64,000 nucleotides of DNA from Nocardioides sp. Iso805N (GTDB lineage Bacteria > Actinomycetota > Actinomycetes > Propionibacteriales > Nocardioidaceae). Of the stretch, positions 1 to 64,000 are shown in pieces. Under the pieces are notes generated by a model. That model saw nothing but the letters and a program-made list of their open reading frames with translations. It searched no databases and had not been told where the DNA came from. The DNA is taken from NCBI RefSeq assembly GCF_000364605.1, contig NZ_KB822578.1, positions 372,001-436,000 on the forward strand, given 5' to 3'. Position 1 is the first letter of the stretch. Each line of letters opens with the position of its first letter. A program made the translations under genes and the position numbers.

Positions 1-99
1 ATGGCGATGCGCAACGGTCTCTCCTACACCCAGATCGGGAACGCCGGGCCGGGCCGCTCCGACGCCCGACAGAACAAGCGCGCACCGCGGCTGCGCTGA
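1..99 (+). CDS. 3' end of an unidentified gene (5' truncated by window)
   Basis: A frame open from base 1 ends at a TGA at 97-99, giving a 32-residue basic tail ending in KRAPRLR. It is followed after 43 bp by the aldehyde dehydrogenase gene on the same strand, so it is probably the last part of an upstream gene in the same operon. No family can be recognised from this tail. The ATG at base 1 is probably internal, because a stand-alone 32-residue gene here is less likely than a cut-off one. Confidence 0.4.
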   Translation: MAMRNGLSYTQIGNAGPGRSDARQNKRAPRLR

Positions 100-142
100 G
101 CGCCGCGGCACTGCCCATCCACGAGTTTCCAGGAGACCTGCC

Positions 143-1627
143 ATGAGCATCGGCACCGAAGAGCACCTCGCCTTCTCCCTCATCATCGGCGGCGCGGAGG
201 TCGCGGCCGGGTCCGGGCGGACCTACGAGAGCATCGATCCCTACACCGGTACGACGTGGGCGGTGGTGCCCGATGGCGACGCCGGCGACATCGACCGTGC
301 CGTGCAGGCCGCGCGAGCGGCCCTGGACGGCCCGTGGGGCCGGCTCACCGCGACCGAGCGCGGTCGGCTGATCGGTCGGCTGGGCGACGTGATCGCCCGT
401 CACGCCGACCACCTGGCCGATCTGGAGGTCCGCGACGGCGGGAAGCTGTTGCGCGAGATGGGTGGGCAGATGCGCAGCCTGCCCGACTACTACCACTACT
501 TCGCTGGCATGGCGGACAAGCTCGAGGGGACCGTGATCCCCGGCAAGTCGAACTACCTCGTCTACACCACGCACGAGCCGGTCGGGGTGGTCGGCGCCAT
601 CACGCCGTGGAACTCGCCCCTTCTCCTGCTGACCTGGAAGCTCGCGGCCGGTCTCGCGGCCGGCTGCACCTTCGTCGTCAAGCCCAGCGACCACACGCCG
701 GTCTCCACGCTGGCCTTCGCTCGTCTCTTCGAGGAGGCCGGGTTCCCGCCGGGCGTGATGAACGTCGTCACCGGGTGGGGCCCGGAGACGGGCGCGGCGT
801 TGGCCTCTCACCCGGGGGTCGACAAGATCGCCTTCACCGGCTCGACCGGCACCGGCATCAAGGTCGGTGAGGCAGCCGTGCGCAACCTGACCCGCTTCAC
901 CTTGGAGCTCGGCGGGAAGTCGGCCCAGGTCGTCTTCCCCGACGCCGACCTCGAGGCCGCCGCCAACGGCATCGTCTCGGGGATCTTCGCCGCCACCGGG
1001 CAGACCTGCCTGGCGGGCTCGCGTCTCCTGGTCCACGAGAGCGTTGCCGACGAGCTCGTCGAGAGGGTCGTACGTCGCGCCAGCACCATCGTGCTCGGTG
1101 ATCCCCGGGATCCCGCCACCGAGATGGGTCCGGTCTCCAACCAGCCGCAGTACGAGAAGGTGCTCTCGCACTTCGAGTCGGCGCGCGAGCAGGGCGCGAC
1201 GATCGCGTACGGCGGCGAGCCGGCCAGCGACCTCGGTGGTCTCTTCGTCAAGCCGACGGTCCTGACCGGGGTGACTGCGGACATGCGTGCCGCGGCGGAG
1301 GAGATCTTCGGTCCCGTTCTCACGGTCTCGACCTTCGCCGACGAGGACGAGGCGATCGCCGCCGCCAACGGGACCGAGTTCGGCCTGGCGGGCGCTGTCT
1401 GGACCCGCGACGTGACCCGCGCCCACCGGGTCGCCGGACAGCTCCACGCCGGCACCGTCTGGATCAACGCCTACCGCGCGGTGGCTCCCAACGTGCCGTT
1501 CGGGGGCATGGGCGCCAGCGGGATCGGCCGGGAGAACGGCATCGATGCCGTCAAGGACTTCACCGAGACCAAAGCCATCTGGGTCGAGCTCAGCGGGCAG
1601 ACCCGGGACCCGTTCACCCTCGGCTGA
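143..1627 (+). CDS. NAD(P)-dependent aldehyde dehydrogenase
   Basis: Oxidises an aldehyde to the carboxylic acid in the cytoplasm. The 494-residue product has the full ALDH layout: Asn157 in TPWNSP, the FTGST nucleotide-binding turn at 231-235, the general base Glu255 in LELGGKS and the nucleophile Cys289 in GQTCLAG. The ATG at 143 follows AGGAGA at a good distance. The thiolase gene starts 22 bp downstream, so the two are probably co-transcribed and the product acid would enter CoA-dependent breakdown. The exact substrate is unknown. It is one of three ALDHs in the island. Confidence 0.92.
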   Translation: MSIGTEEHLAFSLIIGGAEVAAGSGRTYESIDPYTGTTWAVVPDGDAGDIDRAVQAARAALDGPWGRLTATERGRLIGRLGDVIARHADHLADLEVRDGGKLLREMGGQMRSLPDYYHYFAGMADKLEGTVIPGKSNYLVYTTHEPVGVVGAITPWNSPLLLLTWKLAAGLAAGCTFVVKPSDHTPVSTLAFARLFEEAGFPPGVMNVVTGWGPETGAALASHPGVDKIAFTGSTGTGIKVGEAAVRNLTRFTLELGGKSAQVVFPDADLEAAANGIVSGIFAATGQTCLAGSRLLVHESVADELVERVVRRASTIVLGDPRDPATEMGPVSNQPQYEKVLSHFESAREQGATIAYGGEPASDLGGLFVKPTVLTGVTADMRAAAEEIFGPVLTVSTFADEDEAIAAANGTEFGLAGAVWTRDVTRAHRVAGQLHAGTVWINAYRAVAPNVPFGGMGASGIGRENGIDAVKDFTETKAIWVELSGQTRDPFTLG

Positions 1628-1649
1628 GGGACATCGAGAGGACATCACC

Positions 1650-2858
1650 ATGAGCAGCACCACCCGCCAGGCCGGCCAGGACGCCGTCATCGTCGCCGCG
1701 GCCCGTACGCCGATCGGCACCGCCTACAAGGGCACCCTGCGCGACACCACCGCGATGGACCTCGCCGCGATCGTGGTGAGGGAGGTCCAGCAGCGCTCAG
1801 GCCTCGAGCCGTCCCAGATCGACGACATCATCCTGGCCGAGTCCAACTACGGCGGCGGAGACATCGCCCGCCACGCGGCGGTCGTCACCGGCATGCTCCA
1901 GGTGCCGGGGCAGGCGATCAACCGGCACTGTGCCGGCGGCCTGACCGCTATCGGCAACGCGGCCGCTCAGGTCGTCTCGGGGGCTGAGGACGCGATCATC
2001 GCCGGTGGCGTGCAGTCCAGCTCCACCTCACCGCTGCAGCGATTCCGTACGCCGGGCACCGTCGAGGAGTTCACCGAGCGCTGGATGCCGCCGACGCACC
2101 CGGACTCGCCCGAGGCGCCGAACATGGACATGTCGATCACCGTCGGCTGGCACACCGCCCGGGAGGTCGGCCTGACCCGCGAGGAGATGGACGCCTGGGC
2201 GCTGCGCTCGCACCAGCGTGCTGTCGCGGCGATCGACGGTGGGGTCTTCGACGAGGAGATCGTGCCGGTGCCCGTGCGAGCCGCGGACGGCACCACCGTG
2301 CTGTTCGAGAACGACGAGCACCCGCGCCGGGACTCGAGCGCTGAGAAGCTCGCCAGCCTCAAGCCGATCCACCCCGAGATCGACGGATTCTCGATCACGG
2401 CCGGCAACGCTAGCGGCATCAATGACGCGGCCGCCGCGGTGATGGTGACCTCCGCGGCTCTCGCCGCCGAGCAGGGTCTGAAGCCGCTCGCGACGATCAA
2501 GGCATGGGCGTCGACCGCGATCGATCCCGCCCGGATGGGGCTCGCCCCGCTCGACGCGATCCCGAAGGTGCTCGACCGCGCCGGACTCGGCGTCGGCGAT
2601 GTCGACCTGTGGGAGATCAACGAGGCGTTCGCCTCGGTGCCGGTGGCGGCCTGCAAGAAGCTCGGCATCGACGAGACCCTGGTCAACACGGCCGGAAGTG
2701 GTTGCAGCCTGGGCCACCCGGTCGCGGCCTCGGGCGCCCGGATGATCGTCACGTTGATCCACGAGCTGCGCCGGCGTGGTGGCGGCGTCGGGCTCGCCAC
2801 CATGTGCGCCGGCGGCGGCCAGGCCGGCGCCGTGGTGATCGAAGTTGCCGCACCCTGA
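1650..2858 (+). CDS. Acetyl-CoA acetyltransferase (thiolase)
   Basis: Type II thiolase of 402 residues that would cleave a 3-oxoacyl-CoA with CoA, the last step of beta-oxidation, or run the reverse condensation. The acyl-carrying Cys94 lies in NRHCAGGLTA, His356 in GHPVAASGAR and Cys386 in MCAGGGQ, so all three catalytic residues are in place. The frame is open further upstream into the ALDH gene, but the ATG at 1650 gives the expected N-terminus and sits after GAGAGGAC. It lies 22 bp after the ALDH gene and is separated from the next operon by an 85-bp gap containing a TGAC-type operator. Confidence 0.93.
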   Translation: MSSTTRQAGQDAVIVAAARTPIGTAYKGTLRDTTAMDLAAIVVREVQQRSGLEPSQIDDIILAESNYGGGDIARHAAVVTGMLQVPGQAINRHCAGGLTAIGNAAAQVVSGAEDAIIAGGVQSSSTSPLQRFRTPGTVEEFTERWMPPTHPDSPEAPNMDMSITVGWHTAREVGLTREEMDAWALRSHQRAVAAIDGGVFDEEIVPVPVRAADGTTVLFENDEHPRRDSSAEKLASLKPIHPEIDGFSITAGNASGINDAAAAVMVTSAALAAEQGLKPLATIKAWASTAIDPARMGLAPLDAIPKVLDRAGLGVGDVDLWEINEAFASVPVAACKKLGIDETLVNTAGSGCSLGHPVAASGARMIVTLIHELRRRGGGVGLATMCAGGGQAGAVVIEVAAP

Positions 2859-2869
2859 TCCCTAGAAAA

Positions 2870-2883
2870 TGACGCAACTGTCA
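2870..2883 (+). promoter_or_regulatory. TGAC-box operator, site 1 (six-gene oxidoreductase operon)
   Basis: TGACG-CAAC-TGTCA followed by GATATG, 61 bp upstream of the hydrolase ATG at 2944. Both arms match the inverted repeat found before most transcription units of the island. It overlaps a plausible -10 (GATATG). Confidence 0.6.
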
Positions 2884-2943
2884 GATATGTTGGTCACGTG
2901 CTGAAGCCGCAATGAGGCGGCTCGTCGAGAAGGAGTGGCGTGC

Positions 2944-3891
2944 ATGTCTGTGCAGGTCGCAACGCTGGAGCTTCCGGGCTCGGGGCTGAGCCTCGCGGGG
3001 GATCGATGGTCTGATCCCGATGCGGGTGATCCGCGCGGTATCGCGCTGCTGCTACACGGCGGCGGGCAGACGCGGCACTCGTGGCGTCGTACGGGGGAGC
3101 GGCTGGCCCGTGCGGGCTGGATCGCCTATGCCGTCGATCTGCGAGGGCATGGCGACAGTGCCTGGCCGGCCGATGGCGACTACGGCATGAATGCCATGAC
3201 GGCCGACATCAGAGAACTGGCCGCACATGTCAGAAGAAGCGAACCGGGCGTGCCGATGGCCCTGGTGGGCGCCTCCCTGGGGGGCAAGGTCTCACTCCTC
3301 GTTGCCGGGGAGGACGCCGACCTGGTGCAGGCGCTGGTCCTGGTCGACATCGTGATCCGCGTCGAGACCGAGGGCAGCCGGCGCGTGCGTGACTTCATGC
3401 GGGGCGCGCCGGAAGGGTTCGGCTCCCTCGAGGAGGCGGCCGCGGCGATCTCGGCGTACAACCCCCATCGCAAGCACTCGGGCAATCTCGAAGGGCTGAA
3501 GAAGAACCTTCGGCTGCGAGACGGCCGCTGGCACTGGCACTGGGATCCGCGGATGTTCCGCCATGACGGCGACGACGACCTGCCCGGCGGGGATTCGCCG
3601 GTCAGCGTCGCGATCGCGAAGCGCTCCCGTGCGGCGGCGAGCGAGCTGCGGTGCCCGCTCATGCTGGTGCGCGGCGAGCAGTCCGACATCGTCTCCGACG
3701 AGGGCATCGCCGAGCTGCGCGAGCTGGTGCCGCACGCACGCGTCGTCGACGTGAACAACGTCGGCCACATGGTGGCCGGCGACGACAACGACGTCTTCAG
3801 CGCCAACCTGGTCGACTTCCTCGACGAGGCGGTCGCATCAGCGGGCTCCGCGACGGGCCCCTTCCCCGAAAGTGCAGGCAAACGGGCATGA
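2944..3891 (+). CDS. Alpha/beta hydrolase
   Basis: Cytoplasmic alpha/beta-hydrolase of 315 residues. The oxyanion-hole motif HGGG is at 38-41, the nucleophile elbow GASLGG puts Ser111 as nucleophile, and the C-terminal histidine is in NNVGHMV. This suits an ester, lactone, thioester or C-C bond hydrolase; the substrate cannot be told. A GTG at 2935 is in frame, but the Shine-Dalgarno AAGGAG at 2930-2935 overlaps it and places the real start at ATG 2944. First gene of a six-gene operon. Its stop overlaps the next start in an ATGA junction, implying translational coupling to the 2-oxoacid oxidoreductase. Confidence 0.85.
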   Translation: MSVQVATLELPGSGLSLAGDRWSDPDAGDPRGIALLLHGGGQTRHSWRRTGERLARAGWIAYAVDLRGHGDSAWPADGDYGMNAMTADIRELAAHVRRSEPGVPMALVGASLGGKVSLLVAGEDADLVQALVLVDIVIRVETEGSRRVRDFMRGAPEGFGSLEEAAAAISAYNPHRKHSGNLEGLKKNLRLRDGRWHWHWDPRMFRHDGDDDLPGGDSPVSVAIAKRSRAAASELRCPLMLVRGEQSDIVSDEGIAELRELVPHARVVDVNNVGHMVAGDDNDVFSANLVDFLDEAVASAGSATGPFPESAGKRA

Positions 3892-5831
3892 CCCAGACCT
3901 ACGACCCCCGTGCCGCCGAGCCCGTCGGCTCCGGTGTGACCCGGCTCGACCAAGTCGTCATCCGGATCGCGGGCGACTCCGGCGACGGGATGCAGCTCGC
4001 TGGTGACCAGTTCACCGCCGAGGCGGCCGCTTTCGGCAACGACCTGGCGACCCAGCCGAGCTTCCCGGCCGAGATCCGGGCGCCTCAGGGCACCCTCCAC
4101 GGTGTCTCGAGCTTCCAGATCCAGATCGCGGACTTCGATGTCCTCACCGCCGGTGACCGTCCCGACGTCCTGGTGGCGATGAACCCGGCAGCGCTGCGGG
4201 CCAACGTCGGCGACCTGCCCCGCGGCGGCATCTTGATCGTCAACACCGACGAGTTCACCAAGCGCAACCTGGCCAAGGCCGGCTACGACCACAACCCGCT
4301 CGAGACCGCCGACTTCGAGGACTTCCAGGTCCACGAGATCGCGATGGCGACGTTGACGGCCGGCGCGGTCGAGTCCGTGGGCCTCGGGCGCAAGGATGCC
4401 GAGCGGTCCAAGAACATGTTCGCCCTCGGCGTGCTCTCGTGGATGTACGGACGTCCGCTGGCGGCCATCGAGGAGTTCCTCGAGCAGAAGTTCGCCAAGC
4501 GGCCCCAGATCGCCAAGGCCAACATTCTGGCGCTGCGTGCCGGCCACAATTACGGCGAGACCACCGAGTCCTTCGCCACCAGCTTCGAGGTCGCCCCGGC
4601 TGCGCTTCCGGCCGGCACCTATCGCCAGGTCACCGGCAACACGGCGCTGTCCTACGGCCTGCTCGCCGTCGCCCAGACCTCCGGGATGGAGGTCTTCCTG
4701 GGCAGCTATCCGATCACTCCGGCCTCCGACATCCTGCACGAGCTGAGCGGTCACAAGCACCACGGCGTGGTCACCTTCCAGGCGGAGGACGAGATCGCGG
4801 CGGTCGGCGCGGCACTCGGAGCGTCGTACGGCGGTGCGCTCGGCGTCACCTCCACCTCGGGGCCCGGGCTGGCGCTCAAGTCCGAGGCCATCGGACTCGC
4901 GGTGATGACCGAGCTGCCGCTGCTGGTGATCAACGTCCAGCGTGGCGGACCCTCGACCGGACTGCCGACCAAGACCGAGCAGGCCGACCTGCTGCAGGCC
5001 CGGTTCGGTCGTAACGGCGAGTCGCCCGTGCCGGTGATCGCGCCGCAGTCCCCGGCGGACTGCTTCGAGGCCGCCCTCGAGGCGGCTCGGATCGCCATCA
5101 CCTACCGCACGCCGGTGATCCTGCTCTCCGACGGAGCCATCGCCAACGGCTCCGAGCCCTGGCGGATCCCGAGCGTCGCTGCCCTGCCTCCGATCGATCC
5201 GGACTTCGCCGTGGCCCCTGAGGGCGAGAGCGCCGCGGGAACCCACCAGCCCTACGCGCGCGACGCCGAGACCCTGGTGCGGTCCTGGGCGATCCCCGGG
5301 GCGGCCGGGCTGGAGCACCGGATCGGCGGTCTGGAGAAGGAGAACGGCAGCGGCAACATCTCCTACACCCCCGAGAACCACGAGCTGATGACCCGGGTGC
5401 GAGCCGCCAAGGTCGAAGGCATCCCGGTGCCCGCGCTGGAGGTCGACGACCCCAGCGACGGTGCCGAGGTCCTCCTGCTCGGATGGGGCAGCTCGTACGG
5501 CCCCATCGGCGAGGCCGTACGCCGCGCGCGTCTCGCCGGCTACCAGGTGGCGCGAGCGCACCTGCGCCACCTCAACCCGTTGCCCTCGAACCTGGGGGAG
5601 GTGCTGGGTCGCTACCGCCGGGTCCTCGTGCCGGAGATGAACCTGGGCCAGCTCTCGCTGCTGCTCAAGGCGCAGTACGACGCCGACATCCAGCCGATCA
5701 CGAAGGTGTCCGGTGTCGCCTTCCGCTCCGACGAGCTGCACGAGGCCCTCCTGGCCGAGTTCGCCGGCACCCTTGCGGCCCACGAGCGGGAGAAGACGCC
5801 GGCGTCCACCGCCGCGGTCGTCGTCCGCTAG
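3888..5831 (+). CDS. korA: 2-oxoacid:ferredoxin oxidoreductase, alpha subunit (gamma-alpha fusion)
   Basis: Large subunit (647 aa) of a TPP-dependent 2-oxoacid:acceptor oxidoreductase, which converts a 2-oxoacid plus CoA to acyl-CoA and CO2 while reducing ferredoxin. Residues about 20-200 are the gamma domain (RIAGDSGDGMQLAGDQF). From about 245 the alpha pyrimidine-binding domain follows (GSYPITPASDILHEL, QAEDEIAAVGAALGA, STSGPGL). Length and order match actinobacterial KorA. It starts in the ATGA overlap with the hydrolase, and the beta subunit follows 31 bp later. The usual role is 2-oxoglutarate oxidation, but its place in a catabolic operon leaves a branched or aryl 2-oxoacid possible. 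Confidence 0.9.
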   Translation: MTQTYDPRAAEPVGSGVTRLDQVVIRIAGDSGDGMQLAGDQFTAEAAAFGNDLATQPSFPAEIRAPQGTLHGVSSFQIQIADFDVLTAGDRPDVLVAMNPAALRANVGDLPRGGILIVNTDEFTKRNLAKAGYDHNPLETADFEDFQVHEIAMATLTAGAVESVGLGRKDAERSKNMFALGVLSWMYGRPLAAIEEFLEQKFAKRPQIAKANILALRAGHNYGETTESFATSFEVAPAALPAGTYRQVTGNTALSYGLLAVAQTSGMEVFLGSYPITPASDILHELSGHKHHGVVTFQAEDEIAAVGAALGASYGGALGVTSTSGPGLALKSEAIGLAVMTELPLLVINVQRGGPSTGLPTKTEQADLLQARFGRNGESPVPVIAPQSPADCFEAALEAARIAITYRTPVILLSDGAIANGSEPWRIPSVAALPPIDPDFAVAPEGESAAGTHQPYARDAETLVRSWAIPGAAGLEHRIGGLEKENGSGNISYTPENHELMTRVRAAKVEGIPVPALEVDDPSDGAEVLLLGWGSSYGPIGEAVRRARLAGYQVARAHLRHLNPLPSNLGEVLGRYRRVLVPEMNLGQLSLLLKAQYDADIQPITKVSGVAFRSDELHEALLAEFAGTLAAHEREKTPASTAAVVVR

Positions 5832-5862
5832 TCGCTTCGACCACACGATGGGAGCACCAACC

Positions 5863-6954
5863 ATGACCACCGTCGCCACTTCCGGCCTCGTGGGCACAGA
5901 CCTCGGTCTGACCCCGGCCGCTCGCCACTCCGCCCTCGACCTGGTGCCCAAGGCGGAGGGGAAACAGACGGCCCGCGACTTCGCCAGCGCCGAGGAGGTG
6001 CGGTGGTGCCCCGGGTGCGGTGACTACGTCATCCTCGCGACCGTCAAGAGCATGCTGCCGCAGCTCGGCCTCAAGCGGGAGAACATCGTCTTCATCTCCG
6101 GTATCGGGTGCTCCTCACGGTTCCCGTACTACCTCGAGACCTACGGCGTGCACTCCATCCACGGCCGCGCGCCGACGCTCGCCACCGGCCTGTCGGTGAC
6201 CCGCCCCGACCTCTCGATCTGGGTCGTGACCGGCGACGGCGATGCGATGTCGATCGGTGGGAACCACCTGATCCACGCACTGCGGCGCAACGTGAACATG
6301 CGCGTCCTGATGTTCAACAACCGCATCTACGGGTTGACCAAGGGGCAGTACTCGCCGACGTCCGAGACCGGCAAGGTGACCAAGTCGACGCCGTACGGGT
6401 CCGTCGACGCGCCGTTCAACACGATGTCGCTCACCGTCGGCGCCGAGGCCAGCTTCGTCGCACGTGCCCTCGACTCCGACCGAGCCGGGCTCACCGAGGT
6501 CCTGCTCGCCGCGGCTCAGCACCGGGGGACCGCGTTCGTCGAGATCCTGCAGGACTGCCCGATCTTCAACGACGGGTCCTTCGACGCCCTGCGCAAGGAC
6601 GACGCGGCGAGCCACCTGATCCACGTGCGTCACGGAGAGCCGATCATCTTCGGAGCCGAGGGCGAGTACTGCGTCGTCAAGCAGGGATTCGGGCTCGGCG
6701 TCGCCAAGACCGTCGACGTGGCGCCCGAGGACATCGTCGTGCACGACGCGTACACCGATGACCAGGCGTACGCCTACGCCCTCTCGCGACTCTCGGAGCA
6801 GGACCTCACCTACAGCGTGACCGGCATCATCCGCGCGGTAAGCCGCCCGACGTACGACGACGGGGTGCGGACCCAGGTCGAGTACGCGAAGTCGGTGACC
6901 GCCCAGGACCTGCAGGAAACCTTGAACGGTCAGCACACGTGGACCGTCTCCTAG
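5863..6954 (+). CDS. korB: 2-oxoacid:ferredoxin oxidoreductase, beta subunit
   Basis: TPP-binding partner (363 aa) of the preceding subunit. It shows the iron-sulfur motif WCPGCGDY near residue 50 and a further Cys in GIGCSSRFPYY. The TPP/Mg site is GDGDAMSIGGNH followed by NNRIYGLTKGQ. ATG 5863 is chosen over the in-frame ATG 5848 because GGGAG at 5850-5854 sits 8 nt before it. The electrons need a ferredoxin; the only ferredoxin gene in the window (45227-45553, minus strand) carries the same type of operator, so the two may work together. Confidence 0.9.
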   Translation: MTTVATSGLVGTDLGLTPAARHSALDLVPKAEGKQTARDFASAEEVRWCPGCGDYVILATVKSMLPQLGLKRENIVFISGIGCSSRFPYYLETYGVHSIHGRAPTLATGLSVTRPDLSIWVVTGDGDAMSIGGNHLIHALRRNVNMRVLMFNNRIYGLTKGQYSPTSETGKVTKSTPYGSVDAPFNTMSLTVGAEASFVARALDSDRAGLTEVLLAAAQHRGTAFVEILQDCPIFNDGSFDALRKDDAASHLIHVRHGEPIIFGAEGEYCVVKQGFGLGVAKTVDVAPEDIVVHDAYTDDQAYAYALSRLSEQDLTYSVTGIIRAVSRPTYDDGVRTQVEYAKSVTAQDLQETLNGQHTWTVS

Positions 6955-6977
6955 CCACCGACGAAGAGGAGAACGAC

Positions 6978-7562
6978 ATGACTCTCGACACCGGCGCGGC
7001 CGCCAAGGTCCTCGGCGGCCTGCGTCCCTATCCGGTCGCCATCACCACCGTGGACGGCGGCGTGGCGAACGGCCTGATGTCGCTGTCAGCGGGCGCAGCG
7101 AGCATCATCCCCGAGGCACCCCGTGCCACGATCAGCCTGACGAAGTACAACCTCACCCACGACATGGTGACCGGGTCGGGGATCTTCGTGATGCATCTGC
7201 TCAGCGCGGAGGACGACCAGATCGAGAAGTCGCTGGAGATCCTGATGACGCTCGGCGGCAGCTCGGGCCGCGACGGCGACAAGATCGGCAAGCTGCGGAC
7301 CCGGCAGGGTCTCTCCGGTGCGCCTGTGCTGCTCGACGCCCACAGCTATGTGGAGGCTCGGGTCACCGGCACCCTCGATGTCCAGGAGAGCTCGATCTTC
7401 GTGGGCGACGTGATCGCTGCCGAGATCCTCAACCCCGGTCGCCGGCTGCAGATCGGCGAGGCCTGGGAGAAGCTGCCGGCCGAGTGGATCGAGCAGTACG
7501 ACGCCAACCACGTGCCCCAGCTCGAGAGTGCGCGCGCGCACCGCTTCACGACTGTGCTCTGA
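6978..7562 (+). CDS. Flavin reductase-like domain protein
   Basis: A 194-residue protein of the flavin reductase (DIM6/NTAB, HpaC-like) fold, which reduces FMN or FAD with NAD(P)H for a partner monooxygenase. The N-terminal half has the typical pattern PVAITTVDGGVANGLMSLSA, then APRATISLTKYNLTHDMV and GIFVMHLLS. The start is fixed by GAGGAG at 6966-6971 before ATG 6978. It lies 23 bp after korB and 4 bp before the acyl-CoA dehydrogenase gene. An LLM flavin protein is encoded two genes downstream and is the obvious candidate partner. Confidence 0.8.
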   Translation: MTLDTGAAAKVLGGLRPYPVAITTVDGGVANGLMSLSAGAASIIPEAPRATISLTKYNLTHDMVTGSGIFVMHLLSAEDDQIEKSLEILMTLGGSSGRDGDKIGKLRTRQGLSGAPVLLDAHSYVEARVTGTLDVQESSIFVGDVIAAEILNPGRRLQIGEAWEKLPAEWIEQYDANHVPQLESARAHRFTTVL

Positions 7563-7566
7563 CGGC

Positions 7567-8745
7567 GTGTCGGCGACGGTGACGACAGCAGCGCCGACGG
7601 GCTCGTGGGAGCTCCCGGAAGAGTTCGTGGCGCTGCGGGAGACGGTCCGCAGGTTCATGGCCACCGAGGTCCACCCGCTCGAGGCGACCTTGCCGCACGA
7701 TGCCGCCGGCCTGCCGCGCGAGCTGCTCCTCCCTCTGCAGGCGAAGGCGCGTGCACTCGGCCTCTGGTCGTTGCAGACACCCGAGGAGCACGGCGGGGCC
7801 GGGCTGAGCGTGCTGGGCCAGGCGGTCGTGCTCGAGGAGGCCTCCAAGTGCCGGATGGGGGCGTTCTTCCCGGCCCTCGGCGCGTTCGGAGGCAATCCGC
7901 CCGCGGTGCTGTTCGGGGCCAGCGCGGAGCAGTGGGATGCGTTCGCGCAGCCGATCCTGGACGGCACCATGACCAAGGCCTACACCGCGATCAGTGAGCC
8001 GACCGGCGGGTCGGATCCGGCACGCGCGATCCAGCTCAAGGCTGTCCGCGAGGGCGATCACTACGTCCTCAACGGCGCGAAGATGTGGACCAGCCATGCC
8101 GCGGGCGCCGACTGGGGCATCGTCTACGCGCGCACCGGTGAGGGTCGCCGTGGCATCTCGGCCTTCGTGGTCGAGAGGGACACCCCGGGCCTGACCATCA
8201 ACCGCATCGACGTGATGGCCTCGTTCTCGCCGTACGAGCTGCACTTCGAGGATGCGCGCGTCCCGGCCGCGAACCTCATCGGCGAGGAGGGCGGGGGCTT
8301 CGCCCAGGCGAGCTCGACCCTCGTCACCGCACGCATCCTCTACGCGGCGGGCCCGATCGGGATCGCGCAGACCGCCCTCGACATGGCCTGCCGATGGGCC
8401 AAGGACAGGGACGTGTTCGGCGGCAAGCTCGCCGACAAGCAGGGCGTCCAGTGGATGCTCGTCGACAGCGAGGTCGAGCTCAGGGCCGCTCGGCTGCTGA
8501 TGTACCAGGCCGCGTGGAACGCGGACCTGGGCAAGGACGTCCGGGTCGACGCCTCGGTCGCCAAGATGTACGGCACCGAGGCGGCCCACCGCGTGGTCGA
8601 CCGGTGCATCCAGATCCACGGCGCCCTGGGGCTCGCCGACGAGCTCCCCCTCGAGCGATGGTTCCGCGATCTGCGGGTCAAGCGCCTGGGCGAAGGCGCC
8701 ACCGAGGTGCAGCGCGTGGTGATCGCGCGCGAACTACTGAAATGA
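7567..8745 (+). CDS. Acyl-CoA dehydrogenase
   Basis: FAD-dependent acyl-CoA dehydrogenase of about 392 residues that introduces the alpha,beta double bond. The FAD/substrate loop AISEPTGGSDPARA is near residue 145, followed by VLNGAKMWTSHAAGADWG. The catalytic glutamate lies in GEGATEVQRV near the C-terminus. The start is uncertain: GTG 7567 lies 4 bp after the flavin reductase stop, with GTG 7579 also possible, and there is no clear ribosome-binding site, as expected for a coupled gene. It is the fifth gene of the operon. The acyl chain specificity cannot be deduced. Confidence 0.88.
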   Translation: MSATVTTAAPTGSWELPEEFVALRETVRRFMATEVHPLEATLPHDAAGLPRELLLPLQAKARALGLWSLQTPEEHGGAGLSVLGQAVVLEEASKCRMGAFFPALGAFGGNPPAVLFGASAEQWDAFAQPILDGTMTKAYTAISEPTGGSDPARAIQLKAVREGDHYVLNGAKMWTSHAAGADWGIVYARTGEGRRGISAFVVERDTPGLTINRIDVMASFSPYELHFEDARVPAANLIGEEGGGFAQASSTLVTARILYAAGPIGIAQTALDMACRWAKDRDVFGGKLADKQGVQWMLVDSEVELRAARLLMYQAAWNADLGKDVRVDASVAKMYGTEAAHRVVDRCIQIHGALGLADELPLERWFRDLRVKRLGEGATEVQRVVIARELLK

Positions 8746-8752
8746 GCAGCCG

Positions 8753-9664
8753 ATGAAGCTCAACCTGATGTTTCCCATGCGTGCGGTCAAGCACTATCCG
8801 CGCTGGATCGCGGGCAGCAGCCTGGGGGAGGTGGCTCGGCTGGTCGAGGACGCAGGCTTCGACGGCTTCTCGATGAGCGAGCACCCCTATCCCGACAAGG
8901 CGTGGCTGGCCAACGGCGGTCACCACGCGTTCGATCCCTTCGTGGCGTTGAGCATGGTCGCGCAGGCGACGGAGCGGATCCGGGTGATCACCTACGTCAT
9001 GGTCGCGGGCTACCGCAACCCCTACCTCGCGGCCAAGGCGGCGGCGAGCCTGGACCTGCTCTCCAGCGGCCGGCTGACCCTCGGCATGGCAGCGGGGTAC
9101 CTCGAGACCGAGTTCGCCGCCCTGGGCGCCGACTACCAGCACCGCGGTGCCCTGCTCGACGAGGCGGTGGCGGCGATGCGCGCGGCGTGGAGCGGCGTGG
9201 AGCACCAGGGCCCGGCGTACGGCGTCAGCGGTCACGAGGCACTGCCCCTTCCTGCGCAGGTGGGCGGCCCGCCGATCTGGATCGGCGGCAACAGCCGGGC
9301 GGCCCGCCGACGGGTCGTCGAGACCGCGGACGGTTGGATGCCGATGGCCCAGTCGGCCGCGACGGCGACGATCACCAGGACACCGCCACTGGAGGACCTC
9401 GCAACGCTGCGTGCGCTCATCGCCGAACAGAACCAGCGGCGATCCGAGCTCGGCCGACCGCCGGCGGAGATCAGCTTCGTTCCGTTCGAGAAGGAGCTCC
9501 TGCGCAGCGGGGGCGTGGAGGCCTTCTCCAAGGCGCTGGCGCCGCGCGTGGAGGAGTACGCCGAAGCTGGCGTCACCTGGCTGACGATCGAGCCCACGAG
9601 CCGCTCCGTCGCGGACTTCATCGCTGACCTCGCCGTCCTCGGCGACCTGCTTCCACACGCGTAG
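8753..9664 (+). CDS. LLM-class flavin-dependent oxidoreductase
   Basis: Luciferase-like TIM-barrel enzyme of 303 residues using reduced FMN or F420. Family signs are the N-terminal SLGEVARLVEDAGFDGFSMSE, the LDLLSSGRLTLGMAAGYLETEF block near residue 105 and PPIWIGGNSRAARRR near 180. It resembles the actinobacterial TIGR03619-type group. It begins 7 bp after the acyl-CoA dehydrogenase gene and ends the six-gene operon. With the flavin reductase two genes upstream it could form a two-component monooxygenase, though an F420-dependent redox role is equally compatible. Confidence 0.83.
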   Translation: MKLNLMFPMRAVKHYPRWIAGSSLGEVARLVEDAGFDGFSMSEHPYPDKAWLANGGHHAFDPFVALSMVAQATERIRVITYVMVAGYRNPYLAAKAAASLDLLSSGRLTLGMAAGYLETEFAALGADYQHRGALLDEAVAAMRAAWSGVEHQGPAYGVSGHEALPLPAQVGGPPIWIGGNSRAARRRVVETADGWMPMAQSAATATITRTPPLEDLATLRALIAEQNQRRSELGRPPAEISFVPFEKELLRSGGVEAFSKALAPRVEEYAEAGVTWLTIEPTSRSVADFIADLAVLGDLLPHA

Positions 9665-9676
9665 CCGAAACAAAAC

Positions 9677-9690
9677 TGACATCTCTGCCC
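9677..9690 (+). promoter_or_regulatory. TGAC-box operator, site 2 (importer operon), weaker match
   Basis: TGACA-TCTC-TGCCC in the 125-bp gap before the transporter genes; the right arm matches three of five positions. A second dyad, GTGACTGTCAC, occurs at about 9747-9757, nearer the ATG at 9790. Confidence 0.4.
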
Positions 9691-9789
9691 ACTTTTGACG
9701 GGCAATGTTGAGCAGCATCTAGCGATCTTCGTCACACTCATCTAACGTGACTGTCACTTATCGCATGTGGTTCGGAAGGGATCGCCACG

Positions 9790-12552
9790 ATGACGCAGCA
9801 CCTGGTCTTCCTCCTCCTCGGCCTCGGAAACGGCGCCGTCTTCGGAGCTCTCGCCCTCGCAATCGTCCTGACGTATCGCAGCTCTGGCGTGCTCAACTTC
9901 GCCAGTGGCGCGATCGCCCTCTACACGGCTTACGTCTATGCGTTCCTGCGCCAGGGCAAACTGCTGATCCTGATCCCGGGTCTGCCCAACAGCTGGGACT
10001 TCGGCACCGAGCTCGGCCTGTGGCCGGCGATGATCATCGCGCTGGTCGTCAGCGCCGTGGTCGGCCTCGTCCTCTATGTCCTCATCTTCCGTCCGTTGAG
10101 GACGGCACCGCCCGTCGCCAAGGCGGTGGCCGCCCTCGGCGTCTCGCTGCTCGTCAGCAGCCTGGTGGCCGAGAAGCTCGGTACGACACCGATCGCCGTG
10201 CAACCGATCTTCCCGGTGAAGGTCTGGCGGCACGGGCAGCTCATCATCTCCTCCGACCGGGTCTACTTCGCGGCCACGATCGTGGTGGTGGCCATCGTCT
10301 TGATGGCCGTCTTCCGGTTCACGAAGTTCGGCCTGAACACGCGTGCTGCCGCCGAGACCGAGCGAGGCGCCTATCTCAGCGGCATCTCACCCGACCGGAT
10401 CGCGGCGTACAACTGGATGCTCAGCTCGGCCGTGGCCGGTCTCGCCGGCATCCTGATCGCCCCGATCGTGCCGCTGGTCCCCGAGGCCTACACCCTCTTC
10501 ATCGTCCCGGCACTCGCCGCCGCGATCGTGGCCCGCTTCGAGTACATCGTGTGGGCGGTCCTGGCCGGCATCGCCATCGGCGCCCTGCAGTCGGACGCGC
10601 AGCACCTGCAGGTCCAGTACACCAAGCTCCCCTCGGCCGGTCTGCCCGAGCTCATCCCGCTGATCCTGATCATGCTGGTGCTCGTCATCCGGGCGCAGTC
10701 GCTGCCGGGACGCGGGGCGATCATCCTGCAGTCGCTCGGGCGGGCGCCGCGCCCCCAGCGTCTGGTGTCGACGAGCATTGTGATGGCCGTGGTCGCCGTA
10801 GCCGCTCTGGTGCTGCTGCAGGACCGGTGGCGCAACGGTCTCATCGTCACCTTCATCATGGCGATCATCGCCCTGTCGATCGTCGTGGTGACCGGCTACG
10901 CCGGACAGGTCTCCCTGGCCCAGTTGACCATCGCCGGCACGGGCGGCTTCATCCTCGGTCCGATCAGCACCCATCTGCACGTGCCGTTCCCGATCGCGCC
11001 GCTGCTGGCTGCCTTGTTCGCGGCGGTGCTGGGCGTGCTGGTCGGTCTGCCGGCGCTGCGCATCCGCGGCCTGCCGGTCGCGGTCGTCACGCTCGCGATG
11101 GCCTTCGCGGTCGAGGCGTTCTGGTTCCGCAACAGTGACTTCGTCGGCATGGCCGGCGTGTCGGTTCCTGCGCCCTCCCTCTTCGGGTGGGACCTCGGCA
11201 TCGGCTCGGGCCTGGACTATCCGCGTGTCCGGTTCGGCATCCTGTGCCTGATCGTGCTGTTCGCGGTGGCGATCTCCGTGGCGCTGCTGCGACGCAGCCA
11301 GCTCGGCTCACAGATGCTGGCGGTCAAGGCCAACGAGCGCTCGGCCGCAGCGGCCGGGGTGAGCGTGGTCCGGGTGAAGATCCTCGCGTTCGGGATAGCC
11401 GCCTTCATCGCCGGCCTCGGTGGCTGCCTGCTGGCCTACCAGCAGCAGACGATCACGGCGACGTCGTTCTCCGCGATGGCCGGGCTGGCCCTGTTCGGCA
11501 CGGTCTACCTGTGTGGCGCCACCTCCATCTCCGGCGGCGTGCTCGCCGGTGTGACGGCGACCAACGGCGTCTTCTTCATCCTCATCGACGAGGTCTTCTC
11601 GGCCAGTGGGTGGTACCCGGTGGTCGCCAGCGTCCTGCTGATCTTCACGGTCATCCTCAACCCCGAGGGCATCGTCGGGCCGGCCCACTCGTTCCTGGCC
11701 CGGCGCCGCGACCAGCACGGTACGGCGATGGGCTCGGCCATCGCCCGTGCCGAGGCCGAGCGGACCGAGCCGATCCCGGCGACCTTCGACCCGGAGGCCA
11801 GCGTGGAGCTGGAGTTGCGCGACGTCTCGGTCCACTACGGCGGTGTCGTCGCGGTGAACGGCGTCTCCCTCGCGGTGCCGCGCGGCGCGATCGCGGGCCT
11901 CATCGGTCCGAACGGCGCCGGCAAGACGACGTTGATCGACGCGATCAGCGGATTCGCCGCGCACACCGGCGAGGTCCGACTGGCCGGTGTGTCGATCGAG
12001 GACAAGGTGCCCCACGAGCGCATCCGCGCCGGTCTGGGCCGCACCTTCCAGGCCATCGAGCTCTACGACGACCTCAGCGTGCTGGAGAACGTGAAGGTCG
12101 GGCTGACAGCCGCCGGTCATCGCCCCGAGGCTGAGGGCGTGGCCGAGCACGGAGACGCCGATCGTCTCGACGCGACCCTGCGACTGCTCGGTCTCAACGA
12201 CGTGCGTGAGCGTCCTGCGGGGGAGCTCTCGCAGGGTCAGCGGCAGCTGGTCTCGATCGCGCGGGCGCTTGCCGGTCACCCGCGCGTGCTGCTGCTCGAC
12301 GAGCCCGCCGGCGGCCTCGACACGGCCGAGAGCCAGTGGCTGGGGGATCGGCTCCGGCGCATCCGTGACGCGGGCGTCACGATCGTCATCGTCGACCACG
12401 ACATGGGTCTGATGCTGGGGCTGTGCGACCAGATCACGGTCCTGAACTTCGGCGAAGTCATCGCCTCCGGTACCCCCGGCCAGATCCGGGCCGATCAGCG
12501 CGTGGCCGAGGCCTACCTCGGTACTCGTGCAGAGAAGGTTGTGACGGCATGA
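9790..12552 (+). CDS. Fused branched-chain-type ABC transporter: LivH + LivM + LivG
   Basis: A 920-residue fusion of three importer parts normally encoded separately. Residues about 1-300 are a LivH-type permease, about 335-630 a LivM-type permease and about 660-920 a LivG-type ATPase. The ATPase has Walker A IGPNGAGKTTL, the Q-loop RTFQAIELY, the signature LSQGQRQLVSIARA and Walker B VLLLDEPAGGLD. The start follows AAGGGA. LivF overlaps its stop by ATGA, and two LivJ/K-like lipoproteins are encoded at 18.5 and 23.1 kb. Members of this class carry branched-chain amino acids or, in catabolic islands, carboxylic and aromatic acids. The location suggests import of the pathway substrate. Confidence 0.92.
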   Translation: MTQHLVFLLLGLGNGAVFGALALAIVLTYRSSGVLNFASGAIALYTAYVYAFLRQGKLLILIPGLPNSWDFGTELGLWPAMIIALVVSAVVGLVLYVLIFRPLRTAPPVAKAVAALGVSLLVSSLVAEKLGTTPIAVQPIFPVKVWRHGQLIISSDRVYFAATIVVVAIVLMAVFRFTKFGLNTRAAAETERGAYLSGISPDRIAAYNWMLSSAVAGLAGILIAPIVPLVPEAYTLFIVPALAAAIVARFEYIVWAVLAGIAIGALQSDAQHLQVQYTKLPSAGLPELIPLILIMLVLVIRAQSLPGRGAIILQSLGRAPRPQRLVSTSIVMAVVAVAALVLLQDRWRNGLIVTFIMAIIALSIVVVTGYAGQVSLAQLTIAGTGGFILGPISTHLHVPFPIAPLLAALFAAVLGVLVGLPALRIRGLPVAVVTLAMAFAVEAFWFRNSDFVGMAGVSVPAPSLFGWDLGIGSGLDYPRVRFGILCLIVLFAVAISVALLRRSQLGSQMLAVKANERSAAAAGVSVVRVKILAFGIAAFIAGLGGCLLAYQQQTITATSFSAMAGLALFGTVYLCGATSISGGVLAGVTATNGVFFILIDEVFSASGWYPVVASVLLIFTVILNPEGIVGPAHSFLARRRDQHGTAMGSAIARAEAERTEPIPATFDPEASVELELRDVSVHYGGVVAVNGVSLAVPRGAIAGLIGPNGAGKTTLIDAISGFAAHTGEVRLAGVSIEDKVPHERIRAGLGRTFQAIELYDDLSVLENVKVGLTAAGHRPEAEGVAEHGDADRLDATLRLLGLNDVRERPAGELSQGQRQLVSIARALAGHPRVLLLDEPAGGLDTAESQWLGDRLRRIRDAGVTIVIVDHDMGLMLGLCDQITVLNFGEVIASGTPGQIRADQRVAEAYLGTRAEKVVTA

Positions 12553-13412
12553 GCAATCTCCCCGAAGACCGGCCGGAGCCGGTCGAGCTGGATGGCGTCG
12601 CGCCATCGGAGGTGTCGGCCGAGCATGCCGCGGTCGATCTGAGTGTCGATCCCGCCCTCGATCCCGCCCTCGGTCCCGCCGTCGATCGTGCCGCGGAGAC
12701 GCCGGTGCTCGAGGTCCGCGGGCTGACCGCCGGCTACGGGGCTGTCACGGTCGTGCGTGACGTCGACGTACGGCTGACCGCCGGCAAGGTCCTCGCCGTC
12801 CTGGGCCCGAACGGCGCAGGCAAGACGACGCTGCTGAGCACGATGGCAGGGCTTCTCCCGCGCATCGGCGGCGAGGTCCTGGTGGAGGGGAAGGCGCTGC
12901 CCAATGCCCGGCCGGGTGCCGCCAACCGGTCCGGCCTGGTGCTCGTGTCCGACGACCGGGCTCTCTTCACCCGGCTCACGATCAGGGAGAACCTCCAAGT
13001 CGCCCACCGGCCTGGCGGGCTCGATGTCGACGGGGCGATGGACATGTTCCCGGCACTGAAGAAGCGGCTGAAGGTCGCGGCGGGCGCCGTCTCCGGCGGT
13101 GAGCAGCAGATGCTCGCGGTGGCCCGTGCGCTCGTCCAGAGGCCGAAGGTGCTGCTGATCGACGAGATGAGCATGGGCCTGGCGCCGGTCATCGTCGAGG
13201 AGCTGTTGCCGGTCGTTCGACGGATCGCCGACGAGACGGGCGCCGTCATCGTGCTGGTCGAGCAGCATGTTCACCTTGCGCTCGAGGTGGCCGACGAGGC
13301 GCTGGTCATCGTGCACGGCGACGTCCGGCTCGCCACCGCGGCCGGGGAGCTGGCGGCCCACCCCGAGCTGCTCCAGACGGCCTACCTCGGCGGTGAGGCG
13401 GTCTCGGCATAG
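12549..13412 (+). CDS. livF: Branched-chain-type ABC transporter ATPase, LivF-like
   Basis: Second ATPase (287 aa) of the importer. Walker A is LGPNGAGKTTLLST near residue 95, the signature is VSGGEQQMLAVARAL and Walker B is VLLIDEMSMGLAP, followed by the H-loop VEQHVHLAL. The ATG lies in an ATGA overlap with the fused permease/ATPase gene. Unusually, about 48 acidic residues precede the ATPase domain, including a short DPAL/GPAV repeat encoded at about 12650-12690. This low-complexity head has no equivalent in ordinary LivF and is probably a linker. The gene converges on the TetR gene 19 bp away. Confidence 0.92.
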   Translation: MSNLPEDRPEPVELDGVAPSEVSAEHAAVDLSVDPALDPALGPAVDRAAETPVLEVRGLTAGYGAVTVVRDVDVRLTAGKVLAVLGPNGAGKTTLLSTMAGLLPRIGGEVLVEGKALPNARPGAANRSGLVLVSDDRALFTRLTIRENLQVAHRPGGLDVDGAMDMFPALKKRLKVAAGAVSGGEQQMLAVARALVQRPKVLLIDEMSMGLAPVIVEELLPVVRRIADETGAVIVLVEQHVHLALEVADEALVIVHGDVRLATAAGELAAHPELLQTAYLGGEAVSA

Positions 13413-13431
13413 GTCGTCTTTCCGGATGGCC

Positions 13432-14025
13432 TCAGTGCAGCGCGTCGGAGTGCCGGGTGAAGCCGGTCGAGATCAGCGCGAAGGCCCGATCCACCAGGTC
13501 GACCAGGGTCGCGGGGTCCTGATCAGGCTGCCAGGCGGCGAAGGACGTGGTGAGCGTGGTCGCAGCCGTGTTCGCTGCCAGAGCGGCCACGTAGGGGTCG
13601 GCGCCGGGCTGCCGCGCGGTCCACTCGTGCAACGCGATCTCGACATGGTGGTGCGCGGTGCGGTGGTACTGGTCGAGCTCAGGGTGCTGTTCGATGAGGC
13701 GGCGTCGTACGGCGATGACGTTCTCGTGCCCGGTGACGAACGCGGTGCAGACCCGGCGGAGTGCGGGCCACAGCTCCGGCGCTCCGTCTGCGTCGGCCAG
13801 CAGCTGTGCCAGCCGCTCGGCGTCGTCGGGGTCGGGATCGAAGAGCGCGGCGGCCTTGGTCGGGAAGTAGTTGAAGAACGTACGCCGCGAGACGCCGGCC
13901 TCCGCGGCGATGTCGTCGACCGTGACGGCCGCGAACCCGTGCCGTTCGACCAGGGAGAGCGCCGCGGCCTGGAGCGCGCGGATCCCTTCGCGACGAATCT
14001 GCTCGCGGTGCGGACGTGTGGACAC
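13432..14025 (-). CDS. TetR-family repressor of the ALDH/SDR operon
   Basis: TetR regulator of 197 residues. The N-terminal DNA-binding domain includes TVDDIAAEAGVSRRTFFNYFPTK at about residues 35-57; the ligand domain follows. Start GTG 14025 lies 7 nt behind a TAGCCT hexamer on the minus strand, so the mRNA is probably leaderless; the frame is open further upstream, but that part is not TetR-like. It is divergent from the ALDH/SDR operon, and the 124-bp gap holds a perfect 15-bp palindrome. Local repression of those two genes, lifted by a pathway metabolite, is the likely role. Confidence 0.85.
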   Translation of the reverse strand: MSTRPHREQIRREGIRALQAAALSLVERHGFAAVTVDDIAAEAGVSRRTFFNYFPTKAAALFDPDPDDAERLAQLLADADGAPELWPALRRVCTAFVTGHENVIAVRRRLIEQHPELDQYHRTAHHHVEIALHEWTARQPGADPYVAALAANTAATTLTTSFAAWQPDQDPATLVDLVDRAFALISTGFTRHSDALH

Positions 14026-14081
14026 AGGGCACAGGCTACGCAAACGCCCATTGCGCCCCCGTGTGACGCGGCTTACTCTGA

Positions 14082-14096
14082 TTGCACTGAGTGCAA
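14082..14096. promoter_or_regulatory. TetR operator, perfect 15-bp palindrome
   Basis: TTGCACTGAGTGCAA has two perfect 7-bp arms around one central base. It lies 54 bp upstream of ALDH ATG 14150, between a possible -35 (TTACTC, 14073) and -10 (AATAGG, 14096), in the gap shared with the divergent TetR gene. This sequence is unrelated to the TGAC box, so the ALDH/SDR pair appears to have its own switch. Confidence 0.7.
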
Positions 14097-14149
14097 ATAG
14101 GCAGGGTTGCGCCAACAGCACCAACCCTGTCGCGGCCGAAGGAGTGGCG

Positions 14150-15631
14150 ATGACGGCAGGACAGGCTTCGCGCGGGGGTGAGTCGCGGATGCTCATCGAC
14201 GGGCAGCTCGCGCACGCCGAGTCGGGGGCGACGTTCGACAACATCAACCCGGCCACGGAGGACGTGCTCGGCCAGGTCGCCGATGGTTCGGCGGCCGAGA
14301 TGCAGCGGGCGATCGCGGCAGCGCGCCGCGCCTTCGACCAGACGGACTGGTCCACCAACCATGCCTTCCGCAGGCACTGCATCGAGCAGCTGCAGGAGGC
14401 GCTCGAGGCTGAGCGTGAGCTGCTCCGTGCCGAGCTCGTCGCCGAGGTCGGCACGCCCCTGGCGGTGACCTACATGGCCCAGCTCGACTGGCCGTTGGAC
14501 GACGGCCTGCGCTGGCCGACCAAGGAGATCGAGCAGTTCGGCTGGGAGCGCGAGCTGCCGAGCAGCAACCTGGCCGGGATGAACAGCCGCCGCATGGTCT
14601 GGAAAGAGGCCATCGGAGTCGTCGGAGCGATCCTGCCGTGGAACTACCCGTTCGAGGTGCTGATCGGCAAGCTCGGCCCGATCCTGGCTACTGGCAACAC
14701 GGTCGTGATCAAGCCGGCCCCCGACACGCCCTGGAGCGCCACCCGGGTCGGGCGCCTCATCGCGGAGCGCACCGACATCCCCGCCGGCGTCGTCAACGTC
14801 GTGACCTCCTCGGATCATCTGGTCGGCGAGATGCTGACCCTCGACCCGCGGGTCGACCTGATCTCGTTCACCGGTTCGACGCTCACCGGCAGGCGGATCA
14901 TGGAGAAGGGCGCTGCCACGCTGAAGCGCACCTTCTTGGAGCTGGGCGGCAAGTCCGCGGCGATCATCCTCGATGACGCCGACTTCGCCAGCGTGGTGCC
15001 AGCCGGCATGAGCGTGTGCATGCATGCGGGTCAGGGCTGCGCGATGCAGACCAGGATGCTGCTGCCGCGCTCGCGCTACGACGAAGGCGTCGAGCTGATC
15101 ACCGCTGCGATGCAGCACGTTCCGTGGGGAGATCCGACCGACCCGAGCATGCTGATGGGGCCGCTGATCAGCGCACGTCAGCGTGACCGTGTCACCGGGC
15201 TGATCCGGACCGGCATCGAGGAGGGTGCGAAGCTCGTCGTCGGTGGTCCGGACCGCCCAGCGGGCCACGACAGGGGCTTCTTCGTGGAGCCGACCCTCTT
15301 CGTCGACGTCGACAACGCGATGAGGATCGCGCAGGAGGAGATCTTCGGACCGGTGCTCGCGGTCATCGCCTACGACGACGACGAGGACGCGATCCGGATC
15401 GCCAACGACAGCGCCTACGGCCTCTCCGGCGCCATCCACGGTTCGACCGATCGGGCGATGGCCATGGCGCGGCGGATCCGCACCGGCTCGCTCGCGGTGA
15501 ACGCCAGCATCTGGTACGGAGCCGACTCGCCGTACGGCGGCTACAAGAACAGCGGCATCGGCCGCCAGAACGGCGTCGAGGGCTTCGAGCAGTACCTCGA
15601 GACGAAGGCCGTCTCGCTCCCCGCAGGCTGA
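14150..15631 (+). CDS. Aldehyde dehydrogenase
   Basis: Second ALDH of the island, 493 residues. The PWNYPFEVLIGKLGP motif is followed by FTGSTLTGRR, the general base in LELGGKSAA and the nucleophile Cys in HAGQGCAMQTRML. The start is set by GAAGGAG at 14138-14144; the frame is open much further upstream, but that part overlaps the divergent TetR gene. An SDR gene follows after 41 bp. The pair would oxidise an alcohol to an acid by way of the aldehyde, with this enzyme doing the second step. Confidence 0.9.
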   Translation: MTAGQASRGGESRMLIDGQLAHAESGATFDNINPATEDVLGQVADGSAAEMQRAIAAARRAFDQTDWSTNHAFRRHCIEQLQEALEAERELLRAELVAEVGTPLAVTYMAQLDWPLDDGLRWPTKEIEQFGWERELPSSNLAGMNSRRMVWKEAIGVVGAILPWNYPFEVLIGKLGPILATGNTVVIKPAPDTPWSATRVGRLIAERTDIPAGVVNVVTSSDHLVGEMLTLDPRVDLISFTGSTLTGRRIMEKGAATLKRTFLELGGKSAAIILDDADFASVVPAGMSVCMHAGQGCAMQTRMLLPRSRYDEGVELITAAMQHVPWGDPTDPSMLMGPLISARQRDRVTGLIRTGIEEGAKLVVGGPDRPAGHDRGFFVEPTLFVDVDNAMRIAQEEIFGPVLAVIAYDDDEDAIRIANDSAYGLSGAIHGSTDRAMAMARRIRTGSLAVNASIWYGADSPYGGYKNSGIGRQNGVEGFEQYLETKAVSLPAG

Positions 15632-15672
15632 GCGCCGGCGGCTTCACAACATCCCAACGAAGGAGCATCACT

Positions 15673-16539
15673 GTGACGGATCGTCTCGAGGGCAAGGTTG
15701 CGTTCATCACCGGTGCGGCACGCGGTCAGGGTCGCAGCCACGCCGTCCGATTGGCGCAGGAAGGTGCGGACATCATCGCGATCGACCTGTGCGAGCAGAT
15801 CGAGTCCAACCCGTATCCGCTGGCTACGCCAGAGGACCTGAAGGAGACCGTGCGGCTCGTCGAGGACCTGGGTCGTCGCATCGTGGCCAGCAAGGCCGAC
15901 GTACGCGAGCGGGGACAGCTGCGGAACGCGCTCGAGGCCGGTATCGCCGAGCTCGGCCGCGTCGACATCGTCGTGGCCAACGCCGGCATCCTGCCGATGG
16001 CGATGGGCGACCCGGACCCCCTGGACTTCGTCGACGCCACCGACGTCGACCTGGTCGGCGTGATGAACACGGTCGCGGTCGCGGTCCCGCACCTGGGGGA
16101 GTACTCGTCGGTCATCGTGACCGGATCGACAGCCGCGATGCTGCCCAACACGACCGACAACCCGGCGATGGGCCCCGGCAGCGCCGGCTACGGCTGGTCG
16201 AAGAAGACGCTCATCGGCTACACCGAGCAGATGGCGCTACACCTCGCCCCACGCTTCGTCCGGGTCAACTGTGTCCACCCGACGAACGTCGATACGGACC
16301 TGCTCCACAACGACGGCATCTACCAGCAGTTCCGGCCCGATCTGCCGCACCCGACGCGCGAGGACGCCGAGCCGGCATTCAACGTCTTCCAGGCGATGCC
16401 GATCCCGTACGTCGAGCCGGTCGACGTCTCGAACCTGGTGCTCTTCCTCGCCTCCGACGAGGCCCGCTACATCACCGGCCAGCAGATCCGGGTCGACGCC
16501 GGATCGCTGCTCAAGTTCCCGCACGGACCCGGCAACTGA
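15673..16539 (+). CDS. Mycofactocin-coupled SDR oxidoreductase (carveol dehydrogenase-like)
   Basis: Short-chain dehydrogenase of 288 residues whose features match the mycofactocin-dependent group. These are the N-terminus AFITGAARGQGRSHAVRLA, a long insert after the second strand (LCEQIESNPYPLATPEDL) and the active-site pair in AGYGWSKKTL. Enzymes of this group hold their nicotinamide cofactor tightly and pass electrons to mycofactocin. Start GTG 15673 follows GAAGGAG. It is co-transcribed with the ALDH gene. No mycofactocin biosynthesis genes are in the window, so they must lie elsewhere if the assignment is right. Likely substrate: a secondary or cyclic alcohol. Confidence 0.85.
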   Translation: MTDRLEGKVAFITGAARGQGRSHAVRLAQEGADIIAIDLCEQIESNPYPLATPEDLKETVRLVEDLGRRIVASKADVRERGQLRNALEAGIAELGRVDIVVANAGILPMAMGDPDPLDFVDATDVDLVGVMNTVAVAVPHLGEYSSVIVTGSTAAMLPNTTDNPAMGPGSAGYGWSKKTLIGYTEQMALHLAPRFVRVNCVHPTNVDTDLLHNDGIYQQFRPDLPHPTREDAEPAFNVFQAMPIPYVEPVDVSNLVLFLASDEARYITGQQIRVDAGSLLKFPHGPGN

Positions 16540-16563
16540 CCGCTCCCAGCGACGGAGGACGAG

Positions 16564-16603
16564 CGAGCGGGTGGGAGCACGTCGACGTGCTCCCACCCGC
16601 TCG
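16564..16603. terminator. Bidirectional terminator, 40-bp perfect palindrome
   Basis: Two 20-bp arms meet with no spacer (left arm begins CGAGCGGGTGGG, right arm ends CCCACCCGCTCG). It lies between the convergent SDR (ends 16539) and dioxygenase (ends 16633) genes. There is no T-run, as is common for high-GC terminators. Confidence 0.75.
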
Positions 16604-16632
16604 GCGCGAGTGTGGCTCTGTTCCGAGCTCGC

Positions 16633-17499
16633 TCAGCTCTGCGTCGTCGTGACGACACCCATGCCGGTGATCCACTCAGGCACGGGCTCGTAGGCGACGA
16701 CCTCCATCGCGGTGTCAGCCGCGGCGACGGCGGCGATCCACGTGCGGACCTCGTTGGCGCCGACGCCTGCCGGTGCGATGTCCTCGGCGGTCATGCCTGC
16801 CAGGCTCTTCGGGTCCTCGGTCAATTGGCGCAGGAAGGCGTGATCCCACGCAGGGTTGATCTTGTCCTTCGCGGCTGCCCTGCCGGCCTCGTTCATGGCG
16901 AGCCGCTCCTCGTCGGACATGCCCGCGGCCGGCACCTCGAGGCTGGGCGGCGAGTGGGAGAGGCCACCGGATCCGACGTACAGGACCTTGAGGCCGAGGC
17001 TCGCGAGCTCCTCGCCGACCCGACGGCCCAGCGCGTAGGCACGCCCGGGGTTGCCCAGCGGCGGGGTCGCACAGTTGAGGTAGATCGGGATGACCGGGAC
17101 CGTCGGCAGGTCACCGATGAGGTGGGAGTAGGTCTGGCCGAACCCGTGGTCGAGGGCGACCCTGCGGACGGCCGTGACGTCGAACTCGTGGCCCAGGAGG
17201 GCCTCGACGAGGTGTTCGGCGGTCTGGGTGGGTACGTCGTAGCTGCCCTCGGGGGAGCCGAGGTCGCCGAGACCGTCGGCGTTGAGCATGACGGCGATCG
17301 CCGGCACGGAGTCGACGAAGGCACGACGGTGGTCGCTGCCGAAGAAGACCACCAGGTCGGGGGCGAACTCCGTGACCCGGCGGCGGGCCTCGTCGATGCC
17401 GGCGCGGAACGTGTGGCCGAACTCGGCAGTCACGTCACGTCCCATGCCGGGACTGTGGGACGCGCACACGACCATCGTCGCCGCGGATCTCTCAACCAT
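16633..17499 (-). CDS. Class III extradiol ring-cleavage dioxygenase, MhpB-like
   Basis: Fe(II)-dependent dioxygenase that opens a catechol ring next to the two hydroxyls; the closest relative I recognise is 2,3-dihydroxyphenylpropionate 1,2-dioxygenase (MhpB, 314 aa; here 288). Shared marks are SHSPG at 14-18, FGSDHRRAF, LDHGFGQTY with the conserved His, and VGSGGLSHSPP. The C-terminus VPEWITGMG also matches. ATG 17499 follows GGAGG on the minus strand. It is a single-gene unit with a TGAC-box about 110 bp upstream. A catecholic intermediate is implied, but no ring hydroxylase or MhpC-type hydrolase is next to it. Confidence 0.85.
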   Translation of the reverse strand: MVERSAATMVVCASHSPGMGRDVTAEFGHTFRAGIDEARRRVTEFAPDLVVFFGSDHRRAFVDSVPAIAVMLNADGLGDLGSPEGSYDVPTQTAEHLVEALLGHEFDVTAVRRVALDHGFGQTYSHLIGDLPTVPVIPIYLNCATPPLGNPGRAYALGRRVGEELASLGLKVLYVGSGGLSHSPPSLEVPAAGMSDEERLAMNEAGRAAAKDKINPAWDHAFLRQLTEDPKSLAGMTAEDIAPAGVGANEVRTWIAAVAAADTAMEVVAYEPVPEWITGMGVVTTTQS

Positions 17500-17607
17500 G
17501 CGCCACCTCCGGTGCTTCTGACGATGTGATGACTCCTGGTGAGGCATCATATCGAGCGTTGAGCAGCCTTGAGTCTACGACCGCGGATGCTCCGACGCCA
17601 GGTGATC

Positions 17608-17621
17608 TGACGTCAATGTCA
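17608..17621 (-). promoter_or_regulatory. TGAC-box operator, site 3 (dioxygenase gene)
   Basis: TGACG-TCAA-TGTCA, both arms matching, with the extended half ATCTGACG on the left. It is located just past the stop of the upstream SDR gene and 109 bp before the dioxygenase start. Confidence 0.6.
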
Positions 17622-17624
17622 CCT

Positions 17625-18365
17625 CTAGTCATACATCAGCCCGCCGTCGACGAGGAGCGGCACGCCGGTCACGAAGGCGGCCTGGTCGGAGAGTAGGAAG
17701 ACCACCGATCGGGCGACCTCCTCGGGGGAGGCGATGCGGCCCATCGGGATCATGTCGCTCCACTGCTGTTGAAGCTCGGCAGGGAAGGAGCGGATCCCCT
17801 CGGTGCCGACGGTGCCGGGGCAGACGGCGTTGACGCGGATGCCACGACGGGCGTACTGCAGGGCGACGTTCTTGGTGAGCCCGACGACGCCGTGCTTGGC
17901 AGCGGTGTAGGCCGCCATGCCGGGCGCGTTCTTGAGGCCGGCGTTGGACGCGATGTTGACGATGGATCCGCTGCCGCTCATCCGGCGCAGCTCCTCGCGC
18001 AGGCAGAGGAAGGTGCCCCGCAGATCGACAGACACGACCCGGTCCCAGGTCTCCACGTCCAGGTCGACGATGTCTCCCGGGTGGTCGGCGATGCCCGCGT
18101 TGTTGACCGCGAGATCGATGCCTCCGAGCACGCGAGCCGCATGGTCGAAGAGCGCGACCACGGACGCCTCGTCGGCGACGTCGCAGACGGTGGCGGAGGC
18201 GGTACCCCCAGCGGCCGTGATCAGCTCAGCGGTCCGTGTTGCGGCGCCCTCGTCGAGATCGGAGACCAGCACGCGTGCGCCCTCCTCTGCGAGGCTCAGC
18301 GAGATGGCACGGCCGATGCCGGCGCCAGCACCGGTGACGACCGCCCTCTTGGCGTTGAGCAACAT
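17625..18365 (-). CDS. SDR-family NAD(P)-dependent dehydrogenase
   Basis: Classical short-chain dehydrogenase of 246 residues. The cofactor motif TGAGAGIGRA is at the N-terminus, NNAG near 85, the catalytic Ser in IVNIASNAG and the Tyr/Lys pair in AAYTAAKHG. The C-terminus, TGVPLLVDGGLMYD, is typical of 3-oxoacyl or cyclic-alcohol dehydrogenases. ATG 18365 is chosen because AAGGAGA lies just before it. Two hairpins separate it from the binding-protein gene upstream, so it probably has its own promoter. It likely interconverts a hydroxy and a keto intermediate of the pathway. Confidence 0.85.
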   Translation of the reverse strand: MLLNAKRAVVTGAGAGIGRAISLSLAEEGARVLVSDLDEGAATRTAELITAAGGTASATVCDVADEASVVALFDHAARVLGGIDLAVNNAGIADHPGDIVDLDVETWDRVVSVDLRGTFLCLREELRRMSGSGSIVNIASNAGLKNAPGMAAYTAAKHGVVGLTKNVALQYARRGIRVNAVCPGTVGTEGIRSFPAELQQQWSDMIPMGRIASPEEVARSVVFLLSDQAAFVTGVPLLVDGGLMYD

Positions 18366-18423
18366 GTGGCTCTCCTTGTCGGTGAAGGTCATGCGTTGGG
18401 TCGTGATGGGACGGGAACAGACA

Positions 18424-18460
18424 GAGGTGGCCGTCATCCGGCGTGGATGACGGCCACCTC
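18424..18460. terminator. Hairpin with 16-bp perfect stem
   Basis: Arms 18424-18439 and 18445-18460 (GAGGTGGCCGTCATCC and its complement) enclose a 5-nt loop. It is one of two hairpins between the binding-protein gene and the downstream SDR gene, both on the minus strand. It probably ends transcription from the binding-protein gene. Confidence 0.7.
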
Positions 18461-18477
18461 TTCGTGACGCATTCGTC

Positions 18478-18500
18478 AGCTGCCGAGCTGCTCGGCAGCT
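18478..18500. terminator. Hairpin with 10-bp perfect stem
   Basis: AGCTGCCGAG and CTCGGCAGCT flank a 3-nt loop, 7 bp past the stop of the binding-protein gene at 18508. It stands in tandem with the larger hairpin at 18424-18460. Confidence 0.6.
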
Positions 18501-18507
18501 CAGCCGA

Positions 18508-19791
18508 TCAGCTGGTCGGCAGCGAGTAGAGCGTCGGGTCGGCCGGGACCAGCTGGTAGTCGGTCAGCGTGCCGTCGGCCTTGGCGGAGGCCAGGATGCC
18601 GTCGGCGCTGCACTCGTTGGGTGAGAGCGACATCTGCTTGCCGTCGCACTGGAACTTCGCGCCGGCCGCCAGCGGGTAGGTTGTCGCCGGGGCGGACTTG
18701 ATGGCCGCCGCGATCCCGCTCGCTGAGGTGTCGGTGACCTTGGCAGCGTTGAGGGCGTTGATCAGGCCGAGCATCGGCGAGTAGCCCTGGGCACCCAGGA
18801 TCGTGGCCTTGCCCCCGTCGCCGTACTTGCCGACGACCGCGTTGAAGAGCTTGGTCTCCGAGTTGGCCGGATCGAGGTCCGAGGTGGTGACGACCTTGAC
18901 GCCGGCGTACCCGCCGGGAATCGTCTGCGCCCCGGCTGCCGACATGCACTGCGAGATCGCGATGATCTGTGCCTTCGGGTCGACGGTCTTGATCGCCTGG
19001 ATCGCCGGCGTGCAGAAGCTGTCGTTGCCGAACACGTGGTAGAGGCCCGGCTTCCCGGCTGACGCGGCGGTGATCTGCGGCGTCATGTCGGCGGTGCCCG
19101 GCGGGACGGCGGTGACGGTGAGGTCGATCCCGGCGTTCTTGTAGAGCGCCGTGCCGACCTGACGTGCCGGGCCCTCGGCTCCGGGGACGGCGATGACGAC
19201 CATGTCGGCCTTGGTCACGCCGAGCTGCTTGCCCTCGGCGGCAGGGACGCCGAAGTAGGACAGGCCGTTGAAGAGCGAGAAGACGTAGGGCGCGGTGAGT
19301 GCGGACTGGGTGCTGGCGCTGCCCGCGACGAGCGGGATCTTGGCCGGCGAGAGCACCTTCACGGTCTGGTCGATCTCAGCCAGCGTTCCCTCCACCACGG
19401 CGGAGGCCCCGGCGGTGACCATCTGGTTGGCGCAGTCGGTGGCGGCGGCCGGGTCCTGGTGGGACTGACAGACCTTGACCACGATCTTGTGGCCGTTGAT
19501 GCCGCCGAGATAGGCGTTCGCGTAGGCCGCAGCGGCCTGGGCGCCCTTGTACTCGTCGGTGTCGTCCAGCGCCGCACCCTTGCCGTCACTGATCACGCCG
19601 ATCGTGACGGGCGATCCGGTCGCCGCGTTCGCGGTGCCCAGGACGGCGTCGCCGCCGTTCTTGGCGTTGTTCCCTCCGTCGCCGGCGCTCGCGGTGTCGT
19701 TGTTGCTCGAGCCGCAGGCGCTCACCGTGAGGGCCAGGACGGCAGGGAGCGCGACCCACCCGAGCCGACGACTCATTCTCGAAACGTGCAT
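18508..19791 (-). CDS. ABC transporter substrate-binding lipoprotein (LivJ/K-like), copy 1
   Basis: Extracellular solute-binding lipoprotein of 427 residues for the branched-chain-type importer. The signal peptide ends in a lipobox (LTVSAC, Cys about residue 24), followed by a Ser/Asn/Gly linker. The mature domain shows PVTIGVISDGKGAALDD, then CANQMVTAGASAVVEG and GVTKADMVVIAVPG, as in the Peripla_BP_6 fold. ATG 19791 follows GGAGAAG. It is transcribed alone, away from the permease genes at 9.8 kb. A second binding protein at 23.1 kb shares its architecture, suggesting two ligands for one importer. Confidence 0.9.
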   Translation of the reverse strand: MHVSRMSRRLGWVALPAVLALTVSACGSSNNDTASAGDGGNNAKNGGDAVLGTANAATGSPVTIGVISDGKGAALDDTDEYKGAQAAAAYANAYLGGINGHKIVVKVCQSHQDPAAATDCANQMVTAGASAVVEGTLAEIDQTVKVLSPAKIPLVAGSASTQSALTAPYVFSLFNGLSYFGVPAAEGKQLGVTKADMVVIAVPGAEGPARQVGTALYKNAGIDLTVTAVPPGTADMTPQITAASAGKPGLYHVFGNDSFCTPAIQAIKTVDPKAQIIAISQCMSAAGAQTIPGGYAGVKVVTTSDLDPANSETKLFNAVVGKYGDGGKATILGAQGYSPMLGLINALNAAKVTDTSASGIAAAIKSAPATTYPLAAGAKFQCDGKQMSLSPNECSADGILASAKADGTLTDYQLVPADPTLYSLPTS

Positions 19792-20116
19792 TGCTTCTCC
19801 TCTGCGAAAACTTCGCGGGCGGATGCGGTGGGCACCGCGGGTCAGTGAGGCCCGAACCTCGTTTTCGGCGGCGAGAACCTCGCTACCAAAAAAGAACAAA
19901 GCGTCAGAAACCCTGACGTGAGTGATCCTGACATGACGTGCATCACACTGGCAAGGGGTGGGGCGATTGTTGCGGGACAAAATCGTCCGGGCGACCCGCT
20001 TGAGTGCGGATCGTGCGGAGGTGCGCCGCCCATCGACGTTCCTCCGGGGTGCGCCAGTGCGCCTTTTCTTGCTCGCAAGAAGGGAACACCGGTGTCAGGT
20101 TGGCTGCCGGGAACGC
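19792..20116. other. 325-bp gap without a gene; small palindromes
   Basis: Upstream region of binding protein 1 and downstream region of the MaoC gene. It contains a TTCTTGC-TC-GCAAGAA inverted repeat at 20066-20081, ACACCGGTGT at 20086-20095, and degenerate TGAC half-sites at about 19914 and 19929 (TGACG-TGAG-TGATC and TGACATGACG). The half-sites are the only hint that this gene belongs to the same regulon. No open frame here looks like a gene. Confidence 0.5.
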
Positions 20117-21103
20117 TCACGCGAACAGTGCGACGAACCGCCAATCGAGCACCGGCCGAGCCTCGGCGGCCCCGGCGTGGGCGGAGACCAGCGAGCGCAG
20201 GTGAAGGGCAGTGCCCTCCGCCAGGGGTTGGGCGGCGATGACCTCGATCAGGCTGGTCAGGGTGTCGCCCTCGGTGACCGGTCCGGTGTGGTCGCACGAC
20301 TGCCAGCCCAGGACGGTGACCAGTTCGGGGAAGGCGCGGGTGGCCTGTGCGAGGGCGAGGCTGATCGTGTGCCCGCCGTACACGAGGCGCGTGCCGCTGA
20401 CGCGCTCGTCGTGATGGACGGCGGCGATGTTGAGGGTCAGGCGTGCCAGCTCCGGGGCGGAGGAGACGACGTCGCCGGAGACCGCGAACCGCTCACCGAC
20501 CAGCTCGGCTGCTGGTCGCGTCCCGGGCCGGCGGAGCGGTGCGAGGTCCCAGCCGTCCGGCACTGTCCAGGTCGGGTTCGTGGAGGGGCCGATCGTGGAC
20601 AGGTCCTGATGGGGGATGGTGCGGTCGGGGTCAGGCGCCCCGCCCAACGGCAGCATCGCGCAGCGGTAGAAGTCCAGAATGGCGCGATCGTGCTGATCGA
20701 CGCAGGTGACCCGCAGGGCGGCGAGCCCCGTCGCTGCACGGCCCGGCCGCTCGGCGTTCTGGCGCAGCCCGACCACCTCGGCGCGGGTGCGCAGCGTGTC
20801 CCCGACATGGGCCTGGCGATGGAAGCGCAGGCCGCGGTAGAAGAGGTTCGCCTTGACGTGGTGGGTCGCCAGCGTCGACTGGCCGATCGCGACGTCCCAT
20901 GCCAGGGCAGGACTGGCCAGCGGCGCCGCGGCCCCGGTCACCCTGCTGGAGAGCGGGTGGTCCAACGGCAGACGGAGGCGCTCGCCGCTGATGGCGCGGT
21001 GGGTGCTTGCCAGGCCGTCGGTGAGGGTGAGCGAGGGTGCGGAGTCGAAGCTCATCCCGACCTCGAGCTCATCGAAGTAGGGTCCGCCGACCTGCGTCGT
21101 CAT
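20117..21103 (-). CDS. Double hotdog MaoC-like enoyl-CoA hydratase/dehydratase
   Basis: A 328-residue protein with two hotdog halves. The first (about 1-150) includes HVKANLFYRGLRFHRQAHVGDTL and the second (about 195-328) includes YGGHTISLALAQATRAFPELV and HTGPVTEGDTL. This matches the MaoC/FAS1-like dehydratases that hydrate enoyl-CoAs in side-chain degradation. ATG 21103 follows GGGAGG. It is divergent from the acyl-CoA dehydrogenase/nitroreductase pair, with two TGAC-boxes between them. The hydration step directly follows dehydrogenation, so the divergon would encode consecutive reactions. Confidence 0.78.
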   Translation of the reverse strand: MTTQVGGPYFDELEVGMSFDSAPSLTLTDGLASTHRAISGERLRLPLDHPLSSRVTGAAAPLASPALAWDVAIGQSTLATHHVKANLFYRGLRFHRQAHVGDTLRTRAEVVGLRQNAERPGRAATGLAALRVTCVDQHDRAILDFYRCAMLPLGGAPDPDRTIPHQDLSTIGPSTNPTWTVPDGWDLAPLRRPGTRPAAELVGERFAVSGDVVSSAPELARLTLNIAAVHHDERVSGTRLVYGGHTISLALAQATRAFPELVTVLGWQSCDHTGPVTEGDTLTSLIEVIAAQPLAEGTALHLRSLVSAHAGAAEARPVLDWRFVALFA

Positions 21104-21137
21104 GGGTTCCTCCCGTCGCGGAAGCGCGTCAAGAAGA

Positions 21138-21151
21138 TGACGCACATGTCA
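21138..21151. promoter_or_regulatory. TGAC-box operator, site 4 (MaoC side of divergon)
   Basis: TGACG-CACA-TGTCA, both arms matching, 35 bp before the MaoC start on the minus strand. Confidence 0.6.
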
Positions 21152-21192
21152 CACGATAGGGGACAACTGGCTCAATTCACGGTCAGAACGGT

Positions 21193-21207
21193 TGACCATG
21201 GATGTCA
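21193..21207. promoter_or_regulatory. TGAC-box operator, site 5 (acyl-CoA dehydrogenase side)
   Basis: TGACC-ATGGA-TGTCA followed by GAT, the 5-bp-spacer form, ending 20 bp before ATG 21228. It overlaps the expected -10/start region. Confidence 0.55.
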
Positions 21208-21227
21208 GATTGCGACAGGATCGCCGC

Positions 21228-22382
21228 ATGAGCGACCTCAGCCCCGAAGAGTCCTCCCTCGTCGCCCTCGTCCATGACTTCGTCGATCGCGAGGTCAAGC
21301 CGGCCGTCCGCGACGTCGAGCATGCGAACGAGTACCCCGAGAAGTGGATCGAGCTGATGAAGCAGATCGGCATCTACGGGCTCGCCGTGCCGGAGGAGTA
21401 CGGCGGTTCACCTGTCTCGATGCCCTGCTACGTCCGGGTGACCGAGGAGCTCGCACGTGGCTGGATGAGCCTCGCCGGCGCGATGGGTGGCCACACGGTG
21501 GTGGCCAAGCTGCTCGTCCTGTTCGGCACCGAGGATCAGAAGCGCACCTATCTGCCGCGGATGGCGACCGGCGAGCTGCGCGCCACCATGGCCCTGACCG
21601 AGCCCGGCGGTGGATCGGACCTGCAGGCCATGGCCACGGTGGCCCGCCACGACGGCGACGAGCTGGTCATCACCGGCGCCAAGACCTGGATCAGCAACGC
21701 GCGCCGTTCTGGCCTGATCGCGCTGCTGTGCAAGACGGACCCCGATGCCACGCCTCGGCACAACGGCATCTCGATCGTCCTGGTCGAGCACGGTCCCGGA
21801 CTGACCGTCTCGCGCGACCTGCCCAAGCTGGGCTACAAGGGCGTCGAGTCGTGCGAGCTCTCCTTCGACGGCTACCGCACGCCGGCCGCGCAGGTGCTCG
21901 GTGGCGTGGAGGGTCACGGGTTCGGGCAGATGATGAAGGGACTGGAGACGGGACGGATCCAGGTCGCGTCCCGCGCACTCGGTGTCGCCGCAGCCGCTCT
22001 GGAGGACGCGCTGGCCTACGCCCAGGAGCGGAGGAGCTTCGGCAAGCCGATCTACCAGCACCAGTCGATCGGCAACTATCTCGCCGACATGGCGACCAAG
22101 CTGACAGCGGCGCGGCAGCTCACCCTGTATGCCGCCGAGCAGTACGACGCAGGCAAGCGCTGCGACATGGAGGCGGGCATGGCCAAGCTCTTCGCCTCGG
22201 AGACGGCGATGGAGATCGCGCTCAACGCGATGCGGATCCATGGTGGCTACGGCTACTCCACCGAGTACGACGTCGAGCGCTACTTCCGCGACGCGCCCCT
22301 GATGATCGTGGGCGAGGGCACCAACGAGATCCAGCGCAACGTCATCGCGAGCCAGCTGGTCGCGCGCGGAGGCCTCTCCTGA
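21228..22382 (+). CDS. Acyl-CoA dehydrogenase
   Basis: Acyl-CoA dehydrogenase of 384 residues with the standard three-domain fold. The FAD loop is ALTEPGGGSDLQAM near residue 125, WISNARRSG follows, and the catalytic glutamate sits in VGEGTNEIQRN near the C-terminus. RIHGGYGYSTEYDVERYFRD is also conserved. TTG 21192 and ATG 21198 are in-frame alternatives, but ATG 21228 gives the normal family length and has CAGGA before it. The nitroreductase gene begins at its stop codon. It is divergent from the MaoC hydratase. Confidence 0.9.
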   Translation: MSDLSPEESSLVALVHDFVDREVKPAVRDVEHANEYPEKWIELMKQIGIYGLAVPEEYGGSPVSMPCYVRVTEELARGWMSLAGAMGGHTVVAKLLVLFGTEDQKRTYLPRMATGELRATMALTEPGGGSDLQAMATVARHDGDELVITGAKTWISNARRSGLIALLCKTDPDATPRHNGISIVLVEHGPGLTVSRDLPKLGYKGVESCELSFDGYRTPAAQVLGGVEGHGFGQMMKGLETGRIQVASRALGVAAAALEDALAYAQERRSFGKPIYQHQSIGNYLADMATKLTAARQLTLYAAEQYDAGKRCDMEAGMAKLFASETAMEIALNAMRIHGGYGYSTEYDVERYFRDAPLMIVGEGTNEIQRNVIASQLVARGGLS

Positions 22383-23059
22383 CCCGCTCGCGCGAGGCCG
22401 CCGTCCTGCTGGACCTGCTGACCCGTCGCTACAGCTGCCGTGCCTACCTCGACCGTGAGGTGCCCCGCGCCGACATCGAGCGGATGCTCGCTCTCGCGCG
22501 ATTGACGGCGTCGTGGTGCAACACCCAGCCGTGGGAGCTCCATGTCACCGGTCCTGCCGCGACCAGGCGACTCGCAGAGGCCCTGGGCCGCGCGGCGCGC
22601 GCGGGCGTGCGAAGCGCCGACCTGCCGTGGCCGGCCGCCTATGAGGGTGTCTATCGGGAGCGGCGGCGGGAAGCCGGATACGGCCTCTACGCGGCGGTGG
22701 GGGTGGCACGTGACGACGCCGAGGCCCGCGCGCGACAGGCGATGCTGAACTTCGAGTTCTTCGGTGCGCCCCACACCGCGATCATCACCTCGGATCGCGA
22801 CCTGGGCACGTACGGCGCCGTCGACTGCGGCGCCTACGTGGCGAACCTTCTGCTGGCCGCGGAGAGCCTCGGGATCGCGGCGATCGCCCAGGCCGCGATC
22901 GCATCCGTGTCAGGCGTCGTCCGCGAGCAGCTGGCACTACCCGAGAGCCGGGTCGTGGTCTGCGCCGTGTCGTTCGGGTATGCCGACCACGATCACCCGG
23001 TCAACGGCTTCCGCACGACGCGGGCGAGCCAGGACGAGACCATCCACTGGGTCGACTGA
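22379..23059 (+). CDS. Nitroreductase-family FMN oxidoreductase, apparent CTG start
   Basis: FMN-dependent nitroreductase-fold protein of about 226 residues. The N-terminal YSCRAYLDREVPRADIERML and NTQPWELHV motifs bind FMN; CGAYVANLLLAAESLGIAAI and the C-terminal VSFGYADHDHPVNGFRT are also typical. No ATG, GTG or TTG lies near the expected N-terminus. A CTG at 22379 overlapping the previous stop has a perfect GGAGG at 22368-22372, 6 nt upstream. The first in-frame ATG (about 22483) would remove the FMN motif. It may reduce a quinone, enone or other double bond; there is no evidence for a nitro substrate. Confidence 0.78.
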   Translation: MTRSREAAVLLDLLTRRYSCRAYLDREVPRADIERMLALARLTASWCNTQPWELHVTGPAATRRLAEALGRAARAGVRSADLPWPAAYEGVYRERRREAGYGLYAAVGVARDDAEARARQAMLNFEFFGAPHTAIITSDRDLGTYGAVDCGAYVANLLLAAESLGIAAIAQAAIASVSGVVREQLALPESRVVVCAVSFGYADHDHPVNGFRTTRASQDETIHWVD

Positions 23060-23077
23060 GCGTCGCGGCCGATCGAG

Positions 23078-23115
23078 GGATGCGGGCCTCGCGCCACGGT
23101 GCGAGGCCCGCATCC
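23078..23115. terminator. Bidirectional terminator, 15-bp stem
   Basis: GGATGCGGGCCTCGC and its complement around an 8-nt loop fill the gap between the convergent nitroreductase (ends 23059) and binding-protein (ends 23116) genes, abutting the latter's stop codon. Confidence 0.75.
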
Positions 23116-24384
23116 TCACTTCGCGAACAGGGAGCTCGCGTCGATCGGGGAGTAGGTGGTCGGCGTACCGTCCGTCGCCAACGTGGTGATCTGCGCGCCG
23201 ACCGAGCAGATCCCTGGCAGACCCGGAACGGCGGTGCCGTCACAGCTGAACGTGAGGCCGCCGCCGACGGGCAGCTTGACGTCCTTGGCATGCGTGATGG
23301 CGTTGGCGACGACCGTCGGGGTGACAGCCCCTGAGGTGACCCCCGCCATGATCCGCGCGAACCCGAGGACCGCGCCGTAGCCCTCGACCGCACCGGAGTC
23401 GGTCGCGTTCGCCGCGGCGGTGTCGGGGGAGTAGCGCTCGAGCACCGCCCGGTAGAGCCGGTACTCCTCGTCGGAGGGGCTGAGGTCGCTGATCGCGGAC
23501 ACGGTCACCCCGCGCCAGCCGCCGGGTATCGAGGTGGCGGAGGCCTTGTTCACGCACTGCGCCACGACGTACTTCCTGCCGTCGAAGCCGAGCGACTGTG
23601 CTGCCTTCAACGCCCCGGCGCAGATCGCCGAGTCACCGAACACCAGCAGGGCATCGGCGTGGCCGGAGAGCGCGCTCCCGATCTGCGGGCTGAGGTCGGC
23701 CGTGCCCGGGTCGACCGGCACCATCGTCATGCCCACGCCTGCCTTGGTGAAGGCGGCCTTCCCGATCGAGTCGACGCCCTGGATCACCGCCGGGATGTTC
23801 ATACCGATCACGGCGACCTTGGTGACGCCCTGTTGCTTGGAGTAGGCGGCGAGGCCGCCGAGGAAGGACGCGATGCTGCCCGTCATGCTGTAGGCGCCGG
23901 GCGTGGTCAGCTCGGGCGAGGTGGTGCCGCTGAACGCCAGGTAGGGGATCCCGGCCTTGGTGACCACCGGGACGATGGAGGGCCCGACGCCCGTCAGGTC
24001 GTTGAGGACGACGGGAACGCCGTCCTTGACCATCTGGTTGGCGCACTCGGTCGCGGTCGCAGGGTTCTGCTGGGTCGTGCAGATGTCGAGCGAGATGGGG
24101 TGCCCGGCGACGCCGCCCAGGTGCTCGTTGACGTACCTGACCGCAGCCTCGGCGGTCTGCTGCAGGGCGGTGAAGTCGATGGTGCTGCTCTTGCCGTCGG
24201 TGATGTAGCCGATCTTGAGCGGTGCGCCGGTCGCGGCCTTGGCGGGACCGAGGACGGCTGGGTCCGACGTCGGGTCGCTGCCCGAGGACGTATCGCTTCC
24301 GCACGCGGCGAGCGCGGCCGCCGCGACGAGGCACACGGCGCCCGCCGCGATCCGTCGAGACAGGGGAGTGGCTGAGATGGTCAA
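23116..24384 (-). CDS. ABC transporter substrate-binding lipoprotein (LivJ/K-like), copy 2, TTG start
   Basis: Second solute-binding lipoprotein, 422 residues, with signal peptide and lipobox ALAAC, then APLKIGYITDGKSSTIDF. Later blocks (CANQMVKDGVPVVLNDLTG, GVTKVAVIGMN) parallel those of copy 1. The start is a TTG at 24384, fixed by a perfect AGGAGG 5 nt upstream on the minus strand and by the signal peptide. It is the last gene of a four-gene operon with a small unknown protein, an enoyl-CoA hydratase and a thioesterase. That ties transport to acyl-CoA metabolism. Partner: the Liv permease/ATPases at 9.8-13.4 kb. Confidence 0.88.
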   Translation of the reverse strand: MTISATPLSRRIAAGAVCLVAAAALAACGSDTSSGSDPTSDPAVLGPAKAATGAPLKIGYITDGKSSTIDFTALQQTAEAAVRYVNEHLGGVAGHPISLDICTTQQNPATATECANQMVKDGVPVVLNDLTGVGPSIVPVVTKAGIPYLAFSGTTSPELTTPGAYSMTGSIASFLGGLAAYSKQQGVTKVAVIGMNIPAVIQGVDSIGKAAFTKAGVGMTMVPVDPGTADLSPQIGSALSGHADALLVFGDSAICAGALKAAQSLGFDGRKYVVAQCVNKASATSIPGGWRGVTVSAISDLSPSDEEYRLYRAVLERYSPDTAAANATDSGAVEGYGAVLGFARIMAGVTSGAVTPTVVANAITHAKDVKLPVGGGLTFSCDGTAVPGLPGICSVGAQITTLATDGTPTTYSPIDASSLFAK

Positions 24385-24418
24385 GCGAACCTCCTGGTTG
24401 GGTGTGTGGCTCCGAGGC

Positions 24419-25108
24419 TCATGCGAATCGGTCGGGCATCGCCTGCCCCCACTCGCGAGAGCCCGCCTCGCCGCGCGCCCAGCGGGGGACGACGAAGATG
24501 CCCTCGGCCTCCACGGTCGGGCCGTCCGCGTCGACGAGATGGCCGGCGACGAACGTCTTGAATCCCTCGACGCGCTCGATCCAGCCCTCCGCACGCAGCG
24601 TGCCCAGAGGGGTGCCGCGCCGGTAGCGCAGGGTCAGGGTGCCGGTCATGCCGGGCTTGCCGCCCGCGGCGGCCGCGTCGCCGAGGATCTGATCCAGCAG
24701 CAGCGCCGACACCCCGCCGTGCACGAGGCCGGAGGGCCCCTCATACGCGGCGCCGAGGTGGAACTCCGCGCTGACCCGGCCGCTGTCGTCGTACTCGATG
24801 ACGAGCGGAGGAGCGATCGCGTTGCGCACCCCGACCACGGGATTGCCCCAGAAGCGCGCGCTGCCGGCGGCGACCCGTTGCCCGTACGAGCCGGGCATCT
24901 GGCGCGCCTGCAGCCGCGCTGCGATCGCCGCGATCTCGCGGTGCGCGCGACGCAGCTCGTCGTCGTCGACCTCGGTGCGGACGGTGGCGTCGACCAGCTG
25001 GCGGATGCTGTCGGTGAGTGGCGCCAACAGCGGACGGTGGTACTCCGGGACGACGGCGTCGGGCCCTGCGACCGATGGACGTGCCGCGACCTTCTCGGCG
25101 TCCCTCAT
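24419..25108 (-). CDS. PaaI-type hotdog thioesterase
   Basis: A 229-residue hotdog protein. About 75 N-terminal residues are predicted helical and unassigned; the C-terminal domain has the PaaI active-site block GPSGLVHGGVSALLLDQILGD, with the Asp/His region of acyl-CoA thioesterases. It would release CoA from stalled intermediates. ATG 25108 overlaps the stop of the enoyl-CoA hydratase gene (ATGA), and the binding-protein gene follows 34 bp later. Confidence 0.82.
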   Translation of the reverse strand: MRDAEKVAARPSVAGPDAVVPEYHRPLLAPLTDSIRQLVDATVRTEVDDDELRRAHREIAAIAARLQARQMPGSYGQRVAAGSARFWGNPVVGVRNAIAPPLVIEYDDSGRVSAEFHLGAAYEGPSGLVHGGVSALLLDQILGDAAAAGGKPGMTGTLTLRYRRGTPLGTLRAEGWIERVEGFKTFVAGHLVDADGPTVEAEGIFVVPRWARGEAGSREWGQAMPDRFA

Positions 25109-25935
25109 CGACCCTGCCAGATCGGGTCACGCCTCTCCGCGAAGGCGCGCGGGCCCTCCTTGGCGTCCTCCGACCGGGCGATGAGCGGCAACAGGCTGCT
25201 GGTCATCGCCCAGCCTGCGGCCTCCCTCGGGCGGCTGCCATCGGGCTCCTGCGCCAGCGCGATCTGCTTGGTGACCTGGACGGACAGGGGTGCGTTGGCG
25301 GCGATCGCGGCCGCGAGGTCGAGGGCTGCGGTAAGGACATCCGCGGCCGGCACCACCCGGTTGACGAGGTGGAGCGCCAGGGCCTCGGCGGCGCCGATCG
25401 GCTCGCCGGTCAGGAGCAGTTCCATCGCCACCACCGGGGGCAGCTTGTCGATGAGCCGGAAGGCTCCACCGGCCCCGGCGACCAGGCCGCGCTTGACCTC
25501 GGGCAGACCGAAGGTGGCGGTGTCCGCCGCGACGACGAGGTCGCTGGCGAGGACGAGCTCGGTGCCGCCGCCCAGCGCCGGACCGTTGACCGCTGCGATG
25601 GTGGGCTTGCTGATGGCATGGCCGACGTAGCCGGCGAGCCCCCAGGCCTCCCGGCCCTCCGGGATGACCCGCTCGCCGCGGCTGAGCGCCTTCAGGTCCG
25701 CTCCCGCACAGAACGCCTTGTCGCCGCTGCCGGTGAGAACGACGACCCTGACGTCGGGATCCTCGTCGGCTCGAGTCAGAGCGTCACCGACCACGACACA
25801 CATCTCGGCATTGACGGCGTTGCGCGCCTCGGGCCGGTTGAGGGTGATGACCATGATGTGGTCGCGGACCTCGATCAGGGCCGGGGGAGCGAGCTCGTCC
25901 GCCGTCGTCGCGCCGGCGGTCTGGTCCAGGGTCAT
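25105..25935 (-). CDS. Enoyl-CoA hydratase/isomerase (crotonase family)
   Basis: Crotonase-fold protein of 276 residues. The oxyanion-hole segments are KAFCAGADLKAL and NGPALGGGTELVLASD. Both glutamates used by true hydratases are present (GGGTELVLA and FGLPEVKRG), so it is probably a competent enoyl-CoA hydratase. ATG 25935 follows GAAGGAG. Second gene of the minus-strand operon, after the small unknown protein, and translationally coupled to the thioesterase. Confidence 0.9.
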   Translation of the reverse strand: MTLDQTAGATTADELAPPALIEVRDHIMVITLNRPEARNAVNAEMCVVVGDALTRADEDPDVRVVVLTGSGDKAFCAGADLKALSRGERVIPEGREAWGLAGYVGHAISKPTIAAVNGPALGGGTELVLASDLVVAADTATFGLPEVKRGLVAGAGGAFRLIDKLPPVVAMELLLTGEPIGAAEALALHLVNRVVPAADVLTAALDLAAAIAANAPLSVQVTKQIALAQEPDGSRPREAAGWAMTSSLLPLIARSEDAKEGPRAFAERRDPIWQGR

Positions 25936-25974
25936 GTCGTCTCCTTCGGGGTGCTCGCGGGGGTGAGCGGGTGG

Positions 25975-26280
25975 TCAGTCGCTGGAGGGCAGCGGCTTGG
26001 CCGCCTTGATGACGAGCGGGCTGCCGTCCAGCGCCAGCGAGCCGGCGCCGCCCTTGGTCGCCAGCACCTCGACCGTGTCGGCGCCGTCGACGTACCGCTT
26101 GCCGATGGCCGTGCCCTCCGAGGCGTCAGGGGAGAGGCTGAGGGCAGCGTCGGGGGTCTCGCCGTGGGCGATCATCGGGGCTCCGCCGCAACTGAGCGCT
26201 CCGGCTGTCGCTCCTGCCCGGATCACGATCACCTCCGTGTCACACACCTGGCTTCGCAGTCGTGCACCGTTCGTCAGCAT
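25975..26280 (-). CDS. Small conserved-looking protein of unknown function (101 aa)
   Basis: I do not recognise a named family. The 101-residue product has no signal peptide or membrane segment. It starts RLRSQVCDTEVIVIRAG (Cys13), followed by LSCGGAPMIAHG (Cys31) and a beta-rich stretch with GSLALDGSPLVIK. Two cysteines plus a CGGxPM motif could bind metal or form a disulfide. ATG 26280 follows GGAGGAA, and the frame is a real gene by its strong ribosome-binding site and operon position. It heads the operon with enoyl-CoA hydratase, thioesterase and binding protein, under a TGAC-box. An accessory role in acyl-CoA handling is only inferred from this. Confidence 0.65.
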   Translation of the reverse strand: MLTNGARLRSQVCDTEVIVIRAGATAGALSCGGAPMIAHGETPDAALSLSPDASEGTAIGKRYVDGADTVEVLATKGGAGSLALDGSPLVIKAAKPLPSSD

Positions 26281-26351
26281 CGCTGTTCCTCCTCTGGTCG
26301 TGACAAGCAGCGGTCCATCCGCAACCGACGACCTCGAAGGTAGTGCGTGTC

Positions 26352-26365
26352 TGACAGATTTGTCC
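26352..26365. promoter_or_regulatory. TGAC-box operator, site 6 (minus-strand hydratase operon)
   Basis: TGACA-GATT-TGTCC, nine of ten arm positions matching, 72 bp before the small-protein start on the minus strand in a divergent promoter region. Confidence 0.58.
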
Positions 26366-26418
26366 ATGAATCTCTCCCGCTAAACCTGCGCATATTGCCT
26401 ACCTTGGATCTTGATATC

Positions 26419-26433
26419 TGACAGTCGCGGTCA
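26419..26433. promoter_or_regulatory. TGAC-box operator, site 7 (CitE operon)
   Basis: TGACA-GTCGC-GGTCA with the extended half ATCTGACAG at 26417-26425. It ends 14 bp before GTG 26448 and overlaps a TATATG -10, so a bound repressor would cover the promoter of a probably leaderless mRNA. Confidence 0.52.
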
Positions 26434-26447
26434 TATATGCTGCACAG

Positions 26448-27380
26448 GTGTCCAGCCCGTCGATCCTCAGCTACCTCTATGTTCCCGGCAGCGCCCCGGA
26501 GCGCTTCGCCAAGGCGGAGGCCGCGGGTGCCGGGGCCGTGATCCTGGACCTCGAGGACGCGGTGGGCGACGCAGACAAGGTCGCGGCGCGGGCACACGTG
26601 GCAGCCCACCTGCGCAGCCGGGCGGACCAGGCCGGTCCGACACCCCAGGCCTGGGTGCGGATCAACTCCGGCGACCGTGGACGCGCCGACCTCGAAGCGC
26701 TTGTCGGTCCGGACCTCGCCGGTGTGGTGCTGCCCAAGGCCGACAGTGCCGACGAGCTCGGCGAGCTCGATGCCCGGCTGACCCGCCTCGAGGCCGACCT
26801 CGGTCTGCCGCGAGGCCGGATCGCCGTCTCGCCGCTGATCGAGTCCGGACGGGGTCTGGTCGAGGTCGCCGCGATCGCCGCCGCCCCGCGCGTCACCTTC
26901 CTTCAGCTCGGCGAGGTCGACCTCGCGGCCGACCTGGGTCTCGAGCCGAGCCTCGACGAGCGCGAGCTGCTCTACGCCCGCAGCCGCGTGGTCGTGGCGA
27001 GCAGCGCCGCCGGGATCGCGCGTCCGGTGGCTCCCGTCTCCACCGAGTTCCGAGACCTGGGTTGGTTCACGGCCTCGACCCAGGCGCTGCGACGTCTCGG
27101 CTTCTTCGGTCGGGCCTGCATCCATCCGGCTCAGCTCGCAGCCGTGGCAGAGGTCTTCGCCCCGACGGCGAAGGAGCTCGGTGCGGCCCGCGACGTCCTG
27201 CACCGGCTGGATGCCGCCGGCGGAGGCGCTGCGGTCGATGCCGCCGGCCGGATGATCGACGAGGCCGTTGCCCGTCAGGCGCGGCGCATCCTCGCCGTAG
27301 GCACCGTCGCGGCTCCGACCGCGCACGAGGCTGTTCCCACTTCCACGAAAGGCGAGCACCATGGCACTGGCCATCTCTGA
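26448..27380 (+). CDS. HpcH/HpaI (CitE-like) CoA-ester lyase
   Basis: TIM-barrel lyase of 310 residues resembling the CitE/malyl-CoA lyase group, which cleave or form 3-hydroxy(carboxy)acyl-CoAs. It has YVPGSAPERFAKAEAAGA at the start, the metal-site block VILDLEDAVGDADK, SPLIESGRGLVEVAAI and the C-terminal RACIHPAQLAAV. GTG 26448 has no ribosome-binding site and lies just downstream of a -10-like TATATG, so it is probably leaderless. Its 3' end overlaps the fused acyl-CoA dehydrogenase gene by 20 bp. A retro-Claisen cleavage of a beta-hydroxy acyl-CoA would suit the neighbours. Confidence 0.85.
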   Translation: MSSPSILSYLYVPGSAPERFAKAEAAGAGAVILDLEDAVGDADKVAARAHVAAHLRSRADQAGPTPQAWVRINSGDRGRADLEALVGPDLAGVVLPKADSADELGELDARLTRLEADLGLPRGRIAVSPLIESGRGLVEVAAIAAAPRVTFLQLGEVDLAADLGLEPSLDERELLYARSRVVVASSAAGIARPVAPVSTEFRDLGWFTASTQALRRLGFFGRACIHPAQLAAVAEVFAPTAKELGAARDVLHRLDAAGGGAAVDAAGRMIDEAVARQARRILAVGTVAAPTAHEAVPTSTKGEHHGTGHL

Positions 27381-29520
27381 GGACCACGAGGCACTCGCGG
27401 AGGTCGCGACGGCGCACCTCGAGCGGGTCCGGGCCCGGGCAGCAGCGCGGGCGACACTCGACGCCGATCCCTCGGCGACAAGCCTGCCCGACTTCTGGTC
27501 GGCGACGGCCGCTCTCGGCTGGCTGGGACTGCACCTGCCGGAGAAGCACGGGGGCTCGGACTACTCCCTGTTCGAGGTCGCCGTCGTTCTCGAAGCGCTC
27601 GGCCACGACGTCACCCCCGGCCCGTTCCTGCCGACCGTGCTGTGCTCGGCGGTGGTGGCCGCCTGTGCGGACGAGGCCGTCGCCGGCGAGCTCCTTCCCG
27701 GCCTGGCCGACGGTACGACGGTCGGGGCGCTCGGTCTCGGCGAAGGGCTCGTGCTCGACGACAGCGGGCGGATCAGCGGGACCTCGACCGCCGTCCTCGG
27801 AGCGCCCGATGCTGACATCCTCGCGCTGGTCGTGGGCGAGGACGTCGTGCTCCTCGACGCCGACGCGGCCGGAGTCGCCGTTCGTGCCCAGCGGGGGATC
27901 GACACCACCCGGTCGATCGGGGCGGTCGGCCTGGACGCCGTGCAGGTGGTCCCGGGTCGACTCCTGAAGGGGGCTGCTCGGCGCGCTGTCACGATTCTGC
28001 GCGTCCTCGCTTCGGCCGAGGCGGCCGGGAGCATGCGGGCGTGCCTGGACATGGCGGTGGACTACGCGCAGCTGCGCGAGCAGTTCGGCCGCACGATCGG
28101 CTCGTTCCAGGCGGTGAAGCATCACTGTGCCAACATGCTGGTCGACCTGGAGCTCTCGGTCGCCTCCGCGTGGGACGCCGCCCGGTCGGCCGATCTGGAC
28201 GACGCGTGGTTCGCGGCCTCGGTCGCGGCGGTCCACGCCGTACGCGCGCAGACCCAGCTCGCCCGGCTCAACGTGCAGCTCCACGGCGGCATCGGGTTCA
28301 CCTGGGAGCACGACGCGCACCTCTACCTGCGTCGAGCGGCGACCGTCGCTGCGCTGCTGACCGATGGCCGCGACCCGTCCCTCGACGTCCTCGCCGCCTA
28401 CCGCGACGGTACGGCGCGAGGTGTTTCGTTCGAGCTCCCGGCAGAGGCCGAGGTGTTCCGGGCCGACGTGCGGGAGGTCGCCAGCACGCTGGCCGCTCTT
28501 CCCGAGGGCGAGCGCCGCGGCCACCTCCTCGACAGCGGCTACCTGGTCCCGCACTGGAGCCGTCCGTGGGGACGAGCCGCCTCCGTCGTGGAGCAGCTCG
28601 TCATCGAGGAGGAGCTGGCCGGGGTCGACGTGCCCGATCTCGGCATCTCCGGCTGGATCGCCCTGACCATCTCCCAGGAGGGGACCGCCGACCAGCAGGA
28701 ACGCTGGATCGATCCGGTGCTGCGTGGCAGCTCGCTGTGGTGTCAGCTCTTCAGCGAGCCCGGCGCCGGTTCGGACGCGGCCGCCGTACGCACGTCGGCC
28801 AAGCGGGTCGAGGGTGGCTGGCGCGTGACCGGGCAGAAGATCTGGACCAGCTTGGCGATGAGCTGCCAGTGGGGCCTGGCCACGGTCCGCACGGATCCGT
28901 CGGCGCCCAAGCACGCCGGGGTGACCATGATGGCGATCGACCTCAGCTCGCCCGGCGTGGAGATCCGCCCGCTGCGTGAGCTCACCGGCGAAGCGCTGTT
29001 CAACGAGGTGTTCCTCGACGACGTCTTCGTCCCCGACGCTGATGTCGTCGGCGGGGTCGGCGAGGGTTGGAAGGTCGCCCGGGCGACGCTCGGCAACGAG
29101 CGTTTCTCGATCGGCGGTGGCAGTGGCTCGATCGCCTACGGCCCACGCCAGCTGGTCGAGCTGATCGACCGCCGACCCTCTGCCGCGGCGCACCTTCTGC
29201 ACGAGGCAGGGTCGGTGCTCGCCGAGGCGCACACCCTGCGGCTGCTCAACCTGCGGCAGGCGACTCGTGCCATGGCCGGTGGCCGGGCGGGTCCCGAGGC
29301 CAACATCACCAAGCTGGTGAAGGCCGAGCACTCGCAGCGCATCACCAGCCTCGGGATGAGCATCGCCGGCACCGCCGCGGTGATCGGCGAGGATGCCGAG
29401 CTCGAGGAGCAGTACCTGTTCGCGCGTTGCCTCACGATCGCCGGCGGTACCTCGGAGATCATGCGCAACACCATCGCCGAGCGCCTGCTCGGTCTGCCCC
29501 GTGACCCGCTGACGAGGTGA
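27361..29520 (+). CDS. Two-domain acyl-CoA dehydrogenase, FadE34-like
   Basis: A 719-residue protein with two acyl-CoA dehydrogenase units in tandem, about 1-365 and 380-719. The N-terminal half ends with LHGGIGFTWEHDAHLYLRRA. The C-terminal half has the FAD loop FSEPGAGSDAAAV and QKIWTSLA. Its last motif reads IAGGTSEIMRN, lacking the usual YEGT-type glutamate, as in the heteromeric steroid-side-chain FadE enzymes. The architecture is that of mycobacterial FadE34 (ChsE3), a fused form of those enzymes. ATG 27361 follows AAAGGCGAG. Bulky acyl-CoA substrates (sterol-like or isoprenoid) are the family precedent. The CoA transferase gene starts within its stop. Confidence 0.88.
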   Translation: MALAISEDHEALAEVATAHLERVRARAAARATLDADPSATSLPDFWSATAALGWLGLHLPEKHGGSDYSLFEVAVVLEALGHDVTPGPFLPTVLCSAVVAACADEAVAGELLPGLADGTTVGALGLGEGLVLDDSGRISGTSTAVLGAPDADILALVVGEDVVLLDADAAGVAVRAQRGIDTTRSIGAVGLDAVQVVPGRLLKGAARRAVTILRVLASAEAAGSMRACLDMAVDYAQLREQFGRTIGSFQAVKHHCANMLVDLELSVASAWDAARSADLDDAWFAASVAAVHAVRAQTQLARLNVQLHGGIGFTWEHDAHLYLRRAATVAALLTDGRDPSLDVLAAYRDGTARGVSFELPAEAEVFRADVREVASTLAALPEGERRGHLLDSGYLVPHWSRPWGRAASVVEQLVIEEELAGVDVPDLGISGWIALTISQEGTADQQERWIDPVLRGSSLWCQLFSEPGAGSDAAAVRTSAKRVEGGWRVTGQKIWTSLAMSCQWGLATVRTDPSAPKHAGVTMMAIDLSSPGVEIRPLRELTGEALFNEVFLDDVFVPDADVVGGVGEGWKVARATLGNERFSIGGGSGSIAYGPRQLVELIDRRPSAAAHLLHEAGSVLAEAHTLRLLNLRQATRAMAGGRAGPEANITKLVKAEHSQRITSLGMSIAGTAAVIGEDAELEEQYLFARCLTIAGGTSEIMRNTIAERLLGLPRDPLTR

Positions 29521-30704
29521 TGACGTTGACCGAGCTTCCCCTGGACGGCATCACCGTCGTGAGCCTCGAGCAGGCCGTTGCGGCGCCGTACGCCACCCGT
29601 CAGCTCGCCGATCTCGGGGCGCGGGTGATCAAGGTCGAGCGCCCCGACGCCGGCGACTTCGCCCGCGGCTACGACGAGACGGTGCATGGCCAGTCGAGCT
29701 ACTTCGTCTGGCTCAACCGCTCCAAGGAGTCCCTGACGCTCGACCTCAAGGACGCCGAGGGGCGCGCCGTCCTCCAAGAGCTGCTCGACGGGGCCGACGT
29801 CTTCGTCCAGAACCTCGGTCCTGGTGCGACCGCACGGATGGGACTGAGCGCCGATGACCTCGCGACCTCGCACCCGCGCCTGGTGGTCTGTGACATCAGC
29901 GGGTACGGCGCCGACGGTCCGTGGCAGGCGCGGAAGGCCTATGACCTGCTCGTGCAGGCCGAGGCCGGCCTGCTCTCGGTGACCGGCTCCGGCGACATCG
30001 TCACCAAGGCCGGCATCTCGGTTGCCGACATCGCCGCCGGGTCGTTCGCCTACTCGGGGATCCTCGCCGCGCTGTTCACTCGGGCGACCACGGGGCGGGC
30101 GCGCGCCGTGCGGGTCTCGCTCTTCGAAGCGCTGGCCGAGTGGATGGGATCGCCCGCCTACTACGCGCGCTACGGCGGCAGCAGCCCGCTCCGTACCGGG
30201 GCACGACACGCGACGATCGCGCCGTACGGACCGTTCGTGGCCGGTGATGGTGAGACGGTGCTGCTCGCGGTGCAGAACCAGCGCGAGTGGGTCCGGCTCT
30301 GCGAGGAGGTCCTCGAGCTGCCAGGCCTGGCGATCGATCCGCGGTTCACCAAGAACTCCGACCGGGTGGCGAACCGCGGCGATCTCGAGTCGATCATCGC
30401 CGCCGGCGTGGGCGCCTACACCTCCGGTGAGCTGGAGGCTCGGCTGGAGCAAGCGGGTGTCGCCAACGCCCGGATGAACACGATGGCCCAGCTGTGGGAC
30501 CACCCCGTGCTCGCCGAGCGCAAGCGCTGGCGCGAGGTGGCCACCCCGGGCGGTCCGGTCGAGGCGCTGGTGCCACCTGCCACCCTCGACGGCGTCGAGC
30601 CGCGGATGGATGCCGTCCCCGCGCTCGGCGAGCACACCCGGGCGATCCTGACCGAGCTGGGGCGCACGCCGGAGGAGATCGAGCGGCTGGTGTCGCGGCG
30701 TTGA
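29520..30704 (+). CDS. CaiB/BaiF-type CoA transferase
   Basis: Class III CoA transferase of 394 residues. The N-terminal LDGITVVSLEQAVAAPYATRQLADLGA and ARVIKVERPDAGDFAR are family marks. The catalytic Asp is in the KAYDLLVQAEAGLLSVTG block near residue 150. The sequence reads as a transferase rather than a racemase, unlike the paralogue at 39.0 kb. ATG 29520 shares one base with the previous stop and has GAGG upstream. It would load CoA on the incoming acid from another acyl-CoA without ATP. Last gene of the CitE / fused acyl-CoA dehydrogenase operon. Confidence 0.88.
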   Translation: MTLTELPLDGITVVSLEQAVAAPYATRQLADLGARVIKVERPDAGDFARGYDETVHGQSSYFVWLNRSKESLTLDLKDAEGRAVLQELLDGADVFVQNLGPGATARMGLSADDLATSHPRLVVCDISGYGADGPWQARKAYDLLVQAEAGLLSVTGSGDIVTKAGISVADIAAGSFAYSGILAALFTRATTGRARAVRVSLFEALAEWMGSPAYYARYGGSSPLRTGARHATIAPYGPFVAGDGETVLLAVQNQREWVRLCEEVLELPGLAIDPRFTKNSDRVANRGDLESIIAAGVGAYTSGELEARLEQAGVANARMNTMAQLWDHPVLAERKRWREVATPGGPVEALVPPATLDGVEPRMDAVPALGEHTRAILTELGRTPEEIERLVSRR

Positions 30705-30807
30705 AGTCCTCGGTCGACGACGCGGCACGTGGTGCCGACGGCAGCCTCTCGTTGGACCACGAAGGTCTCGTGAGGGAGCAGGACCGGATCTCGCGATGAC
30801 GTGGCAA

Positions 30808-30837
30808 GGCCGGGTAGCCCGTGCGGGCGACCCGGCC
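30808..30837. terminator. Bidirectional terminator hairpin
   Basis: A 14-bp stem with one mismatch (outer arms GGCCGGGT and ACCCGGCC) and a very short loop, between the convergent CoA transferase (ends 30704) and SDR (ends 30870) genes. Confidence 0.7.
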
Positions 30838-30869
30838 CTGACCGTCGTGCGCAGAGTGCGGCGGTGGGC

Positions 30870-31640
30870 CTACTTGGGCTGGAAGCGCAGCGCGCCGTCG
30901 ATGCGGATGACCTCGCCGTTGAGGTAGTCATTCTCGGCGATGTGGGCCACCAGCGCGGCGTACTCCGAAGGGCTGCCCATCCGGTTGGGGAACGGCACGG
31001 CCGTGCCCCAGGCCTGCTCGGCCTCCTCGCGCTCCATCCGGAACGCCGGGGTGAAGAACGTGCCGGGAGCGATGGCCATGACTCGGATCCCGAGCTTGCT
31101 GAGGTCGCGGGCGGCCGGCACCGTGAGACCGACCACGCCGCCCTTGGCGGCGGAGTAGGCGGTCTGCCCGATCTGTCCCTCGAAGGCCGCGATGCTGGCG
31201 GTGTTGACGACGACGCCGCGGCTGCCGCCCTCGTCGGGCTCGTTCTTCGCCATCGCCGCGGCACCGAGGCGCAGCACGTTGAAGGTGCCCGTGAGGAAGA
31301 GGTTCACATACCACTGGAACTGCTCCAACGGCGCCGGTGAGCCGTCGCGGCCGACGACCCGGGAGGCCCCGGCGCCGCCACCGTGGGCGTTGACGACCAC
31401 GCGGAGCGGGGCCAGCTCGGCGGCGACCGCAAGCGCGTCCGTGACGCTCTTCTCGTCGAGTACGTCGGTCGGCACGTAGGTCGCCTGATCACCGAGCTCC
31501 TCGGCGAGCGCCTTGCCGCGCTCGTCGTTGAGGTCGGCGATCACGACCTTCGTGCCGAGCGAGGCGAGCTTGCGCACCGTGGCCTCGCCCAGGCCTCCGG
31601 CACCGCCGGTGACCAGTGCCGACGCGTGACTGATGTCCAT
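30870..31640 (-). CDS. HSD10-like 3-hydroxyacyl-CoA dehydrogenase (SDR)
   Basis: SDR of 256 residues close to type II 3-hydroxyacyl-CoA dehydrogenase (17-beta-HSD10). It has [15 protein letters not shown], the characteristic NEPDEGG segment before [24 protein letters not shown] (Tyr/Lys) and [15 protein letters not shown]. It would oxidise 3-hydroxyacyl-CoA to 3-oxoacyl-CoA before thiolysis. ATG 31640 is preferred to TTG 31646 because AGGAAG lies 8 nt upstream of it. A perfect TGAC-box lies 53 bp upstream. Confidence 0.88.
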
Positions 31641-31692
31641 GTCCAACTTCCTCTCGCGAAGACGATGCCGTCCGGCGACGTCCTCCCTAAGA

Positions 31693-31706
31693 TGACATAC
31701 CTGTCA
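31693..31706 (-). promoter_or_regulatory. TGAC-box operator, site 8 (HSD10-like gene), perfect palindrome
   Basis: TGACA-TACC-TGTCA with perfect 5-bp arms, followed by GATAGG. It is the best match in the window, between the HSD10-like gene and the 3' end of the double TetR gene. Confidence 0.68.
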
Positions 31707-31779
31707 GATAGGACGCAAGGGGTTGTGGGAGGTGAAGACTTTTACGCGTAGTGAGCGGCGCAAAGACGCAGCGATGATG

Positions 31780-33108
31780 TCAGATGTTGTGGGCGAAGAA
31801 GCCTCGGCGAAGGCAGACGACCAGGAGTTCGACGATCTGCTCGTCGGTGGCCTCCGGGCTGAGCTCGCGCAATGCCTCGGGGAGGCGCGTAAGGACGGCG
31901 CGGAGGATCAGCGCGGCAGCCGTCGGGTCGAACGGGTAGGGCCGCGTGACCGTCGTCAGCGCCGCCTCCGCGGCTCGGTCGAGCCGTGTCTGCGCATAGA
32001 TACCGACGTCGGCCACGAGGGCGCTCTCGGTGTTCTGCTCCGCCCACACGTCGATCGAGCCGATGTAGGTGTCCATGAATGCCAGGAAGTCGTGGAGCCA
32101 GGCGCGCAGGTCGGTGTCGTCCTCGCTGGTGAGGTCGAGGTCCTGCAGACGGTCGGACAGCTCAACCGAGCGTGCGCAGGCCTCGCTGCTGACGGCAAGC
32201 AGCAGATCCTGCTTCTCACTGAAGTACTTGTAGAAGGTGCCGCGAGCGAAGCCGGCCTCAGCCACGATGTCGTCGACGCTCGTGCGGTAGTAGCCCTTGG
32301 TGGCGAACTGTGCCGCCCCGGCGTCGACCAGGCTGCGAATCGTGGCGGCGGCGCGCTTGCTGAGTCCGGCGCCGCGCTCCTCGACCGAGAGACCGGTCAT
32401 CCGCGGTGCCACCGGGTCGGCGATGCGGGCACTGCCGACGGTCCGCGAGGCCAGCGAGGCGAGGATCTCGTCGGACGTCTCGGGGAAGGCCAGCAACTGC
32501 AGGAAGATCGAGAGGTTGGAGACCAGCACCTCGAGGTTCGCGTCGTAGGTGCGGCCGGTGTGGTGGAAGAGGTTGAGCCGGTGGACCACGGCGCTGATGA
32601 CGGTGGCGGTGGTGACCGGGTCGAGGCCGTCGACCTCCGACTGCTCCAGTCGCGCGGCGAGACGCTTGTTGTACTCGGTGATGAACGCCATCACCTCGGG
32701 GCGGACCTCGGCGTCGACCGACGCCACGACCGCCCACTGCACGAACATCGTGCGGTACTTCTCGAAGACCCAGCTCCACTCGCCGAGCCACCAGTTGAGG
32801 TTGTCCAGGCCGCGCTCGGTCGGGCCGAGCTCGCCGATACGACGTGCCACCCGGATCAGGGCACCGCCGCACTCGTTCAGGAGCTCGACGAAGATCTCGT
32901 CCTTGCCGGGGAAGTACTGGTACAGCGTGGCGCGAGAGACGTCCGCGCCCTTGGCGATCGCATCGACGGAGGTGTTGAAGAATCCGTTCTCGGCGAAGAG
33001 CTGGAGCGACACGTCCACGATCTTCCGGCGCGTGTCAGCCCCCCGCCTACCGATCTCGGGGCTGGAAGGGCCATAGCTGGCCCGGCGGAGGATGGTGTTA
33101 TCTGACAC
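31780..33108 (-). CDS. Tandem double-TetR transcriptional regulator
   Basis: A 442-residue regulator carrying two complete TetR units. The first helix-turn-helix (about 26-72) includes VDAIAKGADVSRATLYQYF and the second (about 253-302) VDDIVAEAGFARGTFYKYF; each is followed by its own helical ligand domain. Ordinary TetR proteins (about 200 aa) dimerise; here the dimer would be covalent and asymmetric. ATG 33120 is possible, but GTG 33108 lies 7 nt behind a consensus TATGAT (minus strand, 33121-33116), indicating a leaderless mRNA. A TGAC-box overlaps the start. It is the best candidate for the regulator of the whole island; this is an inference from position and site symmetry. Confidence 0.85.
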   Translation of the reverse strand: MSDNTILRRASYGPSSPEIGRRGADTRRKIVDVSLQLFAENGFFNTSVDAIAKGADVSRATLYQYFPGKDEIFVELLNECGGALIRVARRIGELGPTERGLDNLNWWLGEWSWVFEKYRTMFVQWAVVASVDAEVRPEVMAFITEYNKRLAARLEQSEVDGLDPVTTATVISAVVHRLNLFHHTGRTYDANLEVLVSNLSIFLQLLAFPETSDEILASLASRTVGSARIADPVAPRMTGLSVEERGAGLSKRAAATIRSLVDAGAAQFATKGYYRTSVDDIVAEAGFARGTFYKYFSEKQDLLLAVSSEACARSVELSDRLQDLDLTSEDDTDLRAWLHDFLAFMDTYIGSIDVWAEQNTESALVADVGIYAQTRLDRAAEAALTTVTRPYPFDPTAAALILRAVLTRLPEALRELSPEATDEQIVELLVVCLRRGFFAHNI

Positions 33109-33116
33109 GGTGACCA
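33103..33116 (-). promoter_or_regulatory. TGAC-box operator, site 10 (double TetR autoregulation)
   Basis: On the minus strand TGGTC-ACCG-TGTCA followed by GATAAC; the right half is a full match, the left three of five. It covers the transcription start and GTG start codon just after the -10 TATGAT, suiting autorepression. Confidence 0.48.
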
Positions 33117-33186
33117 TCATAGGGTGCGGGTGCCGTCGCGCCGGGAGGTCGGCAGGTGACCCTCAGCACTGCGACCAGGGGCGCGG

Positions 33187-33639
33187 TCACGATCCGGCCT
33201 CGGGCCCGAGGAGGAAGTCGGCGGAGCCGCTGATCGCCACGCCGCCCGTCTGGCGTGTGCACGTCAGCTCAACCCTGACCCGGCGCGCGCCGCCATCGAG
33301 CTCCTCGACCTCGGTGACCGTGCCGGTGCACGTGAGCACGTCGTCGGGCCAGACCTGCTCCCGGAAGCGTACGGCGAAGCGCCGTACGTTCTCTGCGCCC
33401 AGCCAATCGGTGGCGTACGCCGCGAGCAGGGCCGCCTGGTGCATCCCTTGCGAGAAGACCGAGGGATTGCCGGCGGCCCGAGCCATCGTGTCGTCGTAGT
33501 GCATCGGGTTGAGGTCGCCCGAGGCCCCCGAGTACCGCACGAACATCTGCCGGGTCAGCGGTCCGAACGTCCTCGTCGGGCCGGCGGCACCGGCGACGAT
33601 GGTGGCCTTCGTGTCGAGGATCGTCGTCGGCTCAGTCAC
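33187..33639 (-). CDS. MaoC-like hydratase subunit (catalytic half)
   Basis: Single-hotdog protein of 150 residues with the R-specific hydratase motif SGASGDLNPMHYDD (Asp and His of the active site), followed by GNPSVFSQGMHQAALLA. GTG 33639 follows GAGGAGG and overlaps the previous gene by 8 bp. Together with that N-terminal-type partner it should form a heteromeric enoyl-CoA hydratase, as ChsH1/ChsH2 and HadAB do. Last gene of a three-gene minus-strand operon with the kinase-like protein. Confidence 0.85.
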   Translation of the reverse strand: MTEPTTILDTKATIVAGAAGPTRTFGPLTRQMFVRYSGASGDLNPMHYDDTMARAAGNPSVFSQGMHQAALLAAYATDWLGAENVRRFAVRFREQVWPDDVLTCTGTVTEVEELDGGARRVRVELTCTRQTGGVAISGSADFLLGPEAGS

Positions 33640-34099
33640 GGGGTGCCTCCTCGGGGGTGGGGTTCTTCGGGGCGGTCTGGATGAAGGTGCCGTGGGCCTC
33701 TGCCACGAGCTCGCCCGCGGGGGAGCGGAACTCCGTGACGACAACGGCGAAGTGCATGTCGCCGCCGCGCTTGCCCGGCTTGCTGAAGCGCTCGGCCATC
33801 CGCTCCTGAGCGATGAGCACATCCCCGACGCGGGGGAGTGGTCCGTGGAAGACATACTCCTGCTCACCGTGCAGGAGGCGCTTGCGGTCGAAGCCGACGT
33901 TCACCCGCGCGCCGGGTGGCGCCCACTGGGTCGCCGTGGTCAGGAACGTCGGCGGGATGATCGCCTCCGGTCCCTGGTAGGCCTCGCTCTCGGACTGCAT
34001 CGCGGCCGCGAACTCCCGGATCTTGCCGCGCTCGATCAGCACCTCGAACGGCGCGCCGACCGCGCCGAGGGGTGCGGGTTCGGGGGTGGCTGCTGTCAT
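33632..34099 (-). CDS. MaoC-like dehydratase N-terminal-type subunit (FAS1-like)
   Basis: Hotdog protein of 155 residues resembling the MaoC_dehydrat_N/FAS1-DH family. It has KIREFAAAMQSESEAY near the start, PPTFLTTATQWAPPG, and LHGEQEYVFHGPLPRVGD near residue 80. This type lacks the catalytic Asp/His motif and serves as the substrate-binding partner of a catalytic MaoC subunit, here encoded directly downstream. ATG 34099 sits in an ATGA overlap with the phosphotransferase gene, so all three genes are translationally coupled. Confidence 0.83.
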   Translation of the reverse strand: MTAATPEPAPLGAVGAPFEVLIERGKIREFAAAMQSESEAYQGPEAIIPPTFLTTATQWAPPGARVNVGFDRKRLLHGEQEYVFHGPLPRVGDVLIAQERMAERFSKPGKRGGDMHFAVVVTEFRSPAGELVAEAHGTFIQTAPKNPTPEEAPRD

Positions 34100-35223
34100 G
34101 GCAGGGAGCTCCTTCGGATGGTGTGGTCGTGGAGATAGCGCTCCACGAGGGAGACGGCCGTGGTCGGGTAGCTGCGCGCGATGTCGGGGGCGAGGCCGTC
34201 CCGCTCGAGCAGCAGCGCGAGCCGATTGGTGATCAGGCTGAGCGTCACCGCGGCGAGGAGAGTGAAGTAGTCGATGCCCACGACCCCCGCGCTGAGTCGT
34301 CCGCCGAGCTCCTCGTAGCGCTGGACGATCTGCTCGTCGTCGGGCATGCCCGGCGGTCTCGTGAAGCCGAGTGCCTCGCAGAGGTAGCGCTCGAACATCA
34401 GCCACCAGCCGACGTCGATGTCGGGCGGTCCGACGGTGGCGGTCTCCCAGTCGAAGAGTGCCGCGACGGACAGGTCGTCGGCGAAGCACATGTTGCCCAC
34501 GCGCGCATCACCCCACACGACACCCGCAGCGGTGGTCGGCGGAAGTGAGGCGACCAGGACCTCGAGCCCACGGCCGATGGTGTCGGCGCCGATCCGGAGC
34601 TCGTCGCCGCACCAGGCGTGCCAGGCCACGAGCTGATCGACGTGTCGGCGCAGCGCCGTGACCTCGGCATCGCTCTCCTCGCCCGCGTTGCGGGCCAGGA
34701 AGGCCAGGTCGTCCGGGTCCTCGATCGCGTGGACCGCCACCAGGGCCGCCAGGGCGTTGTCGTGCATCCGGGCGCGCTCGGCAGCCGAGAGCGCCATCGT
34801 CCAGCCCTGCTTGTGCCAGCTCGGAACGTCGGACGGGACCCGTCCCTCGATCCGGTCCATCAGGTAGAAGGGCGTGCCCAGCACGTCGGGGTCGGCCTCG
34901 GTCAGCACGATCTCCGGGGTGGGAACCCCGGGGTGAGCACCCAAGCGCCGCATCACCTCGGCCTGGCGAAGCGCGTCGGGCTGCACGAAGAGCTGGTGGT
35001 CCGGCGACTGCATGCGCAGCACCAGGTCCCTGCGTACGGCGACGCCGTCCTCGTGCCACGATGCCGTGAAGAACGCCGTGCGGCCGGAGTAGCCGGCTGA
35101 GGGAGCGCGCAGTGCGGAGATGGCGACGTCGCTGCCACCGGGCGCGAGCCGCGCGGGCAGCTGCTCCGCGAGCGCTGCGGCCAGCTCCGCGTCCTGGCCC
35201 TTGACCGCGTTCGGATCCGTCAT
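34096..35223 (-). CDS. APH-fold phosphotransferase, ACAD10/LvaA-like
   Basis: Protein of 375 residues with the aminoglycoside-phosphotransferase/choline-kinase fold. The catalytic loop is VVWGDARVGNMCF and the metal-binding loop ALFDWETATVGPPDID. Homologues next to acyl-CoA dehydrogenases (ACAD10/11 N-terminal domains, Pseudomonas LvaA) phosphorylate 4-hydroxyacyl-CoA so that the hydroxyl can be eliminated. Drug resistance is unlikely given the neighbours. ATG 35223 follows GGAGG, and the gene heads an operon with the two MaoC subunits. A 4-hydroxyacyl-CoA kinase role is inferred from family and context, not shown. Confidence 0.82.
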   Translation of the reverse strand: MTDPNAVKGQDAELAAALAEQLPARLAPGGSDVAISALRAPSAGYSGRTAFFTASWHEDGVAVRRDLVLRMQSPDHQLFVQPDALRQAEVMRRLGAHPGVPTPEIVLTEADPDVLGTPFYLMDRIEGRVPSDVPSWHKQGWTMALSAAERARMHDNALAALVAVHAIEDPDDLAFLARNAGEESDAEVTALRRHVDQLVAWHAWCGDELRIGADTIGRGLEVLVASLPPTTAAGVVWGDARVGNMCFADDLSVAALFDWETATVGPPDIDVGWWLMFERYLCEALGFTRPPGMPDDEQIVQRYEELGGRLSAGVVGIDYFTLLAAVTLSLITNRLALLLERDGLAPDIARSYPTTAVSLVERYLHDHTIRRSSLP

Positions 35224-35254
35224 GCACGACCTCCTTGGGAACACTGGGTATATC

Positions 35255-35269
35255 TGACCATTACTGTCA
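35255..35269. promoter_or_regulatory. TGAC-box operator, site 11 (kinase/LLM divergon)
   Basis: TGACC-ATTAC-TGTCA followed by GAATAA, 5-bp-spacer form with both arms well matched. It lies 31 bp before the kinase start and 10 bp before ATG 35280, so one site could control both directions. Confidence 0.6.
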
Positions 35270-35279
35270 GAATAAAGCC

Positions 35280-36353
35280 ATGACTTCTGTCGAGAACCTT
35301 GCCGACGCGTCCGTTGAGACCATCGGATCGGCACTCCCGCCCTGTGGTGCGTATGTCCTTCCGGGGCGTGTTCCCGACCCTCGGCCGGCCATCGCGCAAG
35401 CGCGTGCGGCCGAGCAGCTGGGCCTGGCGACGGTATGGCTCAGTGAGCGTTGGGGGACCAAGGACTTCGGTGTGATCGCCGGTGCGCTGAGTCAGGCCAC
35501 CGACCGCGTGGGGATCGCTGCGGGCATCACCCATCTTCAATCGCGCCACCCCGCGATGCTTGCCTCTCTGGCGATGACGGCGCAGGCTCTCTCGGGTGGC
35601 CGGCTGATCCTGGGCGTGGGCCGCTCGACCGACCGGATGTGGACCGCCGTCGGGCTCCCGCCGTCGACCAACGCCTCGATCGTGGACTCCGCGGACCTGT
35701 TCCGGAGGCTCTGCCGCGGGGAGAAGGTCTCCTACGACGGGCCCGCCGGGAGCTACCCCTCGCTGCGCCTGACGGATGTGCCGGACGAGCCGGTCCCGCC
35801 ACTCGTCTTCGCCGCCATCGGCCCCCGCGGGCTCGCGCTCGCCGGGGAGCACTTCGACGGCGTGCTCCTGCATCCCTTCCTGACGCCGGAGGCGGTCGAG
35901 CGCTCGGTGCGCACGGTCCGCGACGCGGCCGACCGGGCCGGCCGTGACCCCGCCTCGGTGCGCGTCTACGCCACCGTGGTGGCGGCCTCCGGGCTGTCGC
36001 CGGAGGAGGAGATCGCGGTGGTCGGCGCACGGGCGGTCACCTACTACCAGATCCCCGGTATGGGCGATCAGCTGGCGCGGGTCAACGGCTGGGCCCAGGC
36101 CGACCTCGACCGGCTCCGCGCGCACCCGGCCCTCGTCGGTGTGAAGGGGGCGGCCGACTCGGTGATGACCCGCGGTCAGCTCGTCGAGGTGGCGAACGCG
36201 GTTCCCGCTCGCTGGCTCAGCGACGCGGCGGCTCTCGGCTCGGGCGCCGATTGCGCCCGGATGCTGGCGGCGTACGGCGCTGCTGGGGCGGACGAGGTGG
36301 TGCTGCACGGGAGCACCCCGGACCAGCTCGGGTGGCTCGCCGAACAGATGTGA
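35280..36353 (+). CDS. LLM-class F420-dependent oxidoreductase
   Basis: Luciferase-like oxidoreductase of 357 residues similar to the TIGR03857-type actinobacterial group. It has AIAQARAAEQLGLATVWLSERWGTKD, TAQALSGGRLILGVGRS near residue 105 and PPLVFAAIGPRGLALAGEHFDG near 185. ATG 35280 has no ribosome-binding site and lies only 10 nt after the operator and a -10-like AGAATA, so the mRNA is probably leaderless. First gene of a six-gene operon (LLM, ALDH, alcohol dehydrogenase, racemase, two ligases). It may reduce or oxidise a ketone/alcohol or enoyl intermediate with F420. Confidence 0.82.
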   Translation: MTSVENLADASVETIGSALPPCGAYVLPGRVPDPRPAIAQARAAEQLGLATVWLSERWGTKDFGVIAGALSQATDRVGIAAGITHLQSRHPAMLASLAMTAQALSGGRLILGVGRSTDRMWTAVGLPPSTNASIVDSADLFRRLCRGEKVSYDGPAGSYPSLRLTDVPDEPVPPLVFAAIGPRGLALAGEHFDGVLLHPFLTPEAVERSVRTVRDAADRAGRDPASVRVYATVVAASGLSPEEEIAVVGARAVTYYQIPGMGDQLARVNGWAQADLDRLRAHPALVGVKGAADSVMTRGQLVEVANAVPARWLSDAAALGSGADCARMLAAYGAAGADEVVLHGSTPDQLGWLAEQM

Positions 36354-36368
36354 CCCCTTGCACACTGG

Positions 36369-36382
36369 TGACATGACTGCCA
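36369..36382 (+). promoter_or_regulatory. TGAC-box-like site 12 (before third ALDH)
   Basis: TGACA-TGAC-TGCCA followed by GAAT, in the 64-bp gap between the LLM and ALDH genes. It would be an operator only if the ALDH starts at GTG 36418. With the alternative ATG 36373 it lies across the start codon. Confidence 0.42.
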
Positions 36383-36417
36383 GAATCGCCGACAGCCGAA
36401 GCTTTGAGAGGGACGCT

Positions 36418-37851
36418 GTGTACCACTATGAAGGCACCTACGCCGCTGGCACCTGGGTGCCCGGCGAAGCCTCACGGATCGACGTGCACTCGCCGGCCAC
36501 CGACGAGCTTCTCGGATCTGTGACCGACGCATCTGCGGCGGACGTGGCGGTCGCCGTCGCGGCAGCCCGCACGGCGCTCGACGATGCCGCCTGGGCGGGG
36601 CTCACGCCGGCTGAGCGCGGTGCTGCTCTGGGGCGTCTGGCTGACGGGATCGAGCGGCGGACCGAGGAGCTCGCCGCCCTGCTCTCGGCGGAGGTCGGCT
36701 CTCCGCTCCGCTGGGCGAGGTTCGCCCAGATCGGGACCACGGTCGGCGTGCTGCGCACCTACGCCAAGCTCGCCGAGGAGCACACGTTCGAGGAGGTCCG
36801 GCGCTCAGCGATGGGTGGCGAGGTCCTCGTGCGCCAGGTCCCGGTCGGCGTGGTCGGAGCCATCATCCCCTGGAACGCGCCGCTCTTCATCGCAGCTCTC
36901 AAGGTCGGGCCGGCCCTCGCCGCCGGCTGCACGGTGGTTCTCAAGCCGTCGCCGGAGGCACCGCTGGCCGTCTGCGCGCTGGCAGCCATCGCCGAGGAGG
37001 CCGGTCTTCCGCCCGGCGTGCTCAACATCGTTCCCGGCGGCGTCGCCACGGGGGAGGCGCTGGTGGCGGCGCCGGGCGTCGACAAGATCAGCTTCACCGG
37101 CTCCACCGCTGCAGGCAAGCGGATCGGCGCGGCTTGTGCCGCCGACGTGCGCCGCTGCAGCCTCGAGCTCGGCGGGAAGTCGGCTGCGATCCTGCTCGAC
37201 GACCTGGAGCTGGACCGTCGTACGGTCTCCTCGATCGTCTCGGGCGTCATGGCCAACAGCGGCCAGGTGTGTGTCGCCCAGACCCGCCTCCTCATCCCCG
37301 GCAGCCGCTACGACGAGATCGTCGGCGTGCTTGCCGAGGCCGTGGACTCCCTGGTGGTCGGCGATCCGGCCGAGGAGGAGACGCAGGTCGGCCCCGTCAT
37401 CTCCGCCCACGCCCGCGACCGGATCCTGGCGCAGGTCGGCGGTGCCGTCGAGGACGGTGCACGCGTCGTCGCCGGCGGGAGTCCGTACGCGATCGGCGCC
37501 GGGTCCTACGTGCGACCGACCCTCCTCGCCGACGTCGACAACGCCATGAGCATCGCCCGTGAGGAGCTCTTCGGTCCGGTGGGCGTGGCGATCCGCTACG
37601 AGGACGAGGCCGAGGCCGTGGCCATCGCCAACGACTCTCCCTACGGCCTCGCCGGCGCTGTCTGGTCGGCTGACGCCGAACGGGCGGCCGAGGTCGCGCT
37701 CCGTCTCCGGGTCGGATCCGTCGCCGTCAACTCGTCCGCGCCGCTCGACTTCGGCAGCCCCTTCGGAGGCTTCAAGCAGTCCGGCATCGGCCGTGAAGGT
37801 GGCCCCGAGGGGCTGGCTGCCTTCCTCGAGCCCCAGACCATCATCCGCTGA
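36418..37851 (+). CDS. Aldehyde dehydrogenase
   Basis: Third ALDH, 477 residues from GTG 36418. PWNAPLFIAALKVGPALAAG is followed by FTGSTAAGKR, the general base in LELGGKSAA and the nucleophile in SGQVCVAQTRLL. An in-frame ATG at 36373 would add 15 residues. GTG 36418 is preferred because GAGAGGGA precedes it and the N-terminus then matches ALDH length. An NDMA-type alcohol dehydrogenase follows 28 bp later, giving a second alcohol-to-acid pair in the island. Confidence 0.88.
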   Translation: MYHYEGTYAAGTWVPGEASRIDVHSPATDELLGSVTDASAADVAVAVAAARTALDDAAWAGLTPAERGAALGRLADGIERRTEELAALLSAEVGSPLRWARFAQIGTTVGVLRTYAKLAEEHTFEEVRRSAMGGEVLVRQVPVGVVGAIIPWNAPLFIAALKVGPALAAGCTVVLKPSPEAPLAVCALAAIAEEAGLPPGVLNIVPGGVATGEALVAAPGVDKISFTGSTAAGKRIGAACAADVRRCSLELGGKSAAILLDDLELDRRTVSSIVSGVMANSGQVCVAQTRLLIPGSRYDEIVGVLAEAVDSLVVGDPAEEETQVGPVISAHARDRILAQVGGAVEDGARVVAGGSPYAIGAGSYVRPTLLADVDNAMSIAREELFGPVGVAIRYEDEAEAVAIANDSPYGLAGAVWSADAERAAEVALRLRVGSVAVNSSAPLDFGSPFGGFKQSGIGREGGPEGLAAFLEPQTIIR

Positions 37852-37879
37852 ACTCAGCGCCGAACACGAAGGACATCAC

Positions 37880-39001
37880 GTGGAGACCAAGGCCGCAGTG
37901 CTCTGGGAGCGTCATGCTCCGTGGTCCGTCGAGACCATCCAGCTCGACCCTCCCAAGGCGGAGGAGGTGCTGGTCGAGCTGCACGCCTCTGGCATGTGCC
38001 ACTCCGACGAGCACATCGTCACCGGGGATATGCCGTTCAGCCTTCCGTGCATCGGTGGACACGAGGGCGCGGGCGTCGTCCTCGAGGTGGGCGACCACGT
38101 CTCATGGCTCAAGCCGGGTGACCACGTGGTCTTCGGCTTCATGCCCTCGTGCGGTCGTTGCCCGTCCTGCGCCAGCGGACACCAGAGCCTGTGCGACCTC
38201 GGCGCGAAGATCTATTCCGGTCGCCAGATCTACGACGACACCGCTCGCCACCACGCCAACGGGCAGGACCTGGCGCTCGCCTGCGGAATCGGCTCGTTCT
38301 CCCACCACACGGTGGTCCACGAGGCCAGCTGTATCAAGATCGAGCCGCACCACGCGCTCGACCGCGCCTGCCTCCTCGGCTGCGGATTCGTCACCGGGTG
38401 GGGTTCGGCCGTGTACGCCGCCGACGTCCGCCCCGGCGACACCGTGGTGGTCGCCGGCGTCGGCGGCATCGGAGCTGCCGCGGTCCAGGGCGCCCGGCTG
38501 GCCGGTGCTCGCACGATCACGGCGATCGACCCCTCGGAGTTCAAGCGCGAGCAGGCGCTCAAGATGGGGGCCACCCACGTCGCCGCCTCGTGGGACGAGG
38601 CCCGAGACGTCGTGGCCGAGGCGACGTGGCACCGCGGCGCCGACAAGTTCATCTGCGCGATGGGCGTCGGCGAGGGGGAGCTGATCGCGAAGGCACTGGC
38701 GATGACGGCCAAGCGCGGCAAGCTGGTGGTCACCAACATCCACCCGATGGCGGAGCGGAGCATCGCGGTGAGCCTCATGGATCTCACCTTGATGGAGAAG
38801 CAGATCGTCGGCACCCTCTACGGCTCGGCCAATCCGCGCTACGACATCCCGCGACTGCTGGAGCTCTCCAGCGCGGGCGACGTCGACCTCGACGCGATGG
38901 TCACGCGCACCTACCCGCTCACCGGCATCAATGACGGGTACGACGACATGCGCGCCAGCCGCAACATCCGCGGTGTCCTCCGATACCCGGCCGCCGGCTG
39001 A
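37880..39001 (+). CDS. NDMA-dependent (mycofactocin-type) zinc alcohol dehydrogenase
   Basis: Zinc alcohol dehydrogenase of 373 residues. The N-terminus ETKAAVLWERHAPWSVETIQL matches the NDMA-dependent TIGR03989 group. Catalytic zinc residues lie in GMCHSDEH, GGHEGAGVV and LLGCGFVTGWGSAV, structural zinc residues in CGRCPSCASGHQSLC, and the NAD motif in VAGVGGIGAAAV. Members hold NAD tightly and regenerate it through mycofactocin or the artificial acceptor NDMA. GTG 37880 follows AAGGA. It probably makes the aldehyde used by the upstream ALDH. Confidence 0.88.
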   Translation: METKAAVLWERHAPWSVETIQLDPPKAEEVLVELHASGMCHSDEHIVTGDMPFSLPCIGGHEGAGVVLEVGDHVSWLKPGDHVVFGFMPSCGRCPSCASGHQSLCDLGAKIYSGRQIYDDTARHHANGQDLALACGIGSFSHHTVVHEASCIKIEPHHALDRACLLGCGFVTGWGSAVYAADVRPGDTVVVAGVGGIGAAAVQGARLAGARTITAIDPSEFKREQALKMGATHVAASWDEARDVVAEATWHRGADKFICAMGVGEGELIAKALAMTAKRGKLVVTNIHPMAERSIAVSLMDLTLMEKQIVGTLYGSANPRYDIPRLLELSSAGDVDLDAMVTRTYPLTGINDGYDDMRASRNIRGVLRYPAAG

Positions 39002-39022
39002 CGAGGCAGAGGAAATCCGGCG

Positions 39023-40213
39023 ATGACAGCCACGGCCGCGGGCGGCCCCCTCGCGGGTCTGCGGGTGCTCGAGCTCGCTGGGATCGGGCCGGCGCCGTAC
39101 GTGTGCCTGCTGCTGGCCGAGATGGGCGCCGAGGTCATCCGGATCGACCGGGCCGCGAGCGTCGCCTCGGGCAAGGCCCCGACGCCGTTGCAGCGCAGCC
39201 GTCCCAACGTGGCGATCGACCTCAAGACCGAGGCCGGCCGTGCCTTGGTGCTGCGGATGGTGCGCGACGCTGACGTCTTCGTCGAGGGCCTGCGGCCGGG
39301 AGCGACCGAGCGGCTCGGACTCGGCCCCGACGCGTGTCTCCAGGTCAATCCGCGACTGGTCTACGGCCGGATGACCGGGTGGGGGCAGGACGGCCCGCTC
39401 GCGCAGACGGCCGGCCACGACATCACCTACGCAGCGCTGACCGGCGCTCTGCACATCACCGGTGGTGCCGACAAGCCCCGCCAGGCCGCCAACCTCGTCG
39501 GTGACTTCGGCGGAGGATCGATGTTCCTGCTCGCCGGGATCCTCGCGGCGCTGCACGAGCGCAGCTCGAGCGGGCGCGGCCAGGTGGTCGACGCTGCAAT
39601 GGTGGACGGAGTCAGCTCGCTGATGACGACGATCTACGGTCAGCACGCCCAAGGCACGTGGCACGACCAGCGAGAGTCCAACCTGCTCGACGGGGGCCGT
39701 CCGTTCTACGACACCTATAGGTGCGCGGACGACCGCTTCGTCGCGGTCGGCGCCATCGAGCCCTCCTTCTTCGCGGCACTGATGGCGGGCACAGGACTCG
39801 ACTTCGATCAGCACGACCCGGCCGGCTGGCCCGCTATGCGCGTCGCACTCACCGAGACGTTCGCCACCCGGACCCGCGACGAGTGGGCCGCCCACTTCGC
39901 CGGCACGGATGCCTGCGTCGCTCCGGTTCTCAGCCTCGCCGAGGCGCCGCGGCATCCCCACATGCGGGCACGCGGAGTCTTCGAGCCGGTCGCGGGCGGC
40001 GCCCAGCCCCGCGTGGCACCCCGTTTCTCCCGGACGCCCTGCCGGTCGCCCGGTGACCTGCACCGGGCCGGCCAGGACAGCCGCTCCGTCCTGGCGCACT
40101 GCGGTCTCACCGATGGCGAGATCGACGACCTCCTGGCCGTCGGCGCCGTACGGGAGGCAGACGACGACGTCGATCACTTGGACACACGAGAATGGATGGA
40201 GGGTCGGCGATGA
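39023..40213 (+). CDS. mcr: Alpha-methylacyl-CoA racemase
   Basis: A 396-residue member of the CoA-transferase superfamily with racemase features. LAGLRVLELAGIGPAPYVC is at the N-terminus; His132 in GHDITYAALTG and Asp161 in NLVGDFGGGSM correspond to the His/Asp pair of the mycobacterial racemase MCR. It inverts the 2-methyl centre of branched acyl-CoAs so that S-specific acyl-CoA dehydrogenases can act. Its presence is the strongest sign that the substrate has a methyl-branched chain. It lies 21 bp after the alcohol dehydrogenase gene and overlaps the next ligase gene by ATGA. Confidence 0.88.
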   Translation: MTATAAGGPLAGLRVLELAGIGPAPYVCLLLAEMGAEVIRIDRAASVASGKAPTPLQRSRPNVAIDLKTEAGRALVLRMVRDADVFVEGLRPGATERLGLGPDACLQVNPRLVYGRMTGWGQDGPLAQTAGHDITYAALTGALHITGGADKPRQAANLVGDFGGGSMFLLAGILAALHERSSSGRGQVVDAAMVDGVSSLMTTIYGQHAQGTWHDQRESNLLDGGRPFYDTYRCADDRFVAVGAIEPSFFAALMAGTGLDFDQHDPAGWPAMRVALTETFATRTRDEWAAHFAGTDACVAPVLSLAEAPRHPHMRARGVFEPVAGGAQPRVAPRFSRTPCRSPGDLHRAGQDSRSVLAHCGLTDGEIDDLLAVGAVREADDDVDHLDTREWMEGRR

Positions 40214-41700
40214 ACCTGACCATGCTGCTGGAGATGGCCGCCGACGGATTCGGCGACCGCATCGTGATCGGCCGTCGCGAGGACGGCCTAAGCGCTGTCG
40301 CGCTCCGCGAGGCCGCCCTGCGCGGGGCCGCACGGATCGAGGCGGCCGAGGCCGATGCCGTGGTCTATCTCGCCACCAACGGTCCGGCGTTCCCGGTCGC
40401 CATGTTCGCGGCCGCCTACGCCGGTGTTCCGCTGGTGCCGCTCAACTTCCGCCTCGGCGCAGAGCAGCTCGACAGCCTCCTGGACAAGCACCCGCGAGCG
40501 CTGGGCATCGGCGACGTCACGGCCCTGCCGGTGCTCGAGCGACACGGCATGACGGCGCTGAGCGCCGACGCATGGCTCGCCGCGACGACGACGGGCGCGG
40601 AGCCGCCCGAGCGCTTCGTCGACAACGACATCCCGGCCGTCATCATCTACACGTCCGGCACGACCTCGGCACCCAAGGGCGTGCTGCTGCGCCACGGGAA
40701 CCTCACCTCCTACGTGCTCGGCACCGTCGAGTACGCCGCGGCCGGCGTGGAGGAGGCCGCGCTCGTCAGCGTGCCGCCCTACCACATCGCCGCGGTCGCG
40801 AACGTCATCACGAACCTGTACGCCGGCCGCCGGGTCATCGTGCTCGAGCGGTTCACCGCGGAGGAGTGGCTCGGGCTCGTCCGCGACCAGGGCATCACCA
40901 ACGCCCTCGTCGTACCGACGATGCTCAGCAGGATCGTGGACAGCACGGCAGACCGGGCCATTCCGTCACTGCGGACGCTGGCCTACGGCGGCGCACCGAT
41001 GCCGGGAGCGGTGATCAACCGGGCGCTGGCGCTGTGGCCGCACGTCGACTTCGTCAACGCCTATGGCCTGACCGAGACCAGCTCCACGGTCGCGGTGCTG
41101 ACACCGGAGGACCACCGCGAGGCGCAGGCTGCCGACGACCCAGGCGCCCAGGCCCGGCTCTCGTCGGTCGGCCGTCCCGTGCCGGGGGTGGAGATCCAGA
41201 TCCGCGACGCCGACGACCGTGTACTGATGCCCGGCCAGACCGGTCGGATCTGCGTGCGGGGCGAGCAGGTCTCGGCCGAGTACGCCGGCGTGGGGCGGCT
41301 CGTCGACGACGACGGCTGGTTCGACACCCGCGACGAGGGATACCTCGACGAGGAGGGCTACCTCTTCATCGGCGGACGCCGCGACGACACCATCATCCGG
41401 GGCGCCGAGAACATCGCGCCGGCCGAGATCGAGGACGTCCTCTTCCGTCACCCGGCGGTCTCGGACGCGGCCGTGGTCGGCATCCCCGACGATGAGTGGG
41501 GACACCGCATCGCCGGGGTCGTCGTCCTCCGCGAGGGACTCGAGGCAACCGCCGATGAGTTGAAGGACTTCGTGCGCGGCACGCTGCGGTCGAGCAAGAC
41601 CCCCGACGAGATCGTGTTCTGGCCCGAGATGCCCCGCACCGAGACCGGCAAGCTGGTGAGGCGTCACGTGGTCGCACAGTTCCGAGCCGAGCGGGTCTGA
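40210..41700 (+). CDS. AMP-forming acyl-CoA ligase (FadD-like) 1
   Basis: Acid-thiol ligase of 496 residues from the ANL superfamily. The P-loop motif is IIYTSGTTSAPKGVLLRHGN, the aromatic core NAYGLTETSS, the hinge Asp is in GWFDTRDEGYLDEEGYLF and the C-terminal Lys in TETGKLVRR. It makes acyl-CoA from acid, ATP and CoA. ATG 40210 follows GGAGGG and overlaps the racemase stop; an upstream ATG at 40192 is less well placed. A second ligase follows with one-base overlap, so the pair may activate different acids or successive intermediates. Confidence 0.88.
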   Translation: MNLTMLLEMAADGFGDRIVIGRREDGLSAVALREAALRGAARIEAAEADAVVYLATNGPAFPVAMFAAAYAGVPLVPLNFRLGAEQLDSLLDKHPRALGIGDVTALPVLERHGMTALSADAWLAATTTGAEPPERFVDNDIPAVIIYTSGTTSAPKGVLLRHGNLTSYVLGTVEYAAAGVEEAALVSVPPYHIAAVANVITNLYAGRRVIVLERFTAEEWLGLVRDQGITNALVVPTMLSRIVDSTADRAIPSLRTLAYGGAPMPGAVINRALALWPHVDFVNAYGLTETSSTVAVLTPEDHREAQAADDPGAQARLSSVGRPVPGVEIQIRDADDRVLMPGQTGRICVRGEQVSAEYAGVGRLVDDDGWFDTRDEGYLDEEGYLFIGGRRDDTIIRGAENIAPAEIEDVLFRHPAVSDAAVVGIPDDEWGHRIAGVVVLREGLEATADELKDFVRGTLRSSKTPDEIVFWPEMPRTETGKLVRRHVVAQFRAERV

Positions 41701-43214
41701 TGGACCTGTCGGTCTGGGCTGCGGCGCAGCCCGACAAGGCGGCGGTCGTGGACGCTGCAGGAGCAGTGCTCAGCTATGCCGACCTCGAGGCTCGCTCCAA
41801 CCGGATCGCTCACCTGTTCCGCTCGCTGGGGCTGCAGCCCGGTGACCACGTCGCGATCCTGTCGGAGAACCGGCTCGACCTGTTCCCGGTGGTGTGGGCG
41901 GCACAGCGCACCGGCCTGCTCTACACGCCGGTCAACTGGCACCTCACCGCAGGGGAGGCGGCCTACGTCGTCGAGAACTGTGGCGCCACCGTGACGATCG
42001 CCAGCGCGACGCTCGCCGATCTGGCGATGGCCCTGCCCGAGGTCGAGCACCGCTTCTGCTTCGGTGGGTCCATCCCGGGGCACGAGTCGCTCGAGGACCG
42101 GGTGCGAGGGTTGCCGGCCACCCCGGTCCCGGATCAGTGCGAGGGCTCTCCGATGCTCTACAGCTCGGGCACGACCGGCCGGCCCAAGGGCATCCTGCCG
42201 CCGCTTCCCGAGGCACCGTTCGGCACGGGACTCCGGTTCGACCACCTGATGCAAGCCAGCTTCGGCTTCACCGCCGACACCGTCTACCTCAGCCCGGGGC
42301 CGCTCTACCACGCTGCGCCGCTGGGTTGGAGCCTCGGCGCGATGCGCAGTGGCGGCACAGCGGTCATCATGGACCGGTTCGATGCGGAGGACGTGCTCCG
42401 CCTGGTCGAGCGTGACCGGGTGACGCATGCGCAGTTCGTTCCGACGATGCTCGTCCGGATGCTCAAACTGCCTGCCGACGTACGCGCCCGGTACGACCTG
42501 CAGAGCCTGCGCCTGGTCATCCACGCGGCGGCTCCGTGTCCGGTCGAGGTGAAGCGGGCCATGATCGACTGGCTCGGCCCCATCCTGATCGAGTTCTACG
42601 CCAGCAGCGAGGGCAACTGCTTCTTCAGCATCGACAGCGTCACGTGGCTCGCGCATCCTGGCTCGGTCGGCCGATCGGTCCTGGGCGAGGTCCATGTCTG
42701 CGACGAGTCCGGCGCCGAGCTTGCGACCGGCGAGGTCGGCCAGCTCTGGTTCAGCGGTGCGGCACCGTTCTCCTATCACGGTGATCCCGACAAGACCGCC
42801 GCGGCGTACGACGCCCGGGGCTGGTCGACACTGGGCGACCTCGGCCGGGTCGACGAGGAGGGCTTCCTCTATCTCGCCGACCGGCGCACCGACCTGATCA
42901 TCTCCGGAGGCGTGAACATCTATCCCCGCGAGGTCGAGGAGGCGCTCATCCTGCATCCGTCCGTCCTCGACGTCGCTGTCATCGGGGTTGCCGACGACGA
43001 GTTCGGTCAGCGTGTCCACGCCGTCGTCGCGCCCACGCCCGGCGTGGTGCCGGGCCCCGAGCTGGAGGCCGAGCTCGCCGCCCATGTGCGCCTGCACGTC
43101 GCCGGCTTCAAGGTCCCACGATCGTGGAGCTTCGAGGACGTCCCGCGTCTGCCCAGCGGGAAGATCCTGCGGCGGGTGCTGCTCGAGCGCTACCGCCCGA
43201 GCGCTGTCAGCTGA
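41700..43214 (+). CDS. AMP-forming acyl-CoA ligase (FadD-like) 2
   Basis: Second ANL-superfamily ligase, 504 residues. The P-loop is LYSSGTTGRPKGI, the core motif EFYASSEGNCFFS (ASSEG rather than the usual GxTE), the hinge GWSTLGDLGRVDEEGFLYL and the C-terminal Lys in PSGKILRR. The variant core is found among ligases acting on bulky, steroid-like acids. Its ATG shares a base with the stop of ligase 1. It ends the six-gene operon and converges on the LLM gene. Confidence 0.88.
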   Translation: MDLSVWAAAQPDKAAVVDAAGAVLSYADLEARSNRIAHLFRSLGLQPGDHVAILSENRLDLFPVVWAAQRTGLLYTPVNWHLTAGEAAYVVENCGATVTIASATLADLAMALPEVEHRFCFGGSIPGHESLEDRVRGLPATPVPDQCEGSPMLYSSGTTGRPKGILPPLPEAPFGTGLRFDHLMQASFGFTADTVYLSPGPLYHAAPLGWSLGAMRSGGTAVIMDRFDAEDVLRLVERDRVTHAQFVPTMLVRMLKLPADVRARYDLQSLRLVIHAAAPCPVEVKRAMIDWLGPILIEFYASSEGNCFFSIDSVTWLAHPGSVGRSVLGEVHVCDESGAELATGEVGQLWFSGAAPFSYHGDPDKTAAAYDARGWSTLGDLGRVDEEGFLYLADRRTDLIISGGVNIYPREVEEALILHPSVLDVAVIGVADDEFGQRVHAVVAPTPGVVPGPELEAELAAHVRLHVAGFKVPRSWSFEDVPRLPSGKILRRVLLERYRPSAVS

Positions 43215-43238
43215 CCGGGCTCTGAGCGAGGGACTGTC

Positions 43239-43254
43239 TCGACGAGCTCGTCGA
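43239..43254. terminator. 16-bp perfect palindrome between convergent genes
   Basis: TCGACGAGCTCGTCGA lies 25 bp after the ligase 2 stop, in a 111-bp convergent gap. It has no loop and no T-run, so a terminator role is only probable. Confidence 0.4.
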
Positions 43255-43325
43255 AGGATGCACCCACGGCGGCGCGGGCCGCTCTGATCGCTGCCTGGTG
43301 AGCGGAGCAGCAGCCCCGGCCGGCA

Positions 43326-44351
43326 CTACAGGACCAGCTCGGCCATCGTGCGCAGCACCGGCAGGTCGCCGGAGATCAGCAGGGTGGTCGCGGGCGACTC
43401 CTTCCATGCGTCGAGGTCGTCGCGGACCTTCTCCTTCGGGCCGATGAGGGACACCTCCTCGACCATCGCGGTGGTGATCGCCGCGATCGCGTCCTTCCTC
43501 CGACCGGCGAGGAAGAGCTCCTGGACGCGGGTGGCCTCGCGCTCGTAGCCCAGCCGAGCGAACTTCTCGGCATGGAAGTTCGCGCCCTTCGCGCCCATGC
43601 CGCCGATGTAGAGGGCGAGGGCCGGGCGCAGCCGATCGGCCGCGGCCTCGATGTCGTCGTCGATCGCGACGCTGGCCATCGGCAGGATCTCGAAGTCCTC
43701 GGCCGTACGTCGAGCGCCGGGCCTGGACCAACCGCGGCTCAGCTGCTCGAGCGCATCGTCCACCTGGCGCGGGGAGAACAGGATCGGCAGCCAGCCGTCG
43801 CCGATCTCCGCCACGAGCTCGACGTTGCGCGGCCCCTCCGCCGCCAGCAGGATCGGCGGCCCGGGTCGTCGGGGATGGGTGATCAGCCGCAGGGGCTTAC
43901 CGAGGCCCGCGCCGCCGGGGTGGGGGAGCGGGTAGTGCGGCCCGGCGCTGACGACCGGCTGGTCGCGCGCCAGGGTCTGCCGCACGATGTCGACGTACTC
44001 GCGGGTCCGTGCCAGCGGTCGGGGGAACGGTGCGCCGTACCAGCCCTCGACGATCTGGGGGCCAGAGACGCCGAGGCCGAGGGCGAAGCGCCCCTCGGAG
44101 AGGTGGTCCATCGTCATCGCCGCCATCGCCATGGCAGTCGGCGTCCGTGCCGAGACCTGGGCGATGCTCGTGCCCAGCCGCAGCCGGGTGGTGGCGCTGC
44201 CGTGCCAGGCGAGGGGCGTGAGGGCGTCGGAGCCGTAGGCCTCCGAGGTCCACGCCGAGTCATAGCCCATCGCCTCGACGGCCAGGAGAGTCGTGCGTAC
44301 GTCGTGGGGCGGGGTCGCACCCCAGTAGCCCAGGTGCCAGCCGAGCTTCAT
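43326..44351 (-). CDS. LLM-class F420-dependent oxidoreductase
   Basis: Luciferase-like protein of 341 residues. It shows GWHLGYWGATPPHDVRTTLLA, SARTPTAMAMAAMTMDHLSE, FALGLGVSGPQIVEGWYG and PPILLAAEGPRNVELVAEIG. It belongs to the F420-type group often found in mycobacterial and rhodococcal steroid/lipid clusters. ATG 44351 overlaps the stop of the enoyl-CoA hydratase gene (ATGA), so the two are co-expressed under the operator near 45.14 kb. It is the third LLM protein in the island; each may serve a separate redox step. Confidence 0.85.
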   Translation of the reverse strand: MKLGWHLGYWGATPPHDVRTTLLAVEAMGYDSAWTSEAYGSDALTPLAWHGSATTRLRLGTSIAQVSARTPTAMAMAAMTMDHLSEGRFALGLGVSGPQIVEGWYGAPFPRPLARTREYVDIVRQTLARDQPVVSAGPHYPLPHPGGAGLGKPLRLITHPRRPGPPILLAAEGPRNVELVAEIGDGWLPILFSPRQVDDALEQLSRGWSRPGARRTAEDFEILPMASVAIDDDIEAAADRLRPALALYIGGMGAKGANFHAEKFARLGYEREATRVQELFLAGRRKDAIAAITTAMVEEVSLIGPKEKVRDDLDAWKESPATTLLISGDLPVLRTMAELVL

Positions 44352-45118
44352 CGGACACCCGGGTCGCTCGCATGGGCGCGCTCCACGACCTGGTCGCGCC
44401 GGGAGGTGATCGTCGCGGCGGTGGCGCCGTGGAATCCGCCGCGGGCGGCGTGGTCGTAGTGCTCTCGCAGCGCCTGGTCGGCGGGGAGTCCGTCGTTCTC
44501 CCGCCAGTCCTGGCGCAGTGCTGTCACCATCCCGGCGTCCTGCTCGGCGATCGCCGCCGCGAGCCGCCGGGCCGTCGGCAGCAGCTCGTCATGGGGCACG
44601 ACATGGTTGACCAGGCCGATCCGGAGCGCGGTGTCCGTATCGATGAAGTTGCCGGTCAGGGACAGCTCGCGGGCCCAGGCCGACCCGACCCGTCGGGGGA
44701 GCTGCACTGCGACGGGGCCCGGGTAGACGCCGACCCGCAGATGAGTGTCTGCGAAGCTCGCGCGCTCGGAGGCGACGATGAAGTCGCAGGCCAACGCGAG
44801 CTCGAGGCCGCCAGTCACGGCGGCGCCGTTGACCGCTGCGATGATGGGCACGCGCGAGGCGGCCGCCGTCGCGATGAACGGGGGGATGTCGATGATCCGT
44901 TCGACGCCCGGATCACGCAGGTCCAGGCCAGCGCAGAAGGCCGGGTCGGCGCCGGTCAGCACGATCGCCCGGGCGCTTTGCGCTTCCTCGAGTGCTCGGC
45001 ACGTCGCGGCCGCGAGAGCCGCGTTCATCGCGTTGCGCCGGGTGGGTCGATCGAGAGTGATGACGACGACGTCACCGTCCTGCTCGATCCTGATCAAGCG
45101 GTCCTGGTCGGGTGCCAT
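44348..45118 (-). CDS. Enoyl-CoA hydratase/isomerase family protein
   Basis: Crotonase-fold protein of 256 residues. The oxyanion segments are AFCAGLDLRD and NGAAVTGGLELALACD. The first catalytic Glu is kept (GGLELAL), but the position of the second reads FADTHLRVGVYPG, with Thr-His where hydratases have Pro-Glu. It may therefore be an isomerase, hydrolase or ring-cleaving crotonase rather than a hydratase. ATG 45118 follows GAAGGAGG. First gene of a two-gene operon with the LLM oxidoreductase. Confidence 0.86.
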   Translation of the reverse strand: MAPDQDRLIRIEQDGDVVVITLDRPTRRNAMNAALAAATCRALEEAQSARAIVLTGADPAFCAGLDLRDPGVERIIDIPPFIATAAASRVPIIAAVNGAAVTGGLELALACDFIVASERASFADTHLRVGVYPGPVAVQLPRRVGSAWARELSLTGNFIDTDTALRIGLVNHVVPHDELLPTARRLAAAIAEQDAGMVTALRQDWRENDGLPADQALREHYDHAARGGFHGATAATITSRRDQVVERAHASDPGVR

Positions 45119-45133
45119 CACGCCTCCTTCAAA

Positions 45134-45147
45134 TAGCACTACTGTCA
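45134..45147 (-). promoter_or_regulatory. TGAC-box operator, site 13 (hydratase/LLM operon)
   Basis: TAGCA-CTAC-TGTCA followed by GAT; the right half is full, the left three of five. It starts 15 bp upstream of the hydratase ATG. Confidence 0.45.
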
Positions 45148-45226
45148 GATCACCCGGCCGAGGGGAGTGCCTTGGTGTCGCTGCGGCGCCTGCGGTGCTG
45201 GTGGCTGCCCGGCTGGCCGGGCCTGA

Positions 45227-45553
45227 TCAGGGTGTGGCTTCGTGGGCCTCGAGGCCGGCGACGTAGGGGGCATCCTTCTCGATCAGGCCGAGCTTGGCGG
45301 CGCCGCCCGGGCTGCCGAGGTCGTCGAAGAACGCCGCATTGGCCGCGGTGAACGCCGCCATCGGCGCTGGGACGTCATCCTCGTAGGCGATGGCCTCGAC
45401 GGGGCAGACCGGCTCGCAGGCCCCGCAGTCGACGCATTCGTCCGGGTGGATGTAGAGCATGCGTGCGCCCTCATAGATGCAGTCCACGGGGCACTCGTCG
45501 ACACAGGCGCGGTCTTTGACGTCGACGCAGGGTTGGCTGATGACGTAGGTCAC
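45227..45553 (-). CDS. fdxA: 7Fe-type ferredoxin
   Basis: Ferredoxin of 108 residues with eight cysteines at 9, 17, 21, 25, 40, 43, 46 and 50. The second set, [12 protein letters not shown], is a classical 4Fe-4S ligand motif and the first can form a 3Fe-4S or 4Fe-4S cluster. The length and the roughly 50-residue C-terminal extension fit actinobacterial 7Fe ferredoxins. ATG 45553 lacks a ribosome-binding site; TAGAGT on the minus strand is a plausible -10. The TGAC-box just upstream places it with the island, probably to accept electrons from the 2-oxoacid oxidoreductase (3.9-7.0 kb) or to feed an oxygenase encoded elsewhere. Confidence 0.9.
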
Positions 45554-45575
45554 GGACGTGACTCTAGATCAAAAG

Positions 45576-45589
45576 TGACATCACTGCCA
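45576..45589 (-). promoter_or_regulatory. TGAC-box operator, site 14 (ferredoxin gene)
   Basis: TGACA-TCAC-TGCCA followed by GATGTG, nine of ten arm positions matching, 23 bp upstream of the ferredoxin ATG around its presumed -35. It is the last site toward the right end of the island. Confidence 0.58.
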
Positions 45590-45658
45590 GATGTGGGCCA
45601 TTTGCTGCGTTGCTCGCCGTGCGCGCTCGACGCATGGCCAAGGTCACATCGCTCTATC

Positions 45659-45687
45659 CGGAATCATGGTTCCGAATCGGCTAGACT
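45659..45687 (+). promoter_or_regulatory. MFS gene promoter with inverted repeat
   Basis: CGGAA-N6-TTCCG at 45659-45674 overlaps the -35 position of a promoter whose -10 is TAGACT (45682-45687), 33 bp before ATG 45721. It could be the target of the TetR encoded at 47.4 kb. Confidence 0.45.
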
Positions 45688-45720
45688 TGCGCAGTCAGAT
45701 CCCGTTCGGAAGGAACCTCG

Positions 45721-47187
45721 ATGGCCTTGGCAGGTCGGCGTCCGCATCATCAAGTCACCTTCGCGGTGTTGGCGCTGGGGGTGGGGGCGTATGCGTTGCT
45801 CCAGTCCCTGGTGACGCCGGTGCTGACCACCGTGCAGGCGGAGCTGCACACCACGCAGAGCGCAGCGACCTGGGTGTTGACGGCGTACTTGCTCTCGGCG
45901 TCGATCTTCACCCCGATCATGGGTCGGCTCGGTGACATGATCGGCAAGGAACGTGTGTTCGTCGCGGCCCTCATCGCACTGGCGGCCGGATCTTTGCTGG
46001 CCGCGCTGGCGTCCTCGATCACCGTGATGATCGTGGCCCGGGTCATCCAGGGGATCGGGGGCGGTGTGCTGCCGCTGGCCTTCGGGATCATCCGGGACGA
46101 GTTCCCCCGTGATCGGATCACGGGCGCGGTGGGAGCGATCGCTTCGCTGAGCGCGGTCGGCGCAGGGCTGGGCATCGTCCTGGCCGGCCCGATCGTGAAC
46201 GCGCTGGACTGGCACTGGCTGTTCTGGATCCCGATGGTGATCACGATCATCGCGGCCGTGGCCGCCGTGCTGTTCGTGCCGGAGTCGCCGGTCCGTACGC
46301 CGGGTCGGATCAGCCCGCTTCCGGCCATCCTGCTCTCCGGCTGGCTGGTCGCGCTGCTCGTCGCGCTCAGCGAGGCACCGGACTGGGGCTGGGGCTCCGC
46401 GAAGGTGATCGGGCTGCTGGTTGCTGCGGTCGTCCTCGCGGCGGCGTGGATCTGGTCTGAGCAGCACTCGACGACCCCGTTGATCGACATGCGCATGATG
46501 CGGCTGACGGCGGTGTGGACCAACAACCTGGTCGCCCTGCTGATCGGCGTGGGGATGTATGCCACCTTCGCCTTCCTGCCGGAGTTCGTGCAGACCCCGA
46601 GCGACACCGGCTATGGCTTCGGTGCGAGCATCACCCAATCGGGCCTGATGCTGCTGCCGTCTTCGATCACGATGTTCGTGGTGGCGATGTTCGCCGGCCG
46701 GATGGCCCAGCGGGTCGGCGGCAAGGTGCTGGTCATCGCCGGGTGCGGCATCGGAGTCCTGGCCATGGCCATCCTCGCGTTCGCGCACGGTGAGAAGTGG
46801 GAGATCTACCTGGCGACAGCGGTGATGGGGGTCGGGTTCGGCCTGGCGTTCTCCGCGATGTCGGGCCTGATCGTCGCCGCGGTGCCGCCGGAGCAGACGG
46901 GTGTGGCCTCGGGTATGAACGCCAACATCCGGACCATCGGCGGCAGCATCGGCTCGGCACTCATGGCCAGCATCGTCACCTCGCAGATCGCCGCTGACGG
47001 CCTTCCGAAGGAGTCGGGCTACAGCGCAGGCTTCGCGATGCTCGGCGGTGGCCTTCTGCTCGCCGCCGTCGCCGGCCTGCTGATCCCGCAGCTGCGGGTG
47101 CGCCCTGCCCACGACGACACCGACGCTCCTCACCCCGAGCTCGCCATGGTGGCCGGCGGCACGCTGGTCGGAGACGAGAGCGAGTAG
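45721..47187 (+). CDS. MFS transporter, DHA2-type (14-TM drug/solute exporter)
   Basis: Membrane transporter of 488 residues, with about 14 hydrophobic segments. It has the MFS motif A region GRLGDMIGKERVFVAAL and the motif C-like AIASLSAVGAGLGIVLAGPI. The DHA2 branch exchanges protons for drugs or metabolites. ATG 45721 follows AAGGAA. A strong terminator and a TetR gene follow. It may export a toxic acid or intermediate, but it lies outside the TGAC-box regulon and could be an unrelated efflux pump. Confidence 0.88.
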   Translation: MALAGRRPHHQVTFAVLALGVGAYALLQSLVTPVLTTVQAELHTTQSAATWVLTAYLLSASIFTPIMGRLGDMIGKERVFVAALIALAAGSLLAALASSITVMIVARVIQGIGGGVLPLAFGIIRDEFPRDRITGAVGAIASLSAVGAGLGIVLAGPIVNALDWHWLFWIPMVITIIAAVAAVLFVPESPVRTPGRISPLPAILLSGWLVALLVALSEAPDWGWGSAKVIGLLVAAVVLAAAWIWSEQHSTTPLIDMRMMRLTAVWTNNLVALLIGVGMYATFAFLPEFVQTPSDTGYGFGASITQSGLMLLPSSITMFVVAMFAGRMAQRVGGKVLVIAGCGIGVLAMAILAFAHGEKWEIYLATAVMGVGFGLAFSAMSGLIVAAVPPEQTGVASGMNANIRTIGGSIGSALMASIVTSQIAADGLPKESGYSAGFAMLGGGLLLAAVAGLLIPQLRVRPAHDDTDAPHPELAMVAGGTLVGDESE

Positions 47188-47206
47188 CGGCCGTCCGCCC
47201 CGGAAC

Positions 47207-47254
47207 GGGCGGCCCGGTGCCCGTCGTCGACGTCGACGGGGCACCGGGCCGCCC
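47207..47254. terminator. Long terminator hairpin after MFS gene
   Basis: A stem of about 20 bp with a single bulged G (arms start GGGCGGCCCGGTG and end CACCGGGCCGCCC) and a loop of about 6 nt, starting 20 bp past the MFS stop. Confidence 0.75.
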
Positions 47255-47382
47255 GGCACGCACCTCGCGGCGTCGGCTTCGCTCGAAGCAGGCCAGCCGG
47301 TCCAGCGCGCCGCCGCCTCGCGATGCACGCACGCTGAGAAGCAGCGCCCGGGACTCCGACGACGCGACACTAGGATCGCACC

Positions 47383-48078
47383 GTGCCTGAGACTGTGCCT
47401 GCCACCGCGCCTGCCACCGCGCCTGGGACGAGGCCGTCGGGACGCGCGCCGCGCCGCGACGCGATCCGCAATGACGCCCGGGTCTTGGAGGCGGCTCGTG
47501 AAGTGCTCGCGGAGTCGGGGCCCCAGGCCAGCATGGAGGAGATCGCCGCGCGCGCCGGGGTCGGGGTCGGAACGATCTACCGGCGCTTCGCCAGCAAGGA
47601 CGCTCTGATCGATGCCCTGGTCGGCCTGGTCGTCGACGAGCTGGCGGAGGCCGCCGACCGTGCGCTCGCCGATTCCGGGGGAGCGGGGCTGCAGAGCCTC
47701 CTGGTGGCGTTGGGCGAGTCGTTCGCGGCTCATCGCCGCTACGCCGGGCTGATGTTCGGTCGCGGAGACGAGGGCGGCGCCGAGCGCATTCGGGGTCGTA
47801 TCGAGGAGCTCACGCGTCGTTCGGTCGAGGCGGGCGTCCTCAGCCCCGACACCACTGCCGGTGACGTGATGGCGCTGGTCTGGAGCCTGCGGGCCCTGGC
47901 CGAGATGACCAGCGACATCGCGCCCGATGCCTGGCGGCGCCATCTCGACATCCATCTCGCCGGCCTGTCCACGCCGGGCTCCCTCAGCCGCGAGCCGGCC
48001 ATGAGCGCGGATCAGATCAGGCGGATCTCAGCCGTCCCGACCGCGGACAGCCGCGCACCGGGTCCTCTCGAGGCTTGA
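47383..48078 (+). CDS. TetR-family regulator
   Basis: TetR protein of 231 residues. After a Pro/Ala/Thr-rich head (PATAPATAPG) the DNA-binding domain runs about 28-75 with SMEEIAARAGVGVGTIYRRFASK. GTG 47383 lies exactly 7 nt after a TAGGAT -10 (47371-47376), a leaderless arrangement. It stands downstream of the MFS gene and is likely its regulator, with the CGGAA/TTCCG repeat at 45.66 kb as a possible target. The truncated lutB follows directly. Confidence 0.85.
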   Translation: MPETVPATAPATAPGTRPSGRAPRRDAIRNDARVLEAAREVLAESGPQASMEEIAARAGVGVGTIYRRFASKDALIDALVGLVVDELAEAADRALADSGGAGLQSLLVALGESFAAHRRYAGLMFGRGDEGGAERIRGRIEELTRRSVEAGVLSPDTTAGDVMALVWSLRALAEMTSDIAPDAWRRHLDIHLAGLSTPGSLSREPAMSADQIRRISAVPTADSRAPGPLEA

Positions 48079-48121
48079 CCCTTCGCGTCGAGGACCAGGC
48101 CGTCCGACCCCGGGCGAGCGG

Positions 48122-48763
48122 ATGAACCCCTACACCTCGACCTGGTCCGGCGTCACCCCGGGCGACGGTCCGCAGGAGGTGCACGTGGTCCTGCTCGACA
48201 ACGGCCGCACCCGTGCGCTGGCCGACCAGGTCGGCCGCCAGGCGCTGCGGTGCATCCGCTGCTCGGCCTGCCTCAACGTCTGCCCTGTCTACGAGCGCAC
48301 CGGTGGGCACGCCTACGGCTCGGTCTATCCCGGCCCGATCGGTGCCATCCTCAACCCGCTGCTGCGTGGGGTGGGGCACGACGAGCAGGTCGACTCGCTG
48401 CCCTACGCCTCCTCCCTGTGCGGTGCCTGCTTCGAGGCGTGCCCGGTGCGCATCGACATTCCCTCGGTGCTGGTCGACCAGCGCGCGAAAGTGGTCGACG
48501 CCCGTCGCGGGCACAGGCCGTCGGGCCACACGGCGGAGGCGCTCGCCTTCAAGGGTGCCGCGGTCGCGCTCTCGGACGCCCGCAAGCTCGGCTTCGGCGA
48601 GCGGTTCACCCGGGTCGGTCTCGGGGCGGCGCGCCGGCTCGGATCGCTGCCGGGCCTGAGCAAGTGGGCAGGCGCCCGCGACCTGCCGCCGGCGCCGCCG
48701 GAGTCCTTCCGGGCCTGGTGGAGTCGCACAGACGGCGGTCGGTCGGAAGGAGAGGGACGATGA
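48122..48763 (+). pseudogene. lutB: lutB remnant: iron-sulfur C-terminal half only
   Basis: The 213-residue frame matches only the C-terminal half of LutB, an iron-sulfur subunit of the LutABC L-lactate oxidation complex (normally about 480-500 aa). Present are MNPYTSTWSGVTPGDGPQEV, the first cluster CIRCSACLNVCP and the second CGACFEACP. The N-terminal LUD domain is missing. Conservation with full-length LutB still includes the three preceding residues (GER), then stops, so the left break lies at about 48.11 kb, just after the TetR gene. No lutA is seen. The remaining frame is intact and coupled to lutC, so a short ferredoxin-like product may still be made. Confidence 0.75.
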
Positions 48764-49371
48764 GCGCGCGAGCGGAGATCCTGGCCCGGGTCCGGTCGGC
48801 CCTGGCCGACGTCACCGAGGTGCCGCCGGTGCCGCCGGCGCCTCGACGGACCCCTGTCGAAGACGTCGTGGAGCACTTCGCCGAACGGGTGGCCGACTAT
48901 CGCGCCACCGTCGTGAGGAGTACGCCGCAGGACCTCGCCTCGGCCGTGGCCGCGGCGCTGCCCGACGGCGCCTCGGTCGTGGTCCCCGCTGACCTGGCGG
49001 TGAGCGTGCCCGGAGCCACCGTAGACGACGGCACCCTGACGGCCGGCGAGCTGGATCGCATCGACGCGGTCGTCACGCTCGCGGCTGTCGGCATCGCCGA
49101 GACCGGCACCATCGTGCTCGACCACGGGCCCGGCCAGGGGCGTCGTGCGATCACGCTGGTGCCTGACACGCACATCTGCATCGTCACTGCCGAGCAGGTG
49201 GTCCTCGACGTACCTGACGCGGTGGGGCTGCTCGGCCCCAGCGTGCGTCAGGGCCGACCGCTGACGTGGATCAGCGGTCCCTCGGCGACCAGCGACATCG
49301 AGCTGAGCCGGGTCGAGGGCGTGCACGGCCCGCGGAACCTGCACGTGATCATCGTCGGGCCGGCCGCCTAG
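48760..49371 (+). CDS. lutC: LutC-like LUD-domain protein
   Basis: LutC homologue of 203 residues, normal family length, one of three subunits of the LutABC L-lactate oxidation system. The LUD fold is seen in VVVPADLAVSVPGATVDDG, AVGIAETGTIVLDHGPGQGR, VPDTHICIV and SGPSATSDIELSRVEGVHGP. ATG 48760 follows GAAGGAGAGGG and overlaps the lutB stop (ATGA). With lutA absent and lutB truncated here, the complex cannot be built from this locus, so the gene is probably a relic or supplies a complex encoded elsewhere. Confidence 0.88.
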   Translation: MSARAEILARVRSALADVTEVPPVPPAPRRTPVEDVVEHFAERVADYRATVVRSTPQDLASAVAAALPDGASVVVPADLAVSVPGATVDDGTLTAGELDRIDAVVTLAAVGIAETGTIVLDHGPGQGRRAITLVPDTHICIVTAEQVVLDVPDAVGLLGPSVRQGRPLTWISGPSATSDIELSRVEGVHGPRNLHVIIVGPAA

Positions 49372-49466
49372 CGCAGGCGGTCGCCTGACGGGACTGCGGC
49401 CGGTCGCGCGTCGACCGCGCCGTTGCTCCCGGTCCGGGGCGGGCGCCGAGGTCCTACAGTGGGCCC

Positions 49467-50396
49467 ATGGGGCTCGCGCTGGACGCGGAGTCCGCCGAGT
49501 GGGTGCGCGCCCTGTCCAGCAGCGGCGAGGACCGCGAGGCGGCCATCCGACGCCTGCACCAACGATTGCTCGCCGTCGCCCATCACGAGGCCCGACGGCG
49601 TGCGAGCGCGTCGCCGGTCGTGGGGCCGGAGCTGGACGACCTGGCCGACCAGGCGGCGGACGACGCCGTACTGGCGGTGCTGGCCAAGCTGCCGACGTTC
49701 CGCGGGGAGAGTCGCTTCTCGACCTGGGCCTATCGGTTCGTCGTGCTCGAGCTGTCGCACAAGATCGGCCGGCACTACTGGCGACACACCTCGCCCACCG
49801 ACGCCCATGCCTGGGACCACCTGCCCGCGACGTTCGGGCTCGAGCCCAGCCACGAGGCGGAGGCGGCGGCCCTGGTCGCCGCGGTCGGGGTGTCGGTGCA
49901 GCAGTCCTTGACCCAGCACCAGCGCGAGGTGTTCGTCTCGGCGGTCGTCGACGGCGTACCCCTCGACGCCCTGGCCGAACGCCTGGGTGTCACGCGTGGA
50001 GCGGTCTACAAGGGCCTGTACGACGCCCGCCAGGCGCTGCGGACCGCGCTGGTGGCCGAGGGCTACCTCGAGGCGACACCGCCGCGGCGCCGGCTCTACC
50101 GGACCCCCGGGGTGAAGGTCAGGACGCGGTTGGAGGGCTTCCTGCACACCGATCCGGCGGACGTGGGCTGCGACGAGGCGCTCCAGCTCCTGCACGTCTA
50201 CGTGGACCTGGTCCGCGCCGACCGCGGCTCGGCCGAGCAGCGCTTCCCGGGCATCGTCGCCCACCTGGCCGCCTGCGGGCCGTGCGGCGACGACTTCAGC
50301 GGCCTGCTGGCCGCCGCGTCCGGGGAGGTCCCGGACACGGCGGACCGGGTCAGTCGGCGGCGATCCCCTCACCGCCGACCGCGTTCGGAACGGTGA
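49467..50396 (+). CDS. ECF-type sigma factor with C-terminal zinc-binding-like tail
   Basis: RNA polymerase sigma factor of 309 residues. Region 2 (about 20-105) includes LPTFRGESRFSTWAYRFVV, and region 4 (about 140-195) includes TQHQREVFVSAVVDG and the helix-turn-helix LAERLGVTRGAVYKGL. An extra 100 residues end in HLAACGPCGDDF, an H-x3-C-x2-C pattern like the zinc site of anti-sigma factors, so the protein may contain its own regulatory domain. ATG 49467 lies 6 nt after TACAGT, suggesting a leaderless mRNA. The 3' end overlaps the convergent beta-propeller gene by 47 bp. Confidence 0.82.
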   Translation: MGLALDAESAEWVRALSSSGEDREAAIRRLHQRLLAVAHHEARRRASASPVVGPELDDLADQAADDAVLAVLAKLPTFRGESRFSTWAYRFVVLELSHKIGRHYWRHTSPTDAHAWDHLPATFGLEPSHEAEAAALVAAVGVSVQQSLTQHQREVFVSAVVDGVPLDALAERLGVTRGAVYKGLYDARQALRTALVAEGYLEATPPRRRLYRTPGVKVRTRLEGFLHTDPADVGCDEALQLLHVYVDLVRADRGSAEQRFPGIVAHLAACGPCGDDFSGLLAAASGEVPDTADRVSRRRSPHRRPRSER

Positions 50397-51528
50397 CGGA
50401 GCCGATCCTGGTCAGCACTCCGCCACGGTGCACGGCGAACGTGTCGACGATGCCGGCAGCACCGGTCTGGACGTCGAGGAACCGCCCGTCGGGTGAGGTG
50501 GTGGCATCGACGGTCCCGGCATCAGTAGCCGTGGTCCCCGTCGCCGCGAGCCCGCCGAACGGGCTGATCGCGTAGCCGGACAGATTCGCGCTGCCCGCGT
50601 TGGAGGCGTACGCGTGCCGACCCGCCACGACGGCCCAGCAGGTGGCTGCCTGGCCGGTCGCCGCGGTGGCCAGCGGGGCCAGGCCGCCGGACGCGCGGAG
50701 GCGGAAGGTGGCGACGCTGTTGGTGCCCGCCTCGGTCAGGACCAGGTTGCCGTGGGCATCGAAGTCGAACCCGAAGGGGACGGCACCAGGCAGCGGGGTG
50801 GTGACCGGCGTCGCGCTCAGCCCGAATCGACCCAGACCGAAGACCAGCACCGCATTGCTGCCGTTCTTGGTCGTCACCACGAGGCGCCGCCCATCGGGGG
50901 TGAAGCCGATCTGTCCCGGAGTGCTGGTGAACTCGGGCGTCTGGTGGGGATCGAGACCGAGGTCGCGGTGCCATCCGGGCACCATGACCAGCCGGTCGCC
51001 GAACCGCAGGTAGCCCTGGATCGAGCCGCCGTCACGGGCGTTGAGGACGAACACCCGCTCGCCCGAGACCGCCACGCTCACCGGGAACGTGCCGCCGCTG
51101 GGGAGGACCTGGCGGCGCGCGAGCCGGTCGCCTGACGCCGCGAAGGTCGTGATCGTGTTGCTGCCGGCGTTGACCGCGACGAGCAGGCCGTGGTCGTAGC
51201 CGAGCGACCCTTCGGAGGCCAGGTGGTCGACGACCGAGCCGGCGAGGACGCCGCCGAGGCCTCCCGTCGGATAGCGGCCGACCTCGTGCAGCGTGCCGAC
51301 GCGGGAGCGGGCGTAGGCGACGATCGTGTTGCCTGCGGGGTCATCGTTCTGGACGAAGACCGCGTGCCTGGCGCGGCCGTGCCACGGCGTACTGCTGTGC
51401 CCGGGGTTGTGCCGGGACGGGTGGCCGTGGGCGGTGGTCGCCGAGGCCGGTACGACGCCGGCCGCGACGGCGAGCCCGATGGTGAGGACCGCGGTGGCGG
51501 CCAAGGAGGTGGGACGGTGGACAGACAT
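50350..51528 (-). CDS. Secreted lactonase-like beta-propeller protein
   Basis: Exported protein of 392 residues. A signal peptide of about 30 residues (TSLAATAVLTIGLAVAAG) and a His/Gly-rich stretch precede repeated propeller blades (for example AVFVQNDDPAGNTIVAYARS, LVAVNAGSNTITTFAASG and ARDGGSIQGYLRFG). This resembles the 6-phosphogluconolactonase-like propeller family, but no enzyme activity can be assigned. ATG 51528 follows AAGGAG. It is convergent with, and overlaps, the sigma-factor gene. Confidence 0.78.
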   Translation of the reverse strand: MSVHRPTSLAATAVLTIGLAVAAGVVPASATTAHGHPSRHNPGHSSTPWHGRARHAVFVQNDDPAGNTIVAYARSRVGTLHEVGRYPTGGLGGVLAGSVVDHLASEGSLGYDHGLLVAVNAGSNTITTFAASGDRLARRQVLPSGGTFPVSVAVSGERVFVLNARDGGSIQGYLRFGDRLVMVPGWHRDLGLDPHQTPEFTSTPGQIGFTPDGRRLVVTTKNGSNAVLVFGLGRFGLSATPVTTPLPGAVPFGFDFDAHGNLVLTEAGTNSVATFRLRASGGLAPLATAATGQAATCWAVVAGRHAYASNAGSANLSGYAISPFGGLAATGTTATDAGTVDATTSPDGRFLDVQTGAAGIVDTFAVHRGGVLTRIGSVTVPNAVGGEGIAAD

Positions 51529-51607
51529 GATGCTCCTTCGGATCGAGGGTCTCTCATCACGTCTGCGCCCCCGGAAGTCGAGGTCTTACCCCGGATCGGT
51601 GTCTTTC

Positions 51608-52219
51608 TCAGCCGGCCGTCGCGCGTCGCCCCTCCTCAGGGGGCGGTGGGCTGGCAAGCCAGCGGTCGAGCTGCGCGATCGTGTAGTGCCACGACGACTC
51701 GCTCGAAGGCTCGCTGTGCGCGAAGCTCCCGGCGAGCTCGAGGCTGACGTAGCCGTGCACCAGGCTGCCGAGCAGCCTGATGGCGTGCGTCTGCTCCGTC
51801 GGGGCGATGCGGTAGCCGCTCAGCACGTCACGGGCGAGGTCGGCGTGCCGGCGCCCGGCGGCGATCATCGAGGTGGACCCAGCGCCGCCCGTCTCGGGGA
51901 CCGGCTGCCGGGTCGCGTCGTAGCGGCCGGGGTGACGGCGGGCGAAGTCGCGCCACGCATCGGCGTACGCCGCCAGCGCCGCGGAGCCCCGCCGTCCCGA
52001 GAGCGCCGCTGTGACCAGGTCGGCGGACTCCTCGAGGGCGAGGGCGGCGATGCGCACGCGCAGGTCGGCGTTGCCCTCGACGTACGTGTAGAGGCTCGGT
52101 GTCCGGACGCCCAGGCGACGTGCGAGCACCGACACCGTGACGGCTCCGAAACCGGCTTCGTCGGCGAGATCCGCACCGGCGCTCGCGACCCGGTCGAGAC
52201 TCAGCCCCGCTCGTGGCAT
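51608..52219 (-). CDS. TetR-family regulator
   Basis: TetR protein of 203 residues. The DNA-binding domain is at about 8-55 with VSVLARRLGVRTPSLYTYV; the C-terminal domain (IRLLGSLVHGYVSLELAGSF) is of the WHG/TetR_C_33 type. ATG 52219 follows GGAG. It is divergent from the FBP-domain gene, and the 52-bp gap between the two start codons is half filled by a perfect inverted repeat, so autoregulation and control of the neighbour are likely. Confidence 0.86.
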   Translation of the reverse strand: MPRAGLSLDRVASAGADLADEAGFGAVTVSVLARRLGVRTPSLYTYVEGNADLRVRIAALALEESADLVTAALSGRRGSAALAAYADAWRDFARRHPGRYDATRQPVPETGGAGSTSMIAAGRRHADLARDVLSGYRIAPTEQTHAIRLLGSLVHGYVSLELAGSFAHSEPSSESSWHYTIAQLDRWLASPPPPEEGRRATAG

Positions 52220-52231
52220 CGCGCGCTCCTC

Positions 52232-52258
52232 AGGTTGCCTAATAGTGTTAGGCAACCT
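52232..52258. promoter_or_regulatory. TetR operator: perfect 11-bp arms, 5-bp spacer
   Basis: AGGTTGCCTAA-TAGTG-TTAGGCAACCT in the gap between the divergent TetR (starts 52219) and FBP (starts 52272) genes. The arm length and spacing are typical of a TetR dimer site. Confidence 0.8.
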
Positions 52259-52271
52259 AGCATGCGCCAGC

Positions 52272-52757
52272 ATGATCCCGTTGACCGAGACCGAGCTGCG
52301 CAAGGCCTTCGTCAACGTGACCAAGGGCGAGGTGGGCCGGCTCCACCTCCCCGTCGACCTGGCGTCGCAGCCCTGGGATGACCTGGACTTCCTGGGCTGG
52401 TGCGATCCGAAGGCGCCCCAACGGGCCTACCTCGCCACGCTCCACGACGACCGGCTGCTCGCGGTCGCGCTGCGGCTCTCCCAGGAGGCGCGGGGGCCGC
52501 GCAGGACGATGTGCTCGCTGTGCCTGACCGTCGGCGACGTGGCGCTGATGGTGGCGACGCGCGCGGGGCGTGCGGGGCAGACCGGCAACTCCGTCGGCAC
52601 CTACATCTGTGCCGATCTCGCCTGCTCGCTCTACGTGCGCGGCAAGCGCCGGATCGCCACCCCGATCACCTACGAGACGCTCAGCACGGAGCAGCGGATC
52701 GCCCGGCTCGTCGCCAACCTCGAGACCTTTGTCGGCAGGGTGCTCCGTCCGGCCTGA
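52272..52757 (+). CDS. FBP-domain (FusB-like) zinc-finger protein
   Basis: Protein of 161 residues of the FBP family, to which the EF-G-binding fusidic-acid-resistance protein FusB belongs. The N-terminal part starts LTETELRKAFVNVTKGE. The C-terminal treble-clef zinc finger has MCSLCLTVGD and, further on, YICADLACSLYVRGKRR, giving four cysteine ligands. By family it may bind EF-G and help free stalled ribosomes; no resistance role is shown here. It is divergent from the TetR gene and directly downstream of its operator. Confidence 0.78.
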   Translation: MIPLTETELRKAFVNVTKGEVGRLHLPVDLASQPWDDLDFLGWCDPKAPQRAYLATLHDDRLLAVALRLSQEARGPRRTMCSLCLTVGDVALMVATRAGRAGQTGNSVGTYICADLACSLYVRGKRRIATPITYETLSTEQRIARLVANLETFVGRVLRPA

Positions 52758-52846
52758 CCGGCTCACCCCCCATCGGGGCGGCATCGGCGGCGCCTCAGGG
52801 CGATGGATCGATGCGGACCCGGCGGCGCGGACCTATCGTCGGACCC

Positions 52847-54319
52847 ATGACACAGACGCCGCTCGCCGAGCCGCTACGCCTGGCGACCAGCGCGGGTCGG
52901 TGGGTCCTGGTCGCGACGATCCTGGGCTCGGGGCTGGCCGGCATCGATGCGACGGTCGTCGGGGTGGCACTGCCGACCATCGGCCGTGACCTCGGCGCCA
53001 CCTTCTCCGGGCTGCAATGGACGGTGAGCGCCTACACCCTGACCCTGGCGTCGCTGATCCTGTGGGGCGGGGCGATCGGCGACCGGTACGGCCGGCGGCG
53101 TGCGTTCCTGGCCGGCGTCGTCGCGTTCACCGCTGCGTCGGCGCTGTGCGCGGCCGCGCCGAACATCACCTTCCTGGTCGTCGCGCGCGCCGTGCAGGGG
53201 GTCGGCGGTGCCCTGCTGACGCCTGCCAGCCTGGCGATCATCGAGTCCGCCTTCGCGCCCGAGGACCGGGCGCGCGCGATCGGCACCTGGGCCGGGTTCA
53301 GCGGCGTGGCGACGGCGCTGGCGCCCTTCGTCGGCGGGTGGGTGCTCGCGGTCGCCTCCTGGCGGTGGGTCTTCCTGATCAACATCCCGATGGCGGCGCT
53401 CGTGATCGCCCTGACGACCCGGCACGTCCCCGAGTCCCGGCAGGACCGGATCGCTGGAGCGCGCTCCGGCGCCTCGGACTGGCAGGGCGCGGTCCTCACA
53501 GTGATCGGCCTGGGCACGCTCACCTGGGCCGCGCTCGGATCCTCCGGTGGGGGAGCCGTGCTCGAACGCGTCGTCGCGGTGTGCGTGGCAGTGGTCGCGT
53601 TCTCGGCGTTCGTCCTGGTCGAACGCCGTTCCGACCACCCACTGGTCCCGCTGGGACTCTTCGCCGACCGGGTCTTCAGCGTCACCAACGTGGCGACCTT
53701 CGTGCTCTACGGCGCGCTCGGCTGCTTCTTCTTCCTGCTGGTGATCGCACTCCAGATCATCTGCGGCTTCACGCCGCTCGCGGCCGGCGCCGCGACCCTG
53801 CCGGTGACGGTGCTGACACTCCTGCTCTCCGCACGCAGCGGTGAGCTGGCAGCCCGGATCGGTCCGCGCCTTCAGATGAGCGTCGGGCCGCTGCTGTGCG
53901 CGATCGGGGTGATCCTCACGCTGCGTCTCTCGCCGCACTCCAGCTACTGGGCCGACGTCCTGCCGGCGATCTGCCTCTTCGGTCTCGGGCTGGCGGCCTT
54001 CGTCGCACCGCTGACCTCGACCGCGCTCAGCACCGCGCCCATCGAGAACGCGGGGGTTGCCTCCGGGGTCAACAACGCGGTCGCCCGCTCCGGCACGCTG
54101 CTCGCGGTCGCCGTCATCCCTGTCCTCACCGGCCTGAGCGGTGCCGCCTACGAGGACGTGGGCAGCTTCCAGGACGGCTATCGGGCCTGTACGTGGGTGA
54201 TCGCGGTCCTGCTGGTCGGCGCGTCGGCGATCGCAGTGGTGGGCCTGCCGCGGGTGTGCCGGCCGCTGCGGGCGCCGCGCTGCCGGCCCGATCCCGTCGC
54301 CGGGTCGCCGGGCCACTGA
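52847..54319 (+). CDS. MFS transporter, DHA2-type
   Basis: Second 14-TM DHA2 exporter, 490 residues. Motif A is GGAIGDRYGRRRAFLAG, and motif C is near AGFSGVATALAPFVGGWVL. ATG 52847 lies 7 nt after TATCGT (52834-52839), a leaderless arrangement. Its last ten codons (PDPVAGSPGH) lie in the 35-bp sequence repeated at 56993-57027, so the gene's 3' end served as the left boundary of the islet and remains intact. Substrate unknown. Confidence 0.88.
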   Translation: MTQTPLAEPLRLATSAGRWVLVATILGSGLAGIDATVVGVALPTIGRDLGATFSGLQWTVSAYTLTLASLILWGGAIGDRYGRRRAFLAGVVAFTAASALCAAAPNITFLVVARAVQGVGGALLTPASLAIIESAFAPEDRARAIGTWAGFSGVATALAPFVGGWVLAVASWRWVFLINIPMAALVIALTTRHVPESRQDRIAGARSGASDWQGAVLTVIGLGTLTWAALGSSGGGAVLERVVAVCVAVVAFSAFVLVERRSDHPLVPLGLFADRVFSVTNVATFVLYGALGCFFFLLVIALQIICGFTPLAAGAATLPVTVLTLLLSARSGELAARIGPRLQMSVGPLLCAIGVILTLRLSPHSSYWADVLPAICLFGLGLAAFVAPLTSTALSTAPIENAGVASGVNNAVARSGTLLAVAVIPVLTGLSGAAYEDVGSFQDGYRACTWVIAVLLVGASAIAVVGLPRVCRPLRAPRCRPDPVAGSPGH

Positions 54320-54320
54320 G
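54286..54320 (+). repeat. 35-bp direct repeat, left copy (att-like)
   Basis: Identical over 35 bp to 56993-57027; begins GCCCGATCCCGTCG and ends CCGGGCCACTGAG. It forms the end and stop codon of the MFS gene. Identity stops sharply at both ends. Confidence 0.85.
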
Positions 54321-54426
54321 GCAGGTCGGTTGTTGGAGGTGGGACGGCCCCGATCTGGCTTCGCGTGCCGGCTACCTCCCGGGTAACGCGGCATCCTGGC
54401 GCCGGGGCTTCCTCTCGTGACGTTCC

Positions 54427-54458
54427 GGCGCTCTGCCACGGACTCGCGGCAGAGCGCC
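54427..54458. terminator. Hairpin downstream of MFS gene
   Basis: GGCGCTCTGCC and its exact complement with a 10-nt loop, 108 bp past the MFS stop and inside the islet. It could end MFS transcription or stop the minus-strand secreted-protein transcript. Confidence 0.6.
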
Positions 54459-54609
54459 CGATATCCCCGCTGCGCGCAACGGAGATGTCGAAGGGCTAAC
54501 CGGGACGAATGATTTCCAGGTTGATTCCGAACCGCGCCGCTCTAGCTGCGCCCATGCGACGGCCCGCGCATCGGCGCGGTCCAGATCTCGCCGACCGAGG
54601 CAAACCCTC

Positions 54610-54993
54610 TCAGGAATGCTTCCAAGCGGCGCACTGAAGAATGGCCTTGGTGCCATATTCTCCCGTGCACGCACGGTAGTAAATTGTACCGCCTGATACA
54701 GCCTTCGTTGCCGGATCGCTCCCGGCGCCGCTGTGGTTCCACAATTTCGATACGGATCCACTGCTGCCAATCTTCCATTCCGCAACCGCTGAGTGTCCGT
54801 CTGGGCACTCGTCGATAGCTTCGACCTTGCCACCAAAGTAGAAAGCCCAAGCGCTGCCATAGCCGCCGGAGGTGCAGTTTCCGCTGTACAAGATAGACGG
54901 ACCGTCAGCGGCGCTGGCCGAAGTGGTTGTGAGGCCGATCAAGGCCGCTGCCGAGGCAAGAATTGCCCCTATCGCAATGAGAATAGCGCGCAT
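54610..54993 (-). CDS. Small secreted four-cysteine protein, function unknown
   Basis: A 127-residue exported protein. The signal peptide (MRAILIAIGAILASAAALIG, cleavage near residue 28 after SASA) is followed by a mature part of about 100 residues with Cys40, Cys63, Cys109 and Cys121, enough for two disulfides, in SGNCTSGG, DECPDGHS, RACTGEYG and LQCAAW. It resembles small secreted proteins of streptomycetes that I cannot name. ATG 54993 follows GAGGAG. The codon use is less GC-rich than in the flanks. It shares the islet and strand with a CcdA homologue, which may support its disulfide chemistry. Confidence 0.72.
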   Translation of the reverse strand: MRAILIAIGAILASAAALIGLTTTSASAADGPSILYSGNCTSGGYGSAWAFYFGGKVEAIDECPDGHSAVAEWKIGSSGSVSKLWNHSGAGSDPATKAVSGGTIYYRACTGEYGTKAILQCAAWKHS

Positions 54994-56062
54994 AATTTTC
55001 TCCTCTTTTCGGGGTGGGATCGGTGTCGTTGGCCTCAAGGGGATGGGTGCTGCCGAGGTGCCTACCTCTGTGCTGAGTCCTCGGAAGCCAAGTACAAGCA
55101 ATTTGAATTCGAGCGCTTACATTCGATCTGCAGTGTCGAGCCATCCGGTGAACGAGTCGGATGGCGAAGTTAGTCGTGGGCTGATCTGCGCTGCGCGTCG
55201 GATTGTGGTCGGGTGCGTGCAGGCCCACCGAAACCGTTTTCGCCGAGGCTCGGTCGGCTCTGGCCCGGCCGCGATGCAATCGGTGATCCATCGCCGGACC
55301 CTGATAATGGCGAAAGCCGCTTGCGAATGAGTCCCCTTTGCGCATCGCCAGGGGTTTCGATAGTGCCGTTGACGCTTCTTCAACGGGTCCTCGTGTCTGG
55401 CGCGGTCGCCACCCACGGCGGAACGGGGTGCGCGGAGCCAACTCATCCCATCGGCTTTGCGCTGGAGTCAAGGCCCATCGCACTCACTGCCATAGCATGT
55501 CTCAGTAAGGCATGTTTTGTCAATTGATGGTCGTTGTCGGTTGATCGCCGGCGGGGACGAAGTGCGCGGGGCCGGCGCGACCGTCCTCGTCGGTCAGTCG
55601 GCGCCACGGTGGCGCCTCATGGCGCGATGTGACTCGGTTGGTGAACCGCTGTCAACGTGAATGTGGCGCGTGTCGCCTCGACACGAGGTCGCACAAAAGT
55701 GGGGTACGACGATCAGATTCGTGTGGAGGGGCCGGGGGCCGAGCCGGGGAGCGACGGCAGATCGTGCCTCGTGTCGCGGATATCTGTTCGGACATCCGGC
55801 CGGGGCGTCGTAGATGACGCCCAAGGGTGAACGACAGGCCGTGCCGTGAAGTGCCCGAATTTGGGCGAGGCTGGACCAGATCGGAGTGACCTAGGACTGA
55901 AGATCTTGGGTCGCCCGAGGCCTCCCGGGCCATCGGCCCTGGTGTTCGAGGCGCCGTCGAAGATGTCCGCTGCCTGTCGCTGCGCCAGCGAGTTCGGCCG
56001 GAAGTAATCGAAGAACAAGCTGCAGACGTCTTGCACGAGCTACGAGATGGAGTTGGCTTTCC
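54994..56062. other. 1.07-kb islet interior with no convincing gene
   Basis: Short open frames on both strands here show no recognisable domain, good ribosome-binding site or consistent codon bias. The stretch contains a 17-bp palindrome GGCGCCAC-G-GTGGCGCC at 55600-55616 and an A+T-richer patch at about 55490-55530 (GCATGTCTCAGTAAGGCATG). It may hold promoters for the flanking minus-strand genes and remnants of lost islet genes. Confidence 0.5.
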
Positions 56063-56821
56063 TCAAAATTCGATGCCAGTCCAGTGGTCTGTCAGGTGCG
56101 ACTGCAGCCATTGGATTCCGTACGACCACCAGCCGGAGATGAGTGCGAGCCCGACCACGATCATCATTGCTCCGGCGACACATGGGACGACGCGTCCGTG
56201 GCGGCGGAAAAAGCTTAGGGCTCCGAGGGCTTTGCGCCAAGCGAGAGCGAAGACAATGAATGGGATCCCGAGGCCTAGCGAATATATGGATAAAAGTAGA
56301 CCGCCTCGTACGGCGCCGCCGGAGATGGAGGCCAGCGTCAGGATCGCGCCCAGCGTAGGGCCGGTGCAGGGGAGCCATCCGAGGCCGAAGAGCGCGCCGA
56401 TGACGGGAGCAGCGGCGAGCCCGACCGCTGGAATCCGATGGATCCGATATTCTCGGCTCAATAGCGGAATCGCGCCGATTGTTGCAGCCCCGAAGATGAT
56501 CGTCATGCATCCGAGTGCAATCTCTAAAGTGCGATCGTGGGCGCTTTCCCATCGGCCGAGGCTCCCGGCCCCAAGGCCTAGCAAGGTGAAGACAAGGCCG
56601 AACCCAAAGACGAAGAGACATGCGCCCGCCACCATGCGTCCACGGCTGGCGCTACCGGAGGCAATCTCTCCGCCGGAGAGGCCGGAGGTATACGAGAAGT
56701 AGCCCGGCAGCAGCGGAAGAACGCACGGCGAGAAGAAGGACAGCAGGCCGGCGACCAAGGCAACGGGTGCGGCAACCAGCAACGATCCGGAGAAAACCGT
56801 TTCTCCCAGCCACTGATGCAT
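56063..56821 (-). CDS. ccdA: CcdA/DsbD-type membrane thiol-redox protein
   Basis: Integral membrane protein of 252 residues with about six transmembrane segments. The two redox cysteines characteristic of CcdA lie in FFSPCVLPLLPGYFSY (first helix) and GWLPCTGPTLGAILTLA (fourth helix). CcdA moves reducing equivalents from cytoplasmic thioredoxin to the outside, for cytochrome c maturation or disulfide control. No cytochrome c assembly gene (ResB, CcsA) is beside it, unlike the usual chromosomal copy. ATG 56821 follows GGAAAGGG. It lies in the islet with a four-cysteine secreted protein, a suggestive pairing. Confidence 0.85.
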   Translation of the reverse strand: MHQWLGETVFSGSLLVAAPVALVAGLLSFFSPCVLPLLPGYFSYTSGLSGGEIASGSASRGRMVAGACLFVFGFGLVFTLLGLGAGSLGRWESAHDRTLEIALGCMTIIFGAATIGAIPLLSREYRIHRIPAVGLAAAPVIGALFGLGWLPCTGPTLGAILTLASISGGAVRGGLLLSIYSLGLGIPFIVFALAWRKALGALSFFRRHGRVVPCVAGAMMIVVGLALISGWWSYGIQWLQSHLTDHWTGIEF

Positions 56822-56992
56822 GCAGCACCCTTTCCGTTGCGCTTGCGGCGAAGCGCTTTGTCATCCGCCTTGTTGGTGCGCTGTCGCAGCCCGCGGGCGA
56901 ACATACGATGCGCTGGTAGGCCCCCACCTGTTCTCCAGCCCGCCGGTGAGGATACCGGAGGTTATTGCGCCGCATCGCTTGTGCCTCGTGAT

Positions 56993-57027
56993 GCCCGATC
57001 CCGTCGCCGGGTCGCCGGGCCACTGAG
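56993..57027 (+). repeat. 35-bp direct repeat, right copy (att-like)
   Basis: Exact copy of 54286-54320, not attached to any MFS coding sequence. The remnant of the MFS 3' end marks the right edge of the islet, 12 bp before the esterase terminator. Confidence 0.85.
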
Positions 57028-57038
57028 ACGACCTCGTC

Positions 57039-57070
57039 GAGGCGGGTCGGTTGGATCGCCGACCCGCCTC
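57039..57070. terminator. Terminator hairpin, 12-bp perfect stem
   Basis: GAGGCGGGTCGG and CCGACCCGCCTC around an 8-nt loop, 23 bp past the esterase stop (minus strand). Before the islet arrived it would have served the MFS gene as well. Confidence 0.75.
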
Positions 57071-57093
57071 GGCGTACGCCGCATCCGGTGTGG

Positions 57094-58485
57094 CTACGGC
57101 GTGCCCGCCGGCTTGAACGCCACCGTGGTCAGGAAGTTGTAGAGCAGCTGGCGCCACGTGTACCACTCGTGGCCACCGAGGACCATGTCCGTGGTGAACG
57201 GGACCCCGTGACCGGTCAGGCTGGTCTCGAAGGCCGTGATGCTCGGGACCGTGATGGAGTCGAAGAGCCCGCCGCCGACCTGCAGGCCGAGGAGCTGGTG
57301 CAGGGCGGGGTTGCTCCACAGCGGATCGCTGTCGGCGGGGACGTTGCGGTTGCCGATGCTCCAGCTGGCGTAGTAGCCGAACAGCCCGGTGTCGTGGAAC
57401 AGCAGGTAGTTGGCTCGAGCGGCTCCGGCCGAGAGTCCGGCGAAGGCGCGCTGGGCGGGGTCGTCGCTCACGTTGAAGTGCGCTTGGACATAGGGCAGCA
57501 CGTAGTTGCGCAGGTCGGTGTCGTAGCAGCTCACGTCCTGCCCGGTGCAGGTGCCCAGGTTGTTGAAGTTCGTCATCACCACCACCATCGGAGCGATCTT
57601 CCGCGAGCCGATGAGGTTGTCCAGGATCGCTCCCGCGGCTCCCTGGGTCGACCAGTCGACCTCGTTGCCGCCTCCGCCATGGCTGAGGACCAGGACGGGG
57701 TACGGCGCGTGTCGCCGCTGGCTGTAGCCCGGCGGCAGGTAGACCGCGAGCGGGTGCGTGCCGACCGGGGAGGTCGACTGGGCGTCGGGGTAGGAGACGT
57801 CCAGCAGTCGGCCGTGGGTGCGCGTGCGCGGCGACTGCCAGGACAGGTCGAGGGTGCCGAACCGTGGGTCGGAGGGCACGTAGACCTGGCTGGTGGGCTC
57901 CACGGATCCGGAGGTGTTCCAGGGTGGGTTCGCCGGGTCGGACAGCTCGGTGCAGCCGCTCAGGGCCGGCGCTGCGCTGGTGCAGTCGACGTAGAACCCG
58001 TAGGTGAAGGTGCCCGAGGGCAGCGGCGTCGTGTAGGACCACACGCCCGTCGCCTTGTCCTGTGTCATGTCGACCACGGGCCAGTTGGGTGCGGCGCCCT
58101 GGTTGGGGTTGGCGATGGGGAAGTCGCCGGGCCGCCACTGCGTCGGCAACCGGCCCTCTGAGCTGGTGGTCGTCGTGGCGGCGGGGCTGGAGAGGAACCA
58201 TTCCCCGCGCAGGCGCACCGACGTCGCAGTGGGGTCGTCGTAGCGGAAGGTGACCTCGTAGCCTGTCGGGGCCTTCCCGGTGTGGATCACTTCGGGAGAG
58301 ATGATCCGGTGGCCGTGGTGCTTCGCGGCCGGCGCCTTCTTGGCGTGCGTGCTCGCGCCTGCGGGCCGGCCGTGGCCGGCCGATGCCCAGGAGGGGGAGG
58401 TGAGACCGGCTGCGGTCAGCACGAGGACGGCGGCGGCGATGGTGGCGCCGAACAGGCGGCGATTCTTGGTGGAGGGGTGGGACAT
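57094..58485 (-). CDS. Secreted esterase, feruloyl-esterase-like (putative esterase family)
   Basis: Exported hydrolase of 463 residues. Signal peptide (GATIAAAVLVLTAAGLTS), then a beta-sandwich domain at about 70-200 like the N-terminal module of bacterial feruloyl esterases (VTFRYDDPTATSVRLRGEW). The catalytic alpha/beta domain has LVLSHGGGGNEVDW, the nucleophile elbow AGLSAGAARAN and a C-terminal GGHEWYTWRQLLYNFL with the catalytic His. ATG 58485 follows AGGAGG. It is divergent from the sugar ABC operon, so it probably releases oligosaccharides or acids from plant polysaccharide for uptake. Exact substrate unknown. Confidence 0.82.
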   Translation of the reverse strand: MSHPSTKNRRLFGATIAAAVLVLTAAGLTSPSWASAGHGRPAGASTHAKKAPAAKHHGHRIISPEVIHTGKAPTGYEVTFRYDDPTATSVRLRGEWFLSSPAATTTTSSEGRLPTQWRPGDFPIANPNQGAAPNWPVVDMTQDKATGVWSYTTPLPSGTFTYGFYVDCTSAAPALSGCTELSDPANPPWNTSGSVEPTSQVYVPSDPRFGTLDLSWQSPRTRTHGRLLDVSYPDAQSTSPVGTHPLAVYLPPGYSQRRHAPYPVLVLSHGGGGNEVDWSTQGAAGAILDNLIGSRKIAPMVVVMTNFNNLGTCTGQDVSCYDTDLRNYVLPYVQAHFNVSDDPAQRAFAGLSAGAARANYLLFHDTGLFGYYASWSIGNRNVPADSDPLWSNPALHQLLGLQVGGGLFDSITVPSITAFETSLTGHGVPFTTDMVLGGHEWYTWRQLLYNFLTTVAFKPAGTP

Positions 58486-58651
58486 GAGGCCTCCTTTCGG
58501 AGGGTTCCGAGATGTGGTCGATGTCACACGGCACCGACCGATCGACGCTACGTCCGGCGCATTTGAGCGTCAAGGACGTCCGTGACCACGGTCACGATCC
58601 ACGGCGGACCGACCGCGGCGCAGCGACCTGGAAATGGTTTCGGCACAGGCA

Positions 58652-58665
58652 TTGCAACGATGCAA
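58652..58665. promoter_or_regulatory. LacI-type operator
   Basis: TTGCAACGATGCAA, a near-perfect palindrome with the central CG typical of LacI-family sites, in the 267-bp gap between the divergent esterase and sugar ABC genes. A -10-like TAGTCT follows at about 58675. It is the probable target of the LacI protein at 62.2 kb. Confidence 0.65.
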
Positions 58666-58752
58666 AACGGTGCGTAGTCTCTGCATCCAACGCGGCCGAC
58701 AAACCGGCTCCGCTCCGCTCGGGTCTCCTCAACGACGATGGGAATTGCAGCA

Positions 58753-60171
58753 ATGAACGTTCCGAACACCCGCGCGGTCGGCCGCGTCGGCGCGCGCCGT
58801 ACCTCGGCCCTGGCGGCCATCGCGGCGGCCTCGGTCCTCGCGCTCTCAGCCTGTTCGGGTTCCAACGACGACACGGCGAGCTCTGCCGGCTCCGACGCCG
58901 CGAAGAGCTCGCCGACCTCGACCGCCAGCTCCACCACAGCGTCCTGCTCAGCGGGTGCCACCAAGCTCACGTTCTGGGGCTGGCCGACCGGCTACGACCT
59001 GGCGGTCGACAAGTTCAACCAGACCCACCCCGACATCTGTGTCGACCTGGAGAACGCCGGCGCCGCGGGCGACGAGTACACCAAGCTGAGCGACACCATC
59101 AAGGCGGGCAGCGGCGCGCCGGACATCGCCACCATCGAATACTTCGAGCTGCCCTCCTTCGAGGTCAGCAACAGCCTGGTCGACCTCTCCGACTACGGCA
59201 TCGACTCGGCCAAGTCCAACGAGGCCTCGATCGCCTGGCAGCAGGTCTCGCAGGGCTCGCACGTCTACGCCATGCCGGTCGACCTCGGGCCGATGGCGCT
59301 GTTCTACAACCAGAAGCAGCTGACCGCCGCCGGCATCACCCAGCCGCCAGCGACCTGGACCGACTTCGCCGCCGCGGCGGACAAGCTGCACGCGAAGGAC
59401 CCGAAGGCGGCGATCACCAACTTCGACCCCGAGAGCCCGCAGGACGTGCTCGCCCTGATGCAGCAGTACGGCGCCTTCCCGTTCACCTACAGCGGCGGCT
59501 CGAAGCTCGGTATCTCCTTCACCGGCGAGAAGCAGCTGGCCTTCGCCAAGTACTGGCAGGACCTGATCGACAAGAAGGAGGCCACCACCGCGGCCGACTT
59601 CTCGCCCCAGCAGTGGTCGAACTTCGACAGCGGCGCCACCGCCTCGCGGCTGAGCCCGGCCTGGGGCCCGGTCGGCATGCAGCTGAGCATCAAGAAGACC
59701 ATCGGCGACTGGCGCACCGCGTCGCTGCCGCAGGTGACAGCGGGCAGCAACGCCTCGGGCAGCTGGGGCGGCTCGACCCTCGCCGTGGTGAAGGGCACGC
59801 CGCACGCCAAGGAGGCGGCCGAGTTCGTGAAGTGGTTCGGTGGCAGCGACGACGCGTGGCAGATCCTCAGCGGTGACGTCGCCGGCGCGTTCCCGGCGTA
59901 CGTGCCCCTGCTCAACGACAAGACGTTCCAGAGCAAGACGCTCCCGATCACCGGCGACTCCACGCCCAACGCCGTCTTCGCGACTGCCGCGCAGCATGTC
60001 CAGGCCGCCGAGTGGCCGCCGATCATGACGGCTGCTCTGACGCAGTGGACCTCGACCTTCGCCGGGGTCACCAAGGGCACCGAGACGCTCCAGGAGGCGT
60101 TCACCGAGTTCCAGTCCCAGCTCACCAAGTACGCCACCTCGCAAGGATTCACTGTCAGCGGTTCGAACTGA
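58753..60171 (+). CDS. Sugar ABC transporter substrate-binding lipoprotein
   Basis: Solute-binding lipoprotein of 472 residues of the MalE/family 1 type. Signal peptide with lipobox LALSAC, a Ser/Thr/Ala linker, then KLTFWGWPTGYDLAVDKFNQ at the start of the binding domain and GAPDIATIEYFELPSF. ATG 58753 is chosen as the start nearest the signal sequence; an in-frame ATG at 58738 adds five residues and cannot be excluded. First gene of the importer operon, under the LacI-type operator. Two permeases follow; no ATPase is present, so a shared MsmK/MsiK-type ATPase encoded elsewhere is expected. Confidence 0.9.
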   Translation: MNVPNTRAVGRVGARRTSALAAIAAASVLALSACSGSNDDTASSAGSDAAKSSPTSTASSTTASCSAGATKLTFWGWPTGYDLAVDKFNQTHPDICVDLENAGAAGDEYTKLSDTIKAGSGAPDIATIEYFELPSFEVSNSLVDLSDYGIDSAKSNEASIAWQQVSQGSHVYAMPVDLGPMALFYNQKQLTAAGITQPPATWTDFAAAADKLHAKDPKAAITNFDPESPQDVLALMQQYGAFPFTYSGGSKLGISFTGEKQLAFAKYWQDLIDKKEATTAADFSPQQWSNFDSGATASRLSPAWGPVGMQLSIKKTIGDWRTASLPQVTAGSNASGSWGGSTLAVVKGTPHAKEAAEFVKWFGGSDDAWQILSGDVAGAFPAYVPLLNDKTFQSKTLPITGDSTPNAVFATAAQHVQAAEWPPIMTAALTQWTSTFAGVTKGTETLQEAFTEFQSQLTKYATSQGFTVSGSN

Positions 60172-60181
60172 CAGATCGTCG

Positions 60182-60212
60182 ACGGGTGCCCCGCCCTGGG
60201 TGGGGCACCCGT
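60182..60212 (+). terminator. Intercistronic hairpin (partial terminator or mRNA stabiliser)
   Basis: ACGGGTGCCCC and its exact complement around a 9-nt loop, 10 bp past the binding-protein stop and before the permease gene. Such stems usually raise binding-protein yield relative to the permeases. Confidence 0.65.
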
Positions 60213-60259
60213 TCGTACGGCTTCACACAGAAGACGGCTTCACCAGGAGGGGCCACTCC

Positions 60260-61225
60260 ATGTCGCAGCAGTTGATCCACCCGCCAGCGCTCGGCTCCAC
60301 CGGCAATGTCCGCATCGGAGCGCCCAAGCCGCCCGTACGGCGCCGTACGGCCTCGTCCCGGCGCGAGCGCACCGGAGCCTTGTTCATCGCCCCGCACATG
60401 CTGATGCTCGGGCTCTTCATGCTCGTGCCGACCGTCTACGCGGTCTACACCAGCCTGTTCGCGACCAAGCTCATCGGCGGCCGGCAGTGGGTCGGCCTGG
60501 AGAACTACCGCACGGTGCTCCACGCGGGCGAGTTCTGGTCGGGCGTGGTCCGGGTGCTGGTCTTCGGTGCGATCCAGGTGCCGCTGACGCTGGCGATCGC
60601 CTTCGGCTTCGCGGCGCTCTTCGATGCCGGTGTCATCCGCGGCAGCAGGTTCTTCCGGACGGTCTACTTCATGCCCTTCGCCGTACCCGGCGTGGTCGCG
60701 TCGGTGATGTGGTCCTTCCTGCTGCTGCCCGGCTTCGGGTCCTACGCCAAGGCGCTGTCGTGGCTGGGGCTCGGCAACGTCGACTTCTTCTCCAGCCGGC
60801 TGATCCTGCCCACGATCATGCTGATCGTGATCTGGGAGTGGACCGGCTACAACATGACGATCCTCTACACCTCGCTGAAGTCGATCCCGAAGGAGGTCAC
60901 CGAGGCGGCGATCATGGAGGGCGCGTCGCTGTGGCGGATCATCGTCCACATCAAGCTGCCGATGGTGATGCCGTCGATCGTGATGCTGGCCTTCCTCAAT
61001 GCCGTCGGTGCGTTGCAGCTCTTCACCGAGCCGTCCATCCTGGCGTCCTTCCAGCCGCAGGCGATCTCCTTCGGGTTCACCCCGACGCTGTTCGTCTACC
61101 ACACCGCCGTGGGCAGCGGGGAGTACGAGCTCGGCGCCGCCGCAGCGGTGATCCTCGCGCTGATCATCGGCGCCATCTCTGTCGCCGGCTTCGCCGTGCG
61201 CCGTAGGAACGGAGAATTCCGATGA
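60260..61225 (+). CDS. Sugar ABC transporter permease (MalF-type)
   Basis: Membrane permease of 321 residues with about six transmembrane segments. After a basic N-terminal tail, APHMLMLGLFMLVPTVYAVY starts the membrane domain. The EAA loop that docks the ATPase reads EAAIMEGASLWRIIVHIKLP. ATG 60260 follows AGGAGGGG; the frame is open 60 bp further up, but without a ribosome-binding site. It overlaps the second permease gene by ATGA. Confidence 0.9.
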   Translation: MSQQLIHPPALGSTGNVRIGAPKPPVRRRTASSRRERTGALFIAPHMLMLGLFMLVPTVYAVYTSLFATKLIGGRQWVGLENYRTVLHAGEFWSGVVRVLVFGAIQVPLTLAIAFGFAALFDAGVIRGSRFFRTVYFMPFAVPGVVASVMWSFLLLPGFGSYAKALSWLGLGNVDFFSSRLILPTIMLIVIWEWTGYNMTILYTSLKSIPKEVTEAAIMEGASLWRIIVHIKLPMVMPSIVMLAFLNAVGALQLFTEPSILASFQPQAISFGFTPTLFVYHTAVGSGEYELGAAAAVILALIIGAISVAGFAVRRRNGEFR

Positions 61226-62145
61226 CGAGGACGTCCGCGCGCGGCGCGAAGGCAAAGGCCGGCTCCGACCAGGTCTCGCCGCACCTCTACGGCCTGCGCC
61301 GCAGCACGACGGTGGTGCTCAACCTGATCGCCGTCGGTTTCGCCGCCTTCGTCCTCGGCCCGCTGGTGTGGCTGTTCTTCAGCGCCACCAAGAGCCAGGC
61401 CGAGATCTACGACAGCTTCGGCTTCTGGTTCGCCGGCCCGTTCCGGCTGTGGCACAACCTCTCCGCCCTCGGCCAGAACGTCAGCGGCACCGGCATCTTC
61501 GTGCACTGGCTCGGCAACACCCTGCTCTACGCCATCGGCGGCGCGGTGGGGGCGACGATCCTGTCCGCACTTGCCGGGTACGGCTTCTCCCGCTACTCCT
61601 TCCGCGGCGCGAACACGATGTTCCTGCTGGTGATGGCAACTCTGCTGGTGCCGCTGACAGCGATCGCGCTGCCGCTCTTCCTCTTCTACTCCAAGGTCGG
61701 CCTGGTCAACTCCGTGTGGGGCATGATCCTGCCGAGCATGGTCTCGCCGATCGGCATCTACCTGATGCGCACCTTCATCGACGCCTCCGTGCCCAAGGAG
61801 CTGATCGAGGCCGCCCGGCTCGACGGTGCCTCGGAGCTGTGGATCTTCTGGCGGATCGCGCTGCCGCTGGCCTTCCCGGGCCTGATGACGGTGCTGCTGA
61901 TCTCGATCGTGGCGATCTGGAACAACTACTTCCTGCCGCTGATCATCTTCAGCAAGGCCAGCCTCTATCCGCTCACCGTCGGTCTCTCCGCGCTCTCCCA
62001 GGCCGCCGAGACCGGCACCAAGGCCGAGCTGGTCCCGGTGCTGATCACCGGTGGCCTGGTCACCGTGGTGCCGCTGATCCTGCTCTTCCTCGTGCTCGAG
62101 CGATACTTCCGCGGCGGCATGCTGCAGGGCAGCGTGACCGGCTGA
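61222..62145 (+). CDS. Sugar ABC transporter permease (MalG-type)
   Basis: Second permease, 307 residues with about six membrane segments. The EAA loop is EAARLDGASELWIFWRIALP. The ATG is in an ATGA overlap with the first permease. A terminator hairpin follows 27 bp later, before the LacI gene. Confidence 0.9.
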   Translation: MTRTSARGAKAKAGSDQVSPHLYGLRRSTTVVLNLIAVGFAAFVLGPLVWLFFSATKSQAEIYDSFGFWFAGPFRLWHNLSALGQNVSGTGIFVHWLGNTLLYAIGGAVGATILSALAGYGFSRYSFRGANTMFLLVMATLLVPLTAIALPLFLFYSKVGLVNSVWGMILPSMVSPIGIYLMRTFIDASVPKELIEAARLDGASELWIFWRIALPLAFPGLMTVLLISIVAIWNNYFLPLIIFSKASLYPLTVGLSALSQAAETGTKAELVPVLITGGLVTVVPLILLFLVLERYFRGGMLQGSVTG

Positions 62146-62172
62146 CGTGACGGCTGCTTCCGACGACACGAC

Positions 62173-62203
62173 TCCACCCCGATATCCACGGTGTCGGGGT
62201 GGA
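62173..62203. terminator. Terminator hairpin after permease gene
   Basis: TCCACCCCGA and TCGGGGTGGA with an 11-nt loop in the 86-bp gap before the LacI gene. Flanking ACGAC/GTCGT bases could extend the stem. Confidence 0.7.
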
Positions 62204-62231
62204 TTCGTCGTACACACGGCAGGATGAGGGC

Positions 62232-63287
62232 ATGGTGGGCAATGCGCAGAACGGCCAGATGAAGGGGCCGGCCAGGCTTCGCGATGTCGCCGAGCGGGCC
62301 GGCGTGTCCATCCGCACGGTCTCCAACGTGGTCAACGGCTACGCCCCGGTCTCGGAGAAGAAGCGTCAGCTCGTGGAGGCGGCGGTGGCCGAGCTCGGCT
62401 ACCGCCCCAACATCCTCGCGCGCAACCTCAAGAACGGCCGCAGCGGGCTGATCGCCCTGGTGGTGCCGGAGCTGGACGTCCCCTACTTCTCCGAGCTGGC
62501 GCGGGCGGTCGTCACCAAGGCCCGCGAGTTCGGCTACACCGTCGTGGTCGACCAGACCGATGCCGAGCCCGACCGTGAGCGCGAGCTGATCCAGGGGGAG
62601 GGTGACGCAGCGCTGTTCGACGCCGTCATCCTGAGTCCGCTCGCGCTCTCGCACAAGGACCTGCCGCAGCGTGACCCGAAGCATCCGCTGGTGCTGCTCG
62701 GTGAGCGGATCGCTGAGAGCGAGTTCGACCACGTCACGATCGACAACGTCGCGGCCGCGCGTGATGCGACCTCCCACCTCTTCGACCTCGGGCGGCGTCG
62801 GATCGCCGCGATCGGCGACCAGCCGTACGAGACCGGTGAGACGGCTCAGCTGCGTACCCGCGGCTACGAGCTCGCGCACGCGGAGCGGGGCGTGCCGGTG
62901 GACAGGTCGCTGCTGGTTCCGCGGCGGACCTTCCACTTCGCTGACGGCGCCGATGCGATGGAGCAGCTGCTGCGTCATCCTGACGGCCGGCCCGACGCTG
63001 TCTTCTGCTACAACGACCTGGTCGCCATCGGAGCCGTCCGGACGCTGCTCTCGCGCGGCCTGCGGGTCCCTGAGGACGTCGCCGTGATCGGCTTCGACGA
63101 CATCGAGGCGGCCCGGTACCAGACCCCGTCCCTCACCACGATCGCGCCGGACCGGCGCCAGATCGCGCGGCTGGCCGTGGAGCGGGTCATCGCCCGGCTC
63201 GGCGGCGCCGCGGACGAGGAGCCGGCGGAGTTCTACGCCGACTACGAGCTGGTCGTCCGAGAGAGCACCGCCGGCATCGTCCGGTAG
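62232..63287 (+). CDS. LacI-family transcriptional regulator
   Basis: LacI-type repressor of 351 residues. The helix-turn-helix and hinge run through RLRDVAERAGVSIRTVSNVV and PVSEKKRQLVEAAVAELGYR. The sugar-binding core follows (ALVVPELDVPYFSELARAVV; near the end AVIGFDDIEAARYQTPSLTT). Start choice is open: ATG 62232 has AGGA 7 nt upstream; GTG 62199 and GTG 62235 are alternatives. It should bind the LacI-type operator at 58652-58665 and respond to the imported sugar. Confidence 0.88.
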   Translation: MVGNAQNGQMKGPARLRDVAERAGVSIRTVSNVVNGYAPVSEKKRQLVEAAVAELGYRPNILARNLKNGRSGLIALVVPELDVPYFSELARAVVTKAREFGYTVVVDQTDAEPDRERELIQGEGDAALFDAVILSPLALSHKDLPQRDPKHPLVLLGERIAESEFDHVTIDNVAAARDATSHLFDLGRRRIAAIGDQPYETGETAQLRTRGYELAHAERGVPVDRSLLVPRRTFHFADGADAMEQLLRHPDGRPDAVFCYNDLVAIGAVRTLLSRGLRVPEDVAVIGFDDIEAARYQTPSLTTIAPDRRQIARLAVERVIARLGGAADEEPAEFYADYELVVRESTAGIVR

Positions 63288-63314
63288 CCGTGCTACGGCG
63301 GGGCGGGCGCGGGA

Positions 63315-63330
63315 CCGAACGATCGTTCGG
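63315..63330. repeat. 16-bp perfect palindrome
   Basis: CCGAACGATCGTTCGG, 27 bp past the LacI stop in the convergent gap before the glycosidase gene. It resembles an operator more than a terminator. Confidence 0.5.
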
Positions 63331-63345
63331 GAGATGCCGACCATT

Positions 63346-63424
63346 GTGGGCGGCCGAACAAACGTCCAGCGCGCGCCACCCACCCGTGGTGGGCGAACGA
63401 ACGTTCAGCGCGCAGCACCCACCC
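63346..63424. repeat. Imperfect tandem repeat, two units of about 39 bp
   Basis: Units 63346-63385 and 63386-63424 share GTGGG...GAAC(A/G)AACGT(C/T)CAGCGCGC...CACCCACCC. Each unit has GTGGG and CCCAC ends that could pair, so the array may act as a convergent terminator. Confidence 0.5.
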
Positions 63425-63470
63425 CGGGTGTCAAGGTGCGCAGCGAGCTCACCGTGCTCAGCGACCGTGC

Positions 63471-64000
63471 TCAGCCGCGGACGACGTCGATCGCGCCGCG
63501 TCCGACCAGTCGCCCCTCTGCGTGCAGCAGGACATGTAGTCGCGCCGACGGCGTACCGGCGGGGAGCTCGGCGCGCAGGCGGACGCTCTTGCTCAGCACG
63601 AACGGCTCGACCTGTACGGCGTCGACATCGCGCACCTCGGTCGTCGGCTCGAGACCGAAGACCGGACCCCAGGCGGCCGTGAGGCTGACATCGAGAGCGT
63701 CGCTGCCGTGGTGGGAGACGGCGACCTCGAAGTCGACCTGGCCATCGGAGGTCACGATGTCGCGTCCGGGCGCGATGGGGGAGACGCCGAAGACCGGGAC
63801 CGTCTCGCTGTTCGCGTGCTGCGGCGGGCGGCCGCCGTGGTCCTTCATCGTACGGTTGCAGTCGACGATGCCCGCCGACTCGTGCTCGATGTCGTTGAGC
63901 TCGGTCCACACCCAGCCGGCGATGGTGTCGTAGCGGCGCAGCTCCTGGGTCTGCCAGTGCAGGTTCCACCCGCGGTCGATCGAGGTCCAGCCGCCGCCGA
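63471..64000 (-). CDS. C-terminal part of a GH2-type glycoside hydrolase (window-truncated)
   Basis: The minus-strand frame is open from the window edge to a TGA at 63473-63471, giving about 176 residues of a larger protein. It contains GWVWTELNDIEHESAGIVD, like the end of the TIM barrel in GH2 enzymes (beta-galactosidase/glucuronidase/mannosidase family), and then a beta-sandwich tail. The start lies beyond base 64000. It converges on the LacI gene and fits the saccharide module with the esterase and importer. The exact glycosidic activity cannot be told from this part. Confidence 0.7.
   Translation of the reverse strand, partial: GGGWTSIDRGWNLHWQTQELRRYDTIAGWVWTELNDIEHESAGIVDCNRTMKDHGGRPPQHANSETVPVFGVSPIAPGRDIVTSDGQVDFEVAVSHHGSDALDVSLTAAWGPVFGLEPTTEVRDVDAVQVEPFVLSKSVRLRAELPAGTPSARLHVLLHAEGRLVGRGAIDVVRG

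Follow-up and report, generated by a model that had tools for sequence, protein, structure and literature searches.

The DNA analysed here (the window) is a stretch of 64 kb, positions 372001-436000 of contig C4 in a 4.43-Mb assembly of 23 contigs. Within it, a gene for an MFS efflux transporter (PF07690, E 1.9e-56; TIGR00711, E 4.3e-71) is followed by a repeat-flanked islet of lower GC content and by an esterase gene. The features of the locus are:

52847-54319, + strand: DHA2-type MFS efflux transporter, the target gene, with intact frame (ORF; PF07690; TIGR00711; orthologue in the related genome G263)
54286-54320, + strand: left 35-bp direct repeat, candidate attL core (exact-repeat search)
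54321-56992, no strand: islet between the repeats, 2672 bp, GC 0.625 (composition; missing from the G263 junction)
54427-54490, no strand: two adjacent strong terminator-like hairpins close to the left end of the islet (z -2.97 for 54410-54500)
54613-54993, - strand: secreted protein of 127 aa with four cysteines after the signal peptide (signal peptide read from the sequence)
54994-56062, no strand: intergenic stretch of about 1.07 kb with no recognisable gene (codon-position GC; frame searches)
55329-55460, - strand: putative N-terminal fragment of a decayed tyrosine integrase, weak (44 aa, 36% identity, two in-frame stops)
56063-56821, - strand: CcdA/DsbD-TM homologue of 252 aa (PF02683)
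56887-56955, no strand: two 20-bp direct repeats, 16 of 20 positions alike, possible arm-type sites, weak (repeat search)
56993-57027, + strand: right 35-bp direct repeat, candidate attR core (exact-repeat search)
57035-57074, no strand: strong terminator-like hairpin between the right repeat and the esterase gene (z -2.65)
57094-58482, - strand: esterase with native-like codon use, missing from the G263 junction (PF00756)

A preliminary description of this DNA had placed 2.7 kb between perfect 35-bp direct repeats, inserted at a gene end that stays in frame, and both points hold. The 35-mer GCCCGATCCCGTCGCCGGGTCGCCGGGCCACTGAG is present in two copies (54286-54320 and 56993-57027) without a single mismatch, and the pair is the longest exact direct repeat of the window. 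Its length is far above chance, the longest repeats in order-3 Markov surrogates (n = 30) being 16-20 bp. The left copy takes in the end of the MFS gene (34 bases) plus a single base past the stop codon, which lies inside the copy at 54317-54319, and the reading frame is unbroken. The repeat is not a dispersed sequence either: with up to 3 mismatches allowed, no third copy was detected in the whole genome, and among 215 genomes of the genus it occupies 3 places in two genomes, this one included. G263 holds a single copy with 3 mismatches in 34. The same repeat flanking other cargo, which the preliminary description had thought worth looking for, was not encountered at this tolerance, and no other element with the 35-bp core was found in this genome or the 215 of the genus. 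A search of IMG/VR with a 23-mer of the repeat (one ambiguous base) gave no match.

The interior is less GC-rich than its surroundings, as had been noted: 0.625 versus 0.70-0.73 in the flanks (MFS gene 0.728, esterase gene 0.697). GC at third codon positions is 0.63 in the gene for the cysteine protein and 0.70 in ccdA, and 0.90-0.94 in the MFS gene, the gene upstream of it, the esterase gene and a gene for a solute-binding protein (SBP) further downstream. By sequence, both cargo genes are foreign in codon use and look intact. Their earlier assignment as a secreted cysteine protein and a CcdA homologue is confirmed by a signal peptide followed by four cysteines and by a match to PF02683 (E 2.7e-12), respectively; the secreted protein had no match in Pfam or NCBIfam. 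The islet CcdA shares 57% identity with the second copy of this genome (contig C1) and no more than 60% with any other match listed at E <=1e-85 in the 215 genus genomes, and therefore its gene is not a recent local duplicate. As a speculation, CcdA might serve the disulfides of the secreted cysteine protein. Most of the intergenic stretch between the two genes is without clear codon-position GC bias. Ten frames of the islet had no Pfam match at E <=1 and only weak PHROGs matches, to families of unknown function, and no RNA family was found in 52500-58600 at E <=1. The 20-bp repeats lie 38-106 bp from the right 35-bp repeat, and 2 of 100 mononucleotide shuffles contained an equally good pair.

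Relatives of the cargo are scarce. Islet DNA had matches in 12 plasmid records (of 72,556) and in a single phage record (of 50,697), all confined to ccdA, and no parent element came to light. The cysteine protein had no match on plasmids at E <=1e-5; with this genome included, it was recovered in 3 of 374 genomes of the class at E <=1e-5 and its family in 9 of 294 genomes of the bacterial family at E <=1e-3, while the alignment profile matched 5 of 391 genomes of the order at E <=1e-6, of which three already belonged to that alignment. The alignment also identified two loci on IMG/VR contigs, where the single protein as query gave no match. Three phage records matched at E <=0.01 (Streptomyces phages JustBecause, Kela and Sham); their small secreted proteins are 34-36% identical to the islet protein over 76% of its length, but, unlike in the islet setting, they are phage genes annotated as hypothetical. 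tRNA genes lie near a relative in four of the eight places whose surroundings were viewed (tRNA-Gln in genome G014, tRNA-Arg in both of the similar IMG/VR contigs, a tRNA array in Sham). None was seen in 20-kb stretches of G046, G168 and G087, and none is annotated within 2.5 kb of the relative in JustBecause. Within 9 kb of the relatives in G014, G046, G168 and G087, repeats of at least 16 bp amounted to two 18-mers, both in G168. The G014 gene was considered as island cargo and ruled out, since it is positioned outside the tRNA-Gln island. The predicted fold of the cysteine protein consists of strands only (mean pLDDT 61) and had no match at E <=0.001 among PDB or viral structures, the top candidates being weakly fibronectin-III-like. 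This protein may plausibly have come from a phage or an island.

A junction without the islet is seen in G263, the nearest relative found, whose MFS protein (82% identical, the match reaching the stop codon) stands out among the 215 genus genomes, this one included. Its MFS 3' end is uninterrupted and is followed by a hairpin-like sequence of its own and then by the SBP gene; alignment with the window picks up again at 58582, ahead of the SBP gene and 45 bases past the end of the MFS match. Islet, second repeat and esterase are all missing from this junction. Thus, of the uninterrupted MFS-esterase junction that had been anticipated in close relatives, the MFS half was found and the esterase half was not, so that the junction as it was before insertion is seen only indirectly. 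The proposal that the esterase terminator originally followed the MFS gene stands on weaker ground: a strong hairpin does come after the right repeat, but G263 has neither the islet nor the esterase. A likeness between the left flank and the terminator stem (GCAGGTCGGTTG) was discarded as evidence, an equal score occurring in 169 of 4974 random window pairs and in 13 of 512 islet windows. On the other side of the MFS gene, homology to G263 stops at 52832, just upstream of the gene, and because synteny is broken on both sides, the region appears generally unstable. Islet and esterase are read as two events, since the esterase is native-like in codon use (third-position GC 0.93). The esterase probably came before the islet, as the right repeat abuts the terminator hairpin. 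Both islet genes together were present in no locus fetched from other genomes, so that no relative was seen to carry them without the repeat.

The identity of the two repeat copies bears on the age of the islet. Comparison with G263 shows differences at 140 of the 320 fourfold sites in the MFS gene and at 69 of the 254 in the SBP gene (27-44%). At this divergence the probability of no difference in 35 bp is at most 1.5e-5, and at half of it at most 0.006. Because both copies are identical despite such neutral divergence, the duplication looks younger than the split from G263. This supports an insertion after that split, barring gene conversion. With the uninterrupted MFS 3' end of G263, the islet is a lineage-specific and probably recent insertion.

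Searches of ten islet frames with Pfam and PHROGs brought up no intact integrase and no excisionase, relaxase or replication gene, in agreement with the earlier statement that an integrase is lacking. When four recombinases (one from G014, the others from this genome) were used as tblastn queries against the window, one stretch, the 44-aa piece listed above, resembled the C1 integrase at its N-terminal end (E 0.034). With N-terminal queries against the islet alone it reached E 2.4e-5; in 1.2 Mb of the genome it scored E 0.013 without composition correction, as second-best match to its query, and E 0.045 with correction, as best match. In the same 1.2 Mb, the G014 integrase gave matches of E 0.010 and 0.031 at other places where no integrase is known, and the piece itself had no match in Pfam or PHROGs. 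Hence it is at most a hint of an integrase. A look for an integrase elsewhere in the genome had also been suggested: six PF00589 matches exist, two of which read as XerC/XerD-like, but none could be tied to the 35-bp repeat. As to the marks of a transposon, no transposase match was obtained (ten frames, Pfam and PHROGs), no pairing of the two islet ends was present among 25 of 34 inverted repeats, and the duplication, at 35 bp, is not short.

Repeat-flanked islets were also sought in 1.2 Mb of the genome (C4 1-440000, C3 100001-460000, C1 1-400000), which contain five exact repeat pairs of at least 30 bp spaced 0.4-30 kb apart. Two of the five enclose low-GC DNA (0.625 and 0.647), the other three DNA of 0.70-0.72. 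The second low-GC pair (C3:457717/459569, spacing 1.85 kb) adjoins a tRNA-Lys gene; this islet has an imperfect repeat of about 50 bp and one gene with an AAA_14 domain, and no integrase was seen among its listed ORFs. G263 has two relatives of the tRNA-Lys islet repeat, 13.2 kb apart and roughly 17 and 30 kb away from the tRNA-Lys gene there, and therefore this site may have taken several loads. Small repeat-flanked remnants thus look ordinary in the lineage, whether or not the two islets share machinery. Since the two unrelated islets are the only low-GC stretches among the five pairs, one could go further and envisage a class of integrase-less islets of only 1.9-2.7 kb, each moving as one unit bounded by repeats of 35-50 bp at the end of a gene, mobilised in trans and carrying one or two envelope or ATPase genes; we regard such a class as rather improbable.

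Taken together, the islet is real and well delimited, and represents an event of a known type, though its location is unusual. The reading we favour, and hold to be reasonably probable, is that it is a CIME-like remnant of an element integrated site-specifically at the MFS 3' end, probably through a tyrosine recombinase; the 35-bp repeat, the 3' gene end, the preserved frame and the missing recombinase all fit this picture. A mobile element would have entered the lineage and, most likely with a tyrosine recombinase at work, inserted itself by site-specific recombination into the MFS 3' end. It would have borne a copy of the last bases of that gene, so that the gene was restored at the left junction while its original 3' end came to lie 2.7 kb downstream. 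Integrase and transfer genes would later have been lost, with two cargo genes and some non-coding DNA remaining between attL and attR. What the sequences show directly is the repeat and its uniqueness, the foreign composition, the intact frame and the uninterrupted site in G263; the recombinase and its lost gene, the recent date and any capacity left for excision are inferred. The match in repeat length and gene-end placement to the tyrosine-integrase elements described in the accessible text of PMC5704250 supports the remnant reading, as do the near-uniqueness and identity of the repeat copies, the G263 junction, the foreign codon use of both cargo genes and the occurrence of the cysteine protein family in phages and IMG/VR contigs. 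The reading is weakened by the poorly conserved target (carried, with up to 3 mismatches, by 2 of the 215 genus genomes), which is odd for an integrase site, by the failure to find an intact integrase, excisionase, relaxase or replication gene in the islet, where the integrase-like piece is weak, by the failure to find another element with this core, and by the unstable surroundings, in which synteny with G263 is broken on both sides.

Some of these weaknesses lend a small but real chance to an origin without site specificity, in which a foreign piece was joined at a break whose ends were long and staggered, with a fill-in of about 35 nt, or a circle carrying the MFS 3' end entered by homologous crossover. 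Any duplication ending just past the stop would preserve the frame, and a poorly conserved target, an unstable region and a recombinase that was not found would all be accommodated. However, a 35-bp duplication ending one base past the stop would then be a coincidence, and exact 35-bp homology with foreign DNA is otherwise hard to obtain. It is unlikely, too, that the islet lacked an integrase from the start, being a minimal non-autonomous element mobilised in trans by the integrase of a helper, a phage or island with the same attachment core. Such an element would explain why an islet that looks recent retains at most a weak integrase trace, and the genome offers both the second integrase-less islet beside tRNA-Lys and the six PF00589 matches. 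Yet no helper with this core and no third repeat copy turned up; the longest exact repeat piece near three phage-type integrases (17-20-kb stretches) was 12 bp in raw match length, and the non-coding DNA in the islet suits decay better.

Very improbable, finally, is a single composite event in which about 54322-58581, comprising islet, second repeat, terminator and esterase, arrived together or as a tandem array. The G263 junction, where both parts are missing and homology resumes at 58582, would fit, as would the rarity of the esterase (2 of 215 genus genomes at E <=1e-20, this one included). Against it, third-position GC differs sharply between the islet genes (0.63-0.70) and the esterase gene (0.93), and no repeat copy follows the esterase.

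Under the remnant reading, this locus would be a clean case, and probably a recent one, of an integrative islet whose target is the 3' end of a transporter gene that is not conserved, apparently in Nocardioides. A limited literature search found no paper on genomic islands or integrase attachment sites of Nocardioides. Should the islet prove able to excise, it would offer a minimal substrate on which to find out which recombinase acts, and whether elements so small spread by borrowing the integrase of a helper.

In known systems, direct repeats of 8-60 bp at a gene 3' end, with the gene rebuilt, are typical of tyrosine-integrase elements (PMC5704250, accessible part), and many genomic islands lie in protein-coding genes, many of them rebuilding the genes they enter (PMC12884075, accessible part). 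A protein-coding 3' end is therefore less unusual an attachment site than first thought: the accessible part of PMC5704250 names seven such genes used by IMEs (guaA, rplL, rpmE, rpmG, rpsI, trmE and yicC). The islet resembles the tyrosine-integrase IMEs of guaA, rpsI, trmE and yicC in that its 35 bp fall within 8-60 bp and the target 3' end is restored. It differs in that its target is a poorly conserved efflux gene instead of a conserved housekeeping gene and no integrase was found in it, whereas an autonomous IME, ICE or prophage has an integrase gene of its own. The nearest category there is the CIME, an integrase-less remnant that keeps attL and attR. Direct repeats on both sides, the missing integration and transfer genes, the rebuilt gene end and an empty site in G263 (though the esterase is missing there too) agree with it; a length of only 2.7 kb, no integrase-bearing element in tandem and attL and attR that are themselves inferred set the islet apart. 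Its odd features are the poorly conserved target and the small size. The tRNA-Gln island of G014 (8.06 kb, 47-bp repeats) offers a parallel closer to the cargo: its repeats are a gene 3' end, as in the islet, and a relative of the cysteine protein adjoins it, but it targets a tRNA gene, retains a PF00589 integrase and leaves the cysteine gene outside.

Homology between the window and the closest genome found, G263, ends at window position 52831-52832, directly upstream of the MFS gene, where G263 has a response-regulator gene (PF00072 and PF00486) and the window has a different gene. The esterase gene (window 57094-58482) shows native-like codon use and, when used as a query, matched only two of the 215 genus genomes, its own included (E <= 1e-20). 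This esterase gene is another lineage-specific gene at the spot of the MFS islet.

A second small islet is present on contig C3 of the same genome (G000).

G000:C3:457700-459601 (L105:14700-16601, fetched stretch of C3): second small islet, direct repeat with 1852-bp spacing

Its direct repeat, imperfect and about 50 bp long, adjoins the 5' end of a tRNA-Lys gene, and it carries one gene with an AAA_14 domain; no integrase was recognised within the islet. In G263, the repeat has two relatives, separated by 13.2 kb and located 17 and 30 kb from tRNA-Lys. Using four recombinase queries in tblastn, no recombinase was found in the 38 kb G263 stretch that was fetched with these two relatives. At the frame start of the AAA_14 gene, three 33-bp units stand in tandem (L105:16327-16418, core CGACCTGCCAAAAGGGGGAGGGTTCT), and one further occurrence of the core was detected in the fetched stretch of G263.

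Relatives of the secreted Cys protein encoded by the MFS islet were observed in phage DNA. tRNA genes lie near these relatives in two IMG/VR stretches (L091, L092) and in phage Sham (L103), and in phage JustBecause no tRNA is annotated within 2.5 kb of the relative. Genome G014 harbors a further relative, next to an island in a tRNA gene.

G014:C11:791388-799526 (L048:16388 to L049:4526, fetched stretches): 8.06 kb island in a tRNA-Gln gene

This island possesses 47-bp repeats and a PF00589 integrase, and the relative of the Cys protein is located immediately outside it.
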